Origin: Marinisporobacter sp.
Lineage (GTDB): Bacteria > Bacillota > Clostridia > Peptostreptococcales > Thermotaleaceae
Length of the DNA: 64,000 bases
Assembly: GCA_025210395.1 (NCBI GenBank)
Contig: JAOARV010000040.1
Location: forward strand, 1-64,000
Direction: 5' to 3'
The position numbers and the translations under genes were made by a program. Below are positions 1 through 64,000 of the stretch, piece after piece. The notes below the pieces were generated by a model, which saw nothing but the letters and a program-made list of their open reading frames with translations, did no database searches and was not told the DNA's origin. The first letter of the stretch is position 1. Each line of letters begins with the position of its first letter.

Positions 1-44
1 GTATAGTTATGTAAAGTTTTTACTGCTATTAGTTTTCTTGCCAT
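1..44 (-). CDS. 5' end of an unidentified gene, cut by the window edge
   Basis: An ATG at 44-42 is preceded by AGGAG (53-57) at 8 bases. It opens a frame without stops to the window edge, encoding MARKLIAVKTLHNY. Fourteen codons are too few to name a family. The good ribosome-binding site and open frame support a real start; the product is unknown. Confidence 0.55.
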   Translation of the reverse strand, partial: MARKLIAVKTLHNY

Positions 45-343
45 TTTAAAATCTCCTTTAATTTTTATTACACTTAGTTTTTGGAAATTTTAAAATATCA
101 TGCAAGAGAATAATTTCAAGAATGAAATTGTTTATCTATAATACAGCTTACCAGAATATTTAAAATACCCCATACTACTTCCTCCATCCCTATCTGCTTA
201 TATCAATAAGCATTTTTCACCAATATAAATTCTTTTGTAACCTCATTCTCAAACCATTTATTTAAAATTACAATTTTATTTTAGCACAGTTTCCAAATAT
301 CCAATGTATGTTTAAACCTCATAAACTAAAGTATTTACCTCAA
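45..343. other. Non-coding stretch upstream of the left-edge gene
   Basis: No long ORF on either strand. The minus strand holds a 13-codon ORF (132-173, MGYFKYSGKLYYR) with GGAGG 7 bases before its ATG, and a short hairpin (AATTTCA-TTC-TTGAAATT) just after it. Otherwise the stretch is AT-rich and featureless. Confidence 0.5.
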
Positions 344-372
344 ATAAAAAAGCTACCTTTTGCAAGTAGCTT
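344..372 (-). terminator. Rho-independent terminator after the tRNA-half region
   Basis: Stem AAGCTAC (350-356) pairs with GTAGCTT (366-372). On the minus strand it is followed by a run of six T. It resembles the selB terminator near 8911. It would end any minus-strand transcript covering the tRNA-like halves. Confidence 0.7.
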
Positions 373-375
373 CTA

Positions 376-449
376 AGCCTTATGTGTAATGTTTATTGTA
401 TTCCATGCTCTACCACTGAGCTACCTTGCGAGAAACAACACATAAGGCT
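376..449. repeat. Perfect 12-bp inverted repeat enclosing a tRNA 5' half
   Basis: AGCCTTATGTGT (376-387) and ACACATAAGGCT (438-449) are exact reverse complements separated by 50 bases. The loop contains the canonical D-arm of a tRNA on the minus strand. It could form a long-looped RNA hairpin or be terminal repeats of a tiny element, though no target duplication is visible. Confidence 0.75.
394..430 (-). pseudogene. 5' half of a canonical tRNA (acceptor strand, D-arm, start of anticodon stem)
   Basis: On the minus strand GCAAGG (429-424) is followed by TA, D-stem GCTC/GAGC with loop AGTGGTA, then A and TGGAA. After that the sequence leaves the tRNA pattern, so there is no anticodon arm or 3' half downstream. 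The complementary 3' half lies at 571-610, upstream in transcription order. Either a permuted gene or two decayed tandem tRNA copies; amino acid identity unknown. Confidence 0.7.
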
Positions 450-570
450 ATTCCTATATATAACATAGACTTAATCCCTCCCTTTAGTTTTTCAACTAAT
501 TTACCAACAAAAGCTCCTAAGAAAGCAATTGCTATTATTTCAATGGAATAGATAAAAGCACTAAATTCTA

Positions 571-610
571 TTGCAAGGGTTGGATTCGAACCAACGTCAT
601 GTGCAACCTG
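571..610 (-). pseudogene. 3' half of a canonical tRNA (T-arm and acceptor strand)
   Basis: On the minus strand a perfect T-stem GTTGG/CCAAC encloses the loop TTCGAAT and is followed by CCTTGC (578-573). That strand is exactly complementary to the GCAAGG acceptor strand at 429-424. No CCA is encoded after it. The upstream bases give only an imperfect 3' anticodon stem (TTGCA against TGGAA). No 5' half lies upstream of it. Confidence 0.7.
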
Positions 611-704
611 CTTTACCCTAATATTGTATCATCATTTGTTTATATTTTCCACAAATCCCAATACTAAATCCATTTACAGTTGGAATCACTCATTTTACTT
701 AAAT

Positions 705-773
705 TGGCGGGAATATGTGGAAATCCAACCCACCTAAGACGCTCTTAACACCTCAAACTGGTTTTGAAGACCC
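705..773 (-). pseudogene. Decayed 3' fragment of the tRNA-Sec gene
   Basis: About 68 bases match the 3' two-thirds of the intact tRNA-Sec gene (5363-5430) with five substitutions, from the encoded GCCA end through the TCA anticodon loop, in the same orientation. The 5' part is absent. The T-loop is TTGGATT instead of TTCGATT and one T-stem pair is lost, so it cannot be functional. It probably marks the far end of an insertion at selC. Confidence 0.85.
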
Positions 774-986
774 TTTTTTCATCATACTTGCCAATCCTTT
801 GTATTTTCAATGATTACAACCATTCTATGTTCAATAATACGCATGGTTTAGCTTTCTTCAGCATAAGCGAGAAAAATCTATATATCAAGCCATCAATAAT
901 TTACTAAGGAAACATAAGCAAGTTAGTGTATTTGATAAATATTTTTGGATATTAATTCCCTTTTACTGTCCGTAGGTCAGACCCTT
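774..986. other. Non-coding stretch with a protein-like remnant
   Basis: The plus strand holds an open frame without a start codon (838-975, beginning YAWFSFLQHKREK). It looks like a relic of a coding region but I cannot name its family. No convincing terminator for the operon ending at 987 is visible. Confidence 0.35.
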
Positions 987-2135
987 TTACATCATTTCAA
1001 TAAATGCACTAATTCTTGTTTTAAGCTGTCCTAAATCATTTTGAGAATAATCTGTTTCAATATTCATATATGGAATTTTTTTATTTCCTTTCACAACTTC
1101 TTTTACGCTAAAAGATTCTACATTATACGTATGACAGGCTTGTAATATAACATCTATCACCCCATCTGCCTTGTATTCATCTATAAGAGTTTCTAATAAA
1201 TCCATTCTATTTTTGTTTGGACTTGTACATGAACAAGGTACTTTTAAATATTTCTCAGCGATTGCATCTATAGGATCTTTGCCTTCATCTATAAGCTCTT
1301 GCTTTTCTTTGATTCCACTGCAATTTTCATAGCAGACAACAACACCGCCCTCTTCTTCTATGATTTTAATGACTTTCTCTACTGCTCCACCCATAGGGCA
1401 ACCTGTAATGAGTATTCTTGGTCGATCTCCACTCACTCTTCTTTCTCCATTTTCATAAGCTTCTTTTACTGTTTGGGTCATTTCTTTTAATTCTTTTATA
1501 ACTCTTTCCTTATCAAATCCAGTTTTTGCATGATTAAATACCAATTGAAGCTCTTCTCCATATATGGCTGGTGGTGTTAATTTAGAAAGGCTTGCAAAAT
1601 CCTTTAATGCGTTTCTTTCCTCATTTCTTATTTTTATTTGCTCTCTTAACTTTTCATCTGTAATGGTTACACCAAATTCCTTCTCTAGTCTTTCTTTAAG
1701 ACAAACCACTTCTCGTCTCCACATCTCAAAATCTTCTTCTCTTTCAATGGTTTGTGGAAGCTGCATAATATGCATAGGCTTTATTCTTCCTAAGTACTCA
1801 TACATTTTTTTCTTTCCATCACATGTGGTTTCCCCTATAACTAAATCAGAAAAAGAAAAATATGGACATTTGTCAGTTATGGCAAAACCATAACTAGATT
1901 TGATCAAAGGACATAAATTCCTTGGAAGAACTTTTTCTGCATCTGGTATGGTTGACTCATTTGTACTACAAAGGGTAGCTGGAATTCCTCCTGCTGCTGC
2001 AATCACTTCCCATGGGGTAAATACACAATATGTCCCCACGACTTTTGCTCCATTTTCCTTTGCATTCTTTATTTCAATGACACCATTTTTACTGTTTTCT
2101 CTTAAATTTTCAAAAATATCCTCTACTTTAATCAT
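987..2135 (-). CDS. 2-hydroxyacyl-CoA dehydratase family protein, double-cubane-cluster type (YjiM/HgdB-like)
   Basis: 382 residues of the HgdB/BcrB/YjiM family, Fe-S proteins that receive electrons from an ATP-driven activator to perform low-potential reductions. Cysteines expected of a cluster-binding family lie at about 37, 56, 75, 90 and 105 in the N-terminal half and 246, 268, 272, 301, 303 and 334 in the C-terminal half. One polypeptide without an obvious second subunit fits the double-cubane reductases more than the classical heterodimeric dehydratases. No activator ATPase gene is adjacent. The start codon lies inside the end of the transporter ATPase gene (8-base overlap), so the two are probably translationally coupled. 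Substrate unknown. Confidence 0.8.
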   Translation of the reverse strand: MIKVEDIFENLRENSKNGVIEIKNAKENGAKVVGTYCVFTPWEVIAAAGGIPATLCSTNESTIPDAEKVLPRNLCPLIKSSYGFAITDKCPYFSFSDLVIGETTCDGKKKMYEYLGRIKPMHIMQLPQTIEREEDFEMWRREVVCLKERLEKEFGVTITDEKLREQIKIRNEERNALKDFASLSKLTPPAIYGEELQLVFNHAKTGFDKERVIKELKEMTQTVKEAYENGERRVSGDRPRILITGCPMGGAVEKVIKIIEEEGGVVVCYENCSGIKEKQELIDEGKDPIDAIAEKYLKVPCSCTSPNKNRMDLLETLIDEYKADGVIDVILQACHTYNVESFSVKEVVKGNKKIPYMNIETDYSQNDLGQLKTRISAFIEMM

Positions 2136-2919
2136 TATTCACACATCCTTTCATCATTTTCCCTTCGTTTGCACGATTCATTAAATCCATTAATCTTTTA
2201 AAATATTCTGCAAATTCTTCGTTCCATCGATCTCTTGGATAAGGAAGATCAATATGAAAATCTCCCATGATTTCTCCAGGCCTTGCACTCATTATAATCA
2301 CTCTTGTTCCTAAAAAAACTGCTTCCTCTACACTATGGGTTACAAAAACAATGGTTCTCTTTTCTCCAAGCCAGAAAGAAATCAATTCTTTTTGCATCTG
2401 AAATCTTGTATAGGCATCTAATGCTCCAAAGGGCTCATCCATATATAATATTTTAGGAGATGTGGCAATAGCTCTTGCAATGGCTGCTCTTTGCTTCATT
2501 CCTCCCGATAATTCGTAAGGAAAGCTTTCATGAAAATCTTCTAGTCCAAATTTTTTCAATATATCCTTTGCTTTTTCGTATCTTTCTTTTTTAGCCATTT
2601 TTCGAAATTCCAATCCAAGGACTACATTATCAATAATATTTCTCCATGGCAATAGGGAGTATTCTTGAAAAACCATTCCTGCTTGAGAAATAGGTTTTTC
2701 TAAAGGCTTATCCATTACCTTAATGCTTCCTGTGCTTGGTTTTATCAATCCTTCCATTAATCTTAAAAGTGTAGATTTCCCTGAACCACTAGGGCCAATT
2801 AAGCATACAAATTCTTGATCTTTAATATTAAGATCTATATTTCTTAAAGCACATACTGCTTGTTTTTTTTCTAAAAAAAATGTTTTACTTAGTCCATTGA
2901 TTTCTATTATTTGATCCAT
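2128..2919 (-). CDS. ABC transporter ATPase, nitrate/sulfonate/taurine (SsuB/TauB) family
   Basis: Energises import by the permease and lipoprotein encoded just upstream. Walker A GPSGSGKST lies near residue 40, signature LSGGMKQRAAIARA near 138 and Walker B ILYMDEPFGALD near 157, with the switch histidine in FVTHS. ATG at 2919 is chosen because AGGAGG lies 5 bases before it; the GTG one codon upstream is too close. Third gene of the operon 5076-987, overlapping the reductase gene. The substrate cannot be read from the ATPase. Confidence 0.88.
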   Translation of the reverse strand: MDQIIEINGLSKTFFLEKKQAVCALRNIDLNIKDQEFVCLIGPSGSGKSTLLRLMEGLIKPSTGSIKVMDKPLEKPISQAGMVFQEYSLLPWRNIIDNVVLGLEFRKMAKKERYEKAKDILKKFGLEDFHESFPYELSGGMKQRAAIARAIATSPKILYMDEPFGALDAYTRFQMQKELISFWLGEKRTIVFVTHSVEEAVFLGTRVIIMSARPGEIMGDFHIDLPYPRDRWNEEFAEYFKRLMDLMNRANEGKMMKGCVNND

Positions 2920-2928
2920 CACATCCTC

Positions 2929-3762
2929 CTATTTAGACATACTTTGCCATTTAAAGAATTTCACTTCAATCTTTTGAAAAATCCAGTCAAACAATCCTCC
3001 TACACAGCTAATAGCAATCATTCCTGCTATTACAATATCTGTTCTAGCAACTGTATAGGCATGGGTAATCAAATAGCCAATCCCCGCAAGACTTCCCGGA
3101 AGCATTTCTGCAGATACAAGACACATCCACGCAACCCCTAATCCTACACGAAGTCCTGTAACAACAGATGGTAGCGCCCCTGGCAGAAGAATCTTTAGTA
3201 AGATATCTTTTTTTTCTGCTCCTAAAGTTAATGCAGAATCTATCAATGTTTTTTGAACACTTTTTACACCATAGATGCTATTTGTAAGAATAGGAAAAAA
3301 AGCACCAATAAAAATAATAAAGATCATGGCTGCTTTAATATTATTAAATAATATATATAAACTTCCTTTTTCAATACCCAATACACTGGCCATACTTGTT
3401 ACACCAAACCATGCTAAAACAAGAGGTACCCAAGCAAGAGGGGCAATAGGCCGAAATAAATTGATAAATGGCATTAGAAATTCTTCTACTCTTTTGGAAT
3501 ATCCTATAAATAATCCTATAGGAATTCCTAAACCAGCAGCCATGATATATCCAATACCAACTCTTAAAACACTGACCAAAACATTTCGAATAATAGAACC
3601 TATACTTAGTAAGTTCATGTTTGGTTTACTCAGTATATCAAACACTTTGCTTACAGTGGGCAATACAATTGGATTATCCAACTTTATAGAAAAACTCTGC
3701 CAAAACATAATAAAAAATATAGGCAAAATAACAGGAGACACATAACGCATTGCTCTGTTCAC
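2929..3762 (-). CDS. ABC transporter permease, SsuC/TauC family
   Basis: Integral membrane subunit of the importer, with about six hydrophobic segments over 277 residues. It has the EAA-type loop with GAEKKDILLKILLP near residue 190, which contacts the ATPase. The start is GTG with AGGAGG 9 bases upstream. It lies 9 bases from the ATPase gene and follows the lipoprotein gene after a 159-base gap containing a hairpin, so it is probably expressed at a lower level than the binding protein. Confidence 0.87.
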   Translation of the reverse strand: MNRAMRYVSPVILPIFFIMFWQSFSIKLDNPIVLPTVSKVFDILSKPNMNLLSIGSIIRNVLVSVLRVGIGYIMAAGLGIPIGLFIGYSKRVEEFLMPFINLFRPIAPLAWVPLVLAWFGVTSMASVLGIEKGSLYILFNNIKAAMIFIIFIGAFFPILTNSIYGVKSVQKTLIDSALTLGAEKKDILLKILLPGALPSVVTGLRVGLGVAWMCLVSAEMLPGSLAGIGYLITHAYTVARTDIVIAGMIAISCVGGLFDWIFQKIEVKFFKWQSMSK

Positions 3763-3883
3763 TTCTAAATCCCTCCTAAAACATGTTTATAAAAATATAT
3801 TAAATGATCTCTATCCACATATATAAGCACATTGAATATTGAATTTAAAATATAAATTTTGAATTTGTTTATCTATAGTAGGA

Positions 3884-3908
3884 TAAAAGCAGGGGATATC
3901 CCCTGCCC
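3884..3908 (-). terminator. Intercistronic hairpin between binding protein and permease genes
   Basis: GCAGGGGATATCCCCTGC (3889-3906) is a perfect GC-rich palindrome followed on the minus strand by TTTTATCC. It is a likely partial terminator or RNA-stabilising hairpin, setting a higher yield of the binding protein than of the membrane parts. Confidence 0.6.
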
Positions 3909-3921
3909 TGCAATATAAAAC

Positions 3922-5076
3922 CTATTGATCTAATGCTTTTTTTATAAAACTAAAGTCAAATAAATCATTTTGTACATCCTTATATTCTTTTTCTACAAAG
4001 CTTCCACTAAATTTATTTGCTTTTTTCAATGTATCATATACTAACCCTAAATTAGATACCCACGTTTCACTAGGATCTGCTGTATATTTTATACTTGATT
4101 TTTGGGCTGCTTCTTCAGAAACCCCTGTGAAATCAGCAGTAATTTTTGCTGCTTCATCTTTATGTTCATTGGCATAATCTGCAGCAACGCGCATAAGTTT
4201 CATCAAATCTTCTAAAACAACAGGGTTTTCTTCTATTGTCTTATCTGTAGCAGAAGCTACACAGCAAGGGAAATCATACCATTCTCCTTCTGGAGGTAAA
4301 TACTTCATATCTAATATGATTTTTCCTACATTTTCTGTCTCTGCTAATTCTGGATAAGGTGAAGGTCCCACCCATGCATCTACTTGATCACTCACTAATA
4401 CTGGAAGAAGGTTCGTTGTTCCTTTTACATTCACTAATAAAATATCTTTTTCTAAATCTTCTGGATCAAAGGTATAGCTAATACCTGCTTTTTTCAGTGC
4501 AGCTTCAAATAAAATAACTGGTGCACTTGTTGGTGAATGATACCCAACCTTTACGGGTTCTTTCTTTTCTTTGATAAGCGTTAAAAATTCTTCCCAATTA
4601 TTCACAGCCGCATCTTTTTTTACAACCAATCCAATTCCTTCTGTATGTACAGGACATAACATTTTCACTTTTGTTCCTTTATCAATTGCTGAAATATTTG
4701 CTGCACTAGATGCAAAAGCAATATCAATATGCCCTTGTGCCATCATGGTCATAGTCTCTGAACCGCTTTTACAAACAACCAATTCTATATTTGCTACTGG
4801 ATTTTCTTCTTTCATCAAAGTATATTTTTGACGATTCACTACTTCCTTTAAGTATACCCCTGAATCTTTGAAAGCTTCTCCTTTTTCAACCGCTACCATA
4901 AGTGGTGTTTGATGATTTGTAAATATATAAGATAACTTTAAATCTGGAACCTTTACTTCTTGCTTCGCTTCTTCTTTTGTTTCATTACTTGCCCCATCTC
5001 CACTTGCACCACATGCAGTAAAACAAAGTAGTGAAAAAATCAGTAAGCAACACACCCATAAATGCTTTCTTTTCAC
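3922..5076 (-). CDS. ABC transporter substrate-binding lipoprotein (TauA/SsuA/NMT1-like)
   Basis: 384 residues. A signal peptide with a hydrophobic core ends in a lipobox (LCFTAC), so the mature protein is probably anchored at Cys22. The body matches the nitrate/sulfonate/thiamine-precursor binding fold: a GHIDIAFASSAA segment and a DAWVGPSPYPELAE segment line the expected cleft. GTG start with GGGGGA 7 bases upstream. First gene of the operon ending with the double-cubane protein. Ligand not deducible; the downstream reductase suggests a small organic compound that is then reduced. Confidence 0.85.
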   Translation of the reverse strand: MKRKHLWVCCLLIFSLLCFTACGASGDGASNETKEEAKQEVKVPDLKLSYIFTNHQTPLMVAVEKGEAFKDSGVYLKEVVNRQKYTLMKEENPVANIELVVCKSGSETMTMMAQGHIDIAFASSAANISAIDKGTKVKMLCPVHTEGIGLVVKKDAAVNNWEEFLTLIKEKKEPVKVGYHSPTSAPVILFEAALKKAGISYTFDPEDLEKDILLVNVKGTTNLLPVLVSDQVDAWVGPSPYPELAETENVGKIILDMKYLPPEGEWYDFPCCVASATDKTIEENPVVLEDLMKLMRVAADYANEHKDEAAKITADFTGVSEEAAQKSSIKYTADPSETWVSNLGLVYDTLKKANKFSGSFVEKEYKDVQNDLFDFSFIKKALDQ

Positions 5077-5136
5077 AATAATCCCCCTTCTTTATAATTG
5101 TTAATTTTTATATTATTTAGTTTCATTTACAAAGAT

Positions 5137-5167
5137 ATTATATATAAATCTACTTCTACTTGTACAA
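5137..5167 (-). promoter_or_regulatory. Probable promoter of the transporter/reductase operon
   Basis: Minus-strand TTGTAC (5167-5162) precedes overlapping TATATA/TATAAT (about 5144-5137) with spacings of 17 and 19 bases, about 60 bases before the GTG at 5076. Plausible sigma-A type promoter. Confidence 0.5.
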
Positions 5168-5240
5168 TAGATATTTGTTATAATTTCCCTAATTGCCATA
5201 AAAAATTTTTATATTATGCAATTCATATAGATAAACTATT

Positions 5241-5286
5241 TTCAATACCTCCATTGATTTTAAATCACATGCAAATCGGTATTGAA
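5241..5286. repeat. Nested inverted repeats upstream of the operon
   Basis: Outer arms TTCAATACC (5241-5249) and GGTATTGAA (5278-5286) enclose TGATTT-T-AAATCA (5255-5267). It lies between the selC terminator and the operon promoter. Could be an operator or an RNA structure; no T-run supports a terminator. Confidence 0.45.
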
Positions 5287-5308
5287 CATACTGGTTCTTG
5301 AAAAAAAT

Positions 5309-5348
5309 CAAAACAAAAAATGGTTTCAACATCATTTGTTGAAACCAT
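5309..5348 (-). terminator. Terminator of the tRNA-Sec gene
   Basis: ATGGTTTCAAC (5320-5330) and GTTGAAACCAT (5338-5348) form a perfect 11-bp stem. On the minus strand it is followed by TTTTTTGTTTTG. It lies 14 bases past the tRNA 3' end. Confidence 0.9.
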
Positions 5349-5362
5349 TGATTTACTTTAAT

Positions 5363-5459
5363 TGGCGGGAATATGTGGGAATCGAACCCACCTGAGAAGC
5401 TCTTAACCCCTCAAACTGGTTTTGAAGACCAGAGGGCACACCAGCACCCATCTACTCCC
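5363..5459 (-). tRNA. selC: tRNA-Sec (anticodon TCA)
   Basis: 97 bases from GGGAGTAG to an encoded GCCA. The long acceptor stem and large extra arm are typical of tRNA-Sec. The anticodon loop CTTCAAA contains TCA (5425-5423), reading UGA. The T-arm GTGGG-TTCGATT-CCCAC is intact. It delivers selenocysteine through SelA and SelB, both encoded in this window, to UGA codons such as the one in selD. Its 3' portion is duplicated in mutated form at 705-773. Confidence 0.96.
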
Positions 5460-5485
5460 ATATATTTATTTTTTAGCACTTTTAA

Positions 5486-5514
5486 AGTATAGCATATTTC
5501 TAAGTTCTACGCAA
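5486..5514 (-). promoter_or_regulatory. Promoter of the tRNA-Sec gene
   Basis: Minus-strand TTGCGT (5514-5509), 17 bases, then TATACT (5491-5486) with an extended -10 TG. The -10 lies 26 bases before the tRNA 5' end. Confidence 0.75.
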
Positions 5515-5722
5515 CAACAATTGTCGCTTTATTTTGATTTTTGTCATTTTATCAGAATATAGCGAACCTTCTAGCTAATCATCCATATACCATTACTCTC
5601 CCATGAAATAATCTCTTACATAGTCTAGCCTTGATCATCCATATCTATACTACATAAGCTTATTATTTTCTAATCCCCCCTGATAATTCCACCTTATATT
5701 CTCAAAAGGTTTTTAAACAGCC

Positions 5723-6586
5723 CTAATGAGGCAATACTATCTTCCACACACCCTCTTCATATATAAGCTTCCATTTTTCAATCATTTCCTCATGTAAATC
5801 TGATATCTTAGCTCTTTTCTTTCTAAAGTTGATAATCAAAACTACCTCTTTTTGATATTTTTGTGTTTGATACATATTGATCTCGTAGTTTTTTATCTCT
5901 TGAGCATAGCTTCCTACCATGAGTTTATATTTAACAAGATCATATTTCTCTTTGCTAGATGCATCTATCATTTTGTAACTTTTTTTGTAATCTTCGTTGA
6001 TTAAGTAGCTTAAGAATTGACGAAAAATATTGATAGGAATATCTATCTCTTTTTCTATAAACTTTTCATTTCTAAAAAGAGAGGTTTTCATTGAATAAAT
6101 AGGCTCAAAGCCTTTTTTATTTCCTTCTACAAGAATTTGTACCTCATGGATATAACTAATCTCCGTAATAGAGTTTACAATAGACCAAATCATCATCTCT
6201 TGATTCATCTTTCCCCAAGTTACATTTAATATATCCTTTGAAAAATTTACATAGCATATTCCTTCTACAGTTTTGACTGAAATCATTTGGGTATTCTTAG
6301 GAATAAGTACATTCAATGTCTTATTTCTAGGACCTTTTATTAATTCCTCAAGAATCAATTCTTCCTCCTTTTTCTCTGAAGAAATAATAATACGCTTTTC
6401 AGATGCTAAACCATCATTTTGAGCATTTCCAAAATATAATTTCAGGGCATATTTTTTCTTATCAGGAAATGGGGGAATAATCATTTCATCGTTATTTAAA
6501 TGACTTTCATATAATATATTAAAAAAAACATATCCTATTGTAAAAATAATGAGTAAACTCATCATAACCCTTTCATATACCTTCAA
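5723..6586 (-). CDS. GerMN-domain membrane-anchored protein
   Basis: 287 residues. An N-terminal transmembrane segment (about 8-25) is followed by a GerMN domain (about 70-165; GPRNKTLNVLIP and CYVNFSKDIL motifs), known from the spore germination protein GerM and LpqB-like proteins. A C-terminal region of about 110 residues ends in WKLIYEEGVWKI and resembles small extracytoplasmic ligand folds. Start TTG with AGGAGGGG about 8 bases before. It follows the histidine kinase gene by 20 bases, so it is probably an extracytoplasmic partner of the two-component system, comparable in position to YycH in WalRK operons. Exact role unknown. Confidence 0.75.
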   Translation of the reverse strand: MKVYERVMMSLLIIFTIGYVFFNILYESHLNNDEMIIPPFPDKKKYALKLYFGNAQNDGLASEKRIIISSEKKEEELILEELIKGPRNKTLNVLIPKNTQMISVKTVEGICYVNFSKDILNVTWGKMNQEMMIWSIVNSITEISYIHEVQILVEGNKKGFEPIYSMKTSLFRNEKFIEKEIDIPINIFRQFLSYLINEDYKKSYKMIDASSKEKYDLVKYKLMVGSYAQEIKNYEINMYQTQKYQKEVVLIINFRKKRAKISDLHEEMIEKWKLIYEEGVWKIVLPH

Positions 6587-6606
6587 AAAATCCCCTCCTG
6601 AATCAA

Positions 6607-8019
6607 CTATAATACACTCATATCCTTAGGTAATCTTACATAAAATATAGTTCCCTTATTCACTTGGCTTATCACTTCTATTTCTCCTTGATGAAGTTCA
6701 ATAATCTGTTTTGATATGGCTAATCCTAATCCTGTTCCTCCTGTACTCCTAGCTCGTGCTTGATCTACTCTATAAAATCTTTCAAATATATACGGTAAAC
6801 TTTCCTCTGGTATACCAATGCCATTATCCTTGATCTGGACCGTCACCTTGTTATCTTCTGAATATAATGAAACTTCAACTTTTTTTCCCTGTGGAGTGTA
6901 TTTTATAGCATTATGTATAATATTTGTCAATGCTTGTTGTATTTTAATCCGATCTAAATTTATTTGAATCTTTTCACTACAAATAAATTGTATATGCATT
7001 CCTTTTTGTTCTGCTATAGGCTTTAAGGACTGAATTAATTTTTCTAACAAATAATTTACATAAGTTATTTCATAATTTAATTCTAATTTTTCCTGATCCA
7101 GATCTACTAAAGCCAACAAACTTTCTATAATTTTGTCTAATCGGTCTACTTCTGAAGCAATATCTCCTAAAAATTCTCTATAGGTTTCAATGGATGCATT
7201 TTCTTCATAGAGAAGAGATTGAGATAGTAATTTCATAGCACTTAGGGGGGTTCTTAATTCGTGGGAAACATTTGCAACAAATTCCTTTCTTTGTTGATCC
7301 ACCTGAAATAATTTCGTACTCATCATATTAAATGCCTGAGCTAAATTCGTTAGTTCATCATTTCCTACAACTTCTACTTTCTGTGAAAGATCTCCTTGAT
7401 ACATTTTTTTGATTCCCTTTGTTAATTTCTCTATAGGATTTGCAATAACATGGGCAAATATAAAGCTCACTAATCCACTGATGATAATACATAACACTGC
7501 TAACATAAAATAGTTTTTCGTCATTTTATTTACATTACTATAAATCTTCTCTAAAGAAGAAGAAATAAAAACAACACCTACCACTTTATTATTTGAAATA
7601 ATTGGAACCGCCACATAAAGCGTTCTACCATACTCTTTAAGCTTATATTCTCTTGTAATGATTTTTCCCTTTAGCCCCTGTACAACTTCCGGATTTTCAA
7701 GCTTTATATTCTTCAATGTATCATAACCATCGTTGATTACAATGCCCTCTTCATTGACAATCATAATTCTTGAATTAATTTCATTGCTATACCTTTTTAA
7801 TAGTTGATCAATTTCCCGATTATTATAAACAATAACTCTATCTGCAATAATATTCCCTTGAGAAAGAAGATAGATCTTCTTTTCATCAATATAATTGATG
7901 CGAATAGATTCGTTTATAAATATATTAATTAAAAGGAGTGTTAGTATAATTAATAATAAATAGGTGGATGCAAGTTTCCACCTAATACTAACAAATTTAT
8001 GATTTTGACCTAAAATAAT
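6607..8019 (-). CDS. Sensor histidine kinase, WalK/PhoR-like, no canonical start codon
   Basis: Membrane kinase partner of the upstream response regulator. In order: TM1 (ASTYLLLIILTLLL), extracytoplasmic sensor, TM2 (NYFMLAVLCIIISG), HAMP, HisKA with phospho-acceptor HELRTP, then HATPase with N-box NIIHNAIKYT and G-boxes DNGIGIP and GGTGLGLAI. The first ATG in frame (7764) would remove TM1 and much of the sensor, yet the frame stays open and protein-like up to an upstream TAA. No ATG, GTG or TTG occurs there. The best candidate is ATT at 8019, 6 bases after GGGGAG inside the regulator gene; ATT at 7986 is an alternative. Start coordinate uncertain; function confident. Confidence 0.8.
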   Translation of the reverse strand: MILGQNHKFVSIRWKLASTYLLLIILTLLLINIFINESIRINYIDEKKIYLLSQGNIIADRVIVYNNREIDQLLKRYSNEINSRIMIVNEEGIVINDGYDTLKNIKLENPEVVQGLKGKIITREYKLKEYGRTLYVAVPIISNNKVVGVVFISSSLEKIYSNVNKMTKNYFMLAVLCIIISGLVSFIFAHVIANPIEKLTKGIKKMYQGDLSQKVEVVGNDELTNLAQAFNMMSTKLFQVDQQRKEFVANVSHELRTPLSAMKLLSQSLLYEENASIETYREFLGDIASEVDRLDKIIESLLALVDLDQEKLELNYEITYVNYLLEKLIQSLKPIAEQKGMHIQFICSEKIQINLDRIKIQQALTNIIHNAIKYTPQGKKVEVSLYSEDNKVTVQIKDNGIGIPEESLPYIFERFYRVDQARARSTGGTGLGLAISKQIIELHQGEIEVISQVNKGTIFYVRLPKDMSVL

Positions 8020-8689
8020 AACCAGCTCCCCACTTGGTCTTTATATACTCTGGTTGACTAGAATTTTCTTCAATCTTTTCTCTCAATCTTCTTATATGTA
8101 CATCAACCGTTCGTAAGTCACCAAAATATTCATATCCCCAAATGGTTTCTAATAATTCTTCTCTTGTATATATTTTATTCGGATTTAATGCTAATAATAA
8201 TAATAAATCAAATTCCTTTGCAGTTAAATTAATTTCCTTCCCCTTAAGGGTTACCTTTCTTCTTAATGTATGAATAGAAAAATCATCAATTTCTAATATA
8301 TTTCCAGAAGAAATAGGTTCCTTCGCCTTCACTCTTCTTAAAACAGCTTTCATTCTAGCCTTAAGCTCTAAAGCATTGAAGGGTTTGGTTAAGTAATCAT
8401 CTGCTCCATATTCTAACCCTAAAATTTTACTTGTATCTTCCCCTCTAGCAGTTAACATAATAATAGGGATCATGGACAATTCTCTAATTTTTTTGCATAC
8501 CTCTAAACCATCTATTTTGGGTAACATTAAATCTAAAATAATTAAATCATATTCCTTTGTAATGGCCTTATCTAATGCTTCCTCTCCATCTAATGCTGTA
8601 TCTACTATATATGACTCTTGTTCTAAGCTATATCTCAATCCCTTTAGCAGAATAGGTTCATCATCTACAATCAATACCCTGTAAGCCAT
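7997..8689 (-). CDS. OmpR-family response regulator, WalR/PhoP-like
   Basis: 230 residues. Receiver domain with acidic pair DDE near residue 10, phospho-acceptor aspartate in LIILDLMLP near 53, switch Thr in MLTARGED and Lys in LTKPFNALE. A C-terminal winged helix follows (about 130-228, ending in TKWGAGYYF). Transcribed ahead of the kinase and GerMN genes. The full OmpR type and the neighbour architecture suggest cell-envelope signalling, but target genes cannot be read here. Confidence 0.92.
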   Translation of the reverse strand: MAYRVLIVDDEPILLKGLRYSLEQESYIVDTALDGEEALDKAITKEYDLIILDLMLPKIDGLEVCKKIRELSMIPIIMLTARGEDTSKILGLEYGADDYLTKPFNALELKARMKAVLRRVKAKEPISSGNILEIDDFSIHTLRRKVTLKGKEINLTAKEFDLLLLLALNPNKIYTREELLETIWGYEYFGDLRTVDVHIRRLREKIEENSSQPEYIKTKWGAGYYFRSKS

Positions 8690-8905
8690 ATAATCACCTC
8701 ATCTAATTTCCTTATATTTATATAATCTCCTCATTTTTATAAAAAATATGTGGAAAAATTCGCATTATACTGCCGCATATGCTCATTTCACAAGTTTTAT
8801 TACAAAACTATTCTTTTGTAACAAAACTTACTCAAAGTGGTCAAACATTTGATTTCTCAATCATAAGTTATCCACAGATTTTAAATTCTATAATTTCGTA
8901 AAGAA

Positions 8906-8932
8906 TAAAAAGCTACCTTAATTGCGGTAGCT
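8906..8932 (-). terminator. Terminator of selA-selB
   Basis: AGCTACC (8911-8917) pairs with GGTAGCT (8926-8932), followed on the minus strand by TTTTTATTC. The stem overlaps the selB stop codon. Confidence 0.85.
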
Positions 8933-10826
8933 ACGTTAAAACTCTTTTTTCTCCGATTCTCTTGGTTATCTTGCTTTGATCAAAATGCTCTAATAATGGT
9001 AATGCATATTTTCTTGAAGTTCCTAATAAATCTCTAAATTCAGATAAGGTCATTTCCTCATGAGCTTTTATATAATCTCTCATCAAATTTATAGCTTTTT
9101 CATAATTTTCAACATGCATAAACATGTCCTCGTTGATCTTTACAAGGGTATTCATATCTACAAGAGCATATAGAACCTGACGTGATTCTTTCTCATTTTT
9201 TTCTTTTTTCAGTACCTCCTTTACAAAAGGAGGATTAAAACCGCTATTTAAATAAATTTTTTCTATTGTCTTTTTTATTTTTTCTTGTTCCTTCGTATAT
9301 ACAATATGAAAATCATAAAGTGCGATACAATTATTAAAAGGTTTTACTGTCTTGTTTTTGGTAAAATGACTAATTATTTCATCATAAACTTTTCCTCTCA
9401 CCTGTGGAACTACTTTGTTTCTAAGCTCTTCTTTACTCATACCAACCATTAACGGATTCTCTTGATGATATGTATCTAAAACCTCTTTCATTTTTTCTTC
9501 TATTTCATTTAAATAAGACTGATGAATAAAAACGTCTCCTGAAAGCTTTATAATGATATTTTTTTGCATTAAGGTTTTTACCATCTTCTCAATAGTTTCT
9601 TTGCCAATTCCTGTTTTCATCATATAAAAATGAATATTCTCAAAATGGCTACTAAACCGTTTAATAGCTTCTTCTACAATTTTTTCTGGATTTCCTTCTT
9701 CTTTAATTTTTAATTCCTTCAATATGTCTTCTTTAAAACGTTTATGTTTTAGAGGATGTGCATCTAGTATAATTCCTCCCCCTATCGTCTCCATAGGAGA
9801 ATAAAATCTTATAACAATATGATCTCCCATTTTTGCAACAATTTCCTCTTCCAATCTCAATTGGGCATAACAGCTTTCTCCTGAGCTTAATTCTTCTCGA
9901 TCTAATAAAACAATCCTACAAAGAATTTCACTCGTTCCGTGATATAATCTTACCCTACTTCTATTTTCAATAACTCTCTTGGTATTTTTAAGTAAATTTA
10001 TTTTCACATCTAACATCATACTCGGCTGCATTGAATCTACCTTAGCCAATACATTGCCTCTCATGATTTCCTCTTTTTTTACATTGGCTAAATTAATTGC
10101 AACTCTTTGTCCTGCATAAGACGTCTTTACAGTTTGCCCATGAACTTGTAAATTCCTAACCTTTGTCTGAGTTCCTTGAGGATAAATCATTAAAGAATCT
10201 CCCTCATTGATAGTTCCTTCTATCTGTGTACCTGTAATGACTGTTCCGAATCCAGCTATGGAAAAGACTCTATCAATAGGCACTCTAAAGGGAATAGATA
10301 AATCCTTTGATTCCGTTTCTTCTGTTAATTGATCAATTAATTTTGTTAACTCATCTATCCCTTTTCCCTCTACAGCTGCTACAGAAACCATAGGTGCTTT
10401 TTCTAAAAAAGTTTCTTTTACACTTTCTCTTATTTCCTCTTTAACAAGATCTAACCAGTCTTTTTCTACTAAATCCGTTTTCGTTAATACGATCATTCCT
10501 TTTTTGACTTCTAATATAGATAAAATATCTAGATGCTCTTGAGTTTGAGGCATAACACCTTCATCAGCAGCAATTACTAATAAAACAATATCTATTCCAC
10601 CAATCCCTGCAAGCATATTTTTAATAAATTTTTCGTGGCCTGGCACATCTATAATGCCCGCTCTTTTTCCACTTGGAAGATCAAAATGCGCAAATCCTAA
10701 TTCTATGGTAATCCCCCTTTTTTTCTCTTCCTTTAATCGATCTGCATCTACTCCTGTTAAAGCTTTGATCAATGTGGTTTTCCCATGATCTATATGTCCA
10801 GCAGTTCCAATGATGATATGCTTCAA
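8931..10826 (-). CDS. selB: Selenocysteine-specific translation elongation factor SelB
   Basis: About 631 residues. The GTPase carries Sec-tRNA-Sec to UGA codons marked by a SECIS hairpin. G1 [12 protein letters not shown] starts near residue 7, G3 DVPGH near 57 and G4 TKTD near 112. EF-Tu-like domains follow, then C-terminal winged helices (from about 370) that bind SECIS. I choose TTG at 10826, giving [11 protein letters not shown], because AGGAG lies 8 bases upstream and family members begin this way. The GTG at 10835 is almost fused to that site. It follows selA with only a few bases between. Confidence 0.95.
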
Positions 10827-10839
10827 GTCATTCACTCCT

Positions 10840-12252
10840 CTATCTCATTAATATATGACACAGTCCATTTACAATAATGTCAAATTCATCTAATTTCAGA
10901 GTACGTACATCTATTACTACTTGATCTTCACTAATTCTTGTAATAATAGGTGTTTCATAAGTTCTTAATAACGCTTCAAATTTGTTCACAGATATATTTT
11001 CTGGTTTTATACGAATTAAAACTGTTGGCATCTCTTCTAGGGGCATAGATCCTCCTCCTACTTGAGATACACCCTCTATTTTTTCAATTGTACAATTTTT
11101 TACATTATTTTTCAACATTTCATATAAAGTATCTGCTTTTTCTTTGATCTCATCCAAGCTTATGGTTAACATACGAAGAGTTGGTATTTGATGAATTACC
11201 TCCTCCTCCTCATTTAAATATAATCTTAAAGTTGCTTCTAATGCTGCTAACGTTAACTTATCTACTCTAAAAGCACGTGTATAAGGATTCTTTTTCATCT
11301 CCTTAATATATTTTTCTTTTCCTACAATAACTCCTGCTTGAGGTCCTCCTAACAATTTATCTCCACTAAAAGTAACAATATCCGCTCCTGCCAAAACACT
11401 TTCTTGAACAGTAGGTTCTTTATAAAGACCATATTTTGAAAAGTCTATAAAAGTACCACTTCCAATATCCTCAATTACTGGAATATTCGATTTTTTTCCC
11501 AAATTTATTAAATCTTTTAATGAAACCTCTTCTGTAAACCCTAATATTCTATAATTGCTTGTATGTACCTTAAGTAAAACAGCAGTTTCCTCACTAATAG
11601 CATTTTCATAATCAGAAAAATGGGTTTTATTCGTTGTGCCTACTTCAACAAGCTTAGCACCACTTTGCTGCATAACATCAGGAACACGAAAAGCTCCTCC
11701 AATTTCTACTAGTTGTCCTCTTGAGACGATTACTTCCTTGTTCTTAGCCAATGTATCAAGTACTAAAAGGACTGCTGCTGCATTATTATTTACTACCATA
11801 GCAGCTTCTGCTCCAGTAAGTTTTGTTATGATTTCTTCCACATGAGCATATCTTGATCCTCTCTTACCAGAATCTATATCAAACTCTAACGTAGAATAAC
11901 TACTGGCCACATTCCAAATTTCTTCCTTTATCGTATCACTAAGAAGTGCACGTCCTAAATTTGTATGTAGTACTACTCCTGTAGCATTTATCACTTTTCT
12001 TAAATTCATTTTATTTTTTAACGTAACCTTTTGAATAATATTTTCTATTAATTCTTCCTCATCAATTTTAAAAGCTTCTACCTCATCCTCATTTAATTTT
12101 ATAATTTTTTTTCGGATATATTCAATATTTTCTCGAACAGATTCTACAACTGTAATTCTAGGAACCTTTTCTAATAGCATTTCAATTTTTTCAACCTTTA
12201 ATAATTCATCTACTTTAGGTATTAAAGTAAAAATATTTTGTTTTTTTGCCAT
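10840..12252 (-). CDS. selA: L-seryl-tRNA(Sec) selenium transferase SelA
   Basis: 470 residues. PLP enzyme converting Ser-tRNA-Sec to Sec-tRNA-Sec with selenophosphate from SelD. The PLP lysine lies in FSGDKLLGGPQ near residue 299, preceded by EDIGSGTFID. ATG at 12252 is chosen: GGGGTGAT precedes it, and the probable promoter -10 lies at 12303-12308, which would leave almost no leader for the upstream ATG at 12291. Forms an operon with selB. Confidence 0.95.
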   Translation of the reverse strand: MAKKQNIFTLIPKVDELLKVEKIEMLLEKVPRITVVESVRENIEYIRKKIIKLNEDEVEAFKIDEEELIENIIQKVTLKNKMNLRKVINATGVVLHTNLGRALLSDTIKEEIWNVASSYSTLEFDIDSGKRGSRYAHVEEIITKLTGAEAAMVVNNNAAAVLLVLDTLAKNKEVIVSRGQLVEIGGAFRVPDVMQQSGAKLVEVGTTNKTHFSDYENAISEETAVLLKVHTSNYRILGFTEEVSLKDLINLGKKSNIPVIEDIGSGTFIDFSKYGLYKEPTVQESVLAGADIVTFSGDKLLGGPQAGVIVGKEKYIKEMKKNPYTRAFRVDKLTLAALEATLRLYLNEEEEVIHQIPTLRMLTISLDEIKEKADTLYEMLKNNVKNCTIEKIEGVSQVGGGSMPLEEMPTVLIRIKPENISVNKFEALLRTYETPIITRISEDQVVIDVRTLKLDEFDIIVNGLCHILMR

Positions 12253-12302
12253 GATTATCACCCCAATTTGTAATATTTCCACAATCACCATTATTACCTA
12301 AA

Positions 12303-12311
12303 ATTATAACA
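12303..12311 (-). promoter_or_regulatory. Extended -10 promoter of selA-selB
   Basis: Minus-strand TGTTATAAT (12311-12303) is an extended -10. The -35 region at 17 bases (AGAAT-like) is weak. The start would fall near 12296, about 45 bases before the SelA ATG. Confidence 0.6.
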
Positions 12312-12393
12312 TATTATGCAAAGAGATTCTTCTTTAAATTTCAATATGAGTACTCTTTTTAATTCTAAATTTTGGGATTTTTCTGAAAATATA

Positions 12394-12422
12394 TTGCTTA
12401 ACCTATAAGAATCTTTTATAAT
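12394..12422 (+). promoter_or_regulatory. Promoter of the sodium:amino acid symporter
   Basis: TTGCTT (12394-12399), 17 bases, TATAAT (12417-12422). The resulting leader of about 135 bases shows no recognisable glycine riboswitch core. It is divergent from the selA promoter. Confidence 0.7.
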
Positions 12423-12565
12423 AGCTTTAAGAAGGATTTATTTTCTTTATATTCCATTTTTCACATTGATTGATGGATCACTAATTTTTTTGAATAAGGA
12501 GGTGTTCAATAGGTAATATTTAAGTTATACTCATTTATTAATTACTTACAAAAAGGAGGCTTTTT

Positions 12566-13942
12566 ATGGATAGTTTGACTAATTTGATAGGTGTAATAGG
12601 TAGTTTTGCTTGGGGTCCTATTATGATTGTTTTCTTAGTAGGTACTGGTCTCATTCTTACTTTAGGTACAAGAGTCGTTCAATTTAGAAAGCTTGGTTAT
12701 GCTTTTAAATTGCTTTTCTCAAAATCAGAAACTTCTGATGGAGATATCACTCCTTTTCAAGCTCTAATGACCTCTCTTGCTGCAACTATAGGGACTGGTA
12801 ATATCGCTGGTGTTGCAACAGCAATTGCTGTTGGTGGTCCTGGTTCAGTTTTTTGGATGTGGGTTACAGCTGCTGTTGGTGGCGCAACAAAATTTGGTGA
12901 AGCATTACTAGCTATTAAATATAGAATTACAAATGAAAATGGAGAAAAATCTGGTGGTCCTATGTACTATGCAAGCCTTGGTATGGAAGACAAGTACGGC
13001 GGAAACTGGAAATGGCTAGGATTTGCATTTGCATTATTTGGTTTTATCGCTTCCTTTGGTATTGGAAATTTAGTTCAATCTAACTCTGTTGCAGAATCAT
13101 TAAAAACGTCTATAGGGCTTTCTCCTTATATATCAGGTATTATTATAGCAATTGCTACAGGTTTAGTTGTTGTTGGCGGAATTAAAAAGATCGCAAATGT
13201 TACAGATAAAATTGTTCCTGCTATGGCTATTATTTATGTAATTGGTGCTTTAATTGTATTATTTAGTAACGCATCTATGATTCCTGAAGCTTTCAGTATG
13301 ATTTTTTCAAATGCATTTAATTCAAATGCTGTTAGCGGAGGATTAATTGGAACAGTTATTCGTATGGGTGTTGCTCGTGGTGTATTCTCAAACGAAGCTG
13401 GTCTTGGTAGTGCTCCTATTGCCCATGCTGCTTCTAAAAATAATGATCCTGTAAAGCAAGGGATTATCGGTTCTCTTGGTTCTTTCTTAGATACTTTAGT
13501 TGTATGTACCATGACTGCTTTAGTTATTTTAGTATCTGGTCTTGTAACCATCGGAACTGATGGTCTTATGACAGTTAAAGAGGGGCTTACAGGTGCAGCT
13601 TTAACGACTACTGCATTTAGTGAAGCACTTCCAGGCTTTGGTGCATTTATTGTATCCTTTGGATTAGTTTTCTTTGCATTTTCAACAATCCTTGGATGGT
13701 ACTATTATGGTTCTAAATGTTTAGAATTTATCGCTGGTGTAAAAGCTGTTGAAATTTACAAATGGGCTTGGCCAATTCTTTGTTTTGTTGGCGCTACAAC
13801 TTCTTTAGATATTGTATGGAACTTATCTGATGCATTTAATGGTCTTATGGCTATTCCAAACTTGATTGCCCTCCTTGCCCTTAGTCCAATCATCTTTAAG
13901 ATGACAAAAGAGTATGAAGAAAAACAAAAAGAACTTCATTGA
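12566..13942 (+). CDS. Alanine/glycine:sodium symporter, AGCS family
   Basis: 458 residues with about ten hydrophobic helices. The family hallmark GTGNIAGVATAIAVGGPG lies near residue 75, with MGVARGVFSNEAGLGSAPIAHAA near 270. Imports alanine or glycine with sodium. AAGGAGG precedes the ATG. It stands between divergent selA and convergent selD, with which it shares a bidirectional terminator. Glycine supply would fit a selenium-dependent amino acid fermenter, but the substrate preference is inferred. Confidence 0.9.
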   Translation: MDSLTNLIGVIGSFAWGPIMIVFLVGTGLILTLGTRVVQFRKLGYAFKLLFSKSETSDGDITPFQALMTSLAATIGTGNIAGVATAIAVGGPGSVFWMWVTAAVGGATKFGEALLAIKYRITNENGEKSGGPMYYASLGMEDKYGGNWKWLGFAFALFGFIASFGIGNLVQSNSVAESLKTSIGLSPYISGIIIAIATGLVVVGGIKKIANVTDKIVPAMAIIYVIGALIVLFSNASMIPEAFSMIFSNAFNSNAVSGGLIGTVIRMGVARGVFSNEAGLGSAPIAHAASKNNDPVKQGIIGSLGSFLDTLVVCTMTALVILVSGLVTIGTDGLMTVKEGLTGAALTTTAFSEALPGFGAFIVSFGLVFFAFSTILGWYYYGSKCLEFIAGVKAVEIYKWAWPILCFVGATTSLDIVWNLSDAFNGLMAIPNLIALLALSPIIFKMTKEYEEKQKELH

Positions 13943-13950
13943 GACTAAAA

Positions 13951-13977
13951 AATAAAGCATCCTTTGGATGCTTTATT
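13951..13977. terminator. Bidirectional terminator between the symporter gene and selD
   Basis: AATAAAGCATCC (13951-13962) pairs with GGATGCTTTATT (13966-13977), with A-rich and T-rich flanks on both sides. It overlaps the selD stop codon. Confidence 0.85.
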
Positions 13978-15013
13978 TTACTTTAATATAAAAATCGTCT
14001 TTTTCAATTACTTCTCCTACTACTGCAAAATCTGTAGGTAAATATTCTTCATAAAACTGAAGCAAATCTTTTACTTTTTCTTTCCCTAAAGATATTAATA
14101 ATCCTCCTGATGTTTGTGGATCATATAAAATATCTTTCATATAAGTTGGCACTTCTTCCAAAAAATTGATTTTACCCTCTAAATAAGCCTCATTGTTATA
14201 TGCACCTGCTGGAACAAGACCCATATTAGCATTTTCTATAGTTCCTTCAACAATAGGTATATCCTTCGAGTTTATCATTAAAGAAACTTCACTAGCTTTA
14301 GCCATTTCAAAAGCATGTCCTAAAAAGCCAAAGCCTGTAATATCAGTACATGAGTTCACACCCATATTTTTCATTCCCTTAGCTGCAATATTATTTAAAC
14401 TAGCCATTACATTCATAACCTTTTTTATAGCGTCCTCAGAAAGCATTCCTGCTTTGATAGCTGTATTTAAAATACCAGTTCCTAATGGCTTTGTTAATAT
14501 TAAAGCATCTCCTGGCTTAGCTAGATCATTACTCATTACCTCATCAGGAGCTACAATTCCTGTAACAGATAGTCCATACTTTGGCTCATTATCATCTACA
14601 CTATGTCCTCCTACTAATAATGCGCCCGCTTCTGTTACCTTATCTGCTCCTCCTTTTAAAATCTCCGTTAAGATGTCCATAGATAAGCAAGTAGGAAAAC
14701 ATACTATATTCATAGCAAGGATTGGTTCTCCTCCCATTGCATATACATCACTCAAGGAATTAGCTGCTGCAATTTGTCCAAACATATAAGGATCATCTAC
14801 AATTGGTGTAAAAAAATCTAAGGTTTGTATAATGGCAGTATCGTCATTTAATTGATATACGGCTGCATCATCAGAAGTTTCTAAACCTACTAATAAACGT
14901 TCATCCTTCATTTTTGGTAAATGACACAAAACTTGTGCCAAGGTCTCAGGACCAATTTTAGCTGCTCATCCAGAAGTTCTACTCATTTCTGTTAATCGTT
15001 TATTTGTTGTCAT
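13973..15013 (-). CDS. selD: Selenide, water dikinase SelD, a selenoprotein with in-frame UGA
   Basis: 346 residues including selenocysteine. Makes selenophosphate from selenide and ATP. The true start is ATG at 15013 (GGGGTGAT upstream). Codon 16 is TGA (14968-14966) in RTSG-U-AAKIGPE, exactly where SelD proteins have a catalytic Sec or Cys; calling from the first downstream start would lose the active site. The rest matches the AIRS-type fold (DDAAVY, GGHSVDD, TDITGFGFLGH). A small hairpin follows the TGA. The promoter lies in the tail of the ComEA-like gene. Confidence 0.95.
14930..14968 (-). promoter_or_regulatory. Candidate bacterial SECIS element in selD
   Basis: Immediately after the TGA, GCT...GGTC-CTGA-GACC...GGC can fold into a bulged hairpin whose apical part lies about 17-28 bases past the UGA, a spacing usual for bacterial SECIS. 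Fold judged by eye only. Confidence 0.45.
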
Positions 15014-15048
15014 TTTTATCACCCCTTTTATGTCTTAATTTATAATTG

Positions 15049-15077
15049 ATATTATCATATTTCTAATAAACTATCAA
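15049..15077 (-). promoter_or_regulatory. Promoter of selD
   Basis: Minus-strand TTGATA (15077-15072), 17 bases, TAATAT (15054-15049) with TG one base before the -10. The -35 overlaps the stop codon of the upstream gene. Confidence 0.55.
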
Positions 15078-15685
15078 TTTACTCTTATTTCCTCCTTAAT
15101 CATTTCATATTTTTTATCTCCTACTCCTGATACTTTCATGATGTCTTCAACTTCATGAAACCTTCCTTTAGTTTCTCTATATTGAACAATTCTTTCTGCT
15201 AAGACTTCACCAACACCATTTAATGATTCCAATTCATTTTTTGATGCTGTATTGATATTCACTTTATTAGATTTTTTAGTTATTTCATAGGACTCAGTAC
15301 CTTTATATTCTTTCAAGTCTTCTCCAATTTTAGGGATAACTATTTGTTCTCCATCTACTAGTATTTTTGCCATATTCACTTGTTTCCTATCTGCTGTTTT
15401 TAGAAGCCCTCCAACCCTCTGTACGCCATCTATTAATCTAGCACCTTCTTTTAGCTTCACAACACCAGGTATTTTTACTTCTCCACATATATCCACTATG
15501 ATCAGTTTTTCTACATGCTGCTCTTTTTTTTCTTGCGTTTTTTCAATATTTTCTATTTCCTTATTTTTATGTTCTACTATAAGTTCTTCTGATGTATTCA
15601 TATAAAATTTGTCTACTGAGAATACTATAATGGAAAAAATAAATATTCCCAAGACGATCATTTCGCGTTTTGTCAATTTAAACAT
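15074..15685 (-). CDS. ComEA-like DNA-binding membrane protein (SLBB plus helix-hairpin-helix)
   Basis: 203 residues. N-terminal transmembrane anchor (about 9-26), a charged linker, an SLBB-type domain (VDICGEVKIPGVVKL, about 64-120) and a C-terminal double helix-hairpin-helix (NINTASKNELESLNGVGEVLAERI, about 144-200). This is the layout of ComEA, the extracytoplasmic DNA receptor of competence. No comEC or comEB gene is adjacent, so a role in transformation is not shown here. Confidence 0.85.
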   Translation of the reverse strand: MFKLTKREMIVLGIFIFSIIVFSVDKFYMNTSEELIVEHKNKEIENIEKTQEKKEQHVEKLIIVDICGEVKIPGVVKLKEGARLIDGVQRVGGLLKTADRKQVNMAKILVDGEQIVIPKIGEDLKEYKGTESYEITKKSNKVNINTASKNELESLNGVGEVLAERIVQYRETKGRFHEVEDIMKVSGVGDKKYEMIKEEIRVN

Positions 15686-15853
15686 TTTAGTATCACACCG
15701 TCCGTTGCTTCTTTATTTATTTCTATATTCGTCATTCTAGCTTAAAGTTATTCACTATTTTTAATAATTTATCTCTTTATGTTTATCTTAAATTTTTTTT
15801 ATTTTTCTGTTATACTAATAAAGTACATTTACTAAAGATTTAAGAGGTGACCT

Positions 15854-17200
15854 ATGAAAAAATTGACTTTATTACTAATCATTATTTTTACACTTATTCA
15901 TGGAACTTGTTTTACAACTTTTGCTTTTTCCTCACCTCCACCCATTACAGCCCCAAGTGGCATTTTAATGGATGCAGCTACAGGAGATATATTATACAAT
16001 AAAGATGCTTATAAAAAAATGTATCCAGCTAGCACAACAAAAATTATGACTGCCCTTTTAGTATTAGAAAATGCAAATCTAAAGGACCGAGTAATCATAG
16101 ATCAAGATACACCCTTTACAGAAGGAACTCGTATCTATGTAATAGAAGATGAAGAACTGACTGTTGAACAGCTTCTCTATGCCCTTTTAATCGAATCTGC
16201 AAATGATGCTGCTATTGCTTTAGCAAAGCATGTATCTGGAAGTGTTGAAGAATTTGCTAAGCTTATGAATAAAAGAGCAAAGGAATTAGGAGCTAAGAAT
16301 ACCCACTTTGTAAACCCAAATGGCTTACCTGATGATGATCATTACACTACAGCTTATGATTTAGCAATGATCGCAAAATATGCCATGACTATACCAAAAT
16401 TTAGAGAAATTGTTAAAACCGTTCGATATCAAATTCCTCCAACCAATAAACAAGTTGAAACCCGTTACTTTAAAAATAAAAATAGATTTCTTTGGTCTAG
16501 CAATAAAATCTTATATAAAGGAAAATGGATTCCTATAAAATATGATATTGTTGAAGGCATAAAAACTGGCTATACTAGTGTAGCTCGCCAATGTTTAGTT
16601 GCTTTAGCAACAAGGGATGGTCATAGCGTCATTAGTGTGATCCTAAAGGCTGAAGGAAAAAATCTTTGGGTGGACTCAAGAACCCTTATGGATTATGGCT
16701 TTGAAAATTTCAAATTTGTTCAATTAACTGATGAAAAAATAAAAGTAAAAGCCATTCCTATCAAAAATAGTGAAGAAAAGCAATTAGATTTAATCACACA
16801 AAATCCATTTTATAAAGCAATTCCTAAAGATCAAAATTTGCCTACGATAAATAAGTCCATAACTTATAATAAAGAGATTCAAGCACCTATTACAAAAGGA
16901 CAAGTTTTAGGGAAATTGACTTTTAAATTTGGTAACCGCAAGCTAGGAGAAGTCAATTTAATTGCTGCTCAATCAATTACTGCTAAAGAAGGTATTACCT
17001 CTATTTTTTACTTTAAGGATTCCTGGCCAAAGTTAATTTTTTATTATCTACTTATGTTTATACTTCTTTTCCTTGTATGGAGAACGATCGTAACATGCAT
17101 TCGTTTACAAAATAAAAAGAAAAAGCTTCTTCGAAAAAAAAGATTGAAAAGATATGCTACAGATTATATGTCCTTAAAAAAACACCACTACCGAAAATAA
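15854..17200 (+). CDS. dacF: D-alanyl-D-alanine carboxypeptidase, DacF/PBP5 family (S11)
   Basis: 448 residues. Trims the terminal D-Ala of peptidoglycan stem peptides outside the membrane. Signal peptide (1-26). Catalytic S60-T-T-K63, S115-A-N117 and K237-T-G239 are all present. A C-terminal domain and a transmembrane segment (LIFYYLLMFILLFLVW) with a basic tail complete it. Forespore-expressed DacF is the closest sporulation relative, but vegetative PBP5-like paralogs exist, so the symbol is tentative. It ends before a strong terminator shared with sdaAA. Confidence 0.88.
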   Translation: MKKLTLLLIIIFTLIHGTCFTTFAFSSPPPITAPSGILMDAATGDILYNKDAYKKMYPASTTKIMTALLVLENANLKDRVIIDQDTPFTEGTRIYVIEDEELTVEQLLYALLIESANDAAIALAKHVSGSVEEFAKLMNKRAKELGAKNTHFVNPNGLPDDDHYTTAYDLAMIAKYAMTIPKFREIVKTVRYQIPPTNKQVETRYFKNKNRFLWSSNKILYKGKWIPIKYDIVEGIKTGYTSVARQCLVALATRDGHSVISVILKAEGKNLWVDSRTLMDYGFENFKFVQLTDEKIKVKAIPIKNSEEKQLDLITQNPFYKAIPKDQNLPTINKSITYNKEIQAPITKGQVLGKLTFKFGNRKLGEVNLIAAQSITAKEGITSIFYFKDSWPKLIFYYLLMFILLFLVWRTIVTCIRLQNKKKKLLRKKRLKRYATDYMSLKKHHYRK

Positions 17201-17214
17201 TCATAAAATCATAT

Positions 17215-17254
17215 AAAAAGAAATGATGATGCATTAGCATCATCATTTCTTTTT
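17215..17254. terminator. Bidirectional terminator between dacF and sdaAA
   Basis: A perfect 18-bp stem (17215-17232 with 17237-17254) and a loop ATTA, with A and T runs at the ends. It serves both convergent genes and overlaps the sdaAA stop region. Confidence 0.9.
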
Positions 17255-18130
17255 ATTAAAAATTTCTTCTTCAATTTTTATTCCTGTTGGTGTTTTTGCA
17301 AGTCCTCCTAATGCTGTTTCTCTTAATTCACAAGGTAAGCTTCTTCCAACCTTATACATGGCTTCTACAACCTCATCAAAGGGAATAATACTTTTTATTC
17401 CTGCTAAAGCCATATCTGCTGATATAAATGCATTTGCAGTACCTATGGCATTTCTTTTTACACAAGGAGCTTCTACAAGTCCTGCTATAGGATCACATAC
17501 CAATCCCAATATATTTTTTATGGTCATCGCAGCTGCATGAAGAGCTTGTTCTGGAGTTCCTCCTAAAAGTTCAACAATAGCTCCTGCTGCCATCGCTGCT
17601 GCTGCACCTGTTTCTGCTTGACAGCCACCCTCTGCACCTGAAACCGTTGCATTTCTCGTAATAATATATCCAATAGCGGCTGCTGTAAATAATGCTTTAA
17701 TTAAGTCATCATCCTTAAGGTTAAAATCTTCTCCTATGGTTATTAAAGTCCCAGGAATAATGCCGCTTGATCCAGCTGTTGGAGCTGCTACAATTTGTCC
17801 CATAGAAGCATTCACTTCAAGCACAGCCATAGCACTTGCCACAGCTTTATTCATTCTTTTTCCTGATACGGTTTTTTCCTCTTCATATCTTTTCCTAAGT
17901 CTTTTGGCATCTCCACCTACTAATCCGCTTACAGATTTTACATCTTCATACAGACCTTCTTTCACTGCATTTTTCATAATGATCAAATTTCTTGCCATAT
18001 CCTCAAAAATTTCGTCTTTTCTTTTTTCTGTATTCTCTATTTCTCTTTCAATCATTATTTCCCATATTTTTTTTCCATATGTACTACACTTTTCTAACAA
18101 ATCTACTCCATTAATAAAATTCTTACTCAT
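17243..18130 (-). CDS. sdaAA: L-serine dehydratase, iron-sulfur type, alpha subunit
   Basis: 295 residues. With the beta subunit it deaminates L-serine to pyruvate and ammonia using a [4Fe-4S] cluster. Conserved segments include SSGIIPGTL, GAEGGCQAETG and GLVCDPIAGLVEAPCVKRN, which carry the cluster cysteines. AGGAGG precedes ATG 18130. It follows the beta gene by 16 bases. The nearby aminotransferase and RidA genes fit serine breakdown, which releases reactive 2-aminoacrylate. Confidence 0.94.
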   Translation of the reverse strand: MSKNFINGVDLLEKCSTYGKKIWEIMIEREIENTEKRKDEIFEDMARNLIIMKNAVKEGLYEDVKSVSGLVGGDAKRLRKRYEEEKTVSGKRMNKAVASAMAVLEVNASMGQIVAAPTAGSSGIIPGTLITIGEDFNLKDDDLIKALFTAAAIGYIITRNATVSGAEGGCQAETGAAAAMAAGAIVELLGGTPEQALHAAAMTIKNILGLVCDPIAGLVEAPCVKRNAIGTANAFISADMALAGIKSIIPFDEVVEAMYKVGRSLPCELRETALGGLAKTPTGIKIEEEIFNKKK

Positions 18131-18146
18131 TTTCTGCCTCCTTTTT

Positions 18147-18818
18147 TTATAATGCTTCTATCAAATATACGTGTCTAATTTCATCTCCAATAGCTTTTAC
18201 CTTTTCTATAATCTCTTTTGGAATAGAGTGATCTGTCTCGATCATCATAAAGGCGTCTTTTCCTTTATTTTGTCTAAATACTCTCATAAAGGCAATATTG
18301 ATTTCAACTTGACTCATTATTTTTGTAACCTTTGCAATTACTCCAGGTATATCAAGCTGTCTAATAATTAACGTTGGGTACTCTCCTGTAAATTCAACAT
18401 CTAATCCACTAATTTTTGTAATTTTTATATTTCCTCCTCCAATAGAGGACCCTACAACCTCTGACTCATTTCCAAATTCGTCGATCATAATAAATTTTAC
18501 TGTATTAGGATGAACCTCTCCTAAGTCCCCTTCTACAAACTGATACTCTAAACCTTTTTTCTCTGCTAGTTCCATGGATTCTCTCAAATTCTTATCTTCT
18601 GGTTCCATTCCTAAAATACCTGCAACTAATGCCTTATCCGTTCCATGTCCTCGATATGTTTTTGCAAATGACCCATGAAGGATAAAGATAACTTTCTTTA
18701 CTTCTGCACCGCATATTCTTCTTGCAACCTTTCCTAATCTAGCTGCTCCTGCTGTATGAGAACTAGACGGTCCAATCATTCTAGGACCTATCACATCAAA
18801 GACGCTATAATTTTTCAT
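18147..18818 (-). CDS. sdaAB: L-serine dehydratase, iron-sulfur type, beta subunit
   Basis: 223 residues. N-terminal serine dehydratase beta domain with GPSSSHTAGAARLG near residue 16. A C-terminal ACT domain (about 148-220, PTLIIRQLDIPGVIAKV) probably senses serine. First gene of the sdaAB-sdaAA operon. The promoter probably lies in 18819-18900 but is not clear. Confidence 0.94.
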   Translation of the reverse strand: MKNYSVFDVIGPRMIGPSSSHTAGAARLGKVARRICGAEVKKVIFILHGSFAKTYRGHGTDKALVAGILGMEPEDKNLRESMELAEKKGLEYQFVEGDLGEVHPNTVKFIMIDEFGNESEVVGSSIGGGNIKITKISGLDVEFTGEYPTLIIRQLDIPGVIAKVTKIMSQVEINIAFMRVFRQNKGKDAFMMIETDHSIPKEIIEKVKAIGDEIRHVYLIEAL

Positions 18819-19000
18819 AGTTTTCCTCCTCTGTAATTATATTGAAACTTTTTTCACATGTTCTAATGTATTTGTTCTTTAAATAAAATCATTATTATTA
18901 AAGGGTCTATCCCTTATTATAAGGTTTTATCATAGTAAATGTCCATATACAATTTTATATTTGAAATTTTTAAATATTTTTCAAAGTTTGTTAATAAAAT

Positions 19001-19029
19001 TTGATTTGTAATTTTAAAAAATATATAAT
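19001..19029 (+). promoter_or_regulatory. Promoter of the class V aminotransferase gene
   Basis: TTGATT (19001-19006), 17 bases, TATAAT (19024-19029), about 40 bases before the ATG. Confidence 0.7.
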
Positions 19030-19070
19030 AAATAAAACTACTAAGGTACCTATTTTTACGAGGAGGAACA

Positions 19071-20144
19071 ATGATGAAAAAAAAATTATTTATTCCTGGA
19101 CCTGTTAATGTTTCAGAAGATGTCCTCAAAAAAATGTCAATCCCTATGATAGGACATCGAAGTAAAGATGCATCTATTTTACAAAAAAATATTTCTCAAA
19201 AAATGATGCAACTTATGTATACAAAAAACCAAATCATGTTGTCTACATCTTCCGGAAGTGGTCTTATGGAAGGTGCTGTAAGATCTTGTACCCAAAAAAG
19301 GGCTGCCGTATTTTCTATAGGCGCTTTTGGAGATAGATGGTATAAAATGGCTACTTCTAATGGTGTCCCTGCAGATAAATTTTCTTCTGAATGGGGAAGT
19401 CCTACCACTGCTAAAATGGTAGATACAGCCTTATCTACAGGAAAATATGATTTGATTACCATTACTCATAACGAAACATCTACAGGAGTCATGAATCCTG
19501 TAGATGAAATTGCAGCAGTAGTAAAAAAATATCCTGAAGTTGTTTTTTGCTTAGATACAGTTAGTTCATTAGGAGGAACAAAAATTGAAGTAGATCAATT
19601 AGGCGTTGATTTATGTATTACATCTACCCAAAAATGCTTAGGGCTTCCTCCAGGAATGAGTATTTGTTCTATTTCTGAAAAAGCCATAGCAGCTGCTAAA
19701 AAAGTGGAAAATAGAGGGCTTTATTTTGACTTACTTGCTATGTATGAATGTATCATAAAAAAGGATCATCAATATCCATCTACTCCTTCTTTATCTCATA
19801 TGTTTGCTCTTGACTATCAATTAGACAAAATTTTAGAAGAAGGATTAGAAAATAGATTTATGCGTCACAAAGAAATGGCTAAATATGTACGTAACTGGGC
19901 AAGGGAGAATTTTGATTTATTTGCGAATGAAAAATATGCTTCAAATACATTGACAACTGTTAAAAATTCAAAATTTATATCTGTTGCTGATTTAACTGAA
20001 AAACTAGAGGAATATGGTTATAGTATTTCTAATGGATATGGTAATTTAAAAGAAAAGACATTTAGAATCGCCCATATGGCAGAAACTACTTTAGATGAGG
20101 TAAAAGAATTGTTAGATACAATAGATGAAATTTTGAATATATAA
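19071..20144 (+). CDS. Class V aminotransferase (serine/alanine-glyoxylate type)
   Basis: 357 residues of the PLP-dependent alanine-glyoxylate / serine-pyruvate aminotransferase family. IPGPVNV at the N-terminus and GHRSKD near 27 are hallmarks. The PLP lysine lies in CITSTQKCLGLPPG near residue 189. It would interconvert serine or alanine with glyoxylate or pyruvate to give glycine. GAGGAGG lies before tandem ATGs. It stands next to serine dehydratase and ridA, indicating serine/glycine metabolism, but the exact donor is uncertain. Confidence 0.85.
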   Translation: MMKKKLFIPGPVNVSEDVLKKMSIPMIGHRSKDASILQKNISQKMMQLMYTKNQIMLSTSSGSGLMEGAVRSCTQKRAAVFSIGAFGDRWYKMATSNGVPADKFSSEWGSPTTAKMVDTALSTGKYDLITITHNETSTGVMNPVDEIAAVVKKYPEVVFCLDTVSSLGGTKIEVDQLGVDLCITSTQKCLGLPPGMSICSISEKAIAAAKKVENRGLYFDLLAMYECIIKKDHQYPSTPSLSHMFALDYQLDKILEEGLENRFMRHKEMAKYVRNWARENFDLFANEKYASNTLTTVKNSKFISVADLTEKLEEYGYSISNGYGNLKEKTFRIAHMAETTLDEVKELLDTIDEILNI

Positions 20145-20172
20145 AAAAATCGTGACAAAAGTCACGATTTTT
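20145..20172. terminator. Bidirectional terminator between the aminotransferase gene and ridA
   Basis: AAAAATCGTGAC (20145-20156) pairs with GTCACGATTTTT (20161-20172) around AAAA, with T-rich exits on both strands. Confidence 0.9.
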
Positions 20173-20556
20173 CTATTTTATAGCAGCAATAGCTTCTATT
20201 TCAACCTTTACATCCTTTGGTAATCTTGCTACTTCCACACATGATCTTGCTGGCTTATCATTTGGAAAATATTCTGCATAAACTTCATTGATTTTAGAAA
20301 ACTCATTCATATCCTTTATAAATACAGTAAGTTTTACAGCGTTCTCCATAGATGTACCTGCCTTTTCTAAAATAGCGGCAACATTATCTAAAGATTGTCT
20401 AGCTTGTACTTGTACATCCTCTCCTGCAATTTCTCCAGTAGCAGGATTTACTGGTATCTGTCCTGAAGTAAATACTAAATTTCCAACCTTTACAGCTTGA
20501 GAATAAGGTCCAATTGCTGCTGGAGCCTTTTCTGTATGAATAATACTTTTTTCCAT
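20173..20556 (-). CDS. ridA: RidA family 2-iminobutanoate/2-iminopropanoate deaminase
   Basis: 127 residues, the usual RidA length. Hydrolyses reactive enamines/imines such as 2-aminoacrylate released by PLP and serine dehydratase chemistry. Has [12 protein letters not shown] near the N-terminus and the catalytic arginine in [14 protein letters not shown] 20556 is chosen because AGGAGGGG lies just upstream; a longer frame has no such site. It follows the YheO-type regulator gene closely and is probably co-transcribed with it. Confidence 0.92.
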
Positions 20557-20575
20557 GACTACCCCTCCTAAATAT

Positions 20576-21226
20576 TTATTTATCATATACCCTGATTTCA
20601 TCAAGGTAATTATAGATGGTATATCTAGATACACATAAAACCTTTGCAACATAATCTATTGCACCTTTTATTAAGAAAGCCCCTTGCTCATCTAATCTTT
20701 TTACAATATTTACTTTTTCTTCTTTATTCATATAAGCTACCGGCTTGCCTAATTCATAAATTGTACTCGTCACTATATTGGTTAGTACATCATTTACATT
20801 ATTTGTAGGATAATGATTATTTTTCACTCTATCAGGGTCTTCAACTTGCATAATTTCAGTAATGGCATTTTGTGCAACAATCAATGTAGACATATCAAAA
20901 TTAATGCATAATAATCCAACAACTTCTCCATTTTCATCTTTTATAGGCATGGTACTAGACTTTAATACTCTTCCATCTGTTGTCTTTCCTGTATAATTAA
21001 TAACAGCCTCTTTTACATTTCCCTTATGTACAGCCTTTAGTCCTGCTTCTGTCATAGGGCTCCCTACACTTCTTCCTGTCACATGACCATTTTCTATAGC
21101 GATAATAGAACTTTTTCCATTACAGAAATCATGTAATACCATTTCACAATTTTTCCCAAATGTTTGTGCAATCCCTCTTACAAGAGGTACAATGGCCTTT
21201 ACTATTGGATTGATTGATTTTTCCAT
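20576..21226 (-). CDS. YheO/DauR-family transcriptional regulator
   Basis: 216 residues. An N-terminal YheO-like PAS domain (about 5-115, [23 protein letters not shown]) probably binds a small ligand, and a C-terminal helix-turn-helix (ending [15 protein letters not shown]) binds DNA. Relatives regulate D-amino acid catabolism or sit beside ridA-like genes. It precedes ridA by about 20 bases, suggesting control of amino acid or imine handling. No operator was identified. Confidence 0.8.
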
Positions 21227-21246
21227 GGTACCCTTCCTCCCTTATA

Positions 21247-23712
21247 TTATCGAACAACAATATTCACTAGTTTTTTAGGTACCACAATCACCTTAATAAT
21301 TTGCTTTCCTTCTATAAGTGTTTCAATTTTTGCATTTGCTAAAGCTTCTTTTTCTAATTCTTCTTTTGTTAATGAAGCTCCAACTTCTATTTTTTCTTTT
21401 ACTTTTCCGTTAATCTGAATAACAATTTGAACTTCATCCTTTACGATAGCATCTTTTTCATAAATTGGCCACTCATGAGCATGAACACTTGTCTCATATC
21501 CCATACTATACCATAATTCTTCTGTTATATGAGGTGCAAAAGGTGCTAAAAGAATAATCAATGTTTCTAATCCTTCCTTTAATAAACCTTTATTGCATTT
21601 TTCTCCTAGTTCTTTATATTTATAGATTTCATTTACAAGCTCCATAATGGCACTAATAGCTGTATTAAAGTTAAATCTACCTTCAACATCTTCAGTTACT
21701 CTTTTAATGGTTGTATGAATCATATATCTAAGCTGTTTATCTTCTTTCGTATATGATTTATTCTCTTTTGCATCACTAACAAATTCTTTTAATTCATCTA
21801 CTACTCTCCATACTCTATTTAAGAATCTAAAGCAGCCCTCTACTCCTGTATCGCTCCATTCAAGATCTCTTTCTGGTGGTGCTGCAAAAAGAATAAATAG
21901 TCTTGCTGTATCTGCTCCGTATTTTTCTATAATTTCTTTAGGGCTTACAACATTCCCTTTTGATTTAGACATCTTCGCTCCATCTTTTAAAACCATCCCT
22001 TGCGTAAGGAGATTTTTAAAAGGCTCTGAAACAGGAGAATATCCTAAATCATGTAATACCTTTGTAAAAAATCTAGCATAAAGAAGATGTAGTATTGCAT
22101 GCTCTACTCCACCAATATATTGGTCTACATCCATCCAATATTTTGCCTTTTCATATCCAAATACCTTTTCACTATTTAAAGGATCTGTATATCTTAAGAA
22201 GTACCATGAAGAATCTACAAATGTATCCATTGTATCTGTTTCTCTTGTAGCAATTTTACCACATTTTGGACACTTTGTATGCATAAATTCCTTACTCGTG
22301 CTTAGAGGGGATTCTCCTTTTCCTGAGAAAGTTACATCTGTTGGTAACATAACGGGTAAATCCTTCTCTTCAACTGGAACAGATCCGCAATCTTCACAAT
22401 TGATAATTGGTATAGGTGTTCCCCAATATCTTTGTCTTGAAATTAACCAATCTCTTAATCTGAAGTTGATTGTTTTTTTACCAAGACCTTCTTTTTCAAG
22501 ATAATCAGATACTTTTACTAAAGCATCTTTACTATCTATTCCATCAAATGAACCTGAGTTAATCATAACCCCTTCATTTGTATAAGCTTTTTCTAAATGA
22601 TGAACATCTACACTATCATCCTTTGGCTTGATCACAGGAATGATTTCAATTTCATATTTTTTAGCAAACTCAAAGTCTCTTTCATCGTGAGCAGGAACAG
22701 CCATAATAGCACCTGTACCATAATCCATTAAAACATAGTTTGCAATATAGATAGGAATTTTCTTTCCTGTTAAAGGATTGATTGCATATTTTCCTATGAA
22801 CATACCTTCCTTTTCCACATTTGTTGCTGTTCTTTCTACCTCTGAAAGGTATTGTAGCTTTTCTACAAAAGCTTTAACAGACTCTTCTTCCTTTGTTCCT
22901 TTTGTAAGCTCTTTTACATAAGGATGCTCCGGCGCAAGTACCATATAAGTAACACCATAAATAGTGTCTGGTCTAGTTGTAAATACATTTAATGCTTTAT
23001 CAGAATCATCTATTTTAAATTCAACTTCTGCCCCTACGCTTTTTCCAATCCAGTTTTTTTGCATGATTTTTACTTTTTCTGGCCACCCTTTAAGGGTCTC
23101 TATATCTTGCAATAAGGTATCTGCATAATCTGTAATTTTAAAATACCATTGCTCTAAATCTTTTTTTCCTACTACACTATCACAACGCTCACAATGTCCC
23201 CCCACTACTTGTTCATTCGCAAGTACTGTTTCACAAGATGGGCACCAGTTTACAGGATATTTTTTCTTGTAAACAAGTCCTTTTTTATAAAACTCTAAGA
23301 AAATCCATTGTGTCCATTTATAATAATCTTGATGACAAGTAGCAACTTCTCGATCCCAGTCATAGCTAATTCCTAATTCCTTTAATTGTTCACGCATTTC
23401 TTCAATATTTTCCCAAGTCCATTTATTTGGATGAATACCATGCTTAATAGCTGCATTCTCAGCTGGTAGTCCAAAAGAATCCCATCCCATTGGATGAAGT
23501 ACATTAAATCCTTTCATTTTCTTAAATCTTGCTATCACATCTCCAATAGAATAATTTCTTACATGTCCCATATGAAGCTTTCCTGATGGATATGGAAACA
23601 TCTCCAATACATAATATTTTTCCTTTTCATCTTCAACCGTTTCGAACATTTTATTTTCTTCCCAATGATCTTGCCACTTTTTTTCAATTACATTAAAATC
23701 ATATTTTGGCAT
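21247..23712 (-). CDS. leuS: Leucyl-tRNA synthetase
   Basis: 821 residues. Class I synthetase charging tRNA-Leu. The HIGH motif is HMGH in [17 protein letters not shown] near 45-60, the KMSKS motif is AKMSKSKGN near 575, and the CP1 editing domain has TTRPDT and [15 protein letters not shown]. Zinc-type cysteine pairs (CPSCE, CERCD) are present. ATG 23712 follows AGGAGG; the longer frame overlaps the T-box terminator and is rejected. Controlled by a T-box leader. Confidence 0.97.
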
Positions 23713-23759
23713 AACCTTTCCTCCTATGTATTTCATTTTCACATCAACTTTTACAATAA

Positions 23760-23998
23760 AAAAAGCACCTTGAAAAATGCTCATCCCTTGTAGGGACGAG
23801 GAATTCCCCGCGGTACCACCCTAATTGACATTAATTGTCCACTCATTGGTTTTTAAAGGTAACCATCCTATACTCCTTGAGACAAGTTCAACAGTTTACT
23901 TTATCGATTCTCACCAAACATCGACTCTCTGAAAAAATTCTACTATCTACTACTTCTCTATCATCCTATTCATTTTTTAGAATATTTCTTAGAATTTT
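23760..23998 (-). promoter_or_regulatory. T-box riboswitch of leuS
   Basis: The minus-strand leader has the T-box sequence AGGGTGGTACCGCGG (about 23808-23823), a Stem I distal AGAGAG/GGTGA region, an S-turn AGTA and a GAA followed by CTT (23886-23884), a candidate leucine specifier. The terminator stem CTCGTCCCT/AGGGATGAG (23800-23780) is followed by a T-rich run. Uncharged tRNA-Leu would pair with TGGT and permit leuS read-through. Confidence 0.92.
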
Positions 23999-24004
23999 AT
24001 AACC

Positions 24005-24033
24005 ATTATAATTGCTTTTTTATAGATTGTCAA
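24005..24033 (-). promoter_or_regulatory. Consensus promoter of the leuS T-box transcript
   Basis: Minus-strand TTGACA (24033-24028), exactly 17 bases, TATAAT (24010-24005). It overlaps the 3' end of rsfS. Confidence 0.88.
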
Positions 24034-24373
24034 CATTTACATGTACCGCATCTTTCCATACTCTTTCTATACTATAAAAATTTCTTTCTTCTTCAATAAA
24101 TAGATGCACCACTACATTGATGAAATCTAATAAAACCCATCTACCATTAGCATAACCTTCTTTGTGATCTAATATAATCCCACTTTCTTTCATTTTATCT
24201 TCAATTTCATCGGCCATAGCCTTTACCTGACGGGTTGAGGTTCCATGAGCTACAACAAAATAATCTGTAAAACTTGAAACATTTTTAATATCCAAGATCT
24301 CAATTCCTTGTCCTTTTTTATCATCTATGCTTCTTGCAATCTCTAAAGCAATTTTTCTAGATGTTTCAATCAT
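24020..24373 (-). CDS. rsfS: Ribosome silencing factor RsfS (Iojap family)
   Basis: 117 residues. Binds ribosomal protein L14 and blocks 30S-50S joining under starvation. Motifs FTDYFVVAHGTSTRQVKAMADEI and WVLLDFINVVVHLF are family signatures. ATG 24373 lies 6 bases after AGGAGG; a GTG two codons upstream is possible. In many Firmicutes rsfS follows nadD-yqeK, as here, with an LCP gene inserted between. Confidence 0.94.
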   Translation of the reverse strand: MIETSRKIALEIARSIDDKKGQGIEILDIKNVSSFTDYFVVAHGTSTRQVKAMADEIEDKMKESGIILDHKEGYANGRWVLLDFINVVVHLFIEEERNFYSIERVWKDAVHVNVDNL

Positions 24374-24677
24374 ATGCACCCTCCTACTTCTTATGTTAAA
24401 AAATTATTGCTCGTATAAAGTAAACAAGTCAAAAACATTTGATCCATTACCTTAATAAAATACAACAACATTTATAATTATATAGATTATTAGAAATAAT
24501 AGCAACATAAATCCTCCTCATTTTATGTCAGATCATTACTATGTATATATTCTTTTTAGAAAATATCACAAAAAAATAGCTATAGATTTTCTATAGCTAT
24601 TTTTTCATATTATTTATATCCTTTTCTATTTCTTTAACATTTATTATGGTAGACCCTTTTAAAACCTCTACAGTAAC
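24374..24677. other. Intergenic stretch between the LCP gene and rsfS
   Basis: Contains the terminator at 24571-24606 and an 18-codon hydrophobic ORF on the minus strand (24452-24508, MLLLFLIIYIIINVVVFY) with AGGAGG 4 bases before its ATG. Nothing else recognised. Confidence 0.5.
24571..24606. terminator. Terminator after the LCP gene
   Basis: AAATAGCTATAG and CTATAGCTATTT (about 24574-24602) pair around ATTTT, with A and T runs outside. Works in the minus direction for the LCP gene. Confidence 0.8.
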
Positions 24678-25628
24678 CTACTCCTTTTTATTTTCTTCAT
24701 TTTTTACATTGACACTATCTCCGCTAAAAATTTGCTTAACGATTATCTTCGTTTGATCCATATTAGGAACATAGTACCATAGTCCATTGATCTTTTTAGG
24801 CTCTCCTGGAATAGTAACCATATTAATATCTTCTATTTTTAACCCCTTTGCCTGTAATGCATAAGATCCCATGGTAGTAATAGGCATATTTGTATCTACA
24901 TAAGTATTAAAGGTTCTTACAAGCTTAGGAATCTTTGTAATGATTGCAGGAGATAATATTTTATCCGCTAATGCCTTTAAAAAATCATGTTGGGCATCTA
25001 TTCTTCCTAAATCTTGATTGATATATCCTTTTCTAAATCTTAAAAACTGCATAGCTTTGTCACTATCTAATACTTGTTTTCCTTTTTTAAGATTAATTTT
25101 TAGAGGCGGATCTGCTTTAGGATCATAATACTTCATATTCATTGGTACATCAATTTCTACTCCACCCACATCATCTACAACTTTTCCTACAGCTGCATAA
25201 TTGATTTCTACATAGTAATGTACAGGAACCCCTAATAAATCCTTTACAGCCTTCATAGAAAGCTCCATTCCACCATATGCATGGGCATGGTTAATTTTGT
25301 CTTTACTTCTACGACCTCTTATTACAACTCTTGTATCCCTAGGAATAGAGATAATATCAACGTTCTTTGTATTTGGATCAAATGTAGCTAACATCATGGT
25401 ATCCGTTCTAGCACGTTTTGCACTTTCAATATCTTTTGCATCTACACCAACTACTAAAACATTTACTCTCTCTTCTTTTTTAGGTATTTCATCTTCACTA
25501 ATTACTCCTTCACCATTATAACCTTGCCCTTTCACATTCACACTACTCGTAAGAATATAAGCACCTGTGCACATACCTACCGTAAAACAAATAAATGCGA
25601 TGATTAGTACTTTAAAGAATTTTTTCAT
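24678..25628 (-). CDS. LytR-CpsA-Psr (LCP) family cell-wall glycopolymer ligase
   Basis: 316 residues. A membrane anchor (about 5-27) and an extracytoplasmic LCP domain (about 55-270). Conserved acidic and arginine positions lie in VGVDAKD, ARTDTMMLATFDP and SIPRDTRV, with FLRFRKG later. These enzymes attach teichoic acids or other polyprenyl-linked polymers to peptidoglycan. It sits in the nadD-yqeK-rsfS cluster as in several Clostridia. Confidence 0.9.
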   Translation of the reverse strand: MKKFFKVLIIAFICFTVGMCTGAYILTSSVNVKGQGYNGEGVISEDEIPKKEERVNVLVVGVDAKDIESAKRARTDTMMLATFDPNTKNVDIISIPRDTRVVIRGRRSKDKINHAHAYGGMELSMKAVKDLLGVPVHYYVEINYAAVGKVVDDVGGVEIDVPMNMKYYDPKADPPLKINLKKGKQVLDSDKAMQFLRFRKGYINQDLGRIDAQHDFLKALADKILSPAIITKIPKLVRTFNTYVDTNMPITTMGSYALQAKGLKIEDINMVTIPGEPKKINGLWYYVPNMDQTKIIVKQIFSGDSVNVKNEENKKE

Positions 25629-25648
25629 TTTCTCACTCCTGACTCAAT

Positions 25649-26218
25649 TCATCTCTTTTGTAATAGGAGATCATTTCTTGCAAAAATAGTAGTTGGATGC
25701 AACAATCCGTTATTTGAAACTACATATTTTATGGTATTGTTAAAAGCCATTAAAGTAGCTTGATCTAAATCTGATAAAGCTACTTTCCTTAATGTTTCTA
25801 CTCCATTAAAATTTCTATTTGGCTCAATATAGTCTGCTAAATATATAATTTTTTCAAGAAGTGTCATCTTTGCTTTTCCTGTTGTATGAAAACGAATAGC
25901 ATTAAGAATTTCATCATCTTCAATACACAATTCTCTTTTAGCAATTTCAGCACCAATAGCTCCATGTAATAATTCAGGTTGAATTTTAGTTACACCATCA
26001 ACTAGTATATCAAACTGCTTAGCATAATTCAATAATTCTTTCCCACTTAAATTTTTTGCACAATCATGCACGAGTCCTGCTATACTTGCTTTTGTAACAG
26101 ATTCATTATGTATTTTAGCTAATTGTTCAGCTGTTTTTTGTACCCCTAAAGAATGTACATATCTTTTCCTTTTCAATTTACTTTTCAAAATCTTTTTGAT
26201 TTCATCTGATTGTAACAA
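25649..26218 (-). CDS. yqeK: YqeK-type HD hydrolase (Ap4A hydrolase, symmetrical)
   Basis: 189 residues. HD-domain metal enzyme: His in RYVHSLGVQ, HD pair in GLVHDCAKNL near 49-50, and the ADYIEPNR motif. YqeK proteins split diadenosine tetraphosphate into two ADP. Directly follows nadD with a 3-base gap and is probably translated with it. Confidence 0.93.
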   Translation of the reverse strand: MLQSDEIKKILKSKLKRKRYVHSLGVQKTAEQLAKIHNESVTKASIAGLVHDCAKNLSGKELLNYAKQFDILVDGVTKIQPELLHGAIGAEIAKRELCIEDDEILNAIRFHTTGKAKMTLLEKIIYLADYIEPNRNFNGVETLRKVALSDLDQATLMAFNNTIKYVVSNNGLLHPTTIFARNDLLLQKR

Positions 26219-26221
26219 TTT

Positions 26222-26881
26222 TTACACCTCTTTATACAGGTTGTTTTTATATATATAATATTCTACAGGCTCAGGCAATAAATATTTTATAGATTGCCCT
26301 TCTCTAATTCTATTTCGTATATCCGTTGAAGATATAGCTAAAGCTGGTAAATCAATTTTTCCAATTGAAGCATTATATGTTTCTTTCAACTCATTAATTT
26401 TAGCATCTACTTGTGACCTTTCAAGTCCTGGCCTTGTAGCAGCAATAAACTTACAAAGCTTTGTAAGTCTTTCTACATTTTTCCATGTATCTAATTCACA
26501 GATTGCATCTGCTCCTGTAATAAAGTAAAGGTCTGTATCTTCCCTGTATACTTTTTTTAATTTTTCTATTGTATGAATGGTATATGAAACTTCTTCACTC
26601 TCTAATTCAATTTTAGATACTTCAAAATAAGGATTCGTTATGGTTGCTAAAATAGTCATAAAATACCTATGCTTACTATCTGTCACTCTTAAATTAGATT
26701 TATGTGGCGGTGTTCCTGCAGGTATAAAAATTACTTTTTCAAGGTTGTATTCGCATCTTATTTGCTCTGCTATAACAAGGTGTCCATAATGTATTGGGTC
26801 AAAGGTCCCCCCCATAATTCCGATCCTTGTATGCTCTTTATTTGGTTTATTCATTCTATCTAAAGAATCCGTTATCGACAT
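26222..26881 (-). CDS. nadD: Nicotinate-nucleotide adenylyltransferase
   Basis: 219 residues. Adenylates nicotinate mononucleotide in NAD synthesis. Nucleotidyltransferase motifs [12 protein letters not shown] (near 24-35) and [10 protein letters not shown] near the C-terminus are intact. ATG 26881 is chosen because GGAGGA lies 7 bases upstream; an in-frame TTG five codons earlier overlaps that site. Confidence 0.95.
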
Positions 26882-26980
26882 AGCATACTCCTCCAAAATG
26901 TCCTATATGATATTTTTATGTAAAACCTTCGTAACTCTATTATATATGATTATCAAATTTTGACAATAACAAGTGAAATT

Positions 26981-27034
26981 TTTATCTATCTCTATAGAGA
27001 TAGATAAAAAAAATCGAGCATACACTCGATTTTT
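26981..27034. terminator. Double hairpin terminator after yhbY
   Basis: Two stems in a row: a perfect 28-base palindrome (26981-27008, TTTATCTATCTCTA and its complement), then ATCGAG/CTCGAT (about 27014-27031) followed on the minus strand by a seven-base T run. The second is the proper terminator for yhbY. Confidence 0.75.
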
Positions 27035-27332
27035 ATTTAGGTATTTGAATTTCAGGATTTTTAGTAGATGGTCTATAGATCACAAACTTATTGCCAATAG
27101 CTTGAACAAAATACCCCTTTGTTCTTTTAGCTACTTTATTGGCAGTTTCTTTTGTATTAAGAAGACTATTTTCAAGAACATTTACTTTTACTATTTCCCT
27201 CGCTTCAAGGGCATCATCCATTTGCTTTATAAAATTTTCTGTAATTCCACTTTTCCCAATTTGAGCTATAGGCTTCATCCCATTGGCTAACCCCTTTAAA
27301 TAACTTCTTTGCTTTCCTGTTAATGTATCCAT
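27033..27332 (-). CDS. yhbY: YhbY family RNA-binding protein (CRM domain)
   Basis: 99 residues forming a single CRM domain, with GKQRSYLKGLAN at the N-terminus, QIGKSGIT near 35 and the GNKFVIYRPS C-terminal strand. YhbY associates with pre-50S ribosomes. It follows obgE, another 50S assembly factor, by 27 bases, as in many Firmicutes. Confidence 0.92.
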   Translation of the reverse strand: MDTLTGKQRSYLKGLANGMKPIAQIGKSGITENFIKQMDDALEAREIVKVNVLENSLLNTKETANKVAKRTKGYFVQAIGNKFVIYRPSTKNPEIQIPK

Positions 27333-27359
27333 TGTTTTATCTAAACCTCACCTTCTATT

Positions 27360-28637
27360 CTAATGATAGAATTCAAACTCAAAATCAAATATTTTTACTG
27401 TATCTCCATCTTCAATTCCTAGCTCTTTTAATTTATCAACAATGCCTTTTTTAATTAGGAAATTTTGAAAATATCTTAGAGAATCCATATCCTCAAAATT
27501 TGTTGAATAAAATAACTTTTCAATGCGTTTTCCTTCTAATATATAATACTCATCTTCTTTTCTAACAAGAATGTCATCTTCTTTATTGTCTTCTACTGTA
27601 TAATACTTATATTTTTCTTCCTCTTGCACTAATGGCTCTTCTTCTATTTTATCTAATTTTTCAATAACGTAGCGTAGTAATTCTTTTAAGCCTTTGCCTG
27701 TAGCTGCTGAAACAGAAAATACCTCATAGCCTCTTTCCTTCATTTCTAATTCAAAGCTTTTAAAATCATCCTCTGACTGAACAAGGTCTATCTTATTAGC
27801 TACAACCACTTGAGGCTTTTTGGAAAGCTTTTCTGTATATTGTTTTAATTCATGATTGATTTTTTCAAAATCATCTATTGGATCTCTTCCTTCAATCCCT
27901 GAAACATCTACAACATGTACTAACAGTTTTGTTCTCTCTACGTGTCTTAAAAATTCTAATCCTAAACCAATTCCTGCATGGGCTCCTTCTATAAGTCCTG
28001 GAATATCTGCTAACACAAAACTTTCTTTATCTATTTCAACTACACCAAGGTTAGGTTTTATGGTTGTAAAATGATAATTAGCAATTTTGGGTTTTGCACT
28101 GGTAACTGTAGCTAATATAGTAGATTTTCCAACATTAGGAAATCCTACTAGCCCTACATCTGCTAATAGTTTAAGCTCTAAAATAACAGATCTTTCTTCT
28201 GATGTATTTCCACTTTCAGCAAAGTTAGGTGCTTGTCTTGTAGATGTAGTAAAATGTGTATTTCCTTTACCACCTTTACCACCCTTTGCTATAACTTCTT
28301 TCTGTCCATGAGTAGTTAAGTCTGCAAGAATAAGATTTGTTTTTTCATCTCTTACAATGGTTCCTGGTGGAACCTTTAAAACTAAATCTTTTCCATCTTT
28401 ACCAAACTGCTTCTTAGCTCTTCCATTTTCTCCATTTTCAGCAACATATTTTTTTTGATAGCGAAAATCCATTAATGTCCTTAAGCCCTCATCTACTTCA
28501 AAGATGATGCTTCCACCTTTTCCACCATCTCCTCCATCTGGACCTCCAGCAGGAACATATTTTTCTCTACGAAAGGAGACACATCCATCTCCACCTTTTC
28601 CACTCTTTACTAATATCTTAGCCTTATCTACGAACAT
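27360..28637 (-). CDS. obgE: Obg GTPase (50S assembly)
   Basis: 425 residues. The glycine-rich Obg fold (1-158) is followed by a G domain with GFPNVGKST near 165, DIPGL near 212 and NKIDL near 282, then a C-terminal OCT domain (about 345-425, YTVEDNKEDD). Couples GTP state to 50S maturation and the stress response. Follows rpmA at about 100 bases. Confidence 0.96.
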   Translation of the reverse strand: MFVDKAKILVKSGKGGDGCVSFRREKYVPAGGPDGGDGGKGGSIIFEVDEGLRTLMDFRYQKKYVAENGENGRAKKQFGKDGKDLVLKVPPGTIVRDEKTNLILADLTTHGQKEVIAKGGKGGKGNTHFTTSTRQAPNFAESGNTSEERSVILELKLLADVGLVGFPNVGKSTILATVTSAKPKIANYHFTTIKPNLGVVEIDKESFVLADIPGLIEGAHAGIGLGLEFLRHVERTKLLVHVVDVSGIEGRDPIDDFEKINHELKQYTEKLSKKPQVVVANKIDLVQSEDDFKSFELEMKERGYEVFSVSAATGKGLKELLRYVIEKLDKIEEEPLVQEEEKYKYYTVEDNKEDDILVRKEDEYYILEGKRIEKLFYSTNFEDMDSLRYFQNFLIKKGIVDKLKELGIEDGDTVKIFDFEFEFYH

Positions 28638-28708
28638 ATTATCACCCTTATGGATTTATTCATTCTTAATTATTTTATTGTTTCCAAACATACATTTATT
28701 TATGTAAT

Positions 28709-28733
28709 ATAAAACCCATGCTTTACGGCATGG
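28709..28733 (-). terminator. Hairpin after rpmA
   Basis: AACCCATGC and GCATGGGTT form a 9-bp stem (about 28713-28736), followed on the minus strand by TTATATT. Moderate terminator between the ribosomal protein genes and obgE. Confidence 0.6.
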
Positions 28734-28741
28734 GTTCTTAA

Positions 28742-29041
28742 TTATTCTGCTGCAACTGCTTCTCTTGGATATACGCTAACTTGTTTTTTGTCTTTACCTT
28801 TTCTTTCAAACTTCACAACACCATCAACTGTAGCAAAAAGAGTATCATCTCCACCTCTTCCTACATTGTTTCCAGGATGGATTTTTGTTCCTCTTTGACG
28901 TACAAGGATGCTTCCACAGCTAACGAATTGTCCATCAGCACGTTTTACACCTAATCTTTTCGCTTCACTATCTCTACCGTTCTTGGAGCTACCTACTCCT
29001 TTTTTACTAGCGAATAACTGAAGGTTTATATTAAATAACAT
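28742..29041 (-). CDS. rpmA: 50S ribosomal protein L27 with cleavable N-terminal extension
   Basis: 99 residues. The N-terminus [10 protein letters not shown] precedes [15 protein letters not shown]. Firmicutes of this type need the first residues removed by the Prp protease after the Phe (here residue 10) to expose the peptidyl-transferase-reaching tail. The prp gene lies immediately upstream, so enzyme and substrate are co-transcribed. Confidence 0.97.
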
Positions 29042-29044
29042 GTA

Positions 29045-29377
29045 TTACACCTCCTCATCATAAAACTCTATAAACTCATTATACATTCCTTGGGTTCCTT
29101 TGATTCCTATAATCATCGTATCCAGGATTAAATTTGCTTTTTCTCTTATGGACAATGAAAGATTTTTAGGTAGCTCACAATAAAGCCAACCCTCTTCCAT
29201 TTCATATATAACATCCATATGAAGTAATTCATGTAAAGCAAGTACTGTTGTCTGTGCGAGTATACTTATACTTGCGCAAACAATATCTTCTCCATGTGGA
29301 GAAGCATTTGCATGTCCCTTTACTGAATAAGATGTTATATTTTTAAGCTCATCTCGATAAATATGAATTTCTATCAT
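29045..29377 (-). CDS. prp: Ribosomal-processing cysteine protease Prp
   Basis: 110 residues. Catalytic His22 in GHAN and Cys34 in EDIVCAS are present. Removes the N-terminal extension of L27, whose cleavage motif is visible in the next gene. Sits between rplU and rpmA with gaps of 3 and 13 bases, the standard Firmicutes arrangement. Confidence 0.95.
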   Translation of the reverse strand: MIEIHIYRDELKNITSYSVKGHANASPHGEDIVCASISILAQTTVLALHELLHMDVIYEMEEGWLYCELPKNLSLSIREKANLILDTMIIGIKGTQGMYNEFIEFYDEEV

Positions 29378-29390
29378 TTATTTAACGACC

Positions 29391-29702
29391 TTATCCATTG
29401 ATTTTTTCAATTTTGATCTTTGTATAAGGTTGACGATGTCCTTGTTTCTTTCTGTAGTCCTTTTTAGCTTTGTATTTGAATACAATCACTTTTGGCGCTT
29501 TGCCATTTTCTACTACAGTGGCAGAAACTTTCGCGCCACCTACAACTGGTGTTCCTACAGAAAGGTTACCATCTTTTGATACAGCTAATACTTGATCAAA
29601 TTCAACAGCTTCTCCTTCATTTGCTTCTAATTTTTCAACAAATAAAGTATCTCCTTCTTGAACTCTATATTGCTTTCCACCTGTTTCAATAATTGCGTAC
29701 AT
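29391..29702 (-). CDS. rplU: 50S ribosomal protein L21
   Basis: 103 residues, the usual L21 length. Starts [14 protein letters not shown] and ends KTIKIEKI-like after the basic [15 protein letters not shown] segment. ATG 29702 follows GAGGAGG; the longer frame lacks support. First gene of rplU-prp-rpmA. Confidence 0.96.
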
Positions 29703-29815
29703 GATTACACCTCCTCGAACCAAACTCGCCAAATACTAGGTAACATAAGTTTTAAAACCCGATTTGTGCGGCTACTTACAGATACATATGTTATCATACT
29801 AAACTTTAAAAGTCA
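29703..29815 (-). promoter_or_regulatory. Possible L21 autoregulatory leader
   Basis: About 110 bases upstream of rplU in the position where Firmicutes carry an L21 leader RNA. GTAGCCGCACAAATCGGG and GGCGAGTTTGGTTCGAGGAGG are GC-rich islands in an AT-rich context, suggesting structure. Assigned by position; not verified by a covariance model. Confidence 0.4.
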
Positions 29816-29820
29816 ACCTT

Positions 29821-30555
29821 TTATTCTTCTAATATTTTTTTTATGAGCTTTTTTTCTTCTTTACTTAAATTTTCACCATTGATATATTTTTTAAACATAT
29901 CTGGTCTATTTTCTTTTGTAATCTTTAGAGCTTGTAATTTTCTCCACTCTTCAATTTTTTTATGATTTCCTGATAATAAGATTTCTGGCACCTTCATATT
30001 TTCATATTCACTTGGACGAGTATATTGTGGATACTCTAAAAGACCATTATAAAAGGATTCTTCCATAAAAGATTCTTCTTGCCCTAACACCCCTGGAATC
30101 AACCTTGAAATTGCATCTACTACTACCATAGCAGGTAATTCTCCTCCAGTAAGCACATAATCACCTATAGAAATTTCATCTGTAACCCAATAATCTATTA
30201 CTCTTTGGTCTATCCCTTCATAATGTCCGCATAAAAAAATTAATCTTTCCTCTTTTGAAAGTTTCTTAGCCATTTTTTGTGTAAATGTTTTTCCTTTAGG
30301 TGACATATGAATTACTCTACAATCCTTTGCTCCTATTCCTTCTAACGCGCTATGTATGGGTTGAGGCTGCATGACCATCCCTGCCCCTCCGCCATATGGA
30401 TAATCATCAACTTTTTTATGTTTACTACTGCTATAATCTCGAATATTGGTTACATCAATATGCAGAATTCCCTTTTCTCTAGCTTTTCCAATAATACTTT
30501 CTCCTAAAGGAATTTCAAACATATTTGGAAAAAGGGTTAGAATATCTATTTTCAT
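29821..30555 (-). CDS. trmD: tRNA (guanine37-N1)-methyltransferase
   Basis: 244 residues. SPOUT methyltransferase forming m1G37 in tRNAs reading CNN/GGN codons. The trefoil-knot motif [11 protein letters not shown] near 110 and [14 protein letters not shown] near 132 are present. Its ATG overlaps the rimM stop by 4 bases. No rplS follows it: the next gene is rplU. Confidence 0.96.
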
Positions 30556-31064
30556 TCTATCAGTCCTTCAATGGGCGTTACAATCATTTGACCCTTTTCT
30601 ATACTAATTTCTTTGATAAATGCACCTACAGCGGGGATCAATATTGTTATTTTAGGGTTTTTAGCATCCTCTATTTCATATAAGTCTTGTCCTGTATTTT
30701 GAATAACATTTTTAACCGTTCCAATAAATTTTTCTTCATCTGTAAAAACTTTTAATCCAATTAAATCAACGATTAAATAAGTATCTTCTGGAAGAACACG
30801 AGCATTTTCTCTATCTATAGTAAGATATTTATTTTTTAATCTTTCCGCTTCATTTCTATCATTGATTCCTTTTAATTTTAGTAACACGAGATTATTTTTA
30901 TATCGAACTTTTTCTATATAAATTTTTTCTTCTCGATTATCATCCATATAAACCCATTCTAATTCTTCAAATCGTTCTTTATAATCTGTCAAAGGATAAA
31001 CTCTTACTTCTCCACGAATCCCTTGTACATTTACAATTTGTCCTACCTTTAGTAATGTTGGCAT
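30552..31064 (-). CDS. rimM: Ribosome maturation factor RimM
   Basis: 170 residues. The N-terminal RimM domain ([21 protein letters not shown]) and C-terminal PRC-barrel (DLIGLKV...[11 protein letters not shown]) act in 30S head assembly with S19. Overlaps trmD by 4 bases. Starts ATG with a GGTG-type site. Confidence 0.95.
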
Positions 31065-31109
31065 CTTAACACCTACCCTTATGAGCGGTTCTTTTATTAT
31101 TATGTATTA

Positions 31110-31141
31110 TAAAAGGATTAGGTATCCCTAATCCTTTTATA
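31110..31141 (-). terminator. Hairpin between khpA and rimM
   Basis: ATAAAAGGATTAGG and CCTAATCCTTTTAT form a 14-bp stem around TATC (about 31109-31140). AT-rich but without a long T run, so termination is probably partial, separating ribosomal and modification genes. Confidence 0.6.
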
Positions 31142-31143
31142 AA

Positions 31144-31374
31144 CTATTGAATAATCTCTACAACCACTCTTTTGTTTTCTTTTGTTGCAGCAGCCTTTGC
31201 AACAGTTCTAATAGCTTTTGCTATTCTACCCTGTTTACCAATAACTTTACCCATATCATCTGGGGCAACTTTTAGCTCTACAATTAGTGATTGTCTTCCT
31301 TCGATCTCAGTAACAAAAACTTCATCTGGGTTATCCACTAAAGCTTTAGCTATTGTTTTTACTAATTCACCCAT
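31144..31374 (-). CDS. khpA: KH-domain RNA-binding protein KhpA (YlqC)
   Basis: 76 residues. A single KH domain with the GxxG loop GKQG in GKVIGKQGRIAKAIR near 45. KhpA usually partners KhpB/Jag in RNA binding and cell-elongation control. Follows rpsP, as in most Firmicutes. Confidence 0.94.
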   Translation of the reverse strand: MGELVKTIAKALVDNPDEVFVTEIEGRQSLIVELKVAPDDMGKVIGKQGRIAKAIRTVAKAAATKENKRVVVEIIQ

Positions 31375-31398
31375 TTTTCACACCCCCCGAAAGCACAA

Positions 31399-31668
31399 CT
31401 AAGCTTTCTTTGACTGCTCGAACTTTTCTATAACACCATACTTTTTAAATAAATCTCTTACAGTATCAGTTGGTTGAGCACCATTGTTTAGCCATTTTAC
31501 AGCTTTTTCATCATCAATTTTCACCTCAACTGGCTCAACAACAGGATTATAATATCCTAATTCTTCGATAAATCTACCATCTCTAGGTGAACGAGAATCT
31601 GCAACTACAAGTCTATAGAAAGGCTTCTTTTTAGCTCCCATTCTTTTTAATCTAATTTTTACTGCCAC
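31399..31668 (-). CDS. rpsP: 30S ribosomal protein S16
   Basis: 89 residues beginning [33 protein letters not shown] in the family pattern (only the first 20 or so are diagnostic). GTG 31668 is preferred over the start three codons earlier because AAGGAGG lies just upstream. Follows ffh by 32 bases. Confidence 0.96.
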
Positions 31669-31700
31669 TTTCTTCACCTCCTTTAAAATTGAATTTTTAT

Positions 31701-33047
31701 TTATCTTCCAAAGAATGGAAATTTCATTTTCCCACCCTTTTTCATACCTTTTTCCATATCCGCAAATTGCTTCATCATCTTTTTGGTTTGTGCAAATTGC
31801 TTTAATAAACTATTTACTTTACTAACAGGCATTCCACTACCTTTAGCAATTCTTTTCCTCCTACTTCCATTAATAATAGAAGGATTTCTTCTTTCTTCTT
31901 TTGTCATAGACTGAATCATTGCTTCTATATGAATTAATTCTTTATCATCTATTTCCATATTTTTCAATTGCTTGCTGTTCATACCTGGAATCATTTCAAG
32001 TAGTTGACTCATAGGTCCCATACTTTTCATTTGCTGTAATTGATCTAAAAAGTCTTCAAAAGAAAATTCCTGACTTCTTATTTTCTTTTCTAATTCCTTT
32101 GCCTTTTTAGCATCAAAATTAATTTGAGCCTTTTCTATTAAGCTTAAAACATCGCCCATTCCTAGTATTCTAGAAGCCATTCTATCTGGATAAAAAGGTT
32201 CTAAATCTGTTAATTTTTCTCCCATACCAACAAATTTAATAGGCTTTTTCGTTACTGCTCTAACAGAAAGAGCAGCTCCACCTCTTGTATCACCATCTAG
32301 CTTTGTTAGTACAACACCATCGATCCCCAATTTTTCATTAAAGTTTTCTGCAACATTAACAGCATCTTGTCCTGTCATGGCATCTACTACTAATAATATT
32401 TCTTGAGGATTTACTTCTTTTTTAATATCTTGTAACTCTTCCATTAAATTTTCATCAATGTGGAGTCTACCTGCTGTATCAATAATAACTACATCATTTC
32501 CATGCTCTTTTGCATGTTCTATTCCTGCTTTTGCAATATGGACAGGACTTACTTTATCCCCCATAGTAAAGACTGGAATATCTAACTGCCCTCCTACAAC
32601 TTGTAACTGTTTTATGGCTGCAGGTCGGTAAATATCTCCAGCAACGAGCAAAGGTCTTTTACCCATTTTCTTTAAATTTCCACCTAATTTACCACTTGTA
32701 GTCGTCTTACCAGCCCCCTGCAATCCTGCTAACATATATACAGTAGGCGGTTTAGAAGAAAAAGTTAATTTTGTCTGAGTTGTTCCCATTAAAGCTGTTA
32801 ATTCTTCATTAACAATTTTAATAACTTGCTGACCAGGTGTCAAGCTTTCCATAACCTCTACGCCAACAGATCTTTCTTTTACTTTGTTGATAAAATCTTT
32901 TACTACTTTAAAGTTAACATCTGCTTCAAGCAATGCAAGCTTTACTTCTCTCATAGCTTCTTTTACATCTTTTTCAGTAAGCTTTCCCTTACTTTTTAAT
33001 TTCTTCAGAGCACCTTGAAGCTTATCAGCTAATCCTTCAAAAACCAC
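31701..33047 (-). CDS. ffh: Signal recognition particle GTPase Ffh
   Basis: 448 residues. N and G domains with [10 protein letters not shown] near 107, DTAGR near 190 and TKLDGD near 247, then the methionine-rich M domain (about 300-440) with [10 protein letters not shown], which binds SRP RNA and signal peptides. GTG start after GAGGAGG. Paired with ftsY and ylxM in one operon. Confidence 0.97.
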
Positions 33048-33066
33048 TTTGCCACCTCCTCAGGGG

Positions 33067-33435
33067 CTATTTTTCTAATAGATCATAAGAAATTCTTTTA
33101 ATTTTTTTTAGTTCTTCTAAGAAATAGTTCATATCCTTAGTTCCATGCTCATTATTTTCTATATCTTCAACAATATTCAAAATTTCTTCAATTTGCTTCT
33201 TTGTAATCATAAACTTATGAAGTAGCTTTAACTTCTCTTCATATTCAAACAACAACTTTTCTGATCGTTTTATGGTATCATATACAGCTTGTCTACTAAC
33301 CTTTAGCTGTTCTGATATTTCCCCTAATGATAAATCATCATTATAATACAATCCTAATACTTGTTGTTGTTTTTTTGTAAGCAATTGTCCATAAAAATCA
33401 TACAAAAGACTCATCTTTAGTATCTTCTCAAACAT
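33067..33435 (-). CDS. ylxM: YlxM family HTH protein (SRP-associated)
   Basis: 122 residues. A sigma-70 region 4-like helix-turn-helix (LSLGEISEQLKVSRQAVYDTIKR, about 35-58) and a helical tail. YlxM modulates SRP in Firmicutes and nearly always precedes ffh, as here. ATG 33435 is preceded by GGAAG at 7 bases. Confidence 0.92.
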   Translation of the reverse strand: MFEKILKMSLLYDFYGQLLTKKQQQVLGLYYNDDLSLGEISEQLKVSRQAVYDTIKRSEKLLFEYEEKLKLLHKFMITKKQIEEILNIVEDIENNEHGTKDMNYFLEELKKIKRISYDLLEK

Positions 33436-33520
33436 TATAACACTTCCTATCAAAAGTGTAAAGGTTTTTTGCTTTACAGATGTATTTTAACTTACATTTC
33501 TTACTCTGTCAACCTATTTT

Positions 33521-34696
33521 TTAATTTTCTTCTCCAAATAATGCATTCACAAAATCCTGAGGTACAAATTTTTGTAAATCATCCATCCCTTCTCCTACAC
33601 CAATAAGCTTTACTGGAATATCAAGTTCTGAACTAATACCAAGAACTACACCACCTTTAGCAGTTCCATCTAATTTTGTAAGTACTACTCCAGTTATATC
33701 TGTCACTTCTTTAAAAATCTTAGCTTGTTGAATGGCATTCTGCCCAGTTGTAGCATCTAATACTAAAAGTACTTCTTTAGAAGCTTCTGGATATTCCCTG
33801 TCCACAACTTTTGCAACTTTCCCTAATTCATTCATTAAATTCTTTTTATTATGAAGTCTTCCTGCTGTATCGCAAATAAGTACATCCATTTTTCTAGCTT
33901 TTGCAGATTGTATAGCATCATAAATTACAGCTGCTGGATCTGCTCCTTCTTGGTGCTTAATTACATCTACCCCTACTCTATTTGCCCAAATTTCTAATTG
34001 ATCAATAGCTGCTGCTCTAAAGGTATCTCCGGCTGCTAATAATACTTTTTTTCCTTGTGATTTAAGCTGATGTGCAATTTTTCCTATAGAAGTAGTCTTT
34101 CCTACTCCATTTACACCTACCATTAAAACAATAGTTGGAGAGGATTCTACATTTAAAGCATGGGTCTTCTCCATCTCTAATAGCTCTCCTAAGATCTCTT
34201 TTAATAATTCTTTTAAATCTTGTGCTTCTGTAATCTTTCTTTCTTTTGCCATACTTCTTAATCTGTCGATAATCTCCATAGTCGTATGAACACCTGCATC
34301 TGATGTAATGAGGATTTCTTCAAGTTCTTCAAATAATTCCTCATCAACTTTTTTATAGGTTTTTAACACCTCATCTACTTTTCCTGCTATACCTTCTCTT
34401 GTTTTTGTAAGTCCTTTTTTTAATTTTGCAAAAAAGCTTAGCTTTTTTTCTCTCTTTTGTTCTTCAATTTGATTTTCTTCTTCCTTCTCCGTTGCATCCT
34501 CTGCTTGCTCTACTATTTTTTCCTGAATAGACTCCTCTATTTTTTCTAATACTTCTTCTTTTATTTCATTTTCAATAGGTTTTATCTCTTCTATGGGCTT
34601 TTCTATTGTATTCTCACTATTTTGAACATCTTCCTGTTCTTTTTTTGCACTTTCCTGGTTGTCTTTTTTAAACTTTGATATAAATTTTTTGAACAT
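33521..34696 (-). CDS. ftsY: Signal recognition particle receptor FtsY
   Basis: 391 residues. A long acidic N-terminal A domain (to about residue 95, rich in Glu/Lys) is followed by NG domains with GVNGVGKTTSIGKIA near 200, DTAGR near 283 and TKLDGTAKGG near 345. Docks ribosome-SRP complexes at the membrane. ATG 34696 lies 8 bases after GGGAGG. Follows smc by about 17 bases. Confidence 0.96.
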   Translation of the reverse strand: MFKKFISKFKKDNQESAKKEQEDVQNSENTIEKPIEEIKPIENEIKEEVLEKIEESIQEKIVEQAEDATEKEEENQIEEQKREKKLSFFAKLKKGLTKTREGIAGKVDEVLKTYKKVDEELFEELEEILITSDAGVHTTMEIIDRLRSMAKERKITEAQDLKELLKEILGELLEMEKTHALNVESSPTIVLMVGVNGVGKTTSIGKIAHQLKSQGKKVLLAAGDTFRAAAIDQLEIWANRVGVDVIKHQEGADPAAVIYDAIQSAKARKMDVLICDTAGRLHNKKNLMNELGKVAKVVDREYPEASKEVLLVLDATTGQNAIQQAKIFKEVTDITGVVLTKLDGTAKGGVVLGISSELDIPVKLIGVGEGMDDLQKFVPQDFVNALFGEEN

Positions 34697-34713
34697 ATTC
34701 AATTCCTCCCAAT

Positions 34714-37700
34714 TTAGCTAATTTTATCAGTAAGTTTTACAGATACTAATTTAGAAACTCCGTGTTCTTGCATGGTTACACCATATAAAGCATCTACAGA
34801 TTCCATCGTTCCCTTTCTATGAGTTACTACAATAAACTGTGTTTCTCTTGAAAACTCTTTTAAGAACTCTGCGTATCTATATACATTCGCATCATCTAAA
34901 GCTGCCTCTATTTCATCTAAAATACAAAAAGGAGTAGGCTTTACTTTTAAAATAGCAAACAATAGTGCTATGGCTGTCAAGGCTCTTTCGCCTCCAGAAA
35001 GCAAGGATAAATTTTGCAACTTTTTCCCTGGGGGCTGTGCGATAATTTCTATTTTAGATGAAAGGATATCCTCCTCATCGTCTAATTTCAGTTGTGCCTT
35101 TCCTCCACCAAATAACTTTTTAAATACTTCATCAAAATTTACTTTAATCCTTTCGAAGCTTTCTGCAAATTGTTTTCTCATTGTATTTTCCATCTCTTTA
35201 ATCACTTTTTTAAGAGAATCAATGGCAGCTATTAAATCTTCTTTTTGTGCTGTTAAAAATTCATATCTTTCCATTACTTCCTCATACTCTTTAATAGCCT
35301 CTAAATTTACACTTCCAAGATCTCTGATCTTCTTTTTTAATAGCTTGATCTTTCTAGATGCTTCTGGCAAATTCATATTTTCCTTTTTATAAGACAAAGC
35401 TTCTACATAAGTAATTTCATAGGTTTCCCATAATTTATTAAAATAAGATTCTTGCTGCATTTCAAGCCTTGTAAGCTTTACTTCAATTTTATGGAGACTA
35501 TCTTGTAATTCCCCTACCATTTCATTGATTTTTTTTAGGCTTTCTTCTACTTCTTCAAAATTTTTATAGACTTGTTTCCTTTTTGATTTTTCTTGCCCTA
35601 AATTAAATTCACATTGCTTTTTTAATACATCTGCATCTTTCATTTCAATTTTTAGTCCATTTAATTGCTTCAGTAAACTTTCCTTACTTCTTATAAGTTC
35701 ATGAATTTCTGTTTGCTTATTGTTTTTCAAACCATCTAGTTCTTTTATTTTTAATGTTGCCATTTTTATATCTTGCTCAATATGCTTCCTTTTTTGCTCT
35801 AGAGAAGCAATTTCTATTTTTATATTTGTTACTTCACCACTTAATTTTTCTTTTTTTATTTTTTCCTCATCATAAGAGCTTTTACTACTTGATACTTGAT
35901 CTTGTATCTCTTTTTCTTCATTTTCAAGCCTTTCAACTTCAACTCTTTTTATTTTTATATTTTTATCCGTATCTATCTGCTCCATAGTTAATTGTTCTAT
36001 TTCTAAATCAATACGGCATATATTTTCTTGATAGGTTTTGATTTCCTTTTGAAGTTGATTTTTCTTATTTTCCATATTAATAAAAGCAATTTCTTTTTCT
36101 TTTAATAATCCATCTTGTTCATTTAGCTTTTTTTTAAGATTTATAAGCTTTGATTCCATATGATGGCTAATCTTTAGTTTTTCTTCGTATTCTACAGTCA
36201 AAGCTTTAATATGGTTATCTAATTCTTCTATTTCTCTTTTTCTACTTAATATATTTAATGTTTTTGAACGATAACTTCCACCCGTTATAGCACCACTAGG
36301 ATTGATAATGTCTCCATCTAAAGATACCAGCTTGTATTTGTTTCCAATTTTTTTAGAAAGAAGTATTCCATTTTCTATCTGATCTACAAATACAACTCTT
36401 CTTAATAGGGAACCTATTACATTTTTATATTCTTCTGAACAACCAATCGAGTCTATGGCAAATCCTAAAAAACCTTTTTCATTTTTAAGTTCCTCTCTTT
36501 GAGGAAAGTTCTTCTTAAATCGATCCATAGGTAAAAAGGTCACTCTTCCTAGCTTATTTTTCTTTAAATAATAAATCATTCCATTGGCATCTTCAGTTTT
36601 TTCACAAACAATATTTTGCATAGCACCACCTAATGCAACTTCAACAGCAACTTCAAAGCCTTTTGGAACGTCAATAAGCTCGGCTACTACACCATAAATC
36701 CCTTTCCCTATCTGAGGATTATTTTTTGCATGAATAAGGGTATTTTTTACACTCTTATGAAAGCCTTCATATTCCTTTTCCATTTCTTCTAATAAATTCT
36801 TTCTTGTTTGCTTTTCCTGAATATTTCGCCTCAATTGTTCCTCTTTTTCTTTATTTTCTCTCATGCAATTGGTTGATTTTTCAATTTCTAAATCTATAAA
36901 AGTTCTTTCTTTTTTAAGATTTTCAAATTGATTCGTCATGTCTTTTAGCTGCTCTTGTACAATTTTTTCCTCTTTTTCAAGTGATTCTGCATCATTTTCT
37001 AGATTCTTTTTATCTTCTTCAATTTGCTTTTGCCGTTTTATAATATTGTTTTGAAATGTTATCAAACTATGCATATCACTTTTTATTGTAGCCGCTGTGT
37101 TTAATAAATCAATCACATTTTCTTTAGATTTTTCCATATCTTCTTCTTTTTTTTCTAATACATTCTTTACTTGGTTAAAATCATTTAATTTATTTTGTAA
37201 ATGATTTTTTGTATCCTGTAAAAACCCACTTGCATTTTTTAAATTTTCTTCCTTTTCATCTAATTGGATCAGGAGATTTTTTTTACTTTCATCTATTTCT
37301 TTGATTTCATCCTTTAGTCTTTTCTTATTTTCAGTAATATTTAATACTTTCTCATTACAAAGACCTAATTCTCCTTCTTTTTTCTCCATTAGATGTATAG
37401 TTTCAAATATATTATTTTGTAATTGTTGAATAGATTTGTCTATTGCTTCTATATTTCTTTTAGTTTCTCCATAATTCCCTTCAATTTCTTCTTTATCCTC
37501 AGAATAATGCTCTAATTGATTTCGTATAATATTTTCTTGTTCTTTCAATGCTTCTATATCATATTTTAAGGTTTCTAATTCACGAATAAATAGATTGATT
37601 TCTAAATCCTTCAATTCTCCTTGAACTTCTAAAAAAGTTTTTGCTTTTTTACTTTGTTCTTTTAGGGGCTCTATCCTGGATTTAAGCTCTCTTATAATAT

Positions 37701-38277
37701 CATCTACTCTAGTTAAATTTTGATTTGTATTTTCTAATTTTTTTTCTGAATCTTCTTTTCTACTTCTATATTTAACAATTCCAGCAGCTTCTTCAAACAA
37801 AAGTCTTCTATTTCCTGACTTATTATTTAAAATCTCATCTATTTTACCTTGTCCAATAATAGAATATCCATCTACCCCTACACCTGTATCCATAAATATT
37901 TCTTTTATATCTTTTAATCTGCATAATGATTTATTAATGTAATATTCACTTTCTCCTGAACGATAAACTCTTCTTGTCACTGTGACTTCTGAATAATCTA
38001 CTGGAAGCTTATTTGATTCATTATCAAGAGTCAAGGATACTTCTGCCATCCCAACAGGTTTTCTCTTCGTAGTTCCAGCAAATATAACATCATCCATTCT
38101 GCTTCCCCTTAAGGTTTTCGCACTCTGTTCTCCTAAAACCCATCTTATGGCATCTGAAATATTGCTCTTCCCACTTCCATTAGGACCTACAATTCCTGTA
38201 ACTCCTTTTTCAAACTCGATTCCAATCTTATCTGCAAAAGATTTAAATCCATGTATATCAACTTTTTTCAGGTACAA
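34714..38277 (-). CDS. smc: Chromosome partition protein Smc
   Basis: 1187 residues, typical length. Walker A GPNGSGKSN near residue 32; coiled coil to about 500; hinge (about 510-640, GIYGVVAELIDVP and SLDGDIINPSGAITGG); second coiled coil; C-terminal signature LLSGGERALTAIAL and Walker B CILDEIEAALDD. The dimer organises the nucleoid with ScpAB. TTG start after GAGGTG. Operon with ftsY; its rnc neighbour lies beyond a radical SAM gene. Confidence 0.97.
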   Translation of the reverse strand: MYLKKVDIHGFKSFADKIGIEFEKGVTGIVGPNGSGKSNISDAIRWVLGEQSAKTLRGSRMDDVIFAGTTKRKPVGMAEVSLTLDNESNKLPVDYSEVTVTRRVYRSGESEYYINKSLCRLKDIKEIFMDTGVGVDGYSIIGQGKIDEILNNKSGNRRLLFEEAAGIVKYRSRKEDSEKKLENTNQNLTRVDDIIRELKSRIEPLKEQSKKAKTFLEVQGELKDLEINLFIRELETLKYDIEALKEQENIIRNQLEHYSEDKEEIEGNYGETKRNIEAIDKSIQQLQNNIFETIHLMEKKEGELGLCNEKVLNITENKKRLKDEIKEIDESKKNLLIQLDEKEENLKNASGFLQDTKNHLQNKLNDFNQVKNVLEKKEEDMEKSKENVIDLLNTAATIKSDMHSLITFQNNIIKRQKQIEEDKKNLENDAESLEKEEKIVQEQLKDMTNQFENLKKERTFIDLEIEKSTNCMRENKEKEEQLRRNIQEKQTRKNLLEEMEKEYEGFHKSVKNTLIHAKNNPQIGKGIYGVVAELIDVPKGFEVAVEVALGGAMQNIVCEKTEDANGMIYYLKKNKLGRVTFLPMDRFKKNFPQREELKNEKGFLGFAIDSIGCSEEYKNVIGSLLRRVVFVDQIENGILLSKKIGNKYKLVSLDGDIINPSGAITGGSYRSKTLNILSRKREIEELDNHIKALTVEYEEKLKISHHMESKLINLKKKLNEQDGLLKEKEIAFINMENKKNQLQKEIKTYQENICRIDLEIEQLTMEQIDTDKNIKIKRVEVERLENEEKEIQDQVSSSKSSYDEEKIKKEKLSGEVTNIKIEIASLEQKRKHIEQDIKMATLKIKELDGLKNNKQTEIHELIRSKESLLKQLNGLKIEMKDADVLKKQCEFNLGQEKSKRKQVYKNFEEVEESLKKINEMVGELQDSLHKIEVKLTRLEMQQESYFNKLWETYEITYVEALSYKKENMNLPEASRKIKLLKKKIRDLGSVNLEAIKEYEEVMERYEFLTAQKEDLIAAIDSLKKVIKEMENTMRKQFAESFERIKVNFDEVFKKLFGGGKAQLKLDDEEDILSSKIEIIAQPPGKKLQNLSLLSGGERALTAIALLFAILKVKPTPFCILDEIEAALDDANVYRYAEFLKEFSRETQFIVVTHRKGTMESVDALYGVTMQEHGVSKLVSVKLTDKIS

Positions 38278-38397
38278 ACTATAACACCTCTTCTTTATTC
38301 ATCACATCTAAATATTTTACCATATATACTCTCCCTTTTACATCCTATAAACCTATTCACAATGCAATTTAAAACTTATCTTCTGATTAGATAAATT

Positions 38398-39477
38398 TTA
38401 AATTGCATTATTGGCATATTCTTTCATATTCAATACAAATGTTTCTCCTCCTGATTGAATAATTTTTATGGACGTATCCTTTAAATCATTATTTCTGATG
38501 GTTTTTATTTTTTTTATGCTATATTTATTTTTAATAAAATTTATATTCTCTTTTTTATGTCCAACTAAGCTAGAAACATATCGATCATTTACTTGTATTT
38601 CTATGGATGAATGAGTTTTTATATCTTTTTTCAAAAAAGCATCATCAAGCATTTCTTTAAATATTTTTGCTTCAACTAGTTGTCGAAAGGACGGATGAAA
38701 TGGACCTGCAATCACTTCTTTTCCTAGTAAAATATTTTCTGTAGGCTGAAGCCCTATTCTTATTACAAGTATTTCTGCCTTTAAAAACTTCAAAAGTAAA
38801 CCTTTAGAAATAACTACTGCATCATCTATAGATAAGGATTTATAATTTCCTTGTAAGTACATTTTCTCTAAATATGTATCTTTTACTACTAAAGTAGGAT
38901 AGATTCTTACAAAGTTTGGTGATAAATCAATCAGTTTTTGAGCTGTAAGATTTGCAATCTCTATTGTGTCCCCTGGCAAACCAATCATCATTTGAAGACC
39001 AATTTGAATAGGATACTTTTTCATTATTTTCACTGCGTTTACTACATCTTCAGCCGTATGTCCTCGTCCACTCTTAATAAGAACTTCATAATTCATAGAT
39101 TGAACCCCTAATTCTATAATAGATACACCATAATCTACTAGCATTTTCATGATAGATTCATCTATATAATCAGGTCTTGTAGATAATCGAATATCTTTGA
39201 TCATTCCTCTTTTTTTCCATTTGTAGGCAATCCTCAAGAGTTCCTCTTGTTTTATTTTTTCAATACCTGTAAAGCTCCCTCCAAAAAAAGCAATTTCTAC
39301 ATATTTCTCATCTAAATTTCCTATAGTCCCTAAGTATTCCTCTATCTGATCATCTACTTCTTTAGCTGTAATTTCCTTTGTACGTCCTGTAATTTTTTTC
39401 TGATTGCAAAAAACACAATCAAAAGGACACCCTTTATGTGGAACAAATATTGGAATAATATAGTGCTTTTTTGCCAA
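38398..39477 (-). CDS. Radical SAM protein, Elp3/YtqA-like, function unknown
   Basis: 359 residues. A radical SAM core with the cluster motif CPFDCVFC near residues 18-25, then GGSFTGI and a conserved LGVQSM segment. Resembles the radical SAM part of Elp3 but lacks an acetyltransferase domain. TTG start directly abuts the rnc stop (TAG TTG), so it is translated with rnc. A small gene of this kind between rnc and smc is common in Clostridia; its substrate is unknown. Confidence 0.8.
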   Translation of the reverse strand: MAKKHYIIPIFVPHKGCPFDCVFCNQKKITGRTKEITAKEVDDQIEEYLGTIGNLDEKYVEIAFFGGSFTGIEKIKQEELLRIAYKWKKRGMIKDIRLSTRPDYIDESIMKMLVDYGVSIIELGVQSMNYEVLIKSGRGHTAEDVVNAVKIMKKYPIQIGLQMMIGLPGDTIEIANLTAQKLIDLSPNFVRIYPTLVVKDTYLEKMYLQGNYKSLSIDDAVVISKGLLLKFLKAEILVIRIGLQPTENILLGKEVIAGPFHPSFRQLVEAKIFKEMLDDAFLKKDIKTHSSIEIQVNDRYVSSLVGHKKENINFIKNKYSIKKIKTIRNNDLKDTSIKIIQSGGETFVLNMKEYANNAI

Positions 39478-40188
39478 CTAGACCACCTTCTTTAATGCTT
39501 CTTTTGCTGCATTTTGTTCTGCTTCTTTTTTACTTTTCCCAGATCCTTTTCCTGCCACTTGATCCCCTATGGTTACATGAACATAAAAAACTTTATTATG
39601 ATCTGGTCCTGTTTCATTTACTACCTCATAATTAATCTTGTCCCCATTTACACTTTGAACAATTTCTTGTAAATAAGTCTTATAATCTTTAAAGATCTTT
39701 CCTTCTATAGCATCTTCAATGGTCTTTCTTAAAGTATTTAGTATGAACCTTTTTACTTTAGAAAGCCCTCCATCTAAGTAAATTGCACCAATAATAGCTT
39801 CAAAGGTATCTGCAAGTATTGATACTCTCTCTCTTCCACCTGTTACTTCTTCTCCCTTTCCTAAAAGAAGATATTGTCCTGTTTCTAAATTTTTAGAACA
39901 ATTAGCAAGAGACCCTTCACAAACAATACTTGCCCTTATTTTTGTAAGCTCTCCCTCCTGTAGGGTTTCTAGATGATTGTATAAATGATCACTAATGACA
40001 ATACTCAGTACTGAATCTCCCAAGAACTCTAATCTTTCATTATACTTTATATTTCTTTTTTTATTCTCATTTGCATAAGAACTATGTGTTAAAGCTTCAT
40101 TTAATAAATCAACATTTTTAAAAGCATAATCTAATTTTTCTGTGAGCTCTTTTAAGACTTTTTTCCTGTCCATATTTTTACTATGCAT
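39478..40188 (-). CDS. rnc: Ribonuclease III
   Basis: 236 residues. RNase III signature ERLEFLGDSVL near 45-55 with the second acidic cluster DTFEAIIGAIYLD near 125. A C-terminal double-stranded RNA-binding domain (about 160-235, DYKTYLQEIVQ) follows. Processes rRNA and structured RNAs. AAGGAGG before the ATG. Confidence 0.96.
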   Translation of the reverse strand: MHSKNMDRKKVLKELTEKLDYAFKNVDLLNEALTHSSYANENKKRNIKYNERLEFLGDSVLSIVISDHLYNHLETLQEGELTKIRASIVCEGSLANCSKNLETGQYLLLGKGEEVTGGRERVSILADTFEAIIGAIYLDGGLSKVKRFILNTLRKTIEDAIEGKIFKDYKTYLQEIVQSVNGDKINYEVVNETGPDHNKVFYVHVTIGDQVAGKGSGKSKKEAEQNAAKEALKKVV

Positions 40189-40276
40189 ATAAGTCCTCCT
40201 TTATATTCTAAAACAGTCTTTTACATCATTATTTATTGTACACTTTTTTTCACCATTTTAAAAGCTATAGAATAAT

Positions 40277-40304
40277 AATGGGAAGTCTATATAGACTTCC
40301 CATT
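40277..40304 (-). terminator. Hairpin after fabF
   Basis: A perfect 28-base palindrome (AATGGGAAGTCTAT and its complement), followed on the minus strand by TATTATTCT. It probably ends the fapR-fabF operon, with a weak T tract. Confidence 0.65.
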
Positions 40305-40307
40305 TGT

Positions 40308-41546
40308 TTATTCATATTTTTTTAATACGATTGTTGCATTATGTCCTCCAAATCCTAATGAGTTAGATAAAGCATATTTTACTTCTCTTTTTATTCCTTC
40401 ATTTGGTGTATAATCTAAATCACATTCAGGATCAGGTGTTGTATAATTAATGGTTGGTGGAATAAAGTCCTCTGTTAAAGCTAAAAGACAAGCAATAGCT
40501 TCTACCCCACCTGCACCTCCAAGAAGATGTCCTGTCATTGATTTTGTTGAACTTACTGATAGCTTATACGCATGTTCACCAAATACAGTTTTAATTGCCA
40601 TAGATTCATTTTTATCATTTAATGGTGTAGATGTACCATGAGCATTGATGTAATCAATCTCCTCTGGTTGGATTCCTGCATCATCAATGGCATTTTGCAT
40701 AGCACGAGCTCCACCTTCTCCTTTTTCAGCAGGTGCTGTAATGTGATAAGCATCTGCACTCATTCCATATCCTACCATTTCTCCGTAAATATGAGCGCCA
40801 CGAGCTAATGCATGCTCTAATTCTTCTAAAATAATCATACCAGCACCTTCACCCATAACAAAGCCATCTCTATCTTTATCAAACGGTCTACTAGCTGTTT
40901 TAGGATCATCATTTCTTGTAGATAATGCTTTCATTGTGCAAAATCCTGCTACAGCTAAAGGAGTAATAGATGCTTCTGTTCCACCTGTAATCATCATATC
41001 CGCATCGCCTCTTTGGATGATTTTAAAAGCATCACCAATAGCATTTGTTGAAGATGCACATGCTGTTACAGTAGTACTATTGGGTCCCTTTGCTCCAAAT
41101 CTTATAGATACTTGACCTGCAGCAATATTTGTAATCATCATTGGAATAAAGAATGGGCTAACTCTTCTCGGCCCTTTATCTAAAAGTTTTTTATATTGTT
41201 CTTCTAAAGTCTGAATTCCACCAATTCCTGACCCAAGTACAACGCCAAATCTATTTTGATTGATGCTTTCTAAATCTATTTTAGCATCTTCTACTGCCAT
41301 TTTAGAAGCAGCAACAGCAAACTGAGTATATGGATCCATTCTTTTTGCTTCTTTTTTATCTATATAGTCTGTTGGTTCAAAATCTTTTACTTCTCCAGCT
41401 ATTTGAGCAGTAAAATCTGTTGTATCAAATTTAGTTATTTTATCAATCCCACATTTTCCTAGCTTTAATGCATTAAAGAAATTTTCTTTTCCACTTCCTA
41501 TGGGAGTAACTGCTCCAATTCCTGTAACAACAACTCTTCTTTTCAA
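40308..41546 (-). CDS. fabF: 3-oxoacyl-ACP synthase II
   Basis: 412 residues. Condenses acyl-ACP with malonyl-ACP in fatty acid elongation. Catalytic Cys in [13 protein letters not shown] near 164, His in [11 protein letters not shown] near 303 and His in [13 protein letters not shown] near 340. Last gene of the fab operon, directly after acpP. Confidence 0.96.
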
Positions 41547-41564
41547 GTAAATAACCTCCCCAAA

Positions 41565-41792
41565 TTACTTATTTTCTTCAATATATTTGGCAATATCTCC
41601 TATATTTTTGAATTTTTCAGCATCCTCATCAGGAATTTCTATATCAAATTCATCCTCCAGTGCCATCATAATTTCAACTGCATCTAAAGAATCTGCCTCC
41701 AAATCACCTATCAAAGAAGTTTCTGCCTTAATATGATCTGTATCGTCTAAACCTAATTGATCTGCAATGATCTTAACAATTTTTTCAAACAT
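41565..41792 (-). CDS. acpP: Acyl carrier protein
   Basis: 75 residues, acidic. The phosphopantetheine serine lies in [11 protein letters not shown] near 36. ATG 41792 is preceded by GAGGAGGTG at about 8 bases; the longer in-frame start lies inside that site. Carries growing acyl chains for FabD, FabH, FabF and PlsX, all in this cluster. Confidence 0.96.
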
Positions 41793-41819
41793 TTTCCTGT
41801 CACCTCCTCTCAACCTTTA

Positions 41820-42563
41820 TTACATAGCCATTCCGCCGTCTATATTTAGTACCTGTCCTGTAACGTAACTTGCTTCTTCTGAACATAAGAAAGCTACCGC
41901 ATTTGCTACATCTTCAACTTTACCTAATTTTTTCATTGGAATATTTTTCATAATTTCTTCTTTTACTTTATCAGATAAAACCTCTGTCATATCTGTTTCG
42001 ATAAATCCTGGTGCTACAGCATTTACATTAATTCCTCTTATACCTAATTCTTTTGCAATAGATTTTGTAAAACCAATTACCCCTGCCTTTGACGCTGCAT
42101 AATTAGCTTGACCTGCATTACCTGTTACGCCTACAACAGATGCCACATTTACAATTTTTCCACTTCTTTGCTTCATCATTTTTCTTGTAACTGCCTTTGT
42201 GCAATTATATGTACCTTTAAGATTAATAGCTATTACTCGGTCCCAATCTTCTTCTTTCATTTTCATGAGTAATGTATCTTTTGTAATACCAGCATTATTT
42301 ACTAATATATCAATAGTCTCAAATTTTTCTTCAACTTCTTTTATAAAATTTTGAACCTCTTCACTATTAGAAACATCTGCTTTTAAAGCAATGGCGTCTT
42401 TTCCCATATCTTTTATCATCTTTACAACTTCTTCTGCTTTTTCTGCGTTACTTGTATAATTTACAACAATATTTGCTCCTAAATCTGCTAATTTTAAAGC
42501 GATGGCCTTACCAATTCCTCTTGATCCACCTGTTACAATAGCCGTTTTCCCTGTTAAATTCAT
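41820..42563 (-). CDS. fabG: 3-oxoacyl-ACP reductase
   Basis: 247 residues. Short-chain dehydrogenase with TGGSRGIGKAIA cofactor loop, NNAGIT, and catalytic Ser-Tyr-Lys (YAASKAG near 151-157). Reduces 3-oxoacyl-ACP with NADPH. Between acpP and fabD in the operon. Confidence 0.96.
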   Translation of the reverse strand: MNLTGKTAIVTGGSRGIGKAIALKLADLGANIVVNYTSNAEKAEEVVKMIKDMGKDAIALKADVSNSEEVQNFIKEVEEKFETIDILVNNAGITKDTLLMKMKEEDWDRVIAINLKGTYNCTKAVTRKMMKQRSGKIVNVASVVGVTGNAGQANYAASKAGVIGFTKSIAKELGIRGINVNAVAPGFIETDMTEVLSDKVKEEIMKNIPMKKLGKVEDVANAVAFLCSEEASYVTGQVLNIDGGMAM

Positions 42564-42586
42564 CTTTTTTCACCCTTCCACTATTC

Positions 42587-43528
42587 TTAAAAATTAGATA
42601 ATAGCTTTTCTAATGTCTCCATATTTTCTACATTGTATATAGAAATTTCTTTCTTTAATTTTCTATTAATCTTCTTAATAAAACCGCTCAAAGATTTTCC
42701 GGGTCCAATTTCTATAAATGTATCTACACCATCTTCTAGCATTTTTATAACACTGTCTTCCCATAAAACAGAATTACTCACTTGTTTTACAAGTAAATCT
42801 TTTACTTCTGATCTTTCTTTGTAATAACCAGCATGAACATTTGCTAAAACAGGTATTTTAAAATCATTTATTTTAACATTTTCAAGTTCAAGTAAAAGTT
42901 TTTCTCCTGCAGGTACTAGCATAGAACAATGAAAAGGCGCACTTACTGGAAGTACCACTGCCTTTTTAGCTCCCATTTCTTTTGCAATTTCACAAGCCTT
43001 TTCAACAGCACCCACTTCTCCTGATATAACAATTTGTCCTGGAGTATTGAAATTAGCAGCCTCTACAATACCGAACTCTTTTGCTTTTTCTAATGTTTTT
43101 TCTAAATCTTCTCTTTCCATGCCTAAAATTGCTGCCATGGTTCCAACTCCAAGAGGCACTGCTTCTTGCATATATTTACCTCTCTTTTTTACTAATGAAA
43201 CAGCATCTTTAAAATCCATTACTCCAGCTATTACAAGGGATGCATATTCTCCTAAACTAAGCCCTGCACTCATATTAGGCTTAATTCCTTTTTCCTCAAG
43301 GACCTTTGCTATGGCTATACATGTTGTAAGAATAGCAGGCTGTGTATTTTCTGTTTTCTTTAATTCTTCCTCAGGTCCTTCAAAGCACATTTTCTTCATA
43401 TCATAACCTATAGCTTCACTAGCTTGTTCAAATATATCATTAGCTACTTCAAAATTTTCTACAAACTCTTTTCCCATTCCTACATATTGGGCACCTTGAC
43501 CTGGAAAAACAAAAGTAATCTTTGACAT
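42587..43528 (-). CDS. fabD: Malonyl-CoA:ACP transacylase
   Basis: 313 residues. Nucleophile Ser in AGLSLGEYASL near 88-98, FPGQGAQYVGMG at the N-terminus and a His in SAPFHCSML near 196. Loads malonyl onto ACP. ATG 43528 lies 8 bases after AAGGAG. Confidence 0.96.
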   Translation of the reverse strand: MSKITFVFPGQGAQYVGMGKEFVENFEVANDIFEQASEAIGYDMKKMCFEGPEEELKKTENTQPAILTTCIAIAKVLEEKGIKPNMSAGLSLGEYASLVIAGVMDFKDAVSLVKKRGKYMQEAVPLGVGTMAAILGMEREDLEKTLEKAKEFGIVEAANFNTPGQIVISGEVGAVEKACEIAKEMGAKKAVVLPVSAPFHCSMLVPAGEKLLLELENVKINDFKIPVLANVHAGYYKERSEVKDLLVKQVSNSVLWEDSVIKMLEDGVDTFIEIGPGKSLSGFIKKINRKLKKEISIYNVENMETLEKLLSNF

Positions 43529-43540
43529 TTTCTTCACTCC

Positions 43541-44482
43541 TTATTTACAAATACCATTCATTGATTCATAAGTTTTTGTCATGTGATTCATCATTTCTTC
43601 AATAATCTCTTTGCAGCTTTTAATATCTTTGATCAGTCCAGCAATTTGTCCAGACATAATAGAACCATTTTCTATATCTCCATTCACTGCAGCAATTCTT
43701 AGTTTGCCAGCTCCTAATTTTTCAATTTTTTCTATAGAAGCACCTGTCTTTTCTAATCTTTCAAATTCCTTTGATAATTTATTTTTTATAATTCTTACAG
43801 GATGTCCTGTATTTCTTCCTGTTACAACTGTATCTCGATCCTTCGCCTTTAATATTTTCTCTTTATATTTTTCATGAACTGTACATTCTGTTGAACATAC
43901 AAATCTTGTTCCAATTTGAACACCTTCTGCTCCAAGACAAAAAGCTGCCAACATTCCCCTTCCATCTGCAATTCCACCAGCAGCAACTACTGGAATATTT
44001 ACAGCATCTACTACCTGTGGTACTAAAGCTATTGTTGTCAACTCTCCTATATGTCCTCCAGCCTCTGTCCCTTCAACAATGACAGCATCTGCTCCAGCTT
44101 TCTCTATTCTTTTTGCAAGGGCTACTGAAGGCACTACTGGAATTACTTTTGTGCCTATCTTTTTTAATTCCTTCATATATTTCCCTGGATTTCCAGCTCC
44201 TGTAGTGATTACAGGTACTTTTTCCGAAATAACTAATTCCATAATCTCATCTACATATGGAGATAACAGCATAACATTAATACCGTAGGGTTGATCTGTT
44301 AATTTCTTGATCTTTTCTATTTCTTTTTTTATTATTTCAGCCGGAGCATTTCCTCCAGCAATAATCCCAAGCCCTCCTGCATTAGAAACGGCAGCAGCAA
44401 GCTCTGCTGTAGAAATCCATGCCATAGCTCCTTGTATAATTGGGTATTTTATCTTTAAAAGTTCACATAATTTCCAGTTCAT
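43541..44482 (-). CDS. fabK: Enoyl-ACP reductase II (FMN-dependent)
   Basis: 313 residues of the nitronate monooxygenase/FabK family. PIIQGAMAWIS at the N-terminus, AGGHIGELTT near 140-150 and VVAAGGIADGRG near 165 are FMN-binding hallmarks. Placement in a fab operon supports FabK rather than a nitronate monooxygenase. ATG 44482 has a GAGGGG-type site. No fabI or fabV is present in the window. Confidence 0.9.
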   Translation of the reverse strand: MNWKLCELLKIKYPIIQGAMAWISTAELAAAVSNAGGLGIIAGGNAPAEIIKKEIEKIKKLTDQPYGINVMLLSPYVDEIMELVISEKVPVITTGAGNPGKYMKELKKIGTKVIPVVPSVALAKRIEKAGADAVIVEGTEAGGHIGELTTIALVPQVVDAVNIPVVAAGGIADGRGMLAAFCLGAEGVQIGTRFVCSTECTVHEKYKEKILKAKDRDTVVTGRNTGHPVRIIKNKLSKEFERLEKTGASIEKIEKLGAGKLRIAAVNGDIENGSIMSGQIAGLIKDIKSCKEIIEEMMNHMTKTYESMNGICK

Positions 44483-44502
44483 CCTATTATCACCCCTCAA
44501 AC

Positions 44503-45501
44503 CTACTTATTCCATCTGACGACATTTGCTCCCCAAGTAAGACCTCCACCAAAGCCTACCATTACTACTAAATCTCCTTTTTTAATTTTACCACCTCTTG
44601 CAGCTTCATCTAATGCAATAGGCACAGATGCAGCAGAAGTATTTGCTACTTTATTTAAGTTCACATGAACTTTCTCCATATCTAATTTTAATTTCTTAGC
44701 AGCAGAATTTATAATTCTTATATTGGCTTGATGTGGTACAAGATAATCAATATCTTCAATAGAGTTTCCTGATTTTTCAAGAACCTCTTTTGCAGCTTTT
44801 CCCATAATTCTCACTGCAAATTTAAAGACTTCACTTCCGTCCATTTTTACATAATGTAATCTTTCTTTCACCGTTTCTACAGTTGCTGGCATTCTTGATC
44901 CACCGGCTGGCATATATAAGAATTTTCCACCTTCTCCATCTGCACCCATAGTTGCGGAAAGAATCCCCATACCTTCTTCTGTAGGTCCTAATACAACTGC
45001 TCCTGCTCCATCTCCAAATAAGATACATGTCCCTCGGTCTGTCCAATCTATCACCTTAGATAAAGTTTCTGCACCGATTACTAATACCTTCTCATACATA
45101 CCAGTAGCAATAAATTGCTGCCCTACTGTCATACCATATAAAAATCCTGAACAAGCTGCTTCTAAATCAAAGGCAGCAGCATTTTTAGCACCAATATTTT
45201 TTTGAACAATACATGCCGTTGCAGGCAAAGCCATATCTGGTGTAAGGGTAGCCACAATAATTAAATCAATTTCTTCTGGTGATATATTTGCATCTTCTAA
45301 AGCTCTTAAAGCCGCTTTTGTAGATAGATCCGAAGTAGCAGTATTTTCATCTGCAACATACCTTTGTTCAATTCCAGTTCTTTTTATAATCCATTCATGA
45401 TTTGTATCTACCATATTTTCAAGATCATGATTTGTAAGTGCTTTTTCTGGTAGACAGCTTCCTGTTCCCAGTATTCCTACCGATCTAAGTTTATTGTTCA
45501 T
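44503..45501 (-). CDS. fabH: 3-oxoacyl-ACP synthase III
   Basis: 332 residues. Starts fatty acid synthesis by condensing acetyl-CoA (or a branched primer) with malonyl-ACP. Catalytic Cys in LEAACSGFLYG near 112, His in LVPHQANIRI near 250 and Asn in VANTSAASVP near 280. ATG 45501 is chosen with GGAG 9 bases upstream, overlapping the plsX end. Confidence 0.95.
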   Translation of the reverse strand: MNNKLRSVGILGTGSCLPEKALTNHDLENMVDTNHEWIIKRTGIEQRYVADENTATSDLSTKAALRALEDANISPEEIDLIIVATLTPDMALPATACIVQKNIGAKNAAAFDLEAACSGFLYGMTVGQQFIATGMYEKVLVIGAETLSKVIDWTDRGTCILFGDGAGAVVLGPTEEGMGILSATMGADGEGGKFLYMPAGGSRMPATVETVKERLHYVKMDGSEVFKFAVRIMGKAAKEVLEKSGNSIEDIDYLVPHQANIRIINSAAKKLKLDMEKVHVNLNKVANTSAASVPIALDEAARGGKIKKGDLVVMVGFGGGLTWGANVVRWNK

Positions 45502-46504
45502 TATTTTCATCTCCTATTCTAGCTATTTCCTGATTGATCTTCTGAAGTACTTCTCCCTCTGCAAAGGCTTTTGCTTGTTTAATACCATTTTTTATAGCCT
45601 TTCCATTAGAGCTTCCATGAGCTTTCACTACAGCACCATTCACCCCTAAAAGAGGTGCTCCTCCATATTCTGTATAATCCATACTTCTCTTAAATTCCTT
45701 TAAAGATCCTTCTAAAATCATTGCTCCTATCTTATTTATGAAATTCTTTGTAAATACTTCTCTTAACATAGACATCAGGGTCATAGCAACGCCCTCTGTA
45801 AGCTTTAAAATTACGTTTCCTACAAATCCATCACATACAATCACATCTACAATCCCCTTTGGAAGATCTCTTACTTCTGCATTTCCATGAAAATTCAAAT
45901 CTGTTTTTTGAAATAATTCAAAGGACTCTTTTATAAGCTGCGTTCCTTTTCCTTCTTCTATTCCGATATTTGCTAATCCCACAGAAGGTTTTTTCTTTCC
46001 AAACACCTTTTGTACATATATAGAACCCATTAGTCCAAACTCTAGTAAATTTCTTGGTTTGCATTCAGCATTTGCTCCTGCATCTACTAATAAAGAAATT
46101 CCTTTTGTTGTAGGATACGTAGCAGCAATAGCAGGTCTATCAATCCCTTTAATTCTTCCTAGTCTAAATAGACTTCCAGCAAGTAGTGCGCCAGTATTCC
46201 CTGCTGAAATAAAAGCCTCTACCTTTTTTTCCTTTAGTAAATCAAGACCTACTACCATAGAAGAATCTTTCTTTTTCCTTATAGCTTGTACTGGCTTATC
46301 CTCGTTAGTTATAACTTCTGATGTATATACTTTATGAAGCTTAGTATGGTCAAATTGATATTTTTCCAATTCTTTTTCTATTAAAGCTTTATCTCCTGTT
46401 ATAAAAATCTCTATGTCTTCTATTCCATTAATAGCCTCAATACAACCTCTTATAATCTCTTTCGGTGCATGATCTCCACCCATTCCATCCACTGCTATTC
46501 TCAT
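45491..46504 (-). CDS. plsX: Phosphate acyltransferase PlsX
   Basis: 337 residues. Converts acyl-ACP to acyl-phosphate for PlsY, linking fatty acid to phospholipid synthesis. Begins MRIAVDGMGGDHAPKEI, with SAGNTGALLAG near 97 and VCDGFVGNVILK near 220. Overlaps fabH and follows fapR by 12 bases. Confidence 0.95.
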   Translation of the reverse strand: MRIAVDGMGGDHAPKEIIRGCIEAINGIEDIEIFITGDKALIEKELEKYQFDHTKLHKVYTSEVITNEDKPVQAIRKKKDSSMVVGLDLLKEKKVEAFISAGNTGALLAGSLFRLGRIKGIDRPAIAATYPTTKGISLLVDAGANAECKPRNLLEFGLMGSIYVQKVFGKKKPSVGLANIGIEEGKGTQLIKESFELFQKTDLNFHGNAEVRDLPKGIVDVIVCDGFVGNVILKLTEGVAMTLMSMLREVFTKNFINKIGAMILEGSLKEFKRSMDYTEYGGAPLLGVNGAVVKAHGSSNGKAIKNGIKQAKAFAEGEVLQKINQEIARIGDENNEQ

Positions 46505-46516
46505 AATACACCTCTC

Positions 46517-47083
46517 TTATTCTTCCTCTATGGATACAAGAATAAACTTTCCTCTGAATACTTGTTCTTGCTTTACGTAAATTTTCACATGAACAAAATA
46601 TTTATTCCCCCTAATTTTTGCTACTTCTGCTTTCGCTACTAGCTTTTCTCCTGCTTTAACAGGTGTTTTATATTTCATATTTGCAACACCTGTTAAAGCA
46701 ACTCTTGCATTGATGACAGCCATGGCTAAAGATTCTGCCATCGAGAAGATATGATGCCCTCTCACCACACTTGTTTTTTTAAATGCTAATTCTTGCGTTG
46801 TTTCAAGTATAGAAATGGCATTTTCATTTAAATTCAAATCAATCAATTCTCCAATTATTTCTGTTTCTCCTAAGCTCGTTACCTTTGAATAGTTTTTTTG
46901 GGCAACCTTTTTAATTCTCTGCCTTAGTTCTGGAATTCCTAATTCTAATCTATCTAAACGTATCGTTTGTATACTGACACGAAAATGTTCACTTAATTCT
47001 TCATCTGTCACAAAGGGTTCATTTTTTATTTTTTCTAAAAGTTCTATTTGTCTCATTTTTTTCGGTATTTTTTTCTTAGGCAT
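46517..47083 (-). CDS. fapR: Fatty acid/phospholipid regulator FapR
   Basis: 188 residues. N-terminal DeoR-like helix-turn-helix (VTDEELSEHFRVSIQTIRLDR, about 19-40) and a C-terminal hot-dog domain (about 75-185) that binds malonyl-CoA in B. subtilis FapR and releases DNA. A matching operator lies upstream, so it probably controls its own operon plsX-fabHKDG-acpP-fabF. Confidence 0.94.
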   Translation of the reverse strand: MPKKKIPKKMRQIELLEKIKNEPFVTDEELSEHFRVSIQTIRLDRLELGIPELRQRIKKVAQKNYSKVTSLGETEIIGELIDLNLNENAISILETTQELAFKKTSVVRGHHIFSMAESLAMAVINARVALTGVANMKYKTPVKAGEKLVAKAEVAKIRGNKYFVHVKIYVKQEQVFRGKFILVSIEEE

Positions 47084-47110
47084 TTAATTCCCCTCTTTTA
47101 GTACTTGAAT

Positions 47111-47127
47111 TTAGTACCTGATACTAA
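47111..47127. promoter_or_regulatory. FapR operator
   Basis: TTAGTACCTGATACTAA, a near-perfect 17-bp palindrome matching the known FapR site. It lies just downstream of the -10 of the fapR promoter, over the start. Flanking TTAGTA half-sites (near 47098 and 47131) may extend it. Confidence 0.88.
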
Positions 47128-47132
47128 TGTTT

Positions 47133-47161
47133 AGTATATATTATTTTCTTCCATAAATCAA
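47133..47161 (-). promoter_or_regulatory. Promoter of the fapR-fab operon
   Basis: Minus-strand TTGATT (47161-47156), 17 bases, TATACT (47138-47133). The FapR operator begins 6 bases beyond the -10, so bound FapR would block initiation. Confidence 0.8.
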
Positions 47162-47199
47162 CTATCTTATTTCTATTTTTCTCTAAATAAAAAAATAGT

Positions 47200-47228
47200 A
47201 ATGATGTAATCATCATTACTATTTTTTA
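47200..47228 (-). terminator. Terminator after rpmF
   Basis: AATAGTAATGATG and CATCATTACTATT pair around TAAT (about 47194-47223); on the minus strand a T run follows. Separates rpmF from the fapR promoter. Confidence 0.75.
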
Positions 47229-47408
47229 TTACTTAACTTCCATTACCTCTTTGTCATGATAAAAACCGCATTTTTTACATACTCTATGTTGTAATTTTGG
47301 TTCATGACACTGTGGACATTCAACAATATTAGGGCTTGTCATTTTTATATTTGACGCTCTTCTTTTATCTCTTCTTGCTTTAGATGTTTTACGCTTAGGT
47401 ACTGCCAT
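47229..47408 (-). CDS. rpmF: 50S ribosomal protein L32
   Basis: 59 residues. [19 protein letters not shown] start and a zinc ribbon CPQC...CKKC. ATG 47408 follows AAGGAGG at 8 bases. Paired with yceD, as in most bacteria; ends near a hairpin at about 47200-47225. Confidence 0.95.
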
Positions 47409-47427
47409 ACTTTCCACCTCCTTAACA

Positions 47428-47928
47428 TTATTGTAGCAAATCTTTTAATTTAGCAAGTCTAGGGTCAATATCATCCTTCTCACAAGCACAAGGCTCTTCA
47501 TTAAGGTTCTTCCCACAGACTGGACATAATCCTTTACAATCTTCATGACAAACTATTTTCATAGGAAGCGCCAAAGTCAAAGCATTCTCTATTATTTCAG
47601 AAATATTGATTTTATCATTTTTTATGATAAAGTAATCATCTACTTCACCCTCTGAGTCACTCTCTTCTACTAGCTTTTCATGAACTTCACCCATGATCTT
47701 TTGATGAAACTTATTTAAGCATCTATAGCAATTAAATTCCCCTGCGCTTTCAACAGAACCTTCCATATATAATTCTCCATTTACATTATAGATCTTTCCC
47801 TTAAAAGTAACAGGATCTAACAACGGTATATGCTCTCCAAAATAGCTTAGATCTTCAATTTTTTCTTTGACCTCTAAATCTAATTCTTTTTTAAGTCCGT
47901 TTTTTAATTCAGCTAAATTAATTTCCAT
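47428..47928 (-). CDS. yceD: YceD/DUF177 family protein (23S rRNA accumulation)
   Basis: 166 residues. DUF177 fold with a central CYRCL pair and a C-terminal cysteine cluster ([20 protein letters not shown]), likely zinc-binding. YceD homologues are needed for normal 23S rRNA levels and precede rpmF almost universally, as here. ATG 47928 follows GAGGTG. Confidence 0.9.
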
Positions 47929-48031
47929 CAGTTTCACCTCATCATATTAACAGAATTAATTATACAAATGGAGCAACTATTTGTCAAGTTAAAATACTTG
48001 ATAGCTTGTTTAATTTCTAATAAGATAATGA

Positions 48032-48055
48032 AAAAGGTAGGATTCCCTACCTTTT
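48032..48055 (-). terminator. Terminator after ackA
   Basis: AAAAGGTAGG (48032-48041) pairs with CCTACCTTTT (48046-48055); the minus-strand exit is TTTTTCATT. Separates ackA from yceD-rpmF. Confidence 0.85.
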
Positions 48056-48059
48056 CACA

Positions 48060-49253
48060 TTACTTTAATAATGCTTGTGTATCTTTTGCAATCATCAATT
48101 CTTCGTTTGTAGGAATAACAAGAATTTTTACTTTTGAGTCATCTGTACTAACGATTGCATCTTTTCCTCTTACATTGTTTTTCTCAACATCTAACTTAGC
48201 TCCCATAAATTCTAATCCCTTACAGATTTCTTCTCTATTAGAAATAGAATTTTCTCCTAAGCCTGCTGTGAATATAATAACATCTGCGCCACCCATTTCT
48301 GCTGCATAAGAACCAATATATTTTTTAACACGATGGTTGAAAGCTTCAATAGCAAGGGTTGCTCTTTCATTTCCTTCTTTTGCAGCATCTTCAATGTCTC
48401 TAAAGTCACTACTTACTCCAGAAATACCTAATACACCAGATTTTTTATTCATTAAATTATTCATACCTGCTAGATCTAAATTTTCTTTTTCCATAACAAA
48501 AGTAACGATTGCAGGGTCAATGTCTCCGCATCTAGTTCCCATTACAAGACCTTCAAGTGGAGTGAATCCCATACTTGTATCTATACACTTTCCATCTTTA
48601 ATAGCTGCAAGACTTGCTCCATTTCCTAAATGACATGTAATAATTTTTAAATCCTCTAATTTTTCGCCAACAAATTCTGCTGCTCTTTGAGAAACATATC
48701 TATGACTTGTTCCATGGAATCCATACTTACGAACACCATATTTTTCATAAAGCTCATATGGTAGTGGATATATGTATGATGCTTTAGGCATTGTTTGATG
48801 GAACGCTGTATCAAATACTGCTACCATTGGTGTATCTATCATTAATTCCTTACAAGCTGCAATTCCCATAAGGTTTGCAGGGTTATGCAATGGTGCTAAT
48901 TCAATACATTCTTCTAATGCTTCGATTACTTCATCATTAATAACTACAGAATCACTGAATTTTTCTCCTGCATGTACAACTCTATGTCCTACTGCAGAAA
49001 TTTCTTTCATGTCTTTAATTGCTCCATGATTTCCATCTACAAGAGCATCTAAAACTAGTCCTATAGCTACTTTATGATCAGGCATAGTTTTTTCTATCAC
49101 TACTTTGTCCATTCCTGGAATTTCATGCTTAAGAACAGAACCTTCTATCCCTATTCTTTCAACTAATCCCTTTGCAATTACACTTTCATCACTCATATTG
49201 ATTAATTGGTATTTTAGTGATGAACTCCCACAGTTAACAACTAATACATTCAT
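48060..49253 (-). CDS. ackA: Acetate kinase
   Basis: 397 residues. Forms ATP from acetyl phosphate in fermentation. NCGSSSLKY at the N-terminus, [10 protein letters not shown] near 148, [10 protein letters not shown] near 180 and [11 protein letters not shown] near 208 are intact. AAGGAGG precedes the ATG. No pta is adjacent, so the partner phosphotransacetylase gene lies elsewhere. Confidence 0.97.
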
Positions 49254-49402
49254 TTACATGTCCTCCTTAGTATATTTAGTCAAAAAGCTTTCCATTGAAA
49301 GATTTTCAAGGTTAACTTTTTGAAAGTTGATAAATTTAGACTTTTCTAAAGTTTCTAAAATATTTTTTTAAATATTGACACAATTCCTTCTTTTCCAATT
49401 CT

Positions 49403-49430
49403 ATTATAATGTACTACAATTTTTTTTCAA
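49403..49430 (-). promoter_or_regulatory. Promoter of ackA
   Basis: Minus-strand TTGAAA (49430-49425), 16 bases, TATAAT (49408-49403), giving a leader of about 140 bases with short inverted segments (ACTTTCAAAAAGTTAAC). Confidence 0.65.
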
Positions 49431-49526
49431 GTGTAAAAATAAATATTTATATTATTTTTTGATATTATTAGCTAAATTTAGTAATATTATAATTAAACCT
49501 AATCATTTTATCAGGAGGATACAACT

Positions 49527-50765
49527 ATGAAAGTTCTTGGTTTGATAACAGAATATAATCCGTTTCATAATGGTCATAAATATCATCTTAAAGAATCTAT
49601 AAAAAAAACAAATGCTTCCCACACTATAGCCGTAATGAGTGGAAATTTTTTACAAAGAGGAGAACCTAGCTTAACAAATAAATGGATAAGAGCTGAAATA
49701 GCCATAAAAGAAGGCGTAGATCTGATCATAGAACTTCCAACTATTTATGCTTGCAATAGTGCAGAATTCTTTGCATATGGCGGCATCTCCCTATTAAATC
49801 ATTTAGGGATTGTTGATACCATTAGCTTTGGCAGTGAAATCGGTCACATCTCTCCTTTAAAAAAAATTGCAGAAATTTTAGTAAAAGAACCAAAAGAATA
49901 TCAAAGCTATTTAAAAGAATTTTTATCAGAAGGAATTTCTTTTCCAAGGGCTCGTGAAAAAGCATTAGGGAAGTATTGTTCTGATGAATCCTTAGAAAAA
50001 GTCCTTCATTCTCCTAATAATATTCTTGGGATTGAATATATGAAAGCTCTAATCAAATGTAATAGTAAAATCACCCCTTATACCCTTACTAGAATCAAGG
50101 CCCCTTACGATTCAACGGATATTTTGAGTAATATTTGTAGTGCTACAGCTATAAGGTCCTATCTAGCTCAAGATGATTATAACATAGATACACTAAAAAA
50201 AGTGATTCCTAAAAATAGCTTTAGCGTCTTTCAAAAAAGTATAAAAAATGGCGTTGCACCTATTTACTACAATAGTTTTGAGAAAATACTTCTTTATAAA
50301 CTTCGAACCCTATCAAAGGCTGAACTAAGAAAAGTTTTGGATGTAAATGAAGGTCTTGAAAATAGAATAAAAGAAATGGCTGTTAAAGCCACAGATTTGC
50401 AAAGTCTCCTGCAAAGTTTAAAAACGAAAAGATATACCTTTACAAGGCTTCAAAGAATTTTTGCTCATATTTTATTAGGTATTACGAAAGAACATATTCT
50501 TATGTTTAATAGACATGGCGGTTCACAATATGCTCGCCTTCTTGCTTTTTCAACAAGAGGAACTGAACTATTAAAAAGATTAAAAAAATCATCTAAAATC
50601 CCAATTTTAACAAATATTAACAAGCAAATACTAAATGATCCTATCTCTAAAGAAATGCTTTATTTTGATATTTTAGCGACGGATATTTATAATTTAGCTT
50701 ATCCTAATAATAACGCTAGAAAAGGTGGTTCTGACTATTACCATCAACCCTATTTCCTTAGATGA
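49527..50765 (+). CDS. tmcAL: tRNA(Met) cytidine acetate ligase TmcAL (YlbM)
   Basis: 412 residues. Nucleotidyltransferase-like enzyme making ac4C34 in elongator tRNA-Met from acetate and ATP. HIGH-type motif NPFHNGHKYHL near residue 11, MSGNFLQRGEPS near 38 and a C-terminal helical domain. AGGAGG precedes the ATG. Divergent from ackA, which makes or uses acetate, an attractive but unproven link. Confidence 0.92.
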   Translation: MKVLGLITEYNPFHNGHKYHLKESIKKTNASHTIAVMSGNFLQRGEPSLTNKWIRAEIAIKEGVDLIIELPTIYACNSAEFFAYGGISLLNHLGIVDTISFGSEIGHISPLKKIAEILVKEPKEYQSYLKEFLSEGISFPRAREKALGKYCSDESLEKVLHSPNNILGIEYMKALIKCNSKITPYTLTRIKAPYDSTDILSNICSATAIRSYLAQDDYNIDTLKKVIPKNSFSVFQKSIKNGVAPIYYNSFEKILLYKLRTLSKAELRKVLDVNEGLENRIKEMAVKATDLQSLLQSLKTKRYTFTRLQRIFAHILLGITKEHILMFNRHGGSQYARLLAFSTRGTELLKRLKKSSKIPILTNINKQILNDPISKEMLYFDILATDIYNLAYPNNNARKGGSDYYHQPYFLR

Positions 50766-50773
50766 TCTCCCTT

Positions 50774-50808
50774 TAGTACTTAATCTAATTTAAGTACTAT
50801 TTTTTTTA
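50774..50808 (+). terminator. Terminator after tmcAL
   Basis: TAGTACTTAA (50774-50783) pairs with TTAAGTACTA (50790-50799), followed by nine T on the plus strand. It separates tmcAL from ylbJ. Confidence 0.88.
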
Positions 50809-50854
50809 TATTGCTAATATATATGAATATATTTCTTTTTTCAGGAGGCATAAC

Positions 50855-52147
50855 ATGTTTTTATTTATTTTTGTATTTGTTTCATTTTTAACACTTTTTG
50901 TTTTGAAAAAAACATCTATTTTGTCTAAAGTAACCCATCTCTTAACCATCTTTATTACTTGTTTTTTGGTTGTTTATATCATAAAATATCCAGAAGCATC
51001 TTTTCATGCTGCAAAGCTTGGAGTTGATACATGGTTTAATATTGTTTTTCCTGCACTTCTTCCATTTTTTATCGGAGCTGAATTATTAATCGGATTAGGT
51101 GTAGTTAACTTTATTGGTATATTACTCGAACCCATTATAAAGCCAATTTTTAATGTTCCTGGAGAAGCTTCTTTTATATTTGCTATGAGCGTTACTTCTG
51201 GATACCCCATAGGAGTCAAATTAATTACTCAGCTTAGAAGCAAAGGAGCTTTTTCAAAGGTGGAAGCACAAAGGCTTCTGTCCTTTTGTAGCACCTCAGG
51301 CCCACTATTTATGATTGGCGCTGTTGCCATTGGTATGTTTCACAATCCTCAATTAGGAACAAATATCGCCCTAGCTCATTACTTAGGTGTGATTATGGTA
51401 GGCATTGTTTTTAGATTTTACAAGTTTAATAAATATCAAAGCTTTCATAAAACAAAAAGTAGCTACATCAAAAGAGCCTTTAAAGAATTATTTTATTCCC
51501 TTCAAAATAATGAAACAACTTTTGGATCATTATTAGGAACAGCTGTAAAAAATTCTATAGAGACCCTCCTTGTTGTTGGAGGTTTTATTATTCTTTTTTC
51601 AGTAATTATTCGACTCTTAACTATAATAGGGTTTATCAAAACCATATCCTATTATCTTCAGCATCTTTTATTCTTTTTCAAACTTGACAAAGGCATTTAT
51701 GAAGCTCTTGTAAGCGGTATCTTTGAAATGACAATGGGGTGTAAACTCTTATCTGAAATAGATGGCATCTCTTTTATAAAGCAAGCTGTATTGACTACCA
51801 TGATCATTTCTTGGAGTGGCTTTTCCATTCATGCTCAAGCAGCTAGTTTAATTAGTAAAACAGATCTTAGTACTGGTACTTACATTATTTCAAAATTTTT
51901 ACACGCCCTATTTTCTGGCATATTTATTTTCATTACAGTTCCTATGACCCATACTATTTTTAAACATATAACGACTCCTGTTTTTTCAACCTATTCTCAA
52001 GAAAGTCTATATCTTACTTGGACTTCAAAAATTTTATTTTCATCAGAACTATTCATCAGTATGACCCTATTAGTTGTGACTCTTTCAATGGTTCTTCATA
52101 TCCTCTTTAAGCTTGCATATACATTTTTTCATTTTTATAAAAAATGA
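50855..52147 (+). CDS. ylbJ: Sporulation integral membrane protein YlbJ
   Basis: 430 residues with roughly eight to ten hydrophobic segments and a nucleoside-transporter-gate style core (FPALLPFFIGAELLIGLGVVNF; SVTSGYPIGVKL). YlbJ is needed for spore cortex formation in B. subtilis. AGGAGG before ATG. It sits near coaD and rsmD as in the Bacillus ylb block, but on the opposite strand here. Confidence 0.88.
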   Translation: MFLFIFVFVSFLTLFVLKKTSILSKVTHLLTIFITCFLVVYIIKYPEASFHAAKLGVDTWFNIVFPALLPFFIGAELLIGLGVVNFIGILLEPIIKPIFNVPGEASFIFAMSVTSGYPIGVKLITQLRSKGAFSKVEAQRLLSFCSTSGPLFMIGAVAIGMFHNPQLGTNIALAHYLGVIMVGIVFRFYKFNKYQSFHKTKSSYIKRAFKELFYSLQNNETTFGSLLGTAVKNSIETLLVVGGFIILFSVIIRLLTIIGFIKTISYYLQHLLFFFKLDKGIYEALVSGIFEMTMGCKLLSEIDGISFIKQAVLTTMIISWSGFSIHAQAASLISKTDLSTGTYIISKFLHALFSGIFIFITVPMTHTIFKHITTPVFSTYSQESLYLTWTSKILFSSELFISMTLLVVTLSMVLHILFKLAYTFFHFYKK

Positions 52148-52166
52148 AGGGTTTTATCCCTTCATT
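52143..52166 (-). terminator. Terminator of the coiled-coil protein gene, shared with the ylbJ end
   Basis: AATGAAGGG (52143-52151) pairs with CCCTTCATT (52158-52166); the minus-strand exit TTTTTTATAAAAA gives a good T run. It overlaps both convergent gene ends. Confidence 0.8.
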
Positions 52167-52603
52167 CCTTTCAACTCATCTCTATTTTCTTTTATAGTCT
52201 CTACAACTTTTCCAAGGTTTTTTTCTACACCACTCAATAATTCATCAATATATTGTCTTGCTCCAATACGAATTTCTTTTGCATTTATTTGCGCCTGAGA
52301 TACAATTTCTTCTGCCCTTTTATGTGCCATTTTAGTAATTTCATCTTTTTCTACCATTTCTTCAATATGTACCTTGGCATCTTCCATAACAGAATCTGCT
52401 TCCTTTTGAGCTTCTATTAGTATTCTTTGTCTTTCTTCTTTAATCCATTGTGCTTGTTTTACTTCATCTGGTAATTGAATCCTTATCTCTTTAATTATAT
52501 CTAGAATTTCCTCTTTATCCACAAAGGTCTTTCCAGCAAATGGTATAGAAGAGCTACTTTCAACAATATCTTCTAATTCATCCAACAGACGCAACGCATT
52601 CAT
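52154..52603 (-). CDS. Coiled-coil protein of unknown function, conserved next to coaD
   Basis: 149 residues, predominantly helical and charged. From about residue 60 a long Glu/Lys/Ala coiled coil (EERQRILIEAQKEADSVMED) resembles V-type ATPase stalk or DivIVA-like proteins; no catalytic motif and no transmembrane segment is visible. Clostridial genomes often carry it immediately downstream of coaD, as here (20-base gap). Role unknown. Confidence 0.75.
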   Translation of the reverse strand: MNALRLLDELEDIVESSSSIPFAGKTFVDKEEILDIIKEIRIQLPDEVKQAQWIKEERQRILIEAQKEADSVMEDAKVHIEEMVEKDEITKMAHKRAEEIVSQAQINAKEIRIGARQYIDELLSGVEKNLGKVVETIKENRDELKGMKG

Positions 52604-52623
52604 TGATATCCTCCCCTTTTACC

Positions 52624-53100
52624 TTATTTAAATTTCTTATGTAATGCTTTTTTAACTACCTCTGGAACTAATCCATCTATGCATCCATCAAATTTCCATA
52701 CCTCTTTTACAATACTTGAGCTAAGATATGAATATTCGCCACTCGTCATCATAAACATTGTTTCAACTTCATGATTAAGCTTTTTATTCATCAGAGCCAT
52801 TTGCAGCTCGTATTCAAAATCTGATACAGCTCTTAATCCTTTTACTATAAAATCAATATTTTTTTGTTTTACATAATCAACTAATAATCCTGAAAAACAA
52901 TCTATTTCTACATTAGGTATATCCTTTGTAGCTTCTTTTAATAAATCTATTTTTTCTTCCAGAGTAAAAAGTGGATTTTTCCCCGGATTATAAAGAACTG
53001 CTACAATCACCTTGTCCACCATCTTTGAAGTTCTTTTGATAATATCTAAATGTCCATTTGTAACTGGGTCAAAGCTTCCAGGACATACGGCTGTTTTCAT
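52624..53100 (-). CDS. coaD: Phosphopantetheine adenylyltransferase
   Basis: 158 residues. Penultimate step of coenzyme A synthesis. [15 protein letters not shown] at residues 7-21 carries the HxGH motif, and SSSIVKEV near 128 the second binding motif. Follows rsmD by 2 bases, the usual Firmicutes pair. Confidence 0.96.
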
Positions 53101-53102
53101 TG

Positions 53103-53657
53103 TTATGCCTCCTCCGAATAAATAGTTATTAAGGTATTTCCATATTTTTTTTCTTTTATTTTTTTAAACTTTCCAACATATTCTGGTAATGAATCCTTTA
53201 GATCATGCTCAACGAGAATAATCCCTTCTCTTTTTAATATTCCTTCTGTTTCTATAGCTTGAATAGATGGTATAATCAATCCTTTTAAATAAGGTGGATC
53301 CATAAAAACAATATCCACTTCATGCTTTCCTAAAGCTAATTCTTTTATTGCTCTTTGTGCATCACAAAAAAGAACAGTGCTTTTCTTTTCAAAATTAGTA
53401 TATTGTATGTTTTCTTTTATCACATTGATGCTATTTTTATTATGATCTATAAAATATGCCTTTTCTGCCCCTCTGCTTAAAGCCTCAATACCAAGACTTC
53501 CAGTTCCTGAAAAAAGATCTAAAACTATACTATCTATTATATATGGGTTGATCATGCTAAAAATAGATTCTTTCACTCTATCTGTAGTCGGTCTCGTTTT
53601 TAGACCTTTTGGAGATTTTAGTCTCATACCCTTTGATATCCCTGCAATTACTCTCAC
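53103..53657 (-). CDS. rsmD: 16S rRNA (guanine966-N2)-methyltransferase
   Basis: 184 residues. SAM methyltransferase: SAM loop [18 protein letters not shown] near 45-62 and catalytic DPPY in [10 protein letters not shown] near 115. GTG start 53657 with AAAGGAGAG about 9 bases upstream. The GTG overlaps the TGA of a small hydrophobic ORF (GTGA), implying coupled translation. Confidence 0.94.
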
Positions 53658-53815
53658 GCATCATTCTCTCCTTTCAATAAGTATATTTTAGCATATAAGT
53701 AAATGACAAACAAACATCTTATGAAAATAAAAAAACTATGTATAATATTCATTATTATTAGCCATATTATATGTAAGCACATAAAATAAATTTCCCCTTT
53801 GAGTTCTTCCTTCAT
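53654..53815 (-). CDS. Putative small hydrophobic membrane peptide upstream of rsmD
   Basis: 53 codons from ATG 53815 with GGGAGAGGAG (53827-53818) just upstream. Charged start MKEELKGEIYF, then about 34 hydrophobic residues (WLIIMNIIHSFFIFI and onward), then LLKGENDA. Its TGA overlaps the rsmD GTG. A plus-strand candidate RNA covers its ribosome-binding site. No recognised family; real translation is likely but not proven. Confidence 0.5.
   Translation of the reverse strand: MKEELKGEIYFMCLHIIWLIIMNIIHSFFIFIRCLFVIYLYAKIYLLKGENDA
53741..53746 (+). promoter_or_regulatory. Possible -10 of an antisense RNA
   Basis: Exact TATAAT on the plus strand; the -35 at 16-17 bases (TTATGA/CTTATG) is poor. 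A start near 53753 would give a transcript of about 100 bases to the terminator at 53828-53856. Confidence 0.35.
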
Positions 53816-53856
53816 TTCTCCTCTCCCAATACTGGTGATTTTCACCAGTATTTTTT
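53753..53856 (+). ncRNA. Candidate antisense small RNA over the mini-ORF ribosome-binding site
   Basis: About 100 bases from a -10-like TATAAT to a strong terminator. It contains CTTCCTTCATTTCTCCTCTCCC-type pyrimidine-rich sequence, the exact complement of the mini-ORF's Shine-Dalgarno and start. No ORF of note inside. Proposed from architecture only; no expression evidence. Confidence 0.35.
53828..53856 (+). terminator. Plus-strand terminator with no annotated plus-strand gene before it
   Basis: AATACTGGTGA (53828-53838) pairs perfectly with TCACCAGTATT (53842-53852) around TTT, and T follows to 53856. The minus-strand exit has no T run, so it acts on the plus strand, where no protein gene is present. 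Confidence 0.75.
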
Positions 53857-53867
53857 ATGTTCTGTTT

Positions 53868-53917
53868 ATATAAATAATAAAGAAGAGATAAATTTATCTC
53901 TTCTTTATTATTTATAT
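53868..53917. repeat. Perfect 50-bp palindrome after the SASP gene
   Basis: 25-base arms (53868-53892 and 53893-53917) are exact reverse complements with no loop, centred on AAATTT. AT-rich. It probably acts as a bidirectional terminator after the SASP gene. Confidence 0.85.
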
Positions 53918-53923
53918 TTATTT

Positions 53924-54127
53924 TTATTTACCAGACATTTGTTGTTCAGCCATTTCAACTAATCTCTTAGTCATGTATCCTCCTACATAACCATTTTGTC
54001 TAGCTGTTAAATTACCTTTATCCATTCCTTGGTAGTTGTTAAGTCCTAATTCATTAGCAATTTCATATTTCATTTGATTTAATGCTGCTCTTGCTTCAGG
54101 AACCACCTTTGTATTGTTGTTTGCCAC
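53924..54127 (-). CDS. Small acid-soluble spore protein, alpha/beta type
   Basis: 67 residues beginning MANNNTKVVPEARAALNQMK. Contains the GPR protease site region KYEIANELG and the DNA-binding LTARQNGYVGGYMTKRLVE. Coats spore DNA in the A-form. GTG 54127 follows AAAGGAGGTG; a longer frame lacks this support. Marks the organism as an endospore former; forespore sigma-G control is expected from the family. Confidence 0.95.
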   Translation of the reverse strand: MANNNTKVVPEARAALNQMKYEIANELGLNNYQGMDKGNLTARQNGYVGGYMTKRLVEMAEQQMSGK

Positions 54128-54233
54128 TATTTTCACCTCCTTTTTCCTTTGTACTATTAATTTAACCAATCTGAAGCAAATTATATCTAGTATATTTTAG
54201 CTACCTTGTAACAGAATGGAAATCTTCATTTTA

Positions 54234-56297
54234 TCATAAACTAATTTGTTCTATGCTCTTATCAAACTGATCCATAATTCTATTTTTCAACATTAAATTT
54301 TTTTCTAATGCTAAGGTTTTGTCTTCATTCATAAGGACTTTTGCCTCATTTTGGACTTGTTTTAATATTTTCATATGCTTAAACAAATTGGCTATTTTAA
54401 GTTCTGGCAAACCATGCTGCCTTGTACCAAAAAATTCACCTGGTCCTCTTAGTTCTAAATCCTTTTCAGCAATAATAAACCCATTATTGGTTTCTTCCAT
54501 AATTTTCATTCTTTCTTTTGATAAAGGATTCTTACCATAGTTGACTAAAACACAGTAGGATTGATACTCGCCTCTTCCAACTCTTCCCCGTAATTGATGT
54601 AATTGGGCAAGCCCAAATCTCTCACTATTTTCTATAATCATAATAGATGCATTAGGTACATTTACCCCTACTTCTATCACTGTAGTAGATACGAGAGCTT
54701 GTATTTTTCCTTCTTTAAATTGATTCATTATTTCATCCTTTTCATATCCCTTCATTTTTCCATGTAATAACCCTATAGTAAAATCTTTTAAATAAGTTAC
54801 TTTCAATTCTTCATATAATTCTTGAGCAGATTTCGCTTCAATATTTTCTGATTCTTCCACTAATGGTGCTACAATATATACTTGCCTTCCTAATTCAATT
54901 TCTCTCTTAGCAAAATTATAAATTTTACTTCTTTTCTTTTCATCTACACAATAAGTTTTTATCTTTTTTCTTCCAGGTGGCAATTCATCTATAATAGAAA
55001 CATCTAAGTCTCCATAAAGAATTAAAGCAAGGGTTCTAGGAATAGGTGTAGCTGTCATAACAAGTACATCAGGATTAACCCCTTTACTTGATAATGTGCG
55101 TCTTTGTCTGACCCCAAATCGATGTTGCTCATCTGTAATCACAAGCCCTAGCTTATGAAAATAAACACTTTCTTGAATTAACGCATGGGTCCCTATGACA
55201 ATATGGATTTCTCCATTTTCTAATGATCTTAATATTTCTTCTTTTTTCTTTTTTTTGATGCTCCCAGATAATAATTCTACCTTTACACCTAATGGCTCTA
55301 ATAGTTCCTTTGCTGCATAAAGATGCTGCTCTGCTAATATTTCTGTAGGTGCCATCAAAACACCCTGATATCCATTTAAATAAGCCTTATATAGAGCAAT
55401 AAGTGCAATAATTGTTTTTCCTGATCCTACATCTCCTTGTACTAGACGATTCATCACTTTCTTACTTTCCATGTTTTCTTCTATTTCTTTTAATACCTTG
55501 GATTGGGCATTTGTTAATTGAAAGGGTAATGAATGGATCAATTCATTTACTTTAGGTGTTTTGTTAAAAACAACTCCTTCTTTATTATGATTAAATTTAT
55601 TCTTAATTAACCATAAACCTGTCTGCAAAATTAATAATTCTTCAAATACTAATCTAAATTTTGCTATCTTTAGAGATTTCACTGAACTTGGATAATGAAT
55701 ATTATGTAGCGCATATTGTATATGGCACAATCTATTTCTTTTTATCGTATCATAAGGAAGATACTCCTCTATTGTTTTCTCATACAATTCAAGTACATGA
55801 TTACTTAAATTTTGTATATCCTTTTGTATTAGTCCATGAGTAAGACTATAAATAGGAACAATTCCATTGATCATAGTCTCTTCTTTTCCCTCTATAACTT
55901 CATAGTTAGGATGTAATATTTGTATCTGACCAAATCCACGTTTTACTTTTCCATGCAAATAAATCCGCTCTCCTTTTTTTAATACCTTCTTTATAAAAGG
56001 AGAATTATAAAATACTGCATAAGTCATTGCAGTACGATCTTTTACAGGAACTTTATAAATTTTCAATCCTTTTCGAATAGATTTTTCCTCTACATTTCCA
56101 CATACATAACCCTTTATAGTAATTTGTTCATCATTTTTAACATCTATAATATTTTTCATCTTACTTCTGTCTTCATATTCTCTTGGAAAAGCATATAATA
56201 CATCTTCTATACTAATAATCCCTATTTTTTCTAGATATTTGGCCCTTTTAGGGCCTATGCCTTTCATGAATTGGACAGATTTTTTCAAATCATTCAT
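54234..56297 (-). CDS. recG: ATP-dependent DNA helicase RecG
   Basis: 687 residues. Wedge/OB domain (about 60-150), then superfamily 2 helicase motifs GDVGSGKT near 288, DEQHRFG near 390, TATPIPRTLAL near 418 and QLRGRVGRG near 590. Remodels stalled forks and Holliday junctions. Follows the FakA-like gene with a hairpin between. Confidence 0.96.
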   Translation of the reverse strand: MNDLKKSVQFMKGIGPKRAKYLEKIGIISIEDVLYAFPREYEDRSKMKNIIDVKNDEQITIKGYVCGNVEEKSIRKGLKIYKVPVKDRTAMTYAVFYNSPFIKKVLKKGERIYLHGKVKRGFGQIQILHPNYEVIEGKEETMINGIVPIYSLTHGLIQKDIQNLSNHVLELYEKTIEEYLPYDTIKRNRLCHIQYALHNIHYPSSVKSLKIAKFRLVFEELLILQTGLWLIKNKFNHNKEGVVFNKTPKVNELIHSLPFQLTNAQSKVLKEIEENMESKKVMNRLVQGDVGSGKTIIALIALYKAYLNGYQGVLMAPTEILAEQHLYAAKELLEPLGVKVELLSGSIKKKKKEEILRSLENGEIHIVIGTHALIQESVYFHKLGLVITDEQHRFGVRQRRTLSSKGVNPDVLVMTATPIPRTLALILYGDLDVSIIDELPPGRKKIKTYCVDEKKRSKIYNFAKREIELGRQVYIVAPLVEESENIEAKSAQELYEELKVTYLKDFTIGLLHGKMKGYEKDEIMNQFKEGKIQALVSTTVIEVGVNVPNASIMIIENSERFGLAQLHQLRGRVGRGEYQSYCVLVNYGKNPLSKERMKIMEETNNGFIIAEKDLELRGPGEFFGTRQHGLPELKIANLFKHMKILKQVQNEAKVLMNEDKTLALEKNLMLKNRIMDQFDKSIEQISL

Positions 56298-56318
56298 TGA
56301 ATCTACCTCCTAAGAAGA

Positions 56319-56348
56319 ATAGGAAATGACTATAGTCATTTCCTATTC
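56319..56348. repeat. Perfect 30-bp palindrome between the FakA-like gene and recG
   Basis: AATAGGAAATGACTA and its exact reverse complement (56319-56348) overlap the end of the upstream gene. There is no T run in either direction, so it may act as a processing or stability hairpin in the mRNA. Confidence 0.7.
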
Positions 56349-57953
56349 GATAGAGAATATGTAATGATAAAGAGGCTGTCCTCCATAATAAACTTCAACA
56401 TCCATCTCTTCATATATTTCTTCAATTCTTTCAGCAAGTTCTTCAGCTTGCTCTTTTGTACGATCTTCGCCGTAAAAAATGGTTAAAATCTCATCCTCAT
56501 CTGTAATCATTCCTTCTAGTAGCTTATATGCTTCATCTTCAACGTGACTGCCTACTACAGTAATTTTTCCATCTGCAATTCCTAATATATCCCCTTCTTT
56601 AATAGAAATGTCATTAAATTGTGTATCTCTTACAGAATAAGTAATCTGCCCTGTTTTCACATGGCTTGAAGCTTCTGTCATAGCTTCTATATTTTCTTCT
56701 TTATTTAAATCCTCATTGTAAGCTAATATAGCTGCAATTCCTTGAGGTACTGTTTTAGTCTGAATAACCGTAATACTTTTATCACTTAGCTCCTTTGCCT
56801 GATTTGCAGCTAATATAATATTACTATTGTTTGGGAAAACAAAAATATGCTTTGCATGAACCCCTTCTATAGCCTTTTTAATATCTTCTGTACTAGGGTT
56901 CATAGTTTGCCCACCTGTAATAATTTCATCTACATTCAAATCCTTAAAGATTTCTGTTAACCCTTCTCCCATGGTAACTGCAATCATTCCAAATTCTTTC
57001 ATTTCTAAAGACTTCTTTTCACTCATCTTTTCAATACTCTTGTTTTCATGTTGCTGCCTCATATTATCGATCTTTATACGAGTAACTTCTCCAAGTCTTA
57101 AGCCTTCTTCTAAAATCACACCTGGATGATTTGTATGAATATGTACTTTAACTAAACTTTCATCTCCTACTACTAACATACAATCTCCGTAACTACCAAT
57201 TTTTTCTTTAAATCGCTCAATATTCACACAACTTCCTTTAATAATAAATTCTGTACAATAGCCAAAGAGAATATCTTGTCCATCTTCTTCTACCTTTTCA
57301 AAATCAATAGGAGTTGATCCTTCAATCATTACTTCCTTACCTGTTATAGCTTCATAAAATCCATTAAAAATTAAATTTAAACCTTTTCCTCCCGCATCAA
57401 CAACGCCAGCTTCTTTTAATACCTTTAACATTTCAGGAGTCTTATTTAAAACTTGTTCTCCATGTTCTATCAATTCATACAAAAAATCATCCATATACAT
57501 TTCTTTACTTGATAATTCTATGGCTTTTTCAGCCATTTCTCTAGCAACAGTTAAGATAGTCCCTTCTATTGGCTTCATAACCGCCTTATATGCTGTATCA
57601 GAAGCATTTTTAAAAGCATTTGCCAAATCTACGATGGTCAATGTTTCTTTTCCTTTACAAGCTTTAGCAAACCCTCTAAATAATTGGGATAAAATTACTC
57701 CTGAGTTTCCTCTTGCCCCCATTAAAGATCCATTGGCAATAGCCCCTACAATATGATCAATCGTATTTATGTTTTCCTCTTTCACTTCCTTAGCAGCGCT
57801 ATTCATAGTTAGAGACATATTCGTTCCTGTATCGCCATCTGGTACAGGAAAAACATTTAATGCATCTACTATATTTTTATTTTCTTCAAGAACATTTGCT
57901 CCTTGAACAAACATTTTTTTCAGTAACAATCCATCTATAACTTTGATTTTCAA
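56343..57953 (-). CDS. DAK-domain protein, FakA/YloV-like fatty acid kinase
   Basis: 536 residues. N-terminal DhaL-type ATP-binding domain (about 8-200) with VFPVPDGDTGTNM and MGARGNSGVILSQLFRG. A middle and C-terminal FakA region follows (ITGGQTMNPSTEDI near 345, FPNNSNIILAANQA near 375). Phosphorylates FakB-bound fatty acids for PlsX/PlsY. No fakB is adjacent. Paired with an Asp23 gene, as in Firmicutes yloU-yloV. Confidence 0.9.
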   Translation of the reverse strand: MKIKVIDGLLLKKMFVQGANVLEENKNIVDALNVFPVPDGDTGTNMSLTMNSAAKEVKEENINTIDHIVGAIANGSLMGARGNSGVILSQLFRGFAKACKGKETLTIVDLANAFKNASDTAYKAVMKPIEGTILTVAREMAEKAIELSSKEMYMDDFLYELIEHGEQVLNKTPEMLKVLKEAGVVDAGGKGLNLIFNGFYEAITGKEVMIEGSTPIDFEKVEEDGQDILFGYCTEFIIKGSCVNIERFKEKIGSYGDCMLVVGDESLVKVHIHTNHPGVILEEGLRLGEVTRIKIDNMRQQHENKSIEKMSEKKSLEMKEFGMIAVTMGEGLTEIFKDLNVDEIITGGQTMNPSTEDIKKAIEGVHAKHIFVFPNNSNIILAANQAKELSDKSITVIQTKTVPQGIAAILAYNEDLNKEENIEAMTEASSHVKTGQITYSVRDTQFNDISIKEGDILGIADGKITVVGSHVEDEAYKLLEGMITDEDEILTIFYGEDRTKEQAEELAERIEEIYEEMDVEVYYGGQPLYHYIFSIE

Positions 57954-57970
57954 AACAGTACCTCCTCTAA

Positions 57971-58327
57971 TTACTTTTCAACTCTAACTCCTTGTATATT
58001 AATATTTACCTGTTTTACTTTTAAACCTGTACTGATTTCAATATTATATTTTACTTTATCAATAATATTTTGTGCAACAGTAGAAATTCTTGTTCCAAAT
58101 TCTACAACAATATAAAGGTCTATAATTACCTCATTTTCTTTAGAAGATACTTTCACACCTTTATTCTGATTTTCACGCTTTAATAGCTCTGTGATCCCAC
58201 TAGTCTTTGATTTTTTGGACATTCCTACCAATCCATAACATTCCATAGCAGCTGCTCCTGCAATAGATGCTATAACTTCATGATCTATAATAATATTCCC
58301 TAATTTGTTTTTTAATAGTGCGCCCAT
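57971..58327 (-). CDS. Asp23/Gls24 family envelope stress protein (YloU)
   Basis: 118 residues, an alkaline-shock-type domain (GNIIIDHEVIASIAGAAAMECYGLVG). These proteins localise to the membrane through partners and respond to envelope stress. It precedes the FakA-like gene by 17 bases, the conserved pair, and is divergent from rpmB. Confidence 0.92.
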   Translation of the reverse strand: MGALLKNKLGNIIIDHEVIASIAGAAAMECYGLVGMSKKSKTSGITELLKRENQNKGVKVSSKENEVIIDLYIVVEFGTRISTVAQNIIDKVKYNIEISTGLKVKQVNINIQGVRVEK

Positions 58328-58533
58328 TTTTATCCTCCTTTTGATACACCCTTTTGATATATTTTTTTAACTATACTATATTCTATATGAATTTATACAA
58401 TGATTCAACTTATATAACCTTTTATCAATTTATTTAATGGTTTTTTACATAATACTTGCCAAAAAGGTTGAATATATGGTAAAATATTAATGTTTGCAAT
58501 TAGTTGTATTGTCACTCGAAGGAGGTGTTATAT

Positions 58534-58725
58534 ATGTCAAAAGCATGCGACGTATGTGGAAAAGGAAGAATTTCTGGTAATACTGTAAGTCACTCTAACC
58601 GTCATAATAAAAGAGTTTGGGGTGCAAACATCAAAAAAGTTAAAGCTGTCGTAAATGGTTCTCCTAAAAGAATCAGTGTATGTACTAGATGTCTACGTTC
58701 TAACAAAGTAGAAAGAGCTATATAG
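58534..58725 (+). CDS. rpmB: 50S ribosomal protein L28
   Basis: 63 residues with MSKACDVCGKGRISGN and a C-terminal CTRCLRS, a zinc-binding C+ form of L28. ATG 58534 follows AGGAGG at 8 bases; an upstream ATG frame is unsupported. Transcribed divergently from the Asp23 gene, ending at a strong terminator. Confidence 0.96.
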   Translation: MSKACDVCGKGRISGNTVSHSNRHNKRVWGANIKKVKAVVNGSPKRISVCTRCLRSNKVERAI

Positions 58726-58732
58726 CTTTTTA

Positions 58733-58765
58733 AAGCCTGCCTCCATAGGTAGGCTTTATTTATTA
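58733..58765 (+). terminator. Terminator of rpmB
   Basis: AAAGCCTGCCT and AGGTAGGCTTT pair with one mismatch around CCAT (58734-58758), then TATTTATTATT. Adequate as a plus-strand terminator. Confidence 0.75.
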
Positions 58766-58775
58766 TTTATCTTTA

Positions 58776-58955
58776 TTAATAACTACAAAATAATTTATAC
58801 CCTATATAAATCATCATAACCCCCACTAAAACAATCCATATACTAACAGGTAAAACTTTAATAGCAATAATTATTACACCAATGGCTAAAAGAATCATTC
58901 CCATACAAGCTTTATTGAATCTTCTCCAAATAGGACAACATCTTCTCCTTCTCAA
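58776..58955 (-). CDS. Small membrane protein, unknown (second of a tandem pair)
   Basis: 59 residues: MRRRRCCPIWRRFNKACMG, then two hydrophobic segments (MILLAIGVIIIAI and WIVLVGVMMIYIGY) with a VLPVSIW turn. TTG 58955 is preferred, 7 bases after AGGAGG; ATG 58961 is almost adjacent to that site. Its ribosome-binding site overlaps the end of the preceding micro-gene, which has the same layout. No family name known to me. Confidence 0.65.
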   Translation of the reverse strand: MRRRRCCPIWRRFNKACMGMILLAIGVIIIAIKVLPVSIWIVLVGVMMIYIGYKLFCSY

Positions 58956-58969
58956 AACCATTCCTCCTT

Positions 58970-59125
58970 TCAAATGATTTTGAACAATAACAATATAAAA
59001 ATAACGCATAATCCCCCAAAAATACAATACCATGTCCATAAGGGCACACACTCTATAAGAATGATTGCTCCTCCTAGTGCTAATAAAATTCCCAATATTT
59101 TTTTAATACATGACCTTTTTCTCAA
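58970..59125 (-). CDS. Small membrane protein, unknown (first of a tandem pair)
   Basis: 51 residues too short for most ORF filters: MRKRSCIKKILG, then hydrophobic LLALGGAIILIE and GGLCVIFILLLFKII separated by CVPLWTWY. TTG start 5 bases after GAGGTG. Basic N-terminus, two membrane helices and a VP-W turn match the downstream gene, suggesting ancient duplication. Lies between thiN and rpmB, where many Firmicutes keep spoVM, but it is not SpoVM-like. Confidence 0.6.
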   Translation of the reverse strand: MRKRSCIKKILGILLALGGAIILIECVPLWTWYCIFGGLCVIFILLLFKII

Positions 59126-59198
59126 AACATCACCTCATCACCCTTATAAAGAACTCTAATTATTACATCTTATTCATTTCTCGTAAAATTTGATACAA

Positions 59199-59225
59199 AA
59201 AAACCCATTCAAAATGGGTTTTAAA
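59199..59225 (-). terminator. Terminator after thiN
   Basis: AAACCCATT and AATGGGTTT (about 59200-59222) pair around CAA; on the minus strand seven T follow. Ends the prkC-rsgA-rpe-thiN transcript. Confidence 0.85.
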
Positions 59226-59272
59226 CATTGATTTTATATGATTTGTTTTAAACATTGGTTTTATATGATTTG
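59219..59272. repeat. Two-copy 27-bp tandem repeat after thiN
   Basis: Units 59219-59245 and 59246-59272 (starting TTTTAAACATTG) are identical but for one base, followed by another TTTTAA. They lie between the thiN stop and its terminator. Confidence 0.85.
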
Positions 59273-59274
59273 TT

Positions 59275-59910
59275 TTAATCTCTAGCCTTTATAACTAATA
59301 CCTTTCCTTTTTTAATGATTATTTTCGCCTTTTTATCCATTAATCTATTGCTTATGCCTATAGATGAACCCATTAATACAGTTGCATTCTTTAATGGATA
59401 TTCAAAGCCTTTTAGTGTAATTCCTTCAACCTTTTCACTTAAAGGAATAATAGATACGGTATCTCCTATTTGTCCTTCTATTTCTAATTCCCCACCTGTA
59501 ATCATTATTTCATTATGTTCATCAATAATTTTCCCTTTGATCCCTTTCTCTTCTAAAGGCTTCAATAAAGTGATATTAGCAATTGTATGATCCATCCTGC
59601 TCCCAATAGCTCCTAAAAATATAATTTCATTAGCACCTTTTTTAAGGGCATATTCTATAGCTAACTCCATATCTGTATAATCTTTCTTTCTAGGAAATTT
59701 ACAAAACACAATATCTTTCTTTTCAAAATAGATTTTTGTTTCTTCATCAATTGAATCTAAATCGCCAACAATCATATGAGGCACTATATCCATCTTTAAT
59801 AAATGCCTAGCCCCTCCATCTGCACATATGATATAATCGCATTTTTGTATTAAAGGATTTATTTCTTCATAATACTTAATATTTCCATTGGCTATAATTG
59901 CACATTTCAT
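59275..59910 (-). CDS. thiN: Thiamine pyrophosphokinase
   Basis: 211 residues. Converts thiamine to thiamine diphosphate. ICADGGARHLL near 32, VGDLDSIDEET near 54, FPRKKDYTDMELAIEYA near 78 and GAIGSRMDHTIANI near 105 are signatures. Follows rpe by 13 bases in the conserved prkC-rsgA-rpe-thiN order. Confidence 0.95.
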   Translation of the reverse strand: MKCAIIANGNIKYYEEINPLIQKCDYIICADGGARHLLKMDIVPHMIVGDLDSIDEETKIYFEKKDIVFCKFPRKKDYTDMELAIEYALKKGANEIIFLGAIGSRMDHTIANITLLKPLEEKGIKGKIIDEHNEIMITGGELEIEGQIGDTVSIIPLSEKVEGITLKGFEYPLKNATVLMGSSIGISNRLMDKKAKIIIKKGKVLVIKARD

Positions 59911-59923
59911 GAAAGGATTCCAC

Positions 59924-60580
59924 CTAAAGAGTTGTTTTTTCTCTAAACAATTTTATAGTTTTATCTATATTGTCTGCATTAAAAATAGCAGAACCAGCCA
60001 CCAATATATTCGCTCCAGCTTTTACTACATCATAAGCATTATCAAGTTTTACGCCTCCATCAACCTCAATGTCTATATTTAACCCTTTATCCTCAATCAT
60101 TTTTCTTAAAGCTTTAATCTTGTCTAACACAGAGGGGATAAATTTTTGTCCCCCGAATCCAGGATTTACAGACATTAATAATACCATATCAATATCTTCT
60201 AATATATGTTCTATTGTATGAAGGGATGTAGCAGGATTTAATGATACAGCAGCTCTTACTCCATGACTTTTAATATTTTGTATTGTTCTATGAAGATGGG
60301 GACATGCTTCTACATGTACAGTGATTATATCTGCTCCATGTTTTGCGAATTCAGGGATATATTGATCAGGATTTTCGATCATTAGATGTACATCAAAAGG
60401 AAGCTTCGTCTTCCCCTTAATGCTATTAAGGATTAAAGGTCCTATTGAAATATTTGGAACAAAATGTCCGTCCATTACATCTATATGCAGTAAATCTGCA
60501 CCTGCATTTTCTACCTTTTTTATATCTTCTAATAAATTTCCAAAGTCTGCTGATAATATAGATGGTGCTATTTTTACCAT
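59924..60580 (-). CDS. rpe: Ribulose-phosphate 3-epimerase
   Basis: 218 residues, TIM barrel. Interconverts ribulose- and xylulose-5-phosphate. [27 protein letters not shown] near 33-46, [11 protein letters not shown] and [11 protein letters not shown] near 175 include the metal-binding His/Asp set. Two bases downstream of rsgA. Confidence 0.96.
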
Positions 60581-60582
60581 GA

Positions 60583-61455
60583 TTAGTACCTCCTCTTTTG
60601 ATTTATCTCTTTCAATAATTGCAGATAACTTTCATATCTAGATTGACTAATATTATTTTCTCCTAAAGCTTTTTTTACAGCACATTCAGGCTCATTCACA
60701 TGCTTACAACCTGTAAATTTACATTCTCCAATAAACGGGGTAAATTCTCTAAATAAATATTGCAAGTCATTTTCTTCAATAAAATCTAAATTCAAAGAAC
60801 TAAACCCTGGCGTATCTAGTACCCACCCTCCAAAATCTAATTCTAGTAGTTCTACATGTCTCGTTGTATGCTTTCCTCTTTTATTCTTTTCACTAATTTC
60901 TCCCGTTTTCAAAGAAAGATTTGGCTGTGTTGCATTTAAAAGGGATGATTTCCCTACTCCTGATGGTCCTGCAAAAACTGTTATTTTATCTTTTAATATT
61001 TCTTTAAAATGATCAATCCCTATTCCTAATTTTACACTTGTGCCTAGAACTTTATAACCTGTATCCCTATACATGTCTTTTAGCTTAATAAAATGTTCTT
61101 CATCTAAATCTACTTTATTAAAACAAATCACCACATCAATTTCTTCATTTTCTGCCATAGCTAAAAATCTATCTAAAAGCATAAGATGAGGGTCTGGTCT
61201 TTTTACTGCAAAAACAATAATAGCTTGATTGACATTAGCAACAGGAGGACGGATAAACTCCATATCTCTATAAATGATTTCTTCCACCATTCCTTGCTTC
61301 GAAGCTTGATTGATTGAAATTTTTACCCGATCTCCCACCAAAGGCGTTACTTTTTCTTTTCTAAATTTACCTCTAGCACGACATTCATATATTTCATCCT
61401 GTGTTTTGACGTAATAAAATCCTCCAATTCCTTTCGTAATAATCCCACTAATCAT
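60583..61455 (-). CDS. rsgA: Small ribosomal subunit biogenesis GTPase RsgA
   Basis: 290 residues. N-terminal OB fold, circularly permuted GTPase with NKVDL (G4, near 117) before [13 protein letters not shown] (G1, near 168) and DTPGFSSL (G3, near 215), then a zinc motif [14 protein letters not shown] near 247. Releases RbfA and matures the 30S. Its start overlaps the prkC stop by 8 bases. Confidence 0.96.
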
Positions 61456-63388
61456 CAGCTATCTTCCCCGTTTCAAAATCTATTTGTCTTCTTGTTATCA
61501 GCTCATTATCAAAATAAATTTCTATAGTAGCCTTATCTCTACCTTTAATAGTTATTTTTTTGCCACTATCCGATTTGTGTTGTGCTTCACTATATACATC
61601 TGTTGATATCCCATTTTGTATTTTTATAATCTTTAATTCAAAATCTTCTTGTTTTGCTTCGTTATAAAACAATGGAAAAGATACAGTTTTCATTTGTAAT
61701 TCATCTTCTTCAGAAGGCTGCGTTACTTCTTCAGGCCCTTTACTTACAGCTAGATTAATAGTTCTATTCTCTTCTACTTCACTTCCAGCCTTATAGCTTT
61801 GGTAAATAACTACATCTTTCTCTATTTTTTCATCAAATTTTTCTTCAATTTTTCCTAATTTTAATCCTGAAGTCTTAAGAGTACTTTTAGCATTATCAAT
61901 ATTTTCCCCTACTAGATTTGGCATCAAAATGGTTTTTATTTCCGGGCCTTGGCTAACAACAAAATTTACATCTGTATTTTTACCTACCTTTTCATTAGCC
62001 GCTGGATTTTGACTTATAATAATCCCTACAGGAAGGGAATTATATTCATATTCTACAATACCTTCTTTAAGTCCAGCATTATCTAGCATATAACTGATCT
62101 CATCAATATTTTTATTTTTAAAGCTTGGTACTTCTACTAATTCTGGTCCTTTACTCGTTGTTAACTTTACTGTATATCCAGCTTTACGAAGTTCGCCAGC
62201 AGCTGGCTCTTGCTTAATGACATATCCTACTTCATATTCATCACTATTCTTCTCTCCTGCTTTTTCCACTTTAAAACCAAGGGTTTCTAAATTCTTTTTT
62301 GCTTCCTCAAAGGATATGCCTACTAACTTTGGAACATGTTTTTCTGGTATAATCAGCTTATCTTTTAAATAGAACATGCCTCCCGTAAAAAGAAGGGCTA
62401 AAATAAACGCTGTTACGATAGCACTAAAAACAATCCTCCGATTACTTTTTTTTCTTTTTGAAATTTCATAATCATCTTCCATATCTAATTCCTCATCTTT
62501 TATAGCAGGAATGACCTGTGTTGGACTATCATCATCTTCTTCAAATTTTACAAAGCTTTCTGCTGGTCGTGTTAAAGTTTGCTCTAAATCTTCACACATA
62601 TCTTTTGCACTACTATATCTTTTTGTCTGATCCTTTTGAGTAGCCTTTATAATAATATCCTCTAATGCTTGAGGGATTTGTACATTAATTAAAGAAGGAG
62701 GAATCATATCTTCTTTAATATGCTTTAACGCAATAGAGATTGGACTTTCCCCTTCAAAGGGAAGTTTTCCTGTTGCCATTTCATAAAGAACAATTCCAAG
62801 GGAGTATAAATCAGATTTTTCATCAATATATCCACCTCTAGCTTGTTCTGGAGAAAAATAATGTACAGAGCCAATTACATTTCCCGTATTTGTAACAGTT
62901 GAAGATGTCACAGCTCTGGCAATTCCAAAGTCTGCAACTTTCACTCTTCCATCCTCTGTGATCAATATATTATGAGGTTTTATATCTCTATGAACAATAT
63001 GATTATTATGGGCATGCTCCAATGCTAATGCAATTTGTTTTGCAATTTTAATCATTTCATCTAATCCAAGACCAAGATATCCTCTTTCTTTGATGTATTG
63101 CTTTAATGTTTTTCCCTGTACTAATTCCATGACGATGTAATAGATATCATTTTCATCTCCTACATCATAAATATTTACAATATTTGGATGAGACAAACTT
63201 GCAGCAGCTTGGGATTCCTTTCTAAAAGAGCTAATAAATTCTTCATCACTTGTAAATTCAGGCCTTAGTATTTTCACTGCAACAAATCGGTTTAAAAGTT
63301 TACATTTGGCCTTATATACTAAAGCCATACCTCCACCACCAATTTTTTCAATAATTTCATATCGATTACCTAAGATTTTTCCTATCAT
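61448..63388 (-). CDS. prkC: Serine/threonine kinase with PASTA repeats
   Basis: 646 residues. Hanks-type kinase (about 10-270): GGGGMALVY glycine loop, catalytic VAVKIL lysine, HRDIKPHN, DFG and SPEQARG. One transmembrane helix (about 320-343), then three PASTA domains (about 350-415, 418-484, 487-555) that bind muropeptides, and a C-terminal extension. Regulates growth and germination from peptidoglycan signals. Downstream of the PP2C gene, its usual phosphatase partner. Confidence 0.95.
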   Translation of the reverse strand: MIGKILGNRYEIIEKIGGGGMALVYKAKCKLLNRFVAVKILRPEFTSDEEFISSFRKESQAAASLSHPNIVNIYDVGDENDIYYIVMELVQGKTLKQYIKERGYLGLGLDEMIKIAKQIALALEHAHNNHIVHRDIKPHNILITEDGRVKVADFGIARAVTSSTVTNTGNVIGSVHYFSPEQARGGYIDEKSDLYSLGIVLYEMATGKLPFEGESPISIALKHIKEDMIPPSLINVQIPQALEDIIIKATQKDQTKRYSSAKDMCEDLEQTLTRPAESFVKFEEDDDSPTQVIPAIKDEELDMEDDYEISKRKKSNRRIVFSAIVTAFILALLFTGGMFYLKDKLIIPEKHVPKLVGISFEEAKKNLETLGFKVEKAGEKNSDEYEVGYVIKQEPAAGELRKAGYTVKLTTSKGPELVEVPSFKNKNIDEISYMLDNAGLKEGIVEYEYNSLPVGIIISQNPAANEKVGKNTDVNFVVSQGPEIKTILMPNLVGENIDNAKSTLKTSGLKLGKIEEKFDEKIEKDVVIYQSYKAGSEVEENRTINLAVSKGPEEVTQPSEEDELQMKTVSFPLFYNEAKQEDFELKIIKIQNGISTDVYSEAQHKSDSGKKITIKGRDKATIEIYFDNELITRRQIDFETGKIADD

Positions 63389-63412
63389 TTCTTCACCTCG
63401 ATTCCTTCACAC

Positions 63413-64000
63413 TTATCTATTTTTTATTGCCACAACTGTAATATTGTCATATCCGCCTCTTTCATTGGCTAATGCTACTAAATGCTCACATGCCTTTTGC
63501 ATATCACGAGCTTCTATTAATGCCTCTTTCATTTCTTCCAATTCTATCAAATTTGATAATCCATCTGTACACAATAAAATGACATCGTCTTCCTTTAAGC
63601 CTAAGGTATATACATCTATCATAATATCTTCTTCAGTCCCTAAGGCACGTGTAATCATATTTCTTTGAGGATGAATCTTTGCTTCATTTTTTGTAATACT
63701 TCCATTTTTTAAAAGTTCTGCTACGAGAGAATGATCCTCTGTAATTTGTGATAATTTATTTTCACGCATTAAATAAGCTCTACTATCTCCAACATGAGCA
63801 ATATACACCTTTGATAATAAGAGAACTACTGTTAGCGTTGTCCCCATACCTTGACACTTTATTTCATTTTTAGACTTTTCAAATATAGTATGATTTGCTT
63901 CTAAAGTTGCTTTTTTTAAAACTTTACAGACTGTTTTTTCATCTTTATCAAGAAACTCACTTTTATGATTCTCCATAAAATCTTTTATAGAATGTATGGC
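63413..64000 (-). CDS. stp: PP2C-type serine/threonine phosphatase, cut by the window edge
   Basis: At least 195 residues in frame to the edge. Metal- and substrate-region motifs GMGTTLTV, AHVGDSRAYL, TEDHSLV, LLCTDGLSNL and GGYDNITV near the C-terminus are intact; the N-terminal MG-type motif (GxxRxxNED) lies beyond 64000. Dephosphorylates PrkC targets. Precedes prkC by 24 bases. Confidence 0.93.
   Translation of the reverse strand, partial: AIHSIKDFMENHKSEFLDKDEKTVCKVLKKATLEANHTIFEKSKNEIKCQGMGTTLTVVLLLSKVYIAHVGDSRAYLMRENKLSQITEDHSLVAELLKNGSITKNEAKIHPQRNMITRALGTEEDIMIDVYTLGLKEDDVILLCTDGLSNLIELEEMKEALIEARDMQKACEHLVALANERGGYDNITVVAIKNR

Follow-up and report, generated by a model that had tools for sequence, protein, structure and literature searches.

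The window analysed here is a stretch of 64,000 nucleotides of Marinisporobacter sp. (assembly GCA_025210395.1, contig JAOARV010000040.1, positions 1 to 64,000), near the beginning of which lie the two halves of a tRNA in swapped order (Table 1). On the minus strand a T-arm (GTTGG-TTCGAAT-CCAAC) followed by CCTTGC (595-573), which constitutes the 3' half, is placed first, and GCAAGG-TA-GCTC-AGTGGTA-GAGC (429-407), the 5' half with a perfect D-arm, is placed second after a gap of 143 bases. The strands that could form an anticodon stem pair save for one mismatch. Each half occurs once in the window and neither was present, at up to three mismatches, in any of 100 dinucleotide shuffles, which rules out chance occurrence. 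In sequence the locus is as described in a first-pass annotation, which had reported the arms, their permuted order, strand and position as well as the single mismatch between the anticodon strands, and had proposed either a circularly permuted tRNA-like RNA or the remains of duplicated tRNA copies.

Table 1. Features at and around the permuted tRNA halves (positions in the window).
Feature	Position	Strand	Basis or remark
End of repeat with 7 copies in the genome, likely insertion sequence	1..157	minus	contig ends here
Unit common to window and G002	324..676	minus	blastn, 86% identity
Intrinsic terminator	348..374	minus	kept in G002
12-bp stem P1, 3' arm	376..387	minus	
tRNA 5' half	401..430	minus	
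Putative 5' strand of anticodon stem (TGGAA) in 5' half	405-401	minus	
D-arm in 5' half	421-407	minus	
5' acceptor strand CGCAAGG in 5' half	430-424	minus	
Intervening segment; open frame with no start codon and no coding constraint	431..571	minus	weak phrog_22289 match
12-bp stem P1, 5' arm	438..449	minus	
tRNA 3' half: T-arm and 3' acceptor strand (CCTTGCA)	572..595	minus	
Putative 3' strand of anticodon stem (TTGCA)	602..606	minus	
Promoter-like site: TGGAAA, 17 nt, TACAAT, extended -10 TG	623..651	minus	consensus matches
tRNA-Sec 3'-half relic, att-like duplicate adjoining unit	709..791	minus	
Intact tRNA-Sec gene, source of duplicate	5363..5459	minus	

The halves belong to a larger unit of approximately 353 bp (window 676-324), the whole of which was found at 86% identity in a second Marinisporobacter sp. 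MAG, G002 (isolate McD1.33, contig JAOARP010000018.1). This copy retains the extended -10 box, both tRNA halves, the 12-bp stem and the terminator. By blastn each of the two genomes has one copy of the unit. Searches of 59 relatives, 394 order-level genomes and 391 class-level genomes found it whole, outside the window genome, in G002 only; the order and class sets otherwise gave just short matches of 22-58 bases. A search of a genome collection likewise returned the G002 record alone. Phage and plasmid sequences searched by blastn and tblastn contained no relatives, and a viral collection searched for the permuted-tRNA pattern, the peptide and the exact 5' and 3' halves yielded nothing apart from a single intact tRNA-Met of a prophage, whose 5' half is the same. 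The first-pass annotation had held that two complete tandem tRNAs in a sister genome would make the arrangement ordinary decay; G002 instead shows the same permuted arrangement.

The acceptor strands of the two halves are complementary in both copies, and the placement of the 3' half upstream of the 5' half of the same tRNA is that of a permuted tRNA gene. Rejoining does not yield a complete tRNA with an anticodon loop, since this loop is undefined, and no CCA is encoded after the 3' half. The sole tRNA called by ARAGORN in the window is the intact tRNA-Sec, and Rfam at a relaxed threshold gave no known RNA family over the unit. When the halves were rejoined in silico ARAGORN called a tRNA in 69 of 144 joins of the window copy, with an anticodon that varied with the join, and in 0 of 144 joins of the G002 copy; under simulated neutral change, 96% of copies likewise cease to be called.

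Approximately 17 bases upstream of the 3' half is the extended -10 motif, and the promoter-like site has a counterpart in G002 (TGGAAA, 17 nt, TATGAT with TG), although in scans of both copies promoter-like sites were no commoner than expected by chance. The unit may still be transcribed, since both copies retain the promoter and terminator motifs. The intervening frame weakly matches a phage family of unknown function (phrog_22289, E=0.002) in the window copy only and belongs to no Pfam or NCBIfam family. An origin from DUF554, suspected by eye, was ruled out by phmmer and hhalign against 12 DUF554 proteins of relatives. A strong Shine-Dalgarno-like sequence (AAAGGGAGGG) precedes an 18-codon frame (MLYIGIALCVVSRKVAQW) at window 571-431, the end of which falls within the D-arm; this pairing of site and frame is weaker in G002 and shows no coding constraint. 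A shared end motif (GTAAATGGA) was also considered and judged a coincidence.

The two copies occupy different sites. In the window the unit starts two bases past the end (679) of homology to the 3' half of tRNA-Sec and its downstream flank. In G002 the tRNA-Sec relic is present without the unit and homology to the window ends at 703, after which break the chromosome of the window genome (G000) continues on its contig C17 at 2133. The G002 unit lies approximately 150 bp 3' of ssrA, a site at which neither G000 nor the relative G001 has a unit. Homologues of a lipoprotein gene (approximately 64-70% DNA identity) lie downstream of the unit in G002 and on the C17 side in G000. Core DNA compared between G000 and G002 is 93-98% identical whereas the units are only 86% identical, which suggests that related accessory DNA was acquired separately; together with the different sites, this argues that the unit is accessory, horizontally moving DNA. 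As with the tRNA fragments of islands, the partial tRNA sits next to an integration site, tRNA or tmRNA, within accessory DNA. No complete version of this tRNA was found at the opposite end of the element, and the flanks that were read contained no identified integrase.

Substitutions between the window and G002 copies are spread evenly along the unit (p=0.67), with 11 of 64 positions changed in the tRNA halves against 40 of 289 in the rest (17% vs 14%, p=0.62). Within the open frame 9 of 28 changes are synonymous, where 28% would be expected. The G002 copy has lost U8 (TA to AA) and one of its T-stem pairs has become an A-A mismatch. Despite the 11 changes in the halves, 19 of the 21 pairs in four tRNA stems are formed in the window copy and 20 in the G002 copy, against a mean of 15.9 in a neutral simulation in which 20 was reached in 1.2% of runs (p=0.012), the choice of the anticodon stem being post hoc; the acceptor, T and D stems alone give p=0.087 (8.7%), and other nulls applied to the four stems give 0.4 to 7%. 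This may be taken as a hint, from two sequences, that pairing lies slightly above neutral chance (p about 0.01-0.09).

We consider the unit most likely, with a probability of roughly 0.6, to be a permuted tRNA relic in island DNA, because there are two diverged copies at different sites, substitution is neutral-like, G002 has suffered losses and CCA is absent. What remains of a tRNA gene, with its 3' half placed about 143 bp ahead of its 5' half, would then be carried by accessory island DNA that in this clostridial genus integrates next to tRNA and tmRNA genes. The permuted order may have arisen in a foreign ancestor, whether phage or island, where for instance a tRNA was duplicated and the outer halves were then lost, and the unit would make a tRNA no longer. 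Counting against this reading are the stem pairing above neutral expectation, the presence of the promoter motif, the terminator and the 12-bp stem in both copies, the failure to find an ancestral tandem tRNA pair, and the lack of an identified integrase.

Alternatively, the unit could encode a small non-coding RNA of a mobile island, of which the 12-bp stem and the terminator would be the functional parts and the tRNA pieces raw material, a reading that we regard as unlikely. Stem P1 (449-438/387-376) is a perfect 12-bp inverted repeat with a 50-nt loop that encloses the tRNA 5' half; a comparable repeat occurred in 11 of 2000 shuffles, and two C-to-T changes in the 3' arm of the G002 copy leave pairing intact as G-U. 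In the window copy, whose MFE z-score is -2.4, this stem is part of the dominant fold, although the terminator contributes to the fold energy. Against such an RNA, the G002 z-score is just -1.5, the unconstrained G002 fold does not use the stem, and the substitution rate is uniform.

Stem P1 crosses the cloverleaf, so that the two compete, and this bears on the proposal of a working circularly permuted tRNA-like RNA, which we find doubtful, more so than an island small RNA. Here a transcript from approximately 618 to 341 would pair its upstream T-half with its downstream D-half, and RNase P and RNase Z would excise the intervening segment to leave, as in two-piece tmRNA, two pieces held together by base pairing, here with no anticodon loop. 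The order of the parts, the extended -10 upstream and the terminator downstream, all kept in the second copy, would suit such a molecule, as would the retained stem pairing (p=0.012), and permuted tmRNA shows bacteria to be able to process such transcripts (PMC11915505). In the window copy, however, the fold with the 12-bp stem reaches -71.7 kcal/mol against -61.7 for the permuted cloverleaf, approximately 10 more stable; in G002 the values are -61.0 with the stem and D-arm enforced and -55.1 for the cloverleaf, the latter approximately 9 kcal/mol less stable than the unconstrained fold (-64.1). The halves, moreover, change at the background rate, U8 and a T-stem pair are gone from G002, the anticodon loop is absent and only two genomes carry the unit. 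What stands of the permuted-tRNA interpretation in the first-pass annotation is therefore that true tRNA halves lie in permuted order; a functional product is unsupported in view of the background rate, the G002 losses and the competing stem. Its alternative of duplicated tRNA copies fits better, although the search revealed no tandem pair that could be ancestral. That two tandem tRNAs simply decayed at this very spot and in this lineage is very unlikely as the immediate event: complementary acceptor strands do indicate one tRNA type, but G002 has the arrangement elsewhere and not at its tRNA-Sec site, so the permuted order predates arrival at the window site and was present before the two copies separated.

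Returning to the relic, the source of its halves was sought among 16 genomes of the family. The annotation had suggested looking in relatives for an intact tRNA with the same arms, and none of the 16 has one. The nearest host tRNA is tRNA-Asn, with three mismatches in the 5' half, and the 3' half was found within three mismatches nowhere besides the two unit copies. A foreign source of the halves is plausible because the prophage tRNA-Met, present on one prophage contig, has an identical 24-base 5' half. Duplication and loss in an ancestor would remain the simplest route to the permuted order.

Prokaryotic genomes commonly contain fragments of tRNA genes left behind when islands integrate (PMC9897764). 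The unit resembles such fragments at islands and phage integration sites in being a partial, probably functionless tRNA in accessory DNA next to tRNA or tmRNA integration genes, with the tRNA-Sec 3'-half duplicate directly adjoining it, but differs in having both halves of one tRNA, swapped, with no intact copy in the genomes searched. With the permuted tRNA genes of algae and Thermofilum pendens (PMC3978253, PMC3218864) it shares a leading 3' half, an intervening segment and acceptor-stem pairing of the halves. Those genes have a bulge-helix-bulge junction, a splicing endonuclease and a complete tRNA product, whereas the unit has no anticodon loop. A splicing endonuclease of this kind is not known in bacteria. 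Permuted (two-piece) tmRNA (RF04321) is similar in its permuted bacterial gene order and in the segment between the acceptor ends; the unit differs in its normal D-arm and lack of a tag reading frame. No RF04321 match was obtained at window 1-3000 and no tmRNA match in the unit, and these genomes have a standard-order ssrA elsewhere. Reviews place permuted tRNA genes in algae and a single archaeon and record none in bacteria (PMC4033280, PMC3978253), and a literature search by title and abstract returned no bacterial case. A working permuted tRNA-like RNA on mobile islands, which would be expressed from a promoter of its own, is improbable as we judge it but would be the first in bacteria. Even as a relic, a permuted tRNA-derived unit spreading between bacterial sites may show a duplication-and-loss intermediate toward permuted tRNAs, and it cautions against inferring function from permuted halves whose arms are intact.

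Several further features were noted around these loci. The tRNA-Sec gene looks like an integration hotspot, since 3'-half duplicates of it occur in four family genomes (G000, G002, G013 and G015); in the window, ABC-transporter genes and a 2-hydroxyglutaryl-CoA dehydratase-like gene lie between relic and intact gene (709-5459). The repeat at window 1-157, probably an insertion sequence, is found in at least 7 places in the genome, several of them at contig ends. Group I introns are known in tmRNA genes, and the T-loop of G002 ssrA (L002 689-1312) is interrupted by approximately 264 bp that are probably such an intron, although Rfam called none; the insert is also present in G000 and G001 and absent from G003 and G009. 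Similar hairpin-forming intergenic repeats (GTAAATGGAAGCATAAGTTTGC...) occur at L006 7972-8042 and L057 near 5226, 3' of ssrA in G002 and 3' of tRNA-Sec in G001. Finally, a T-box leader (107 bits) lies on the minus strand at window 23789-23973.
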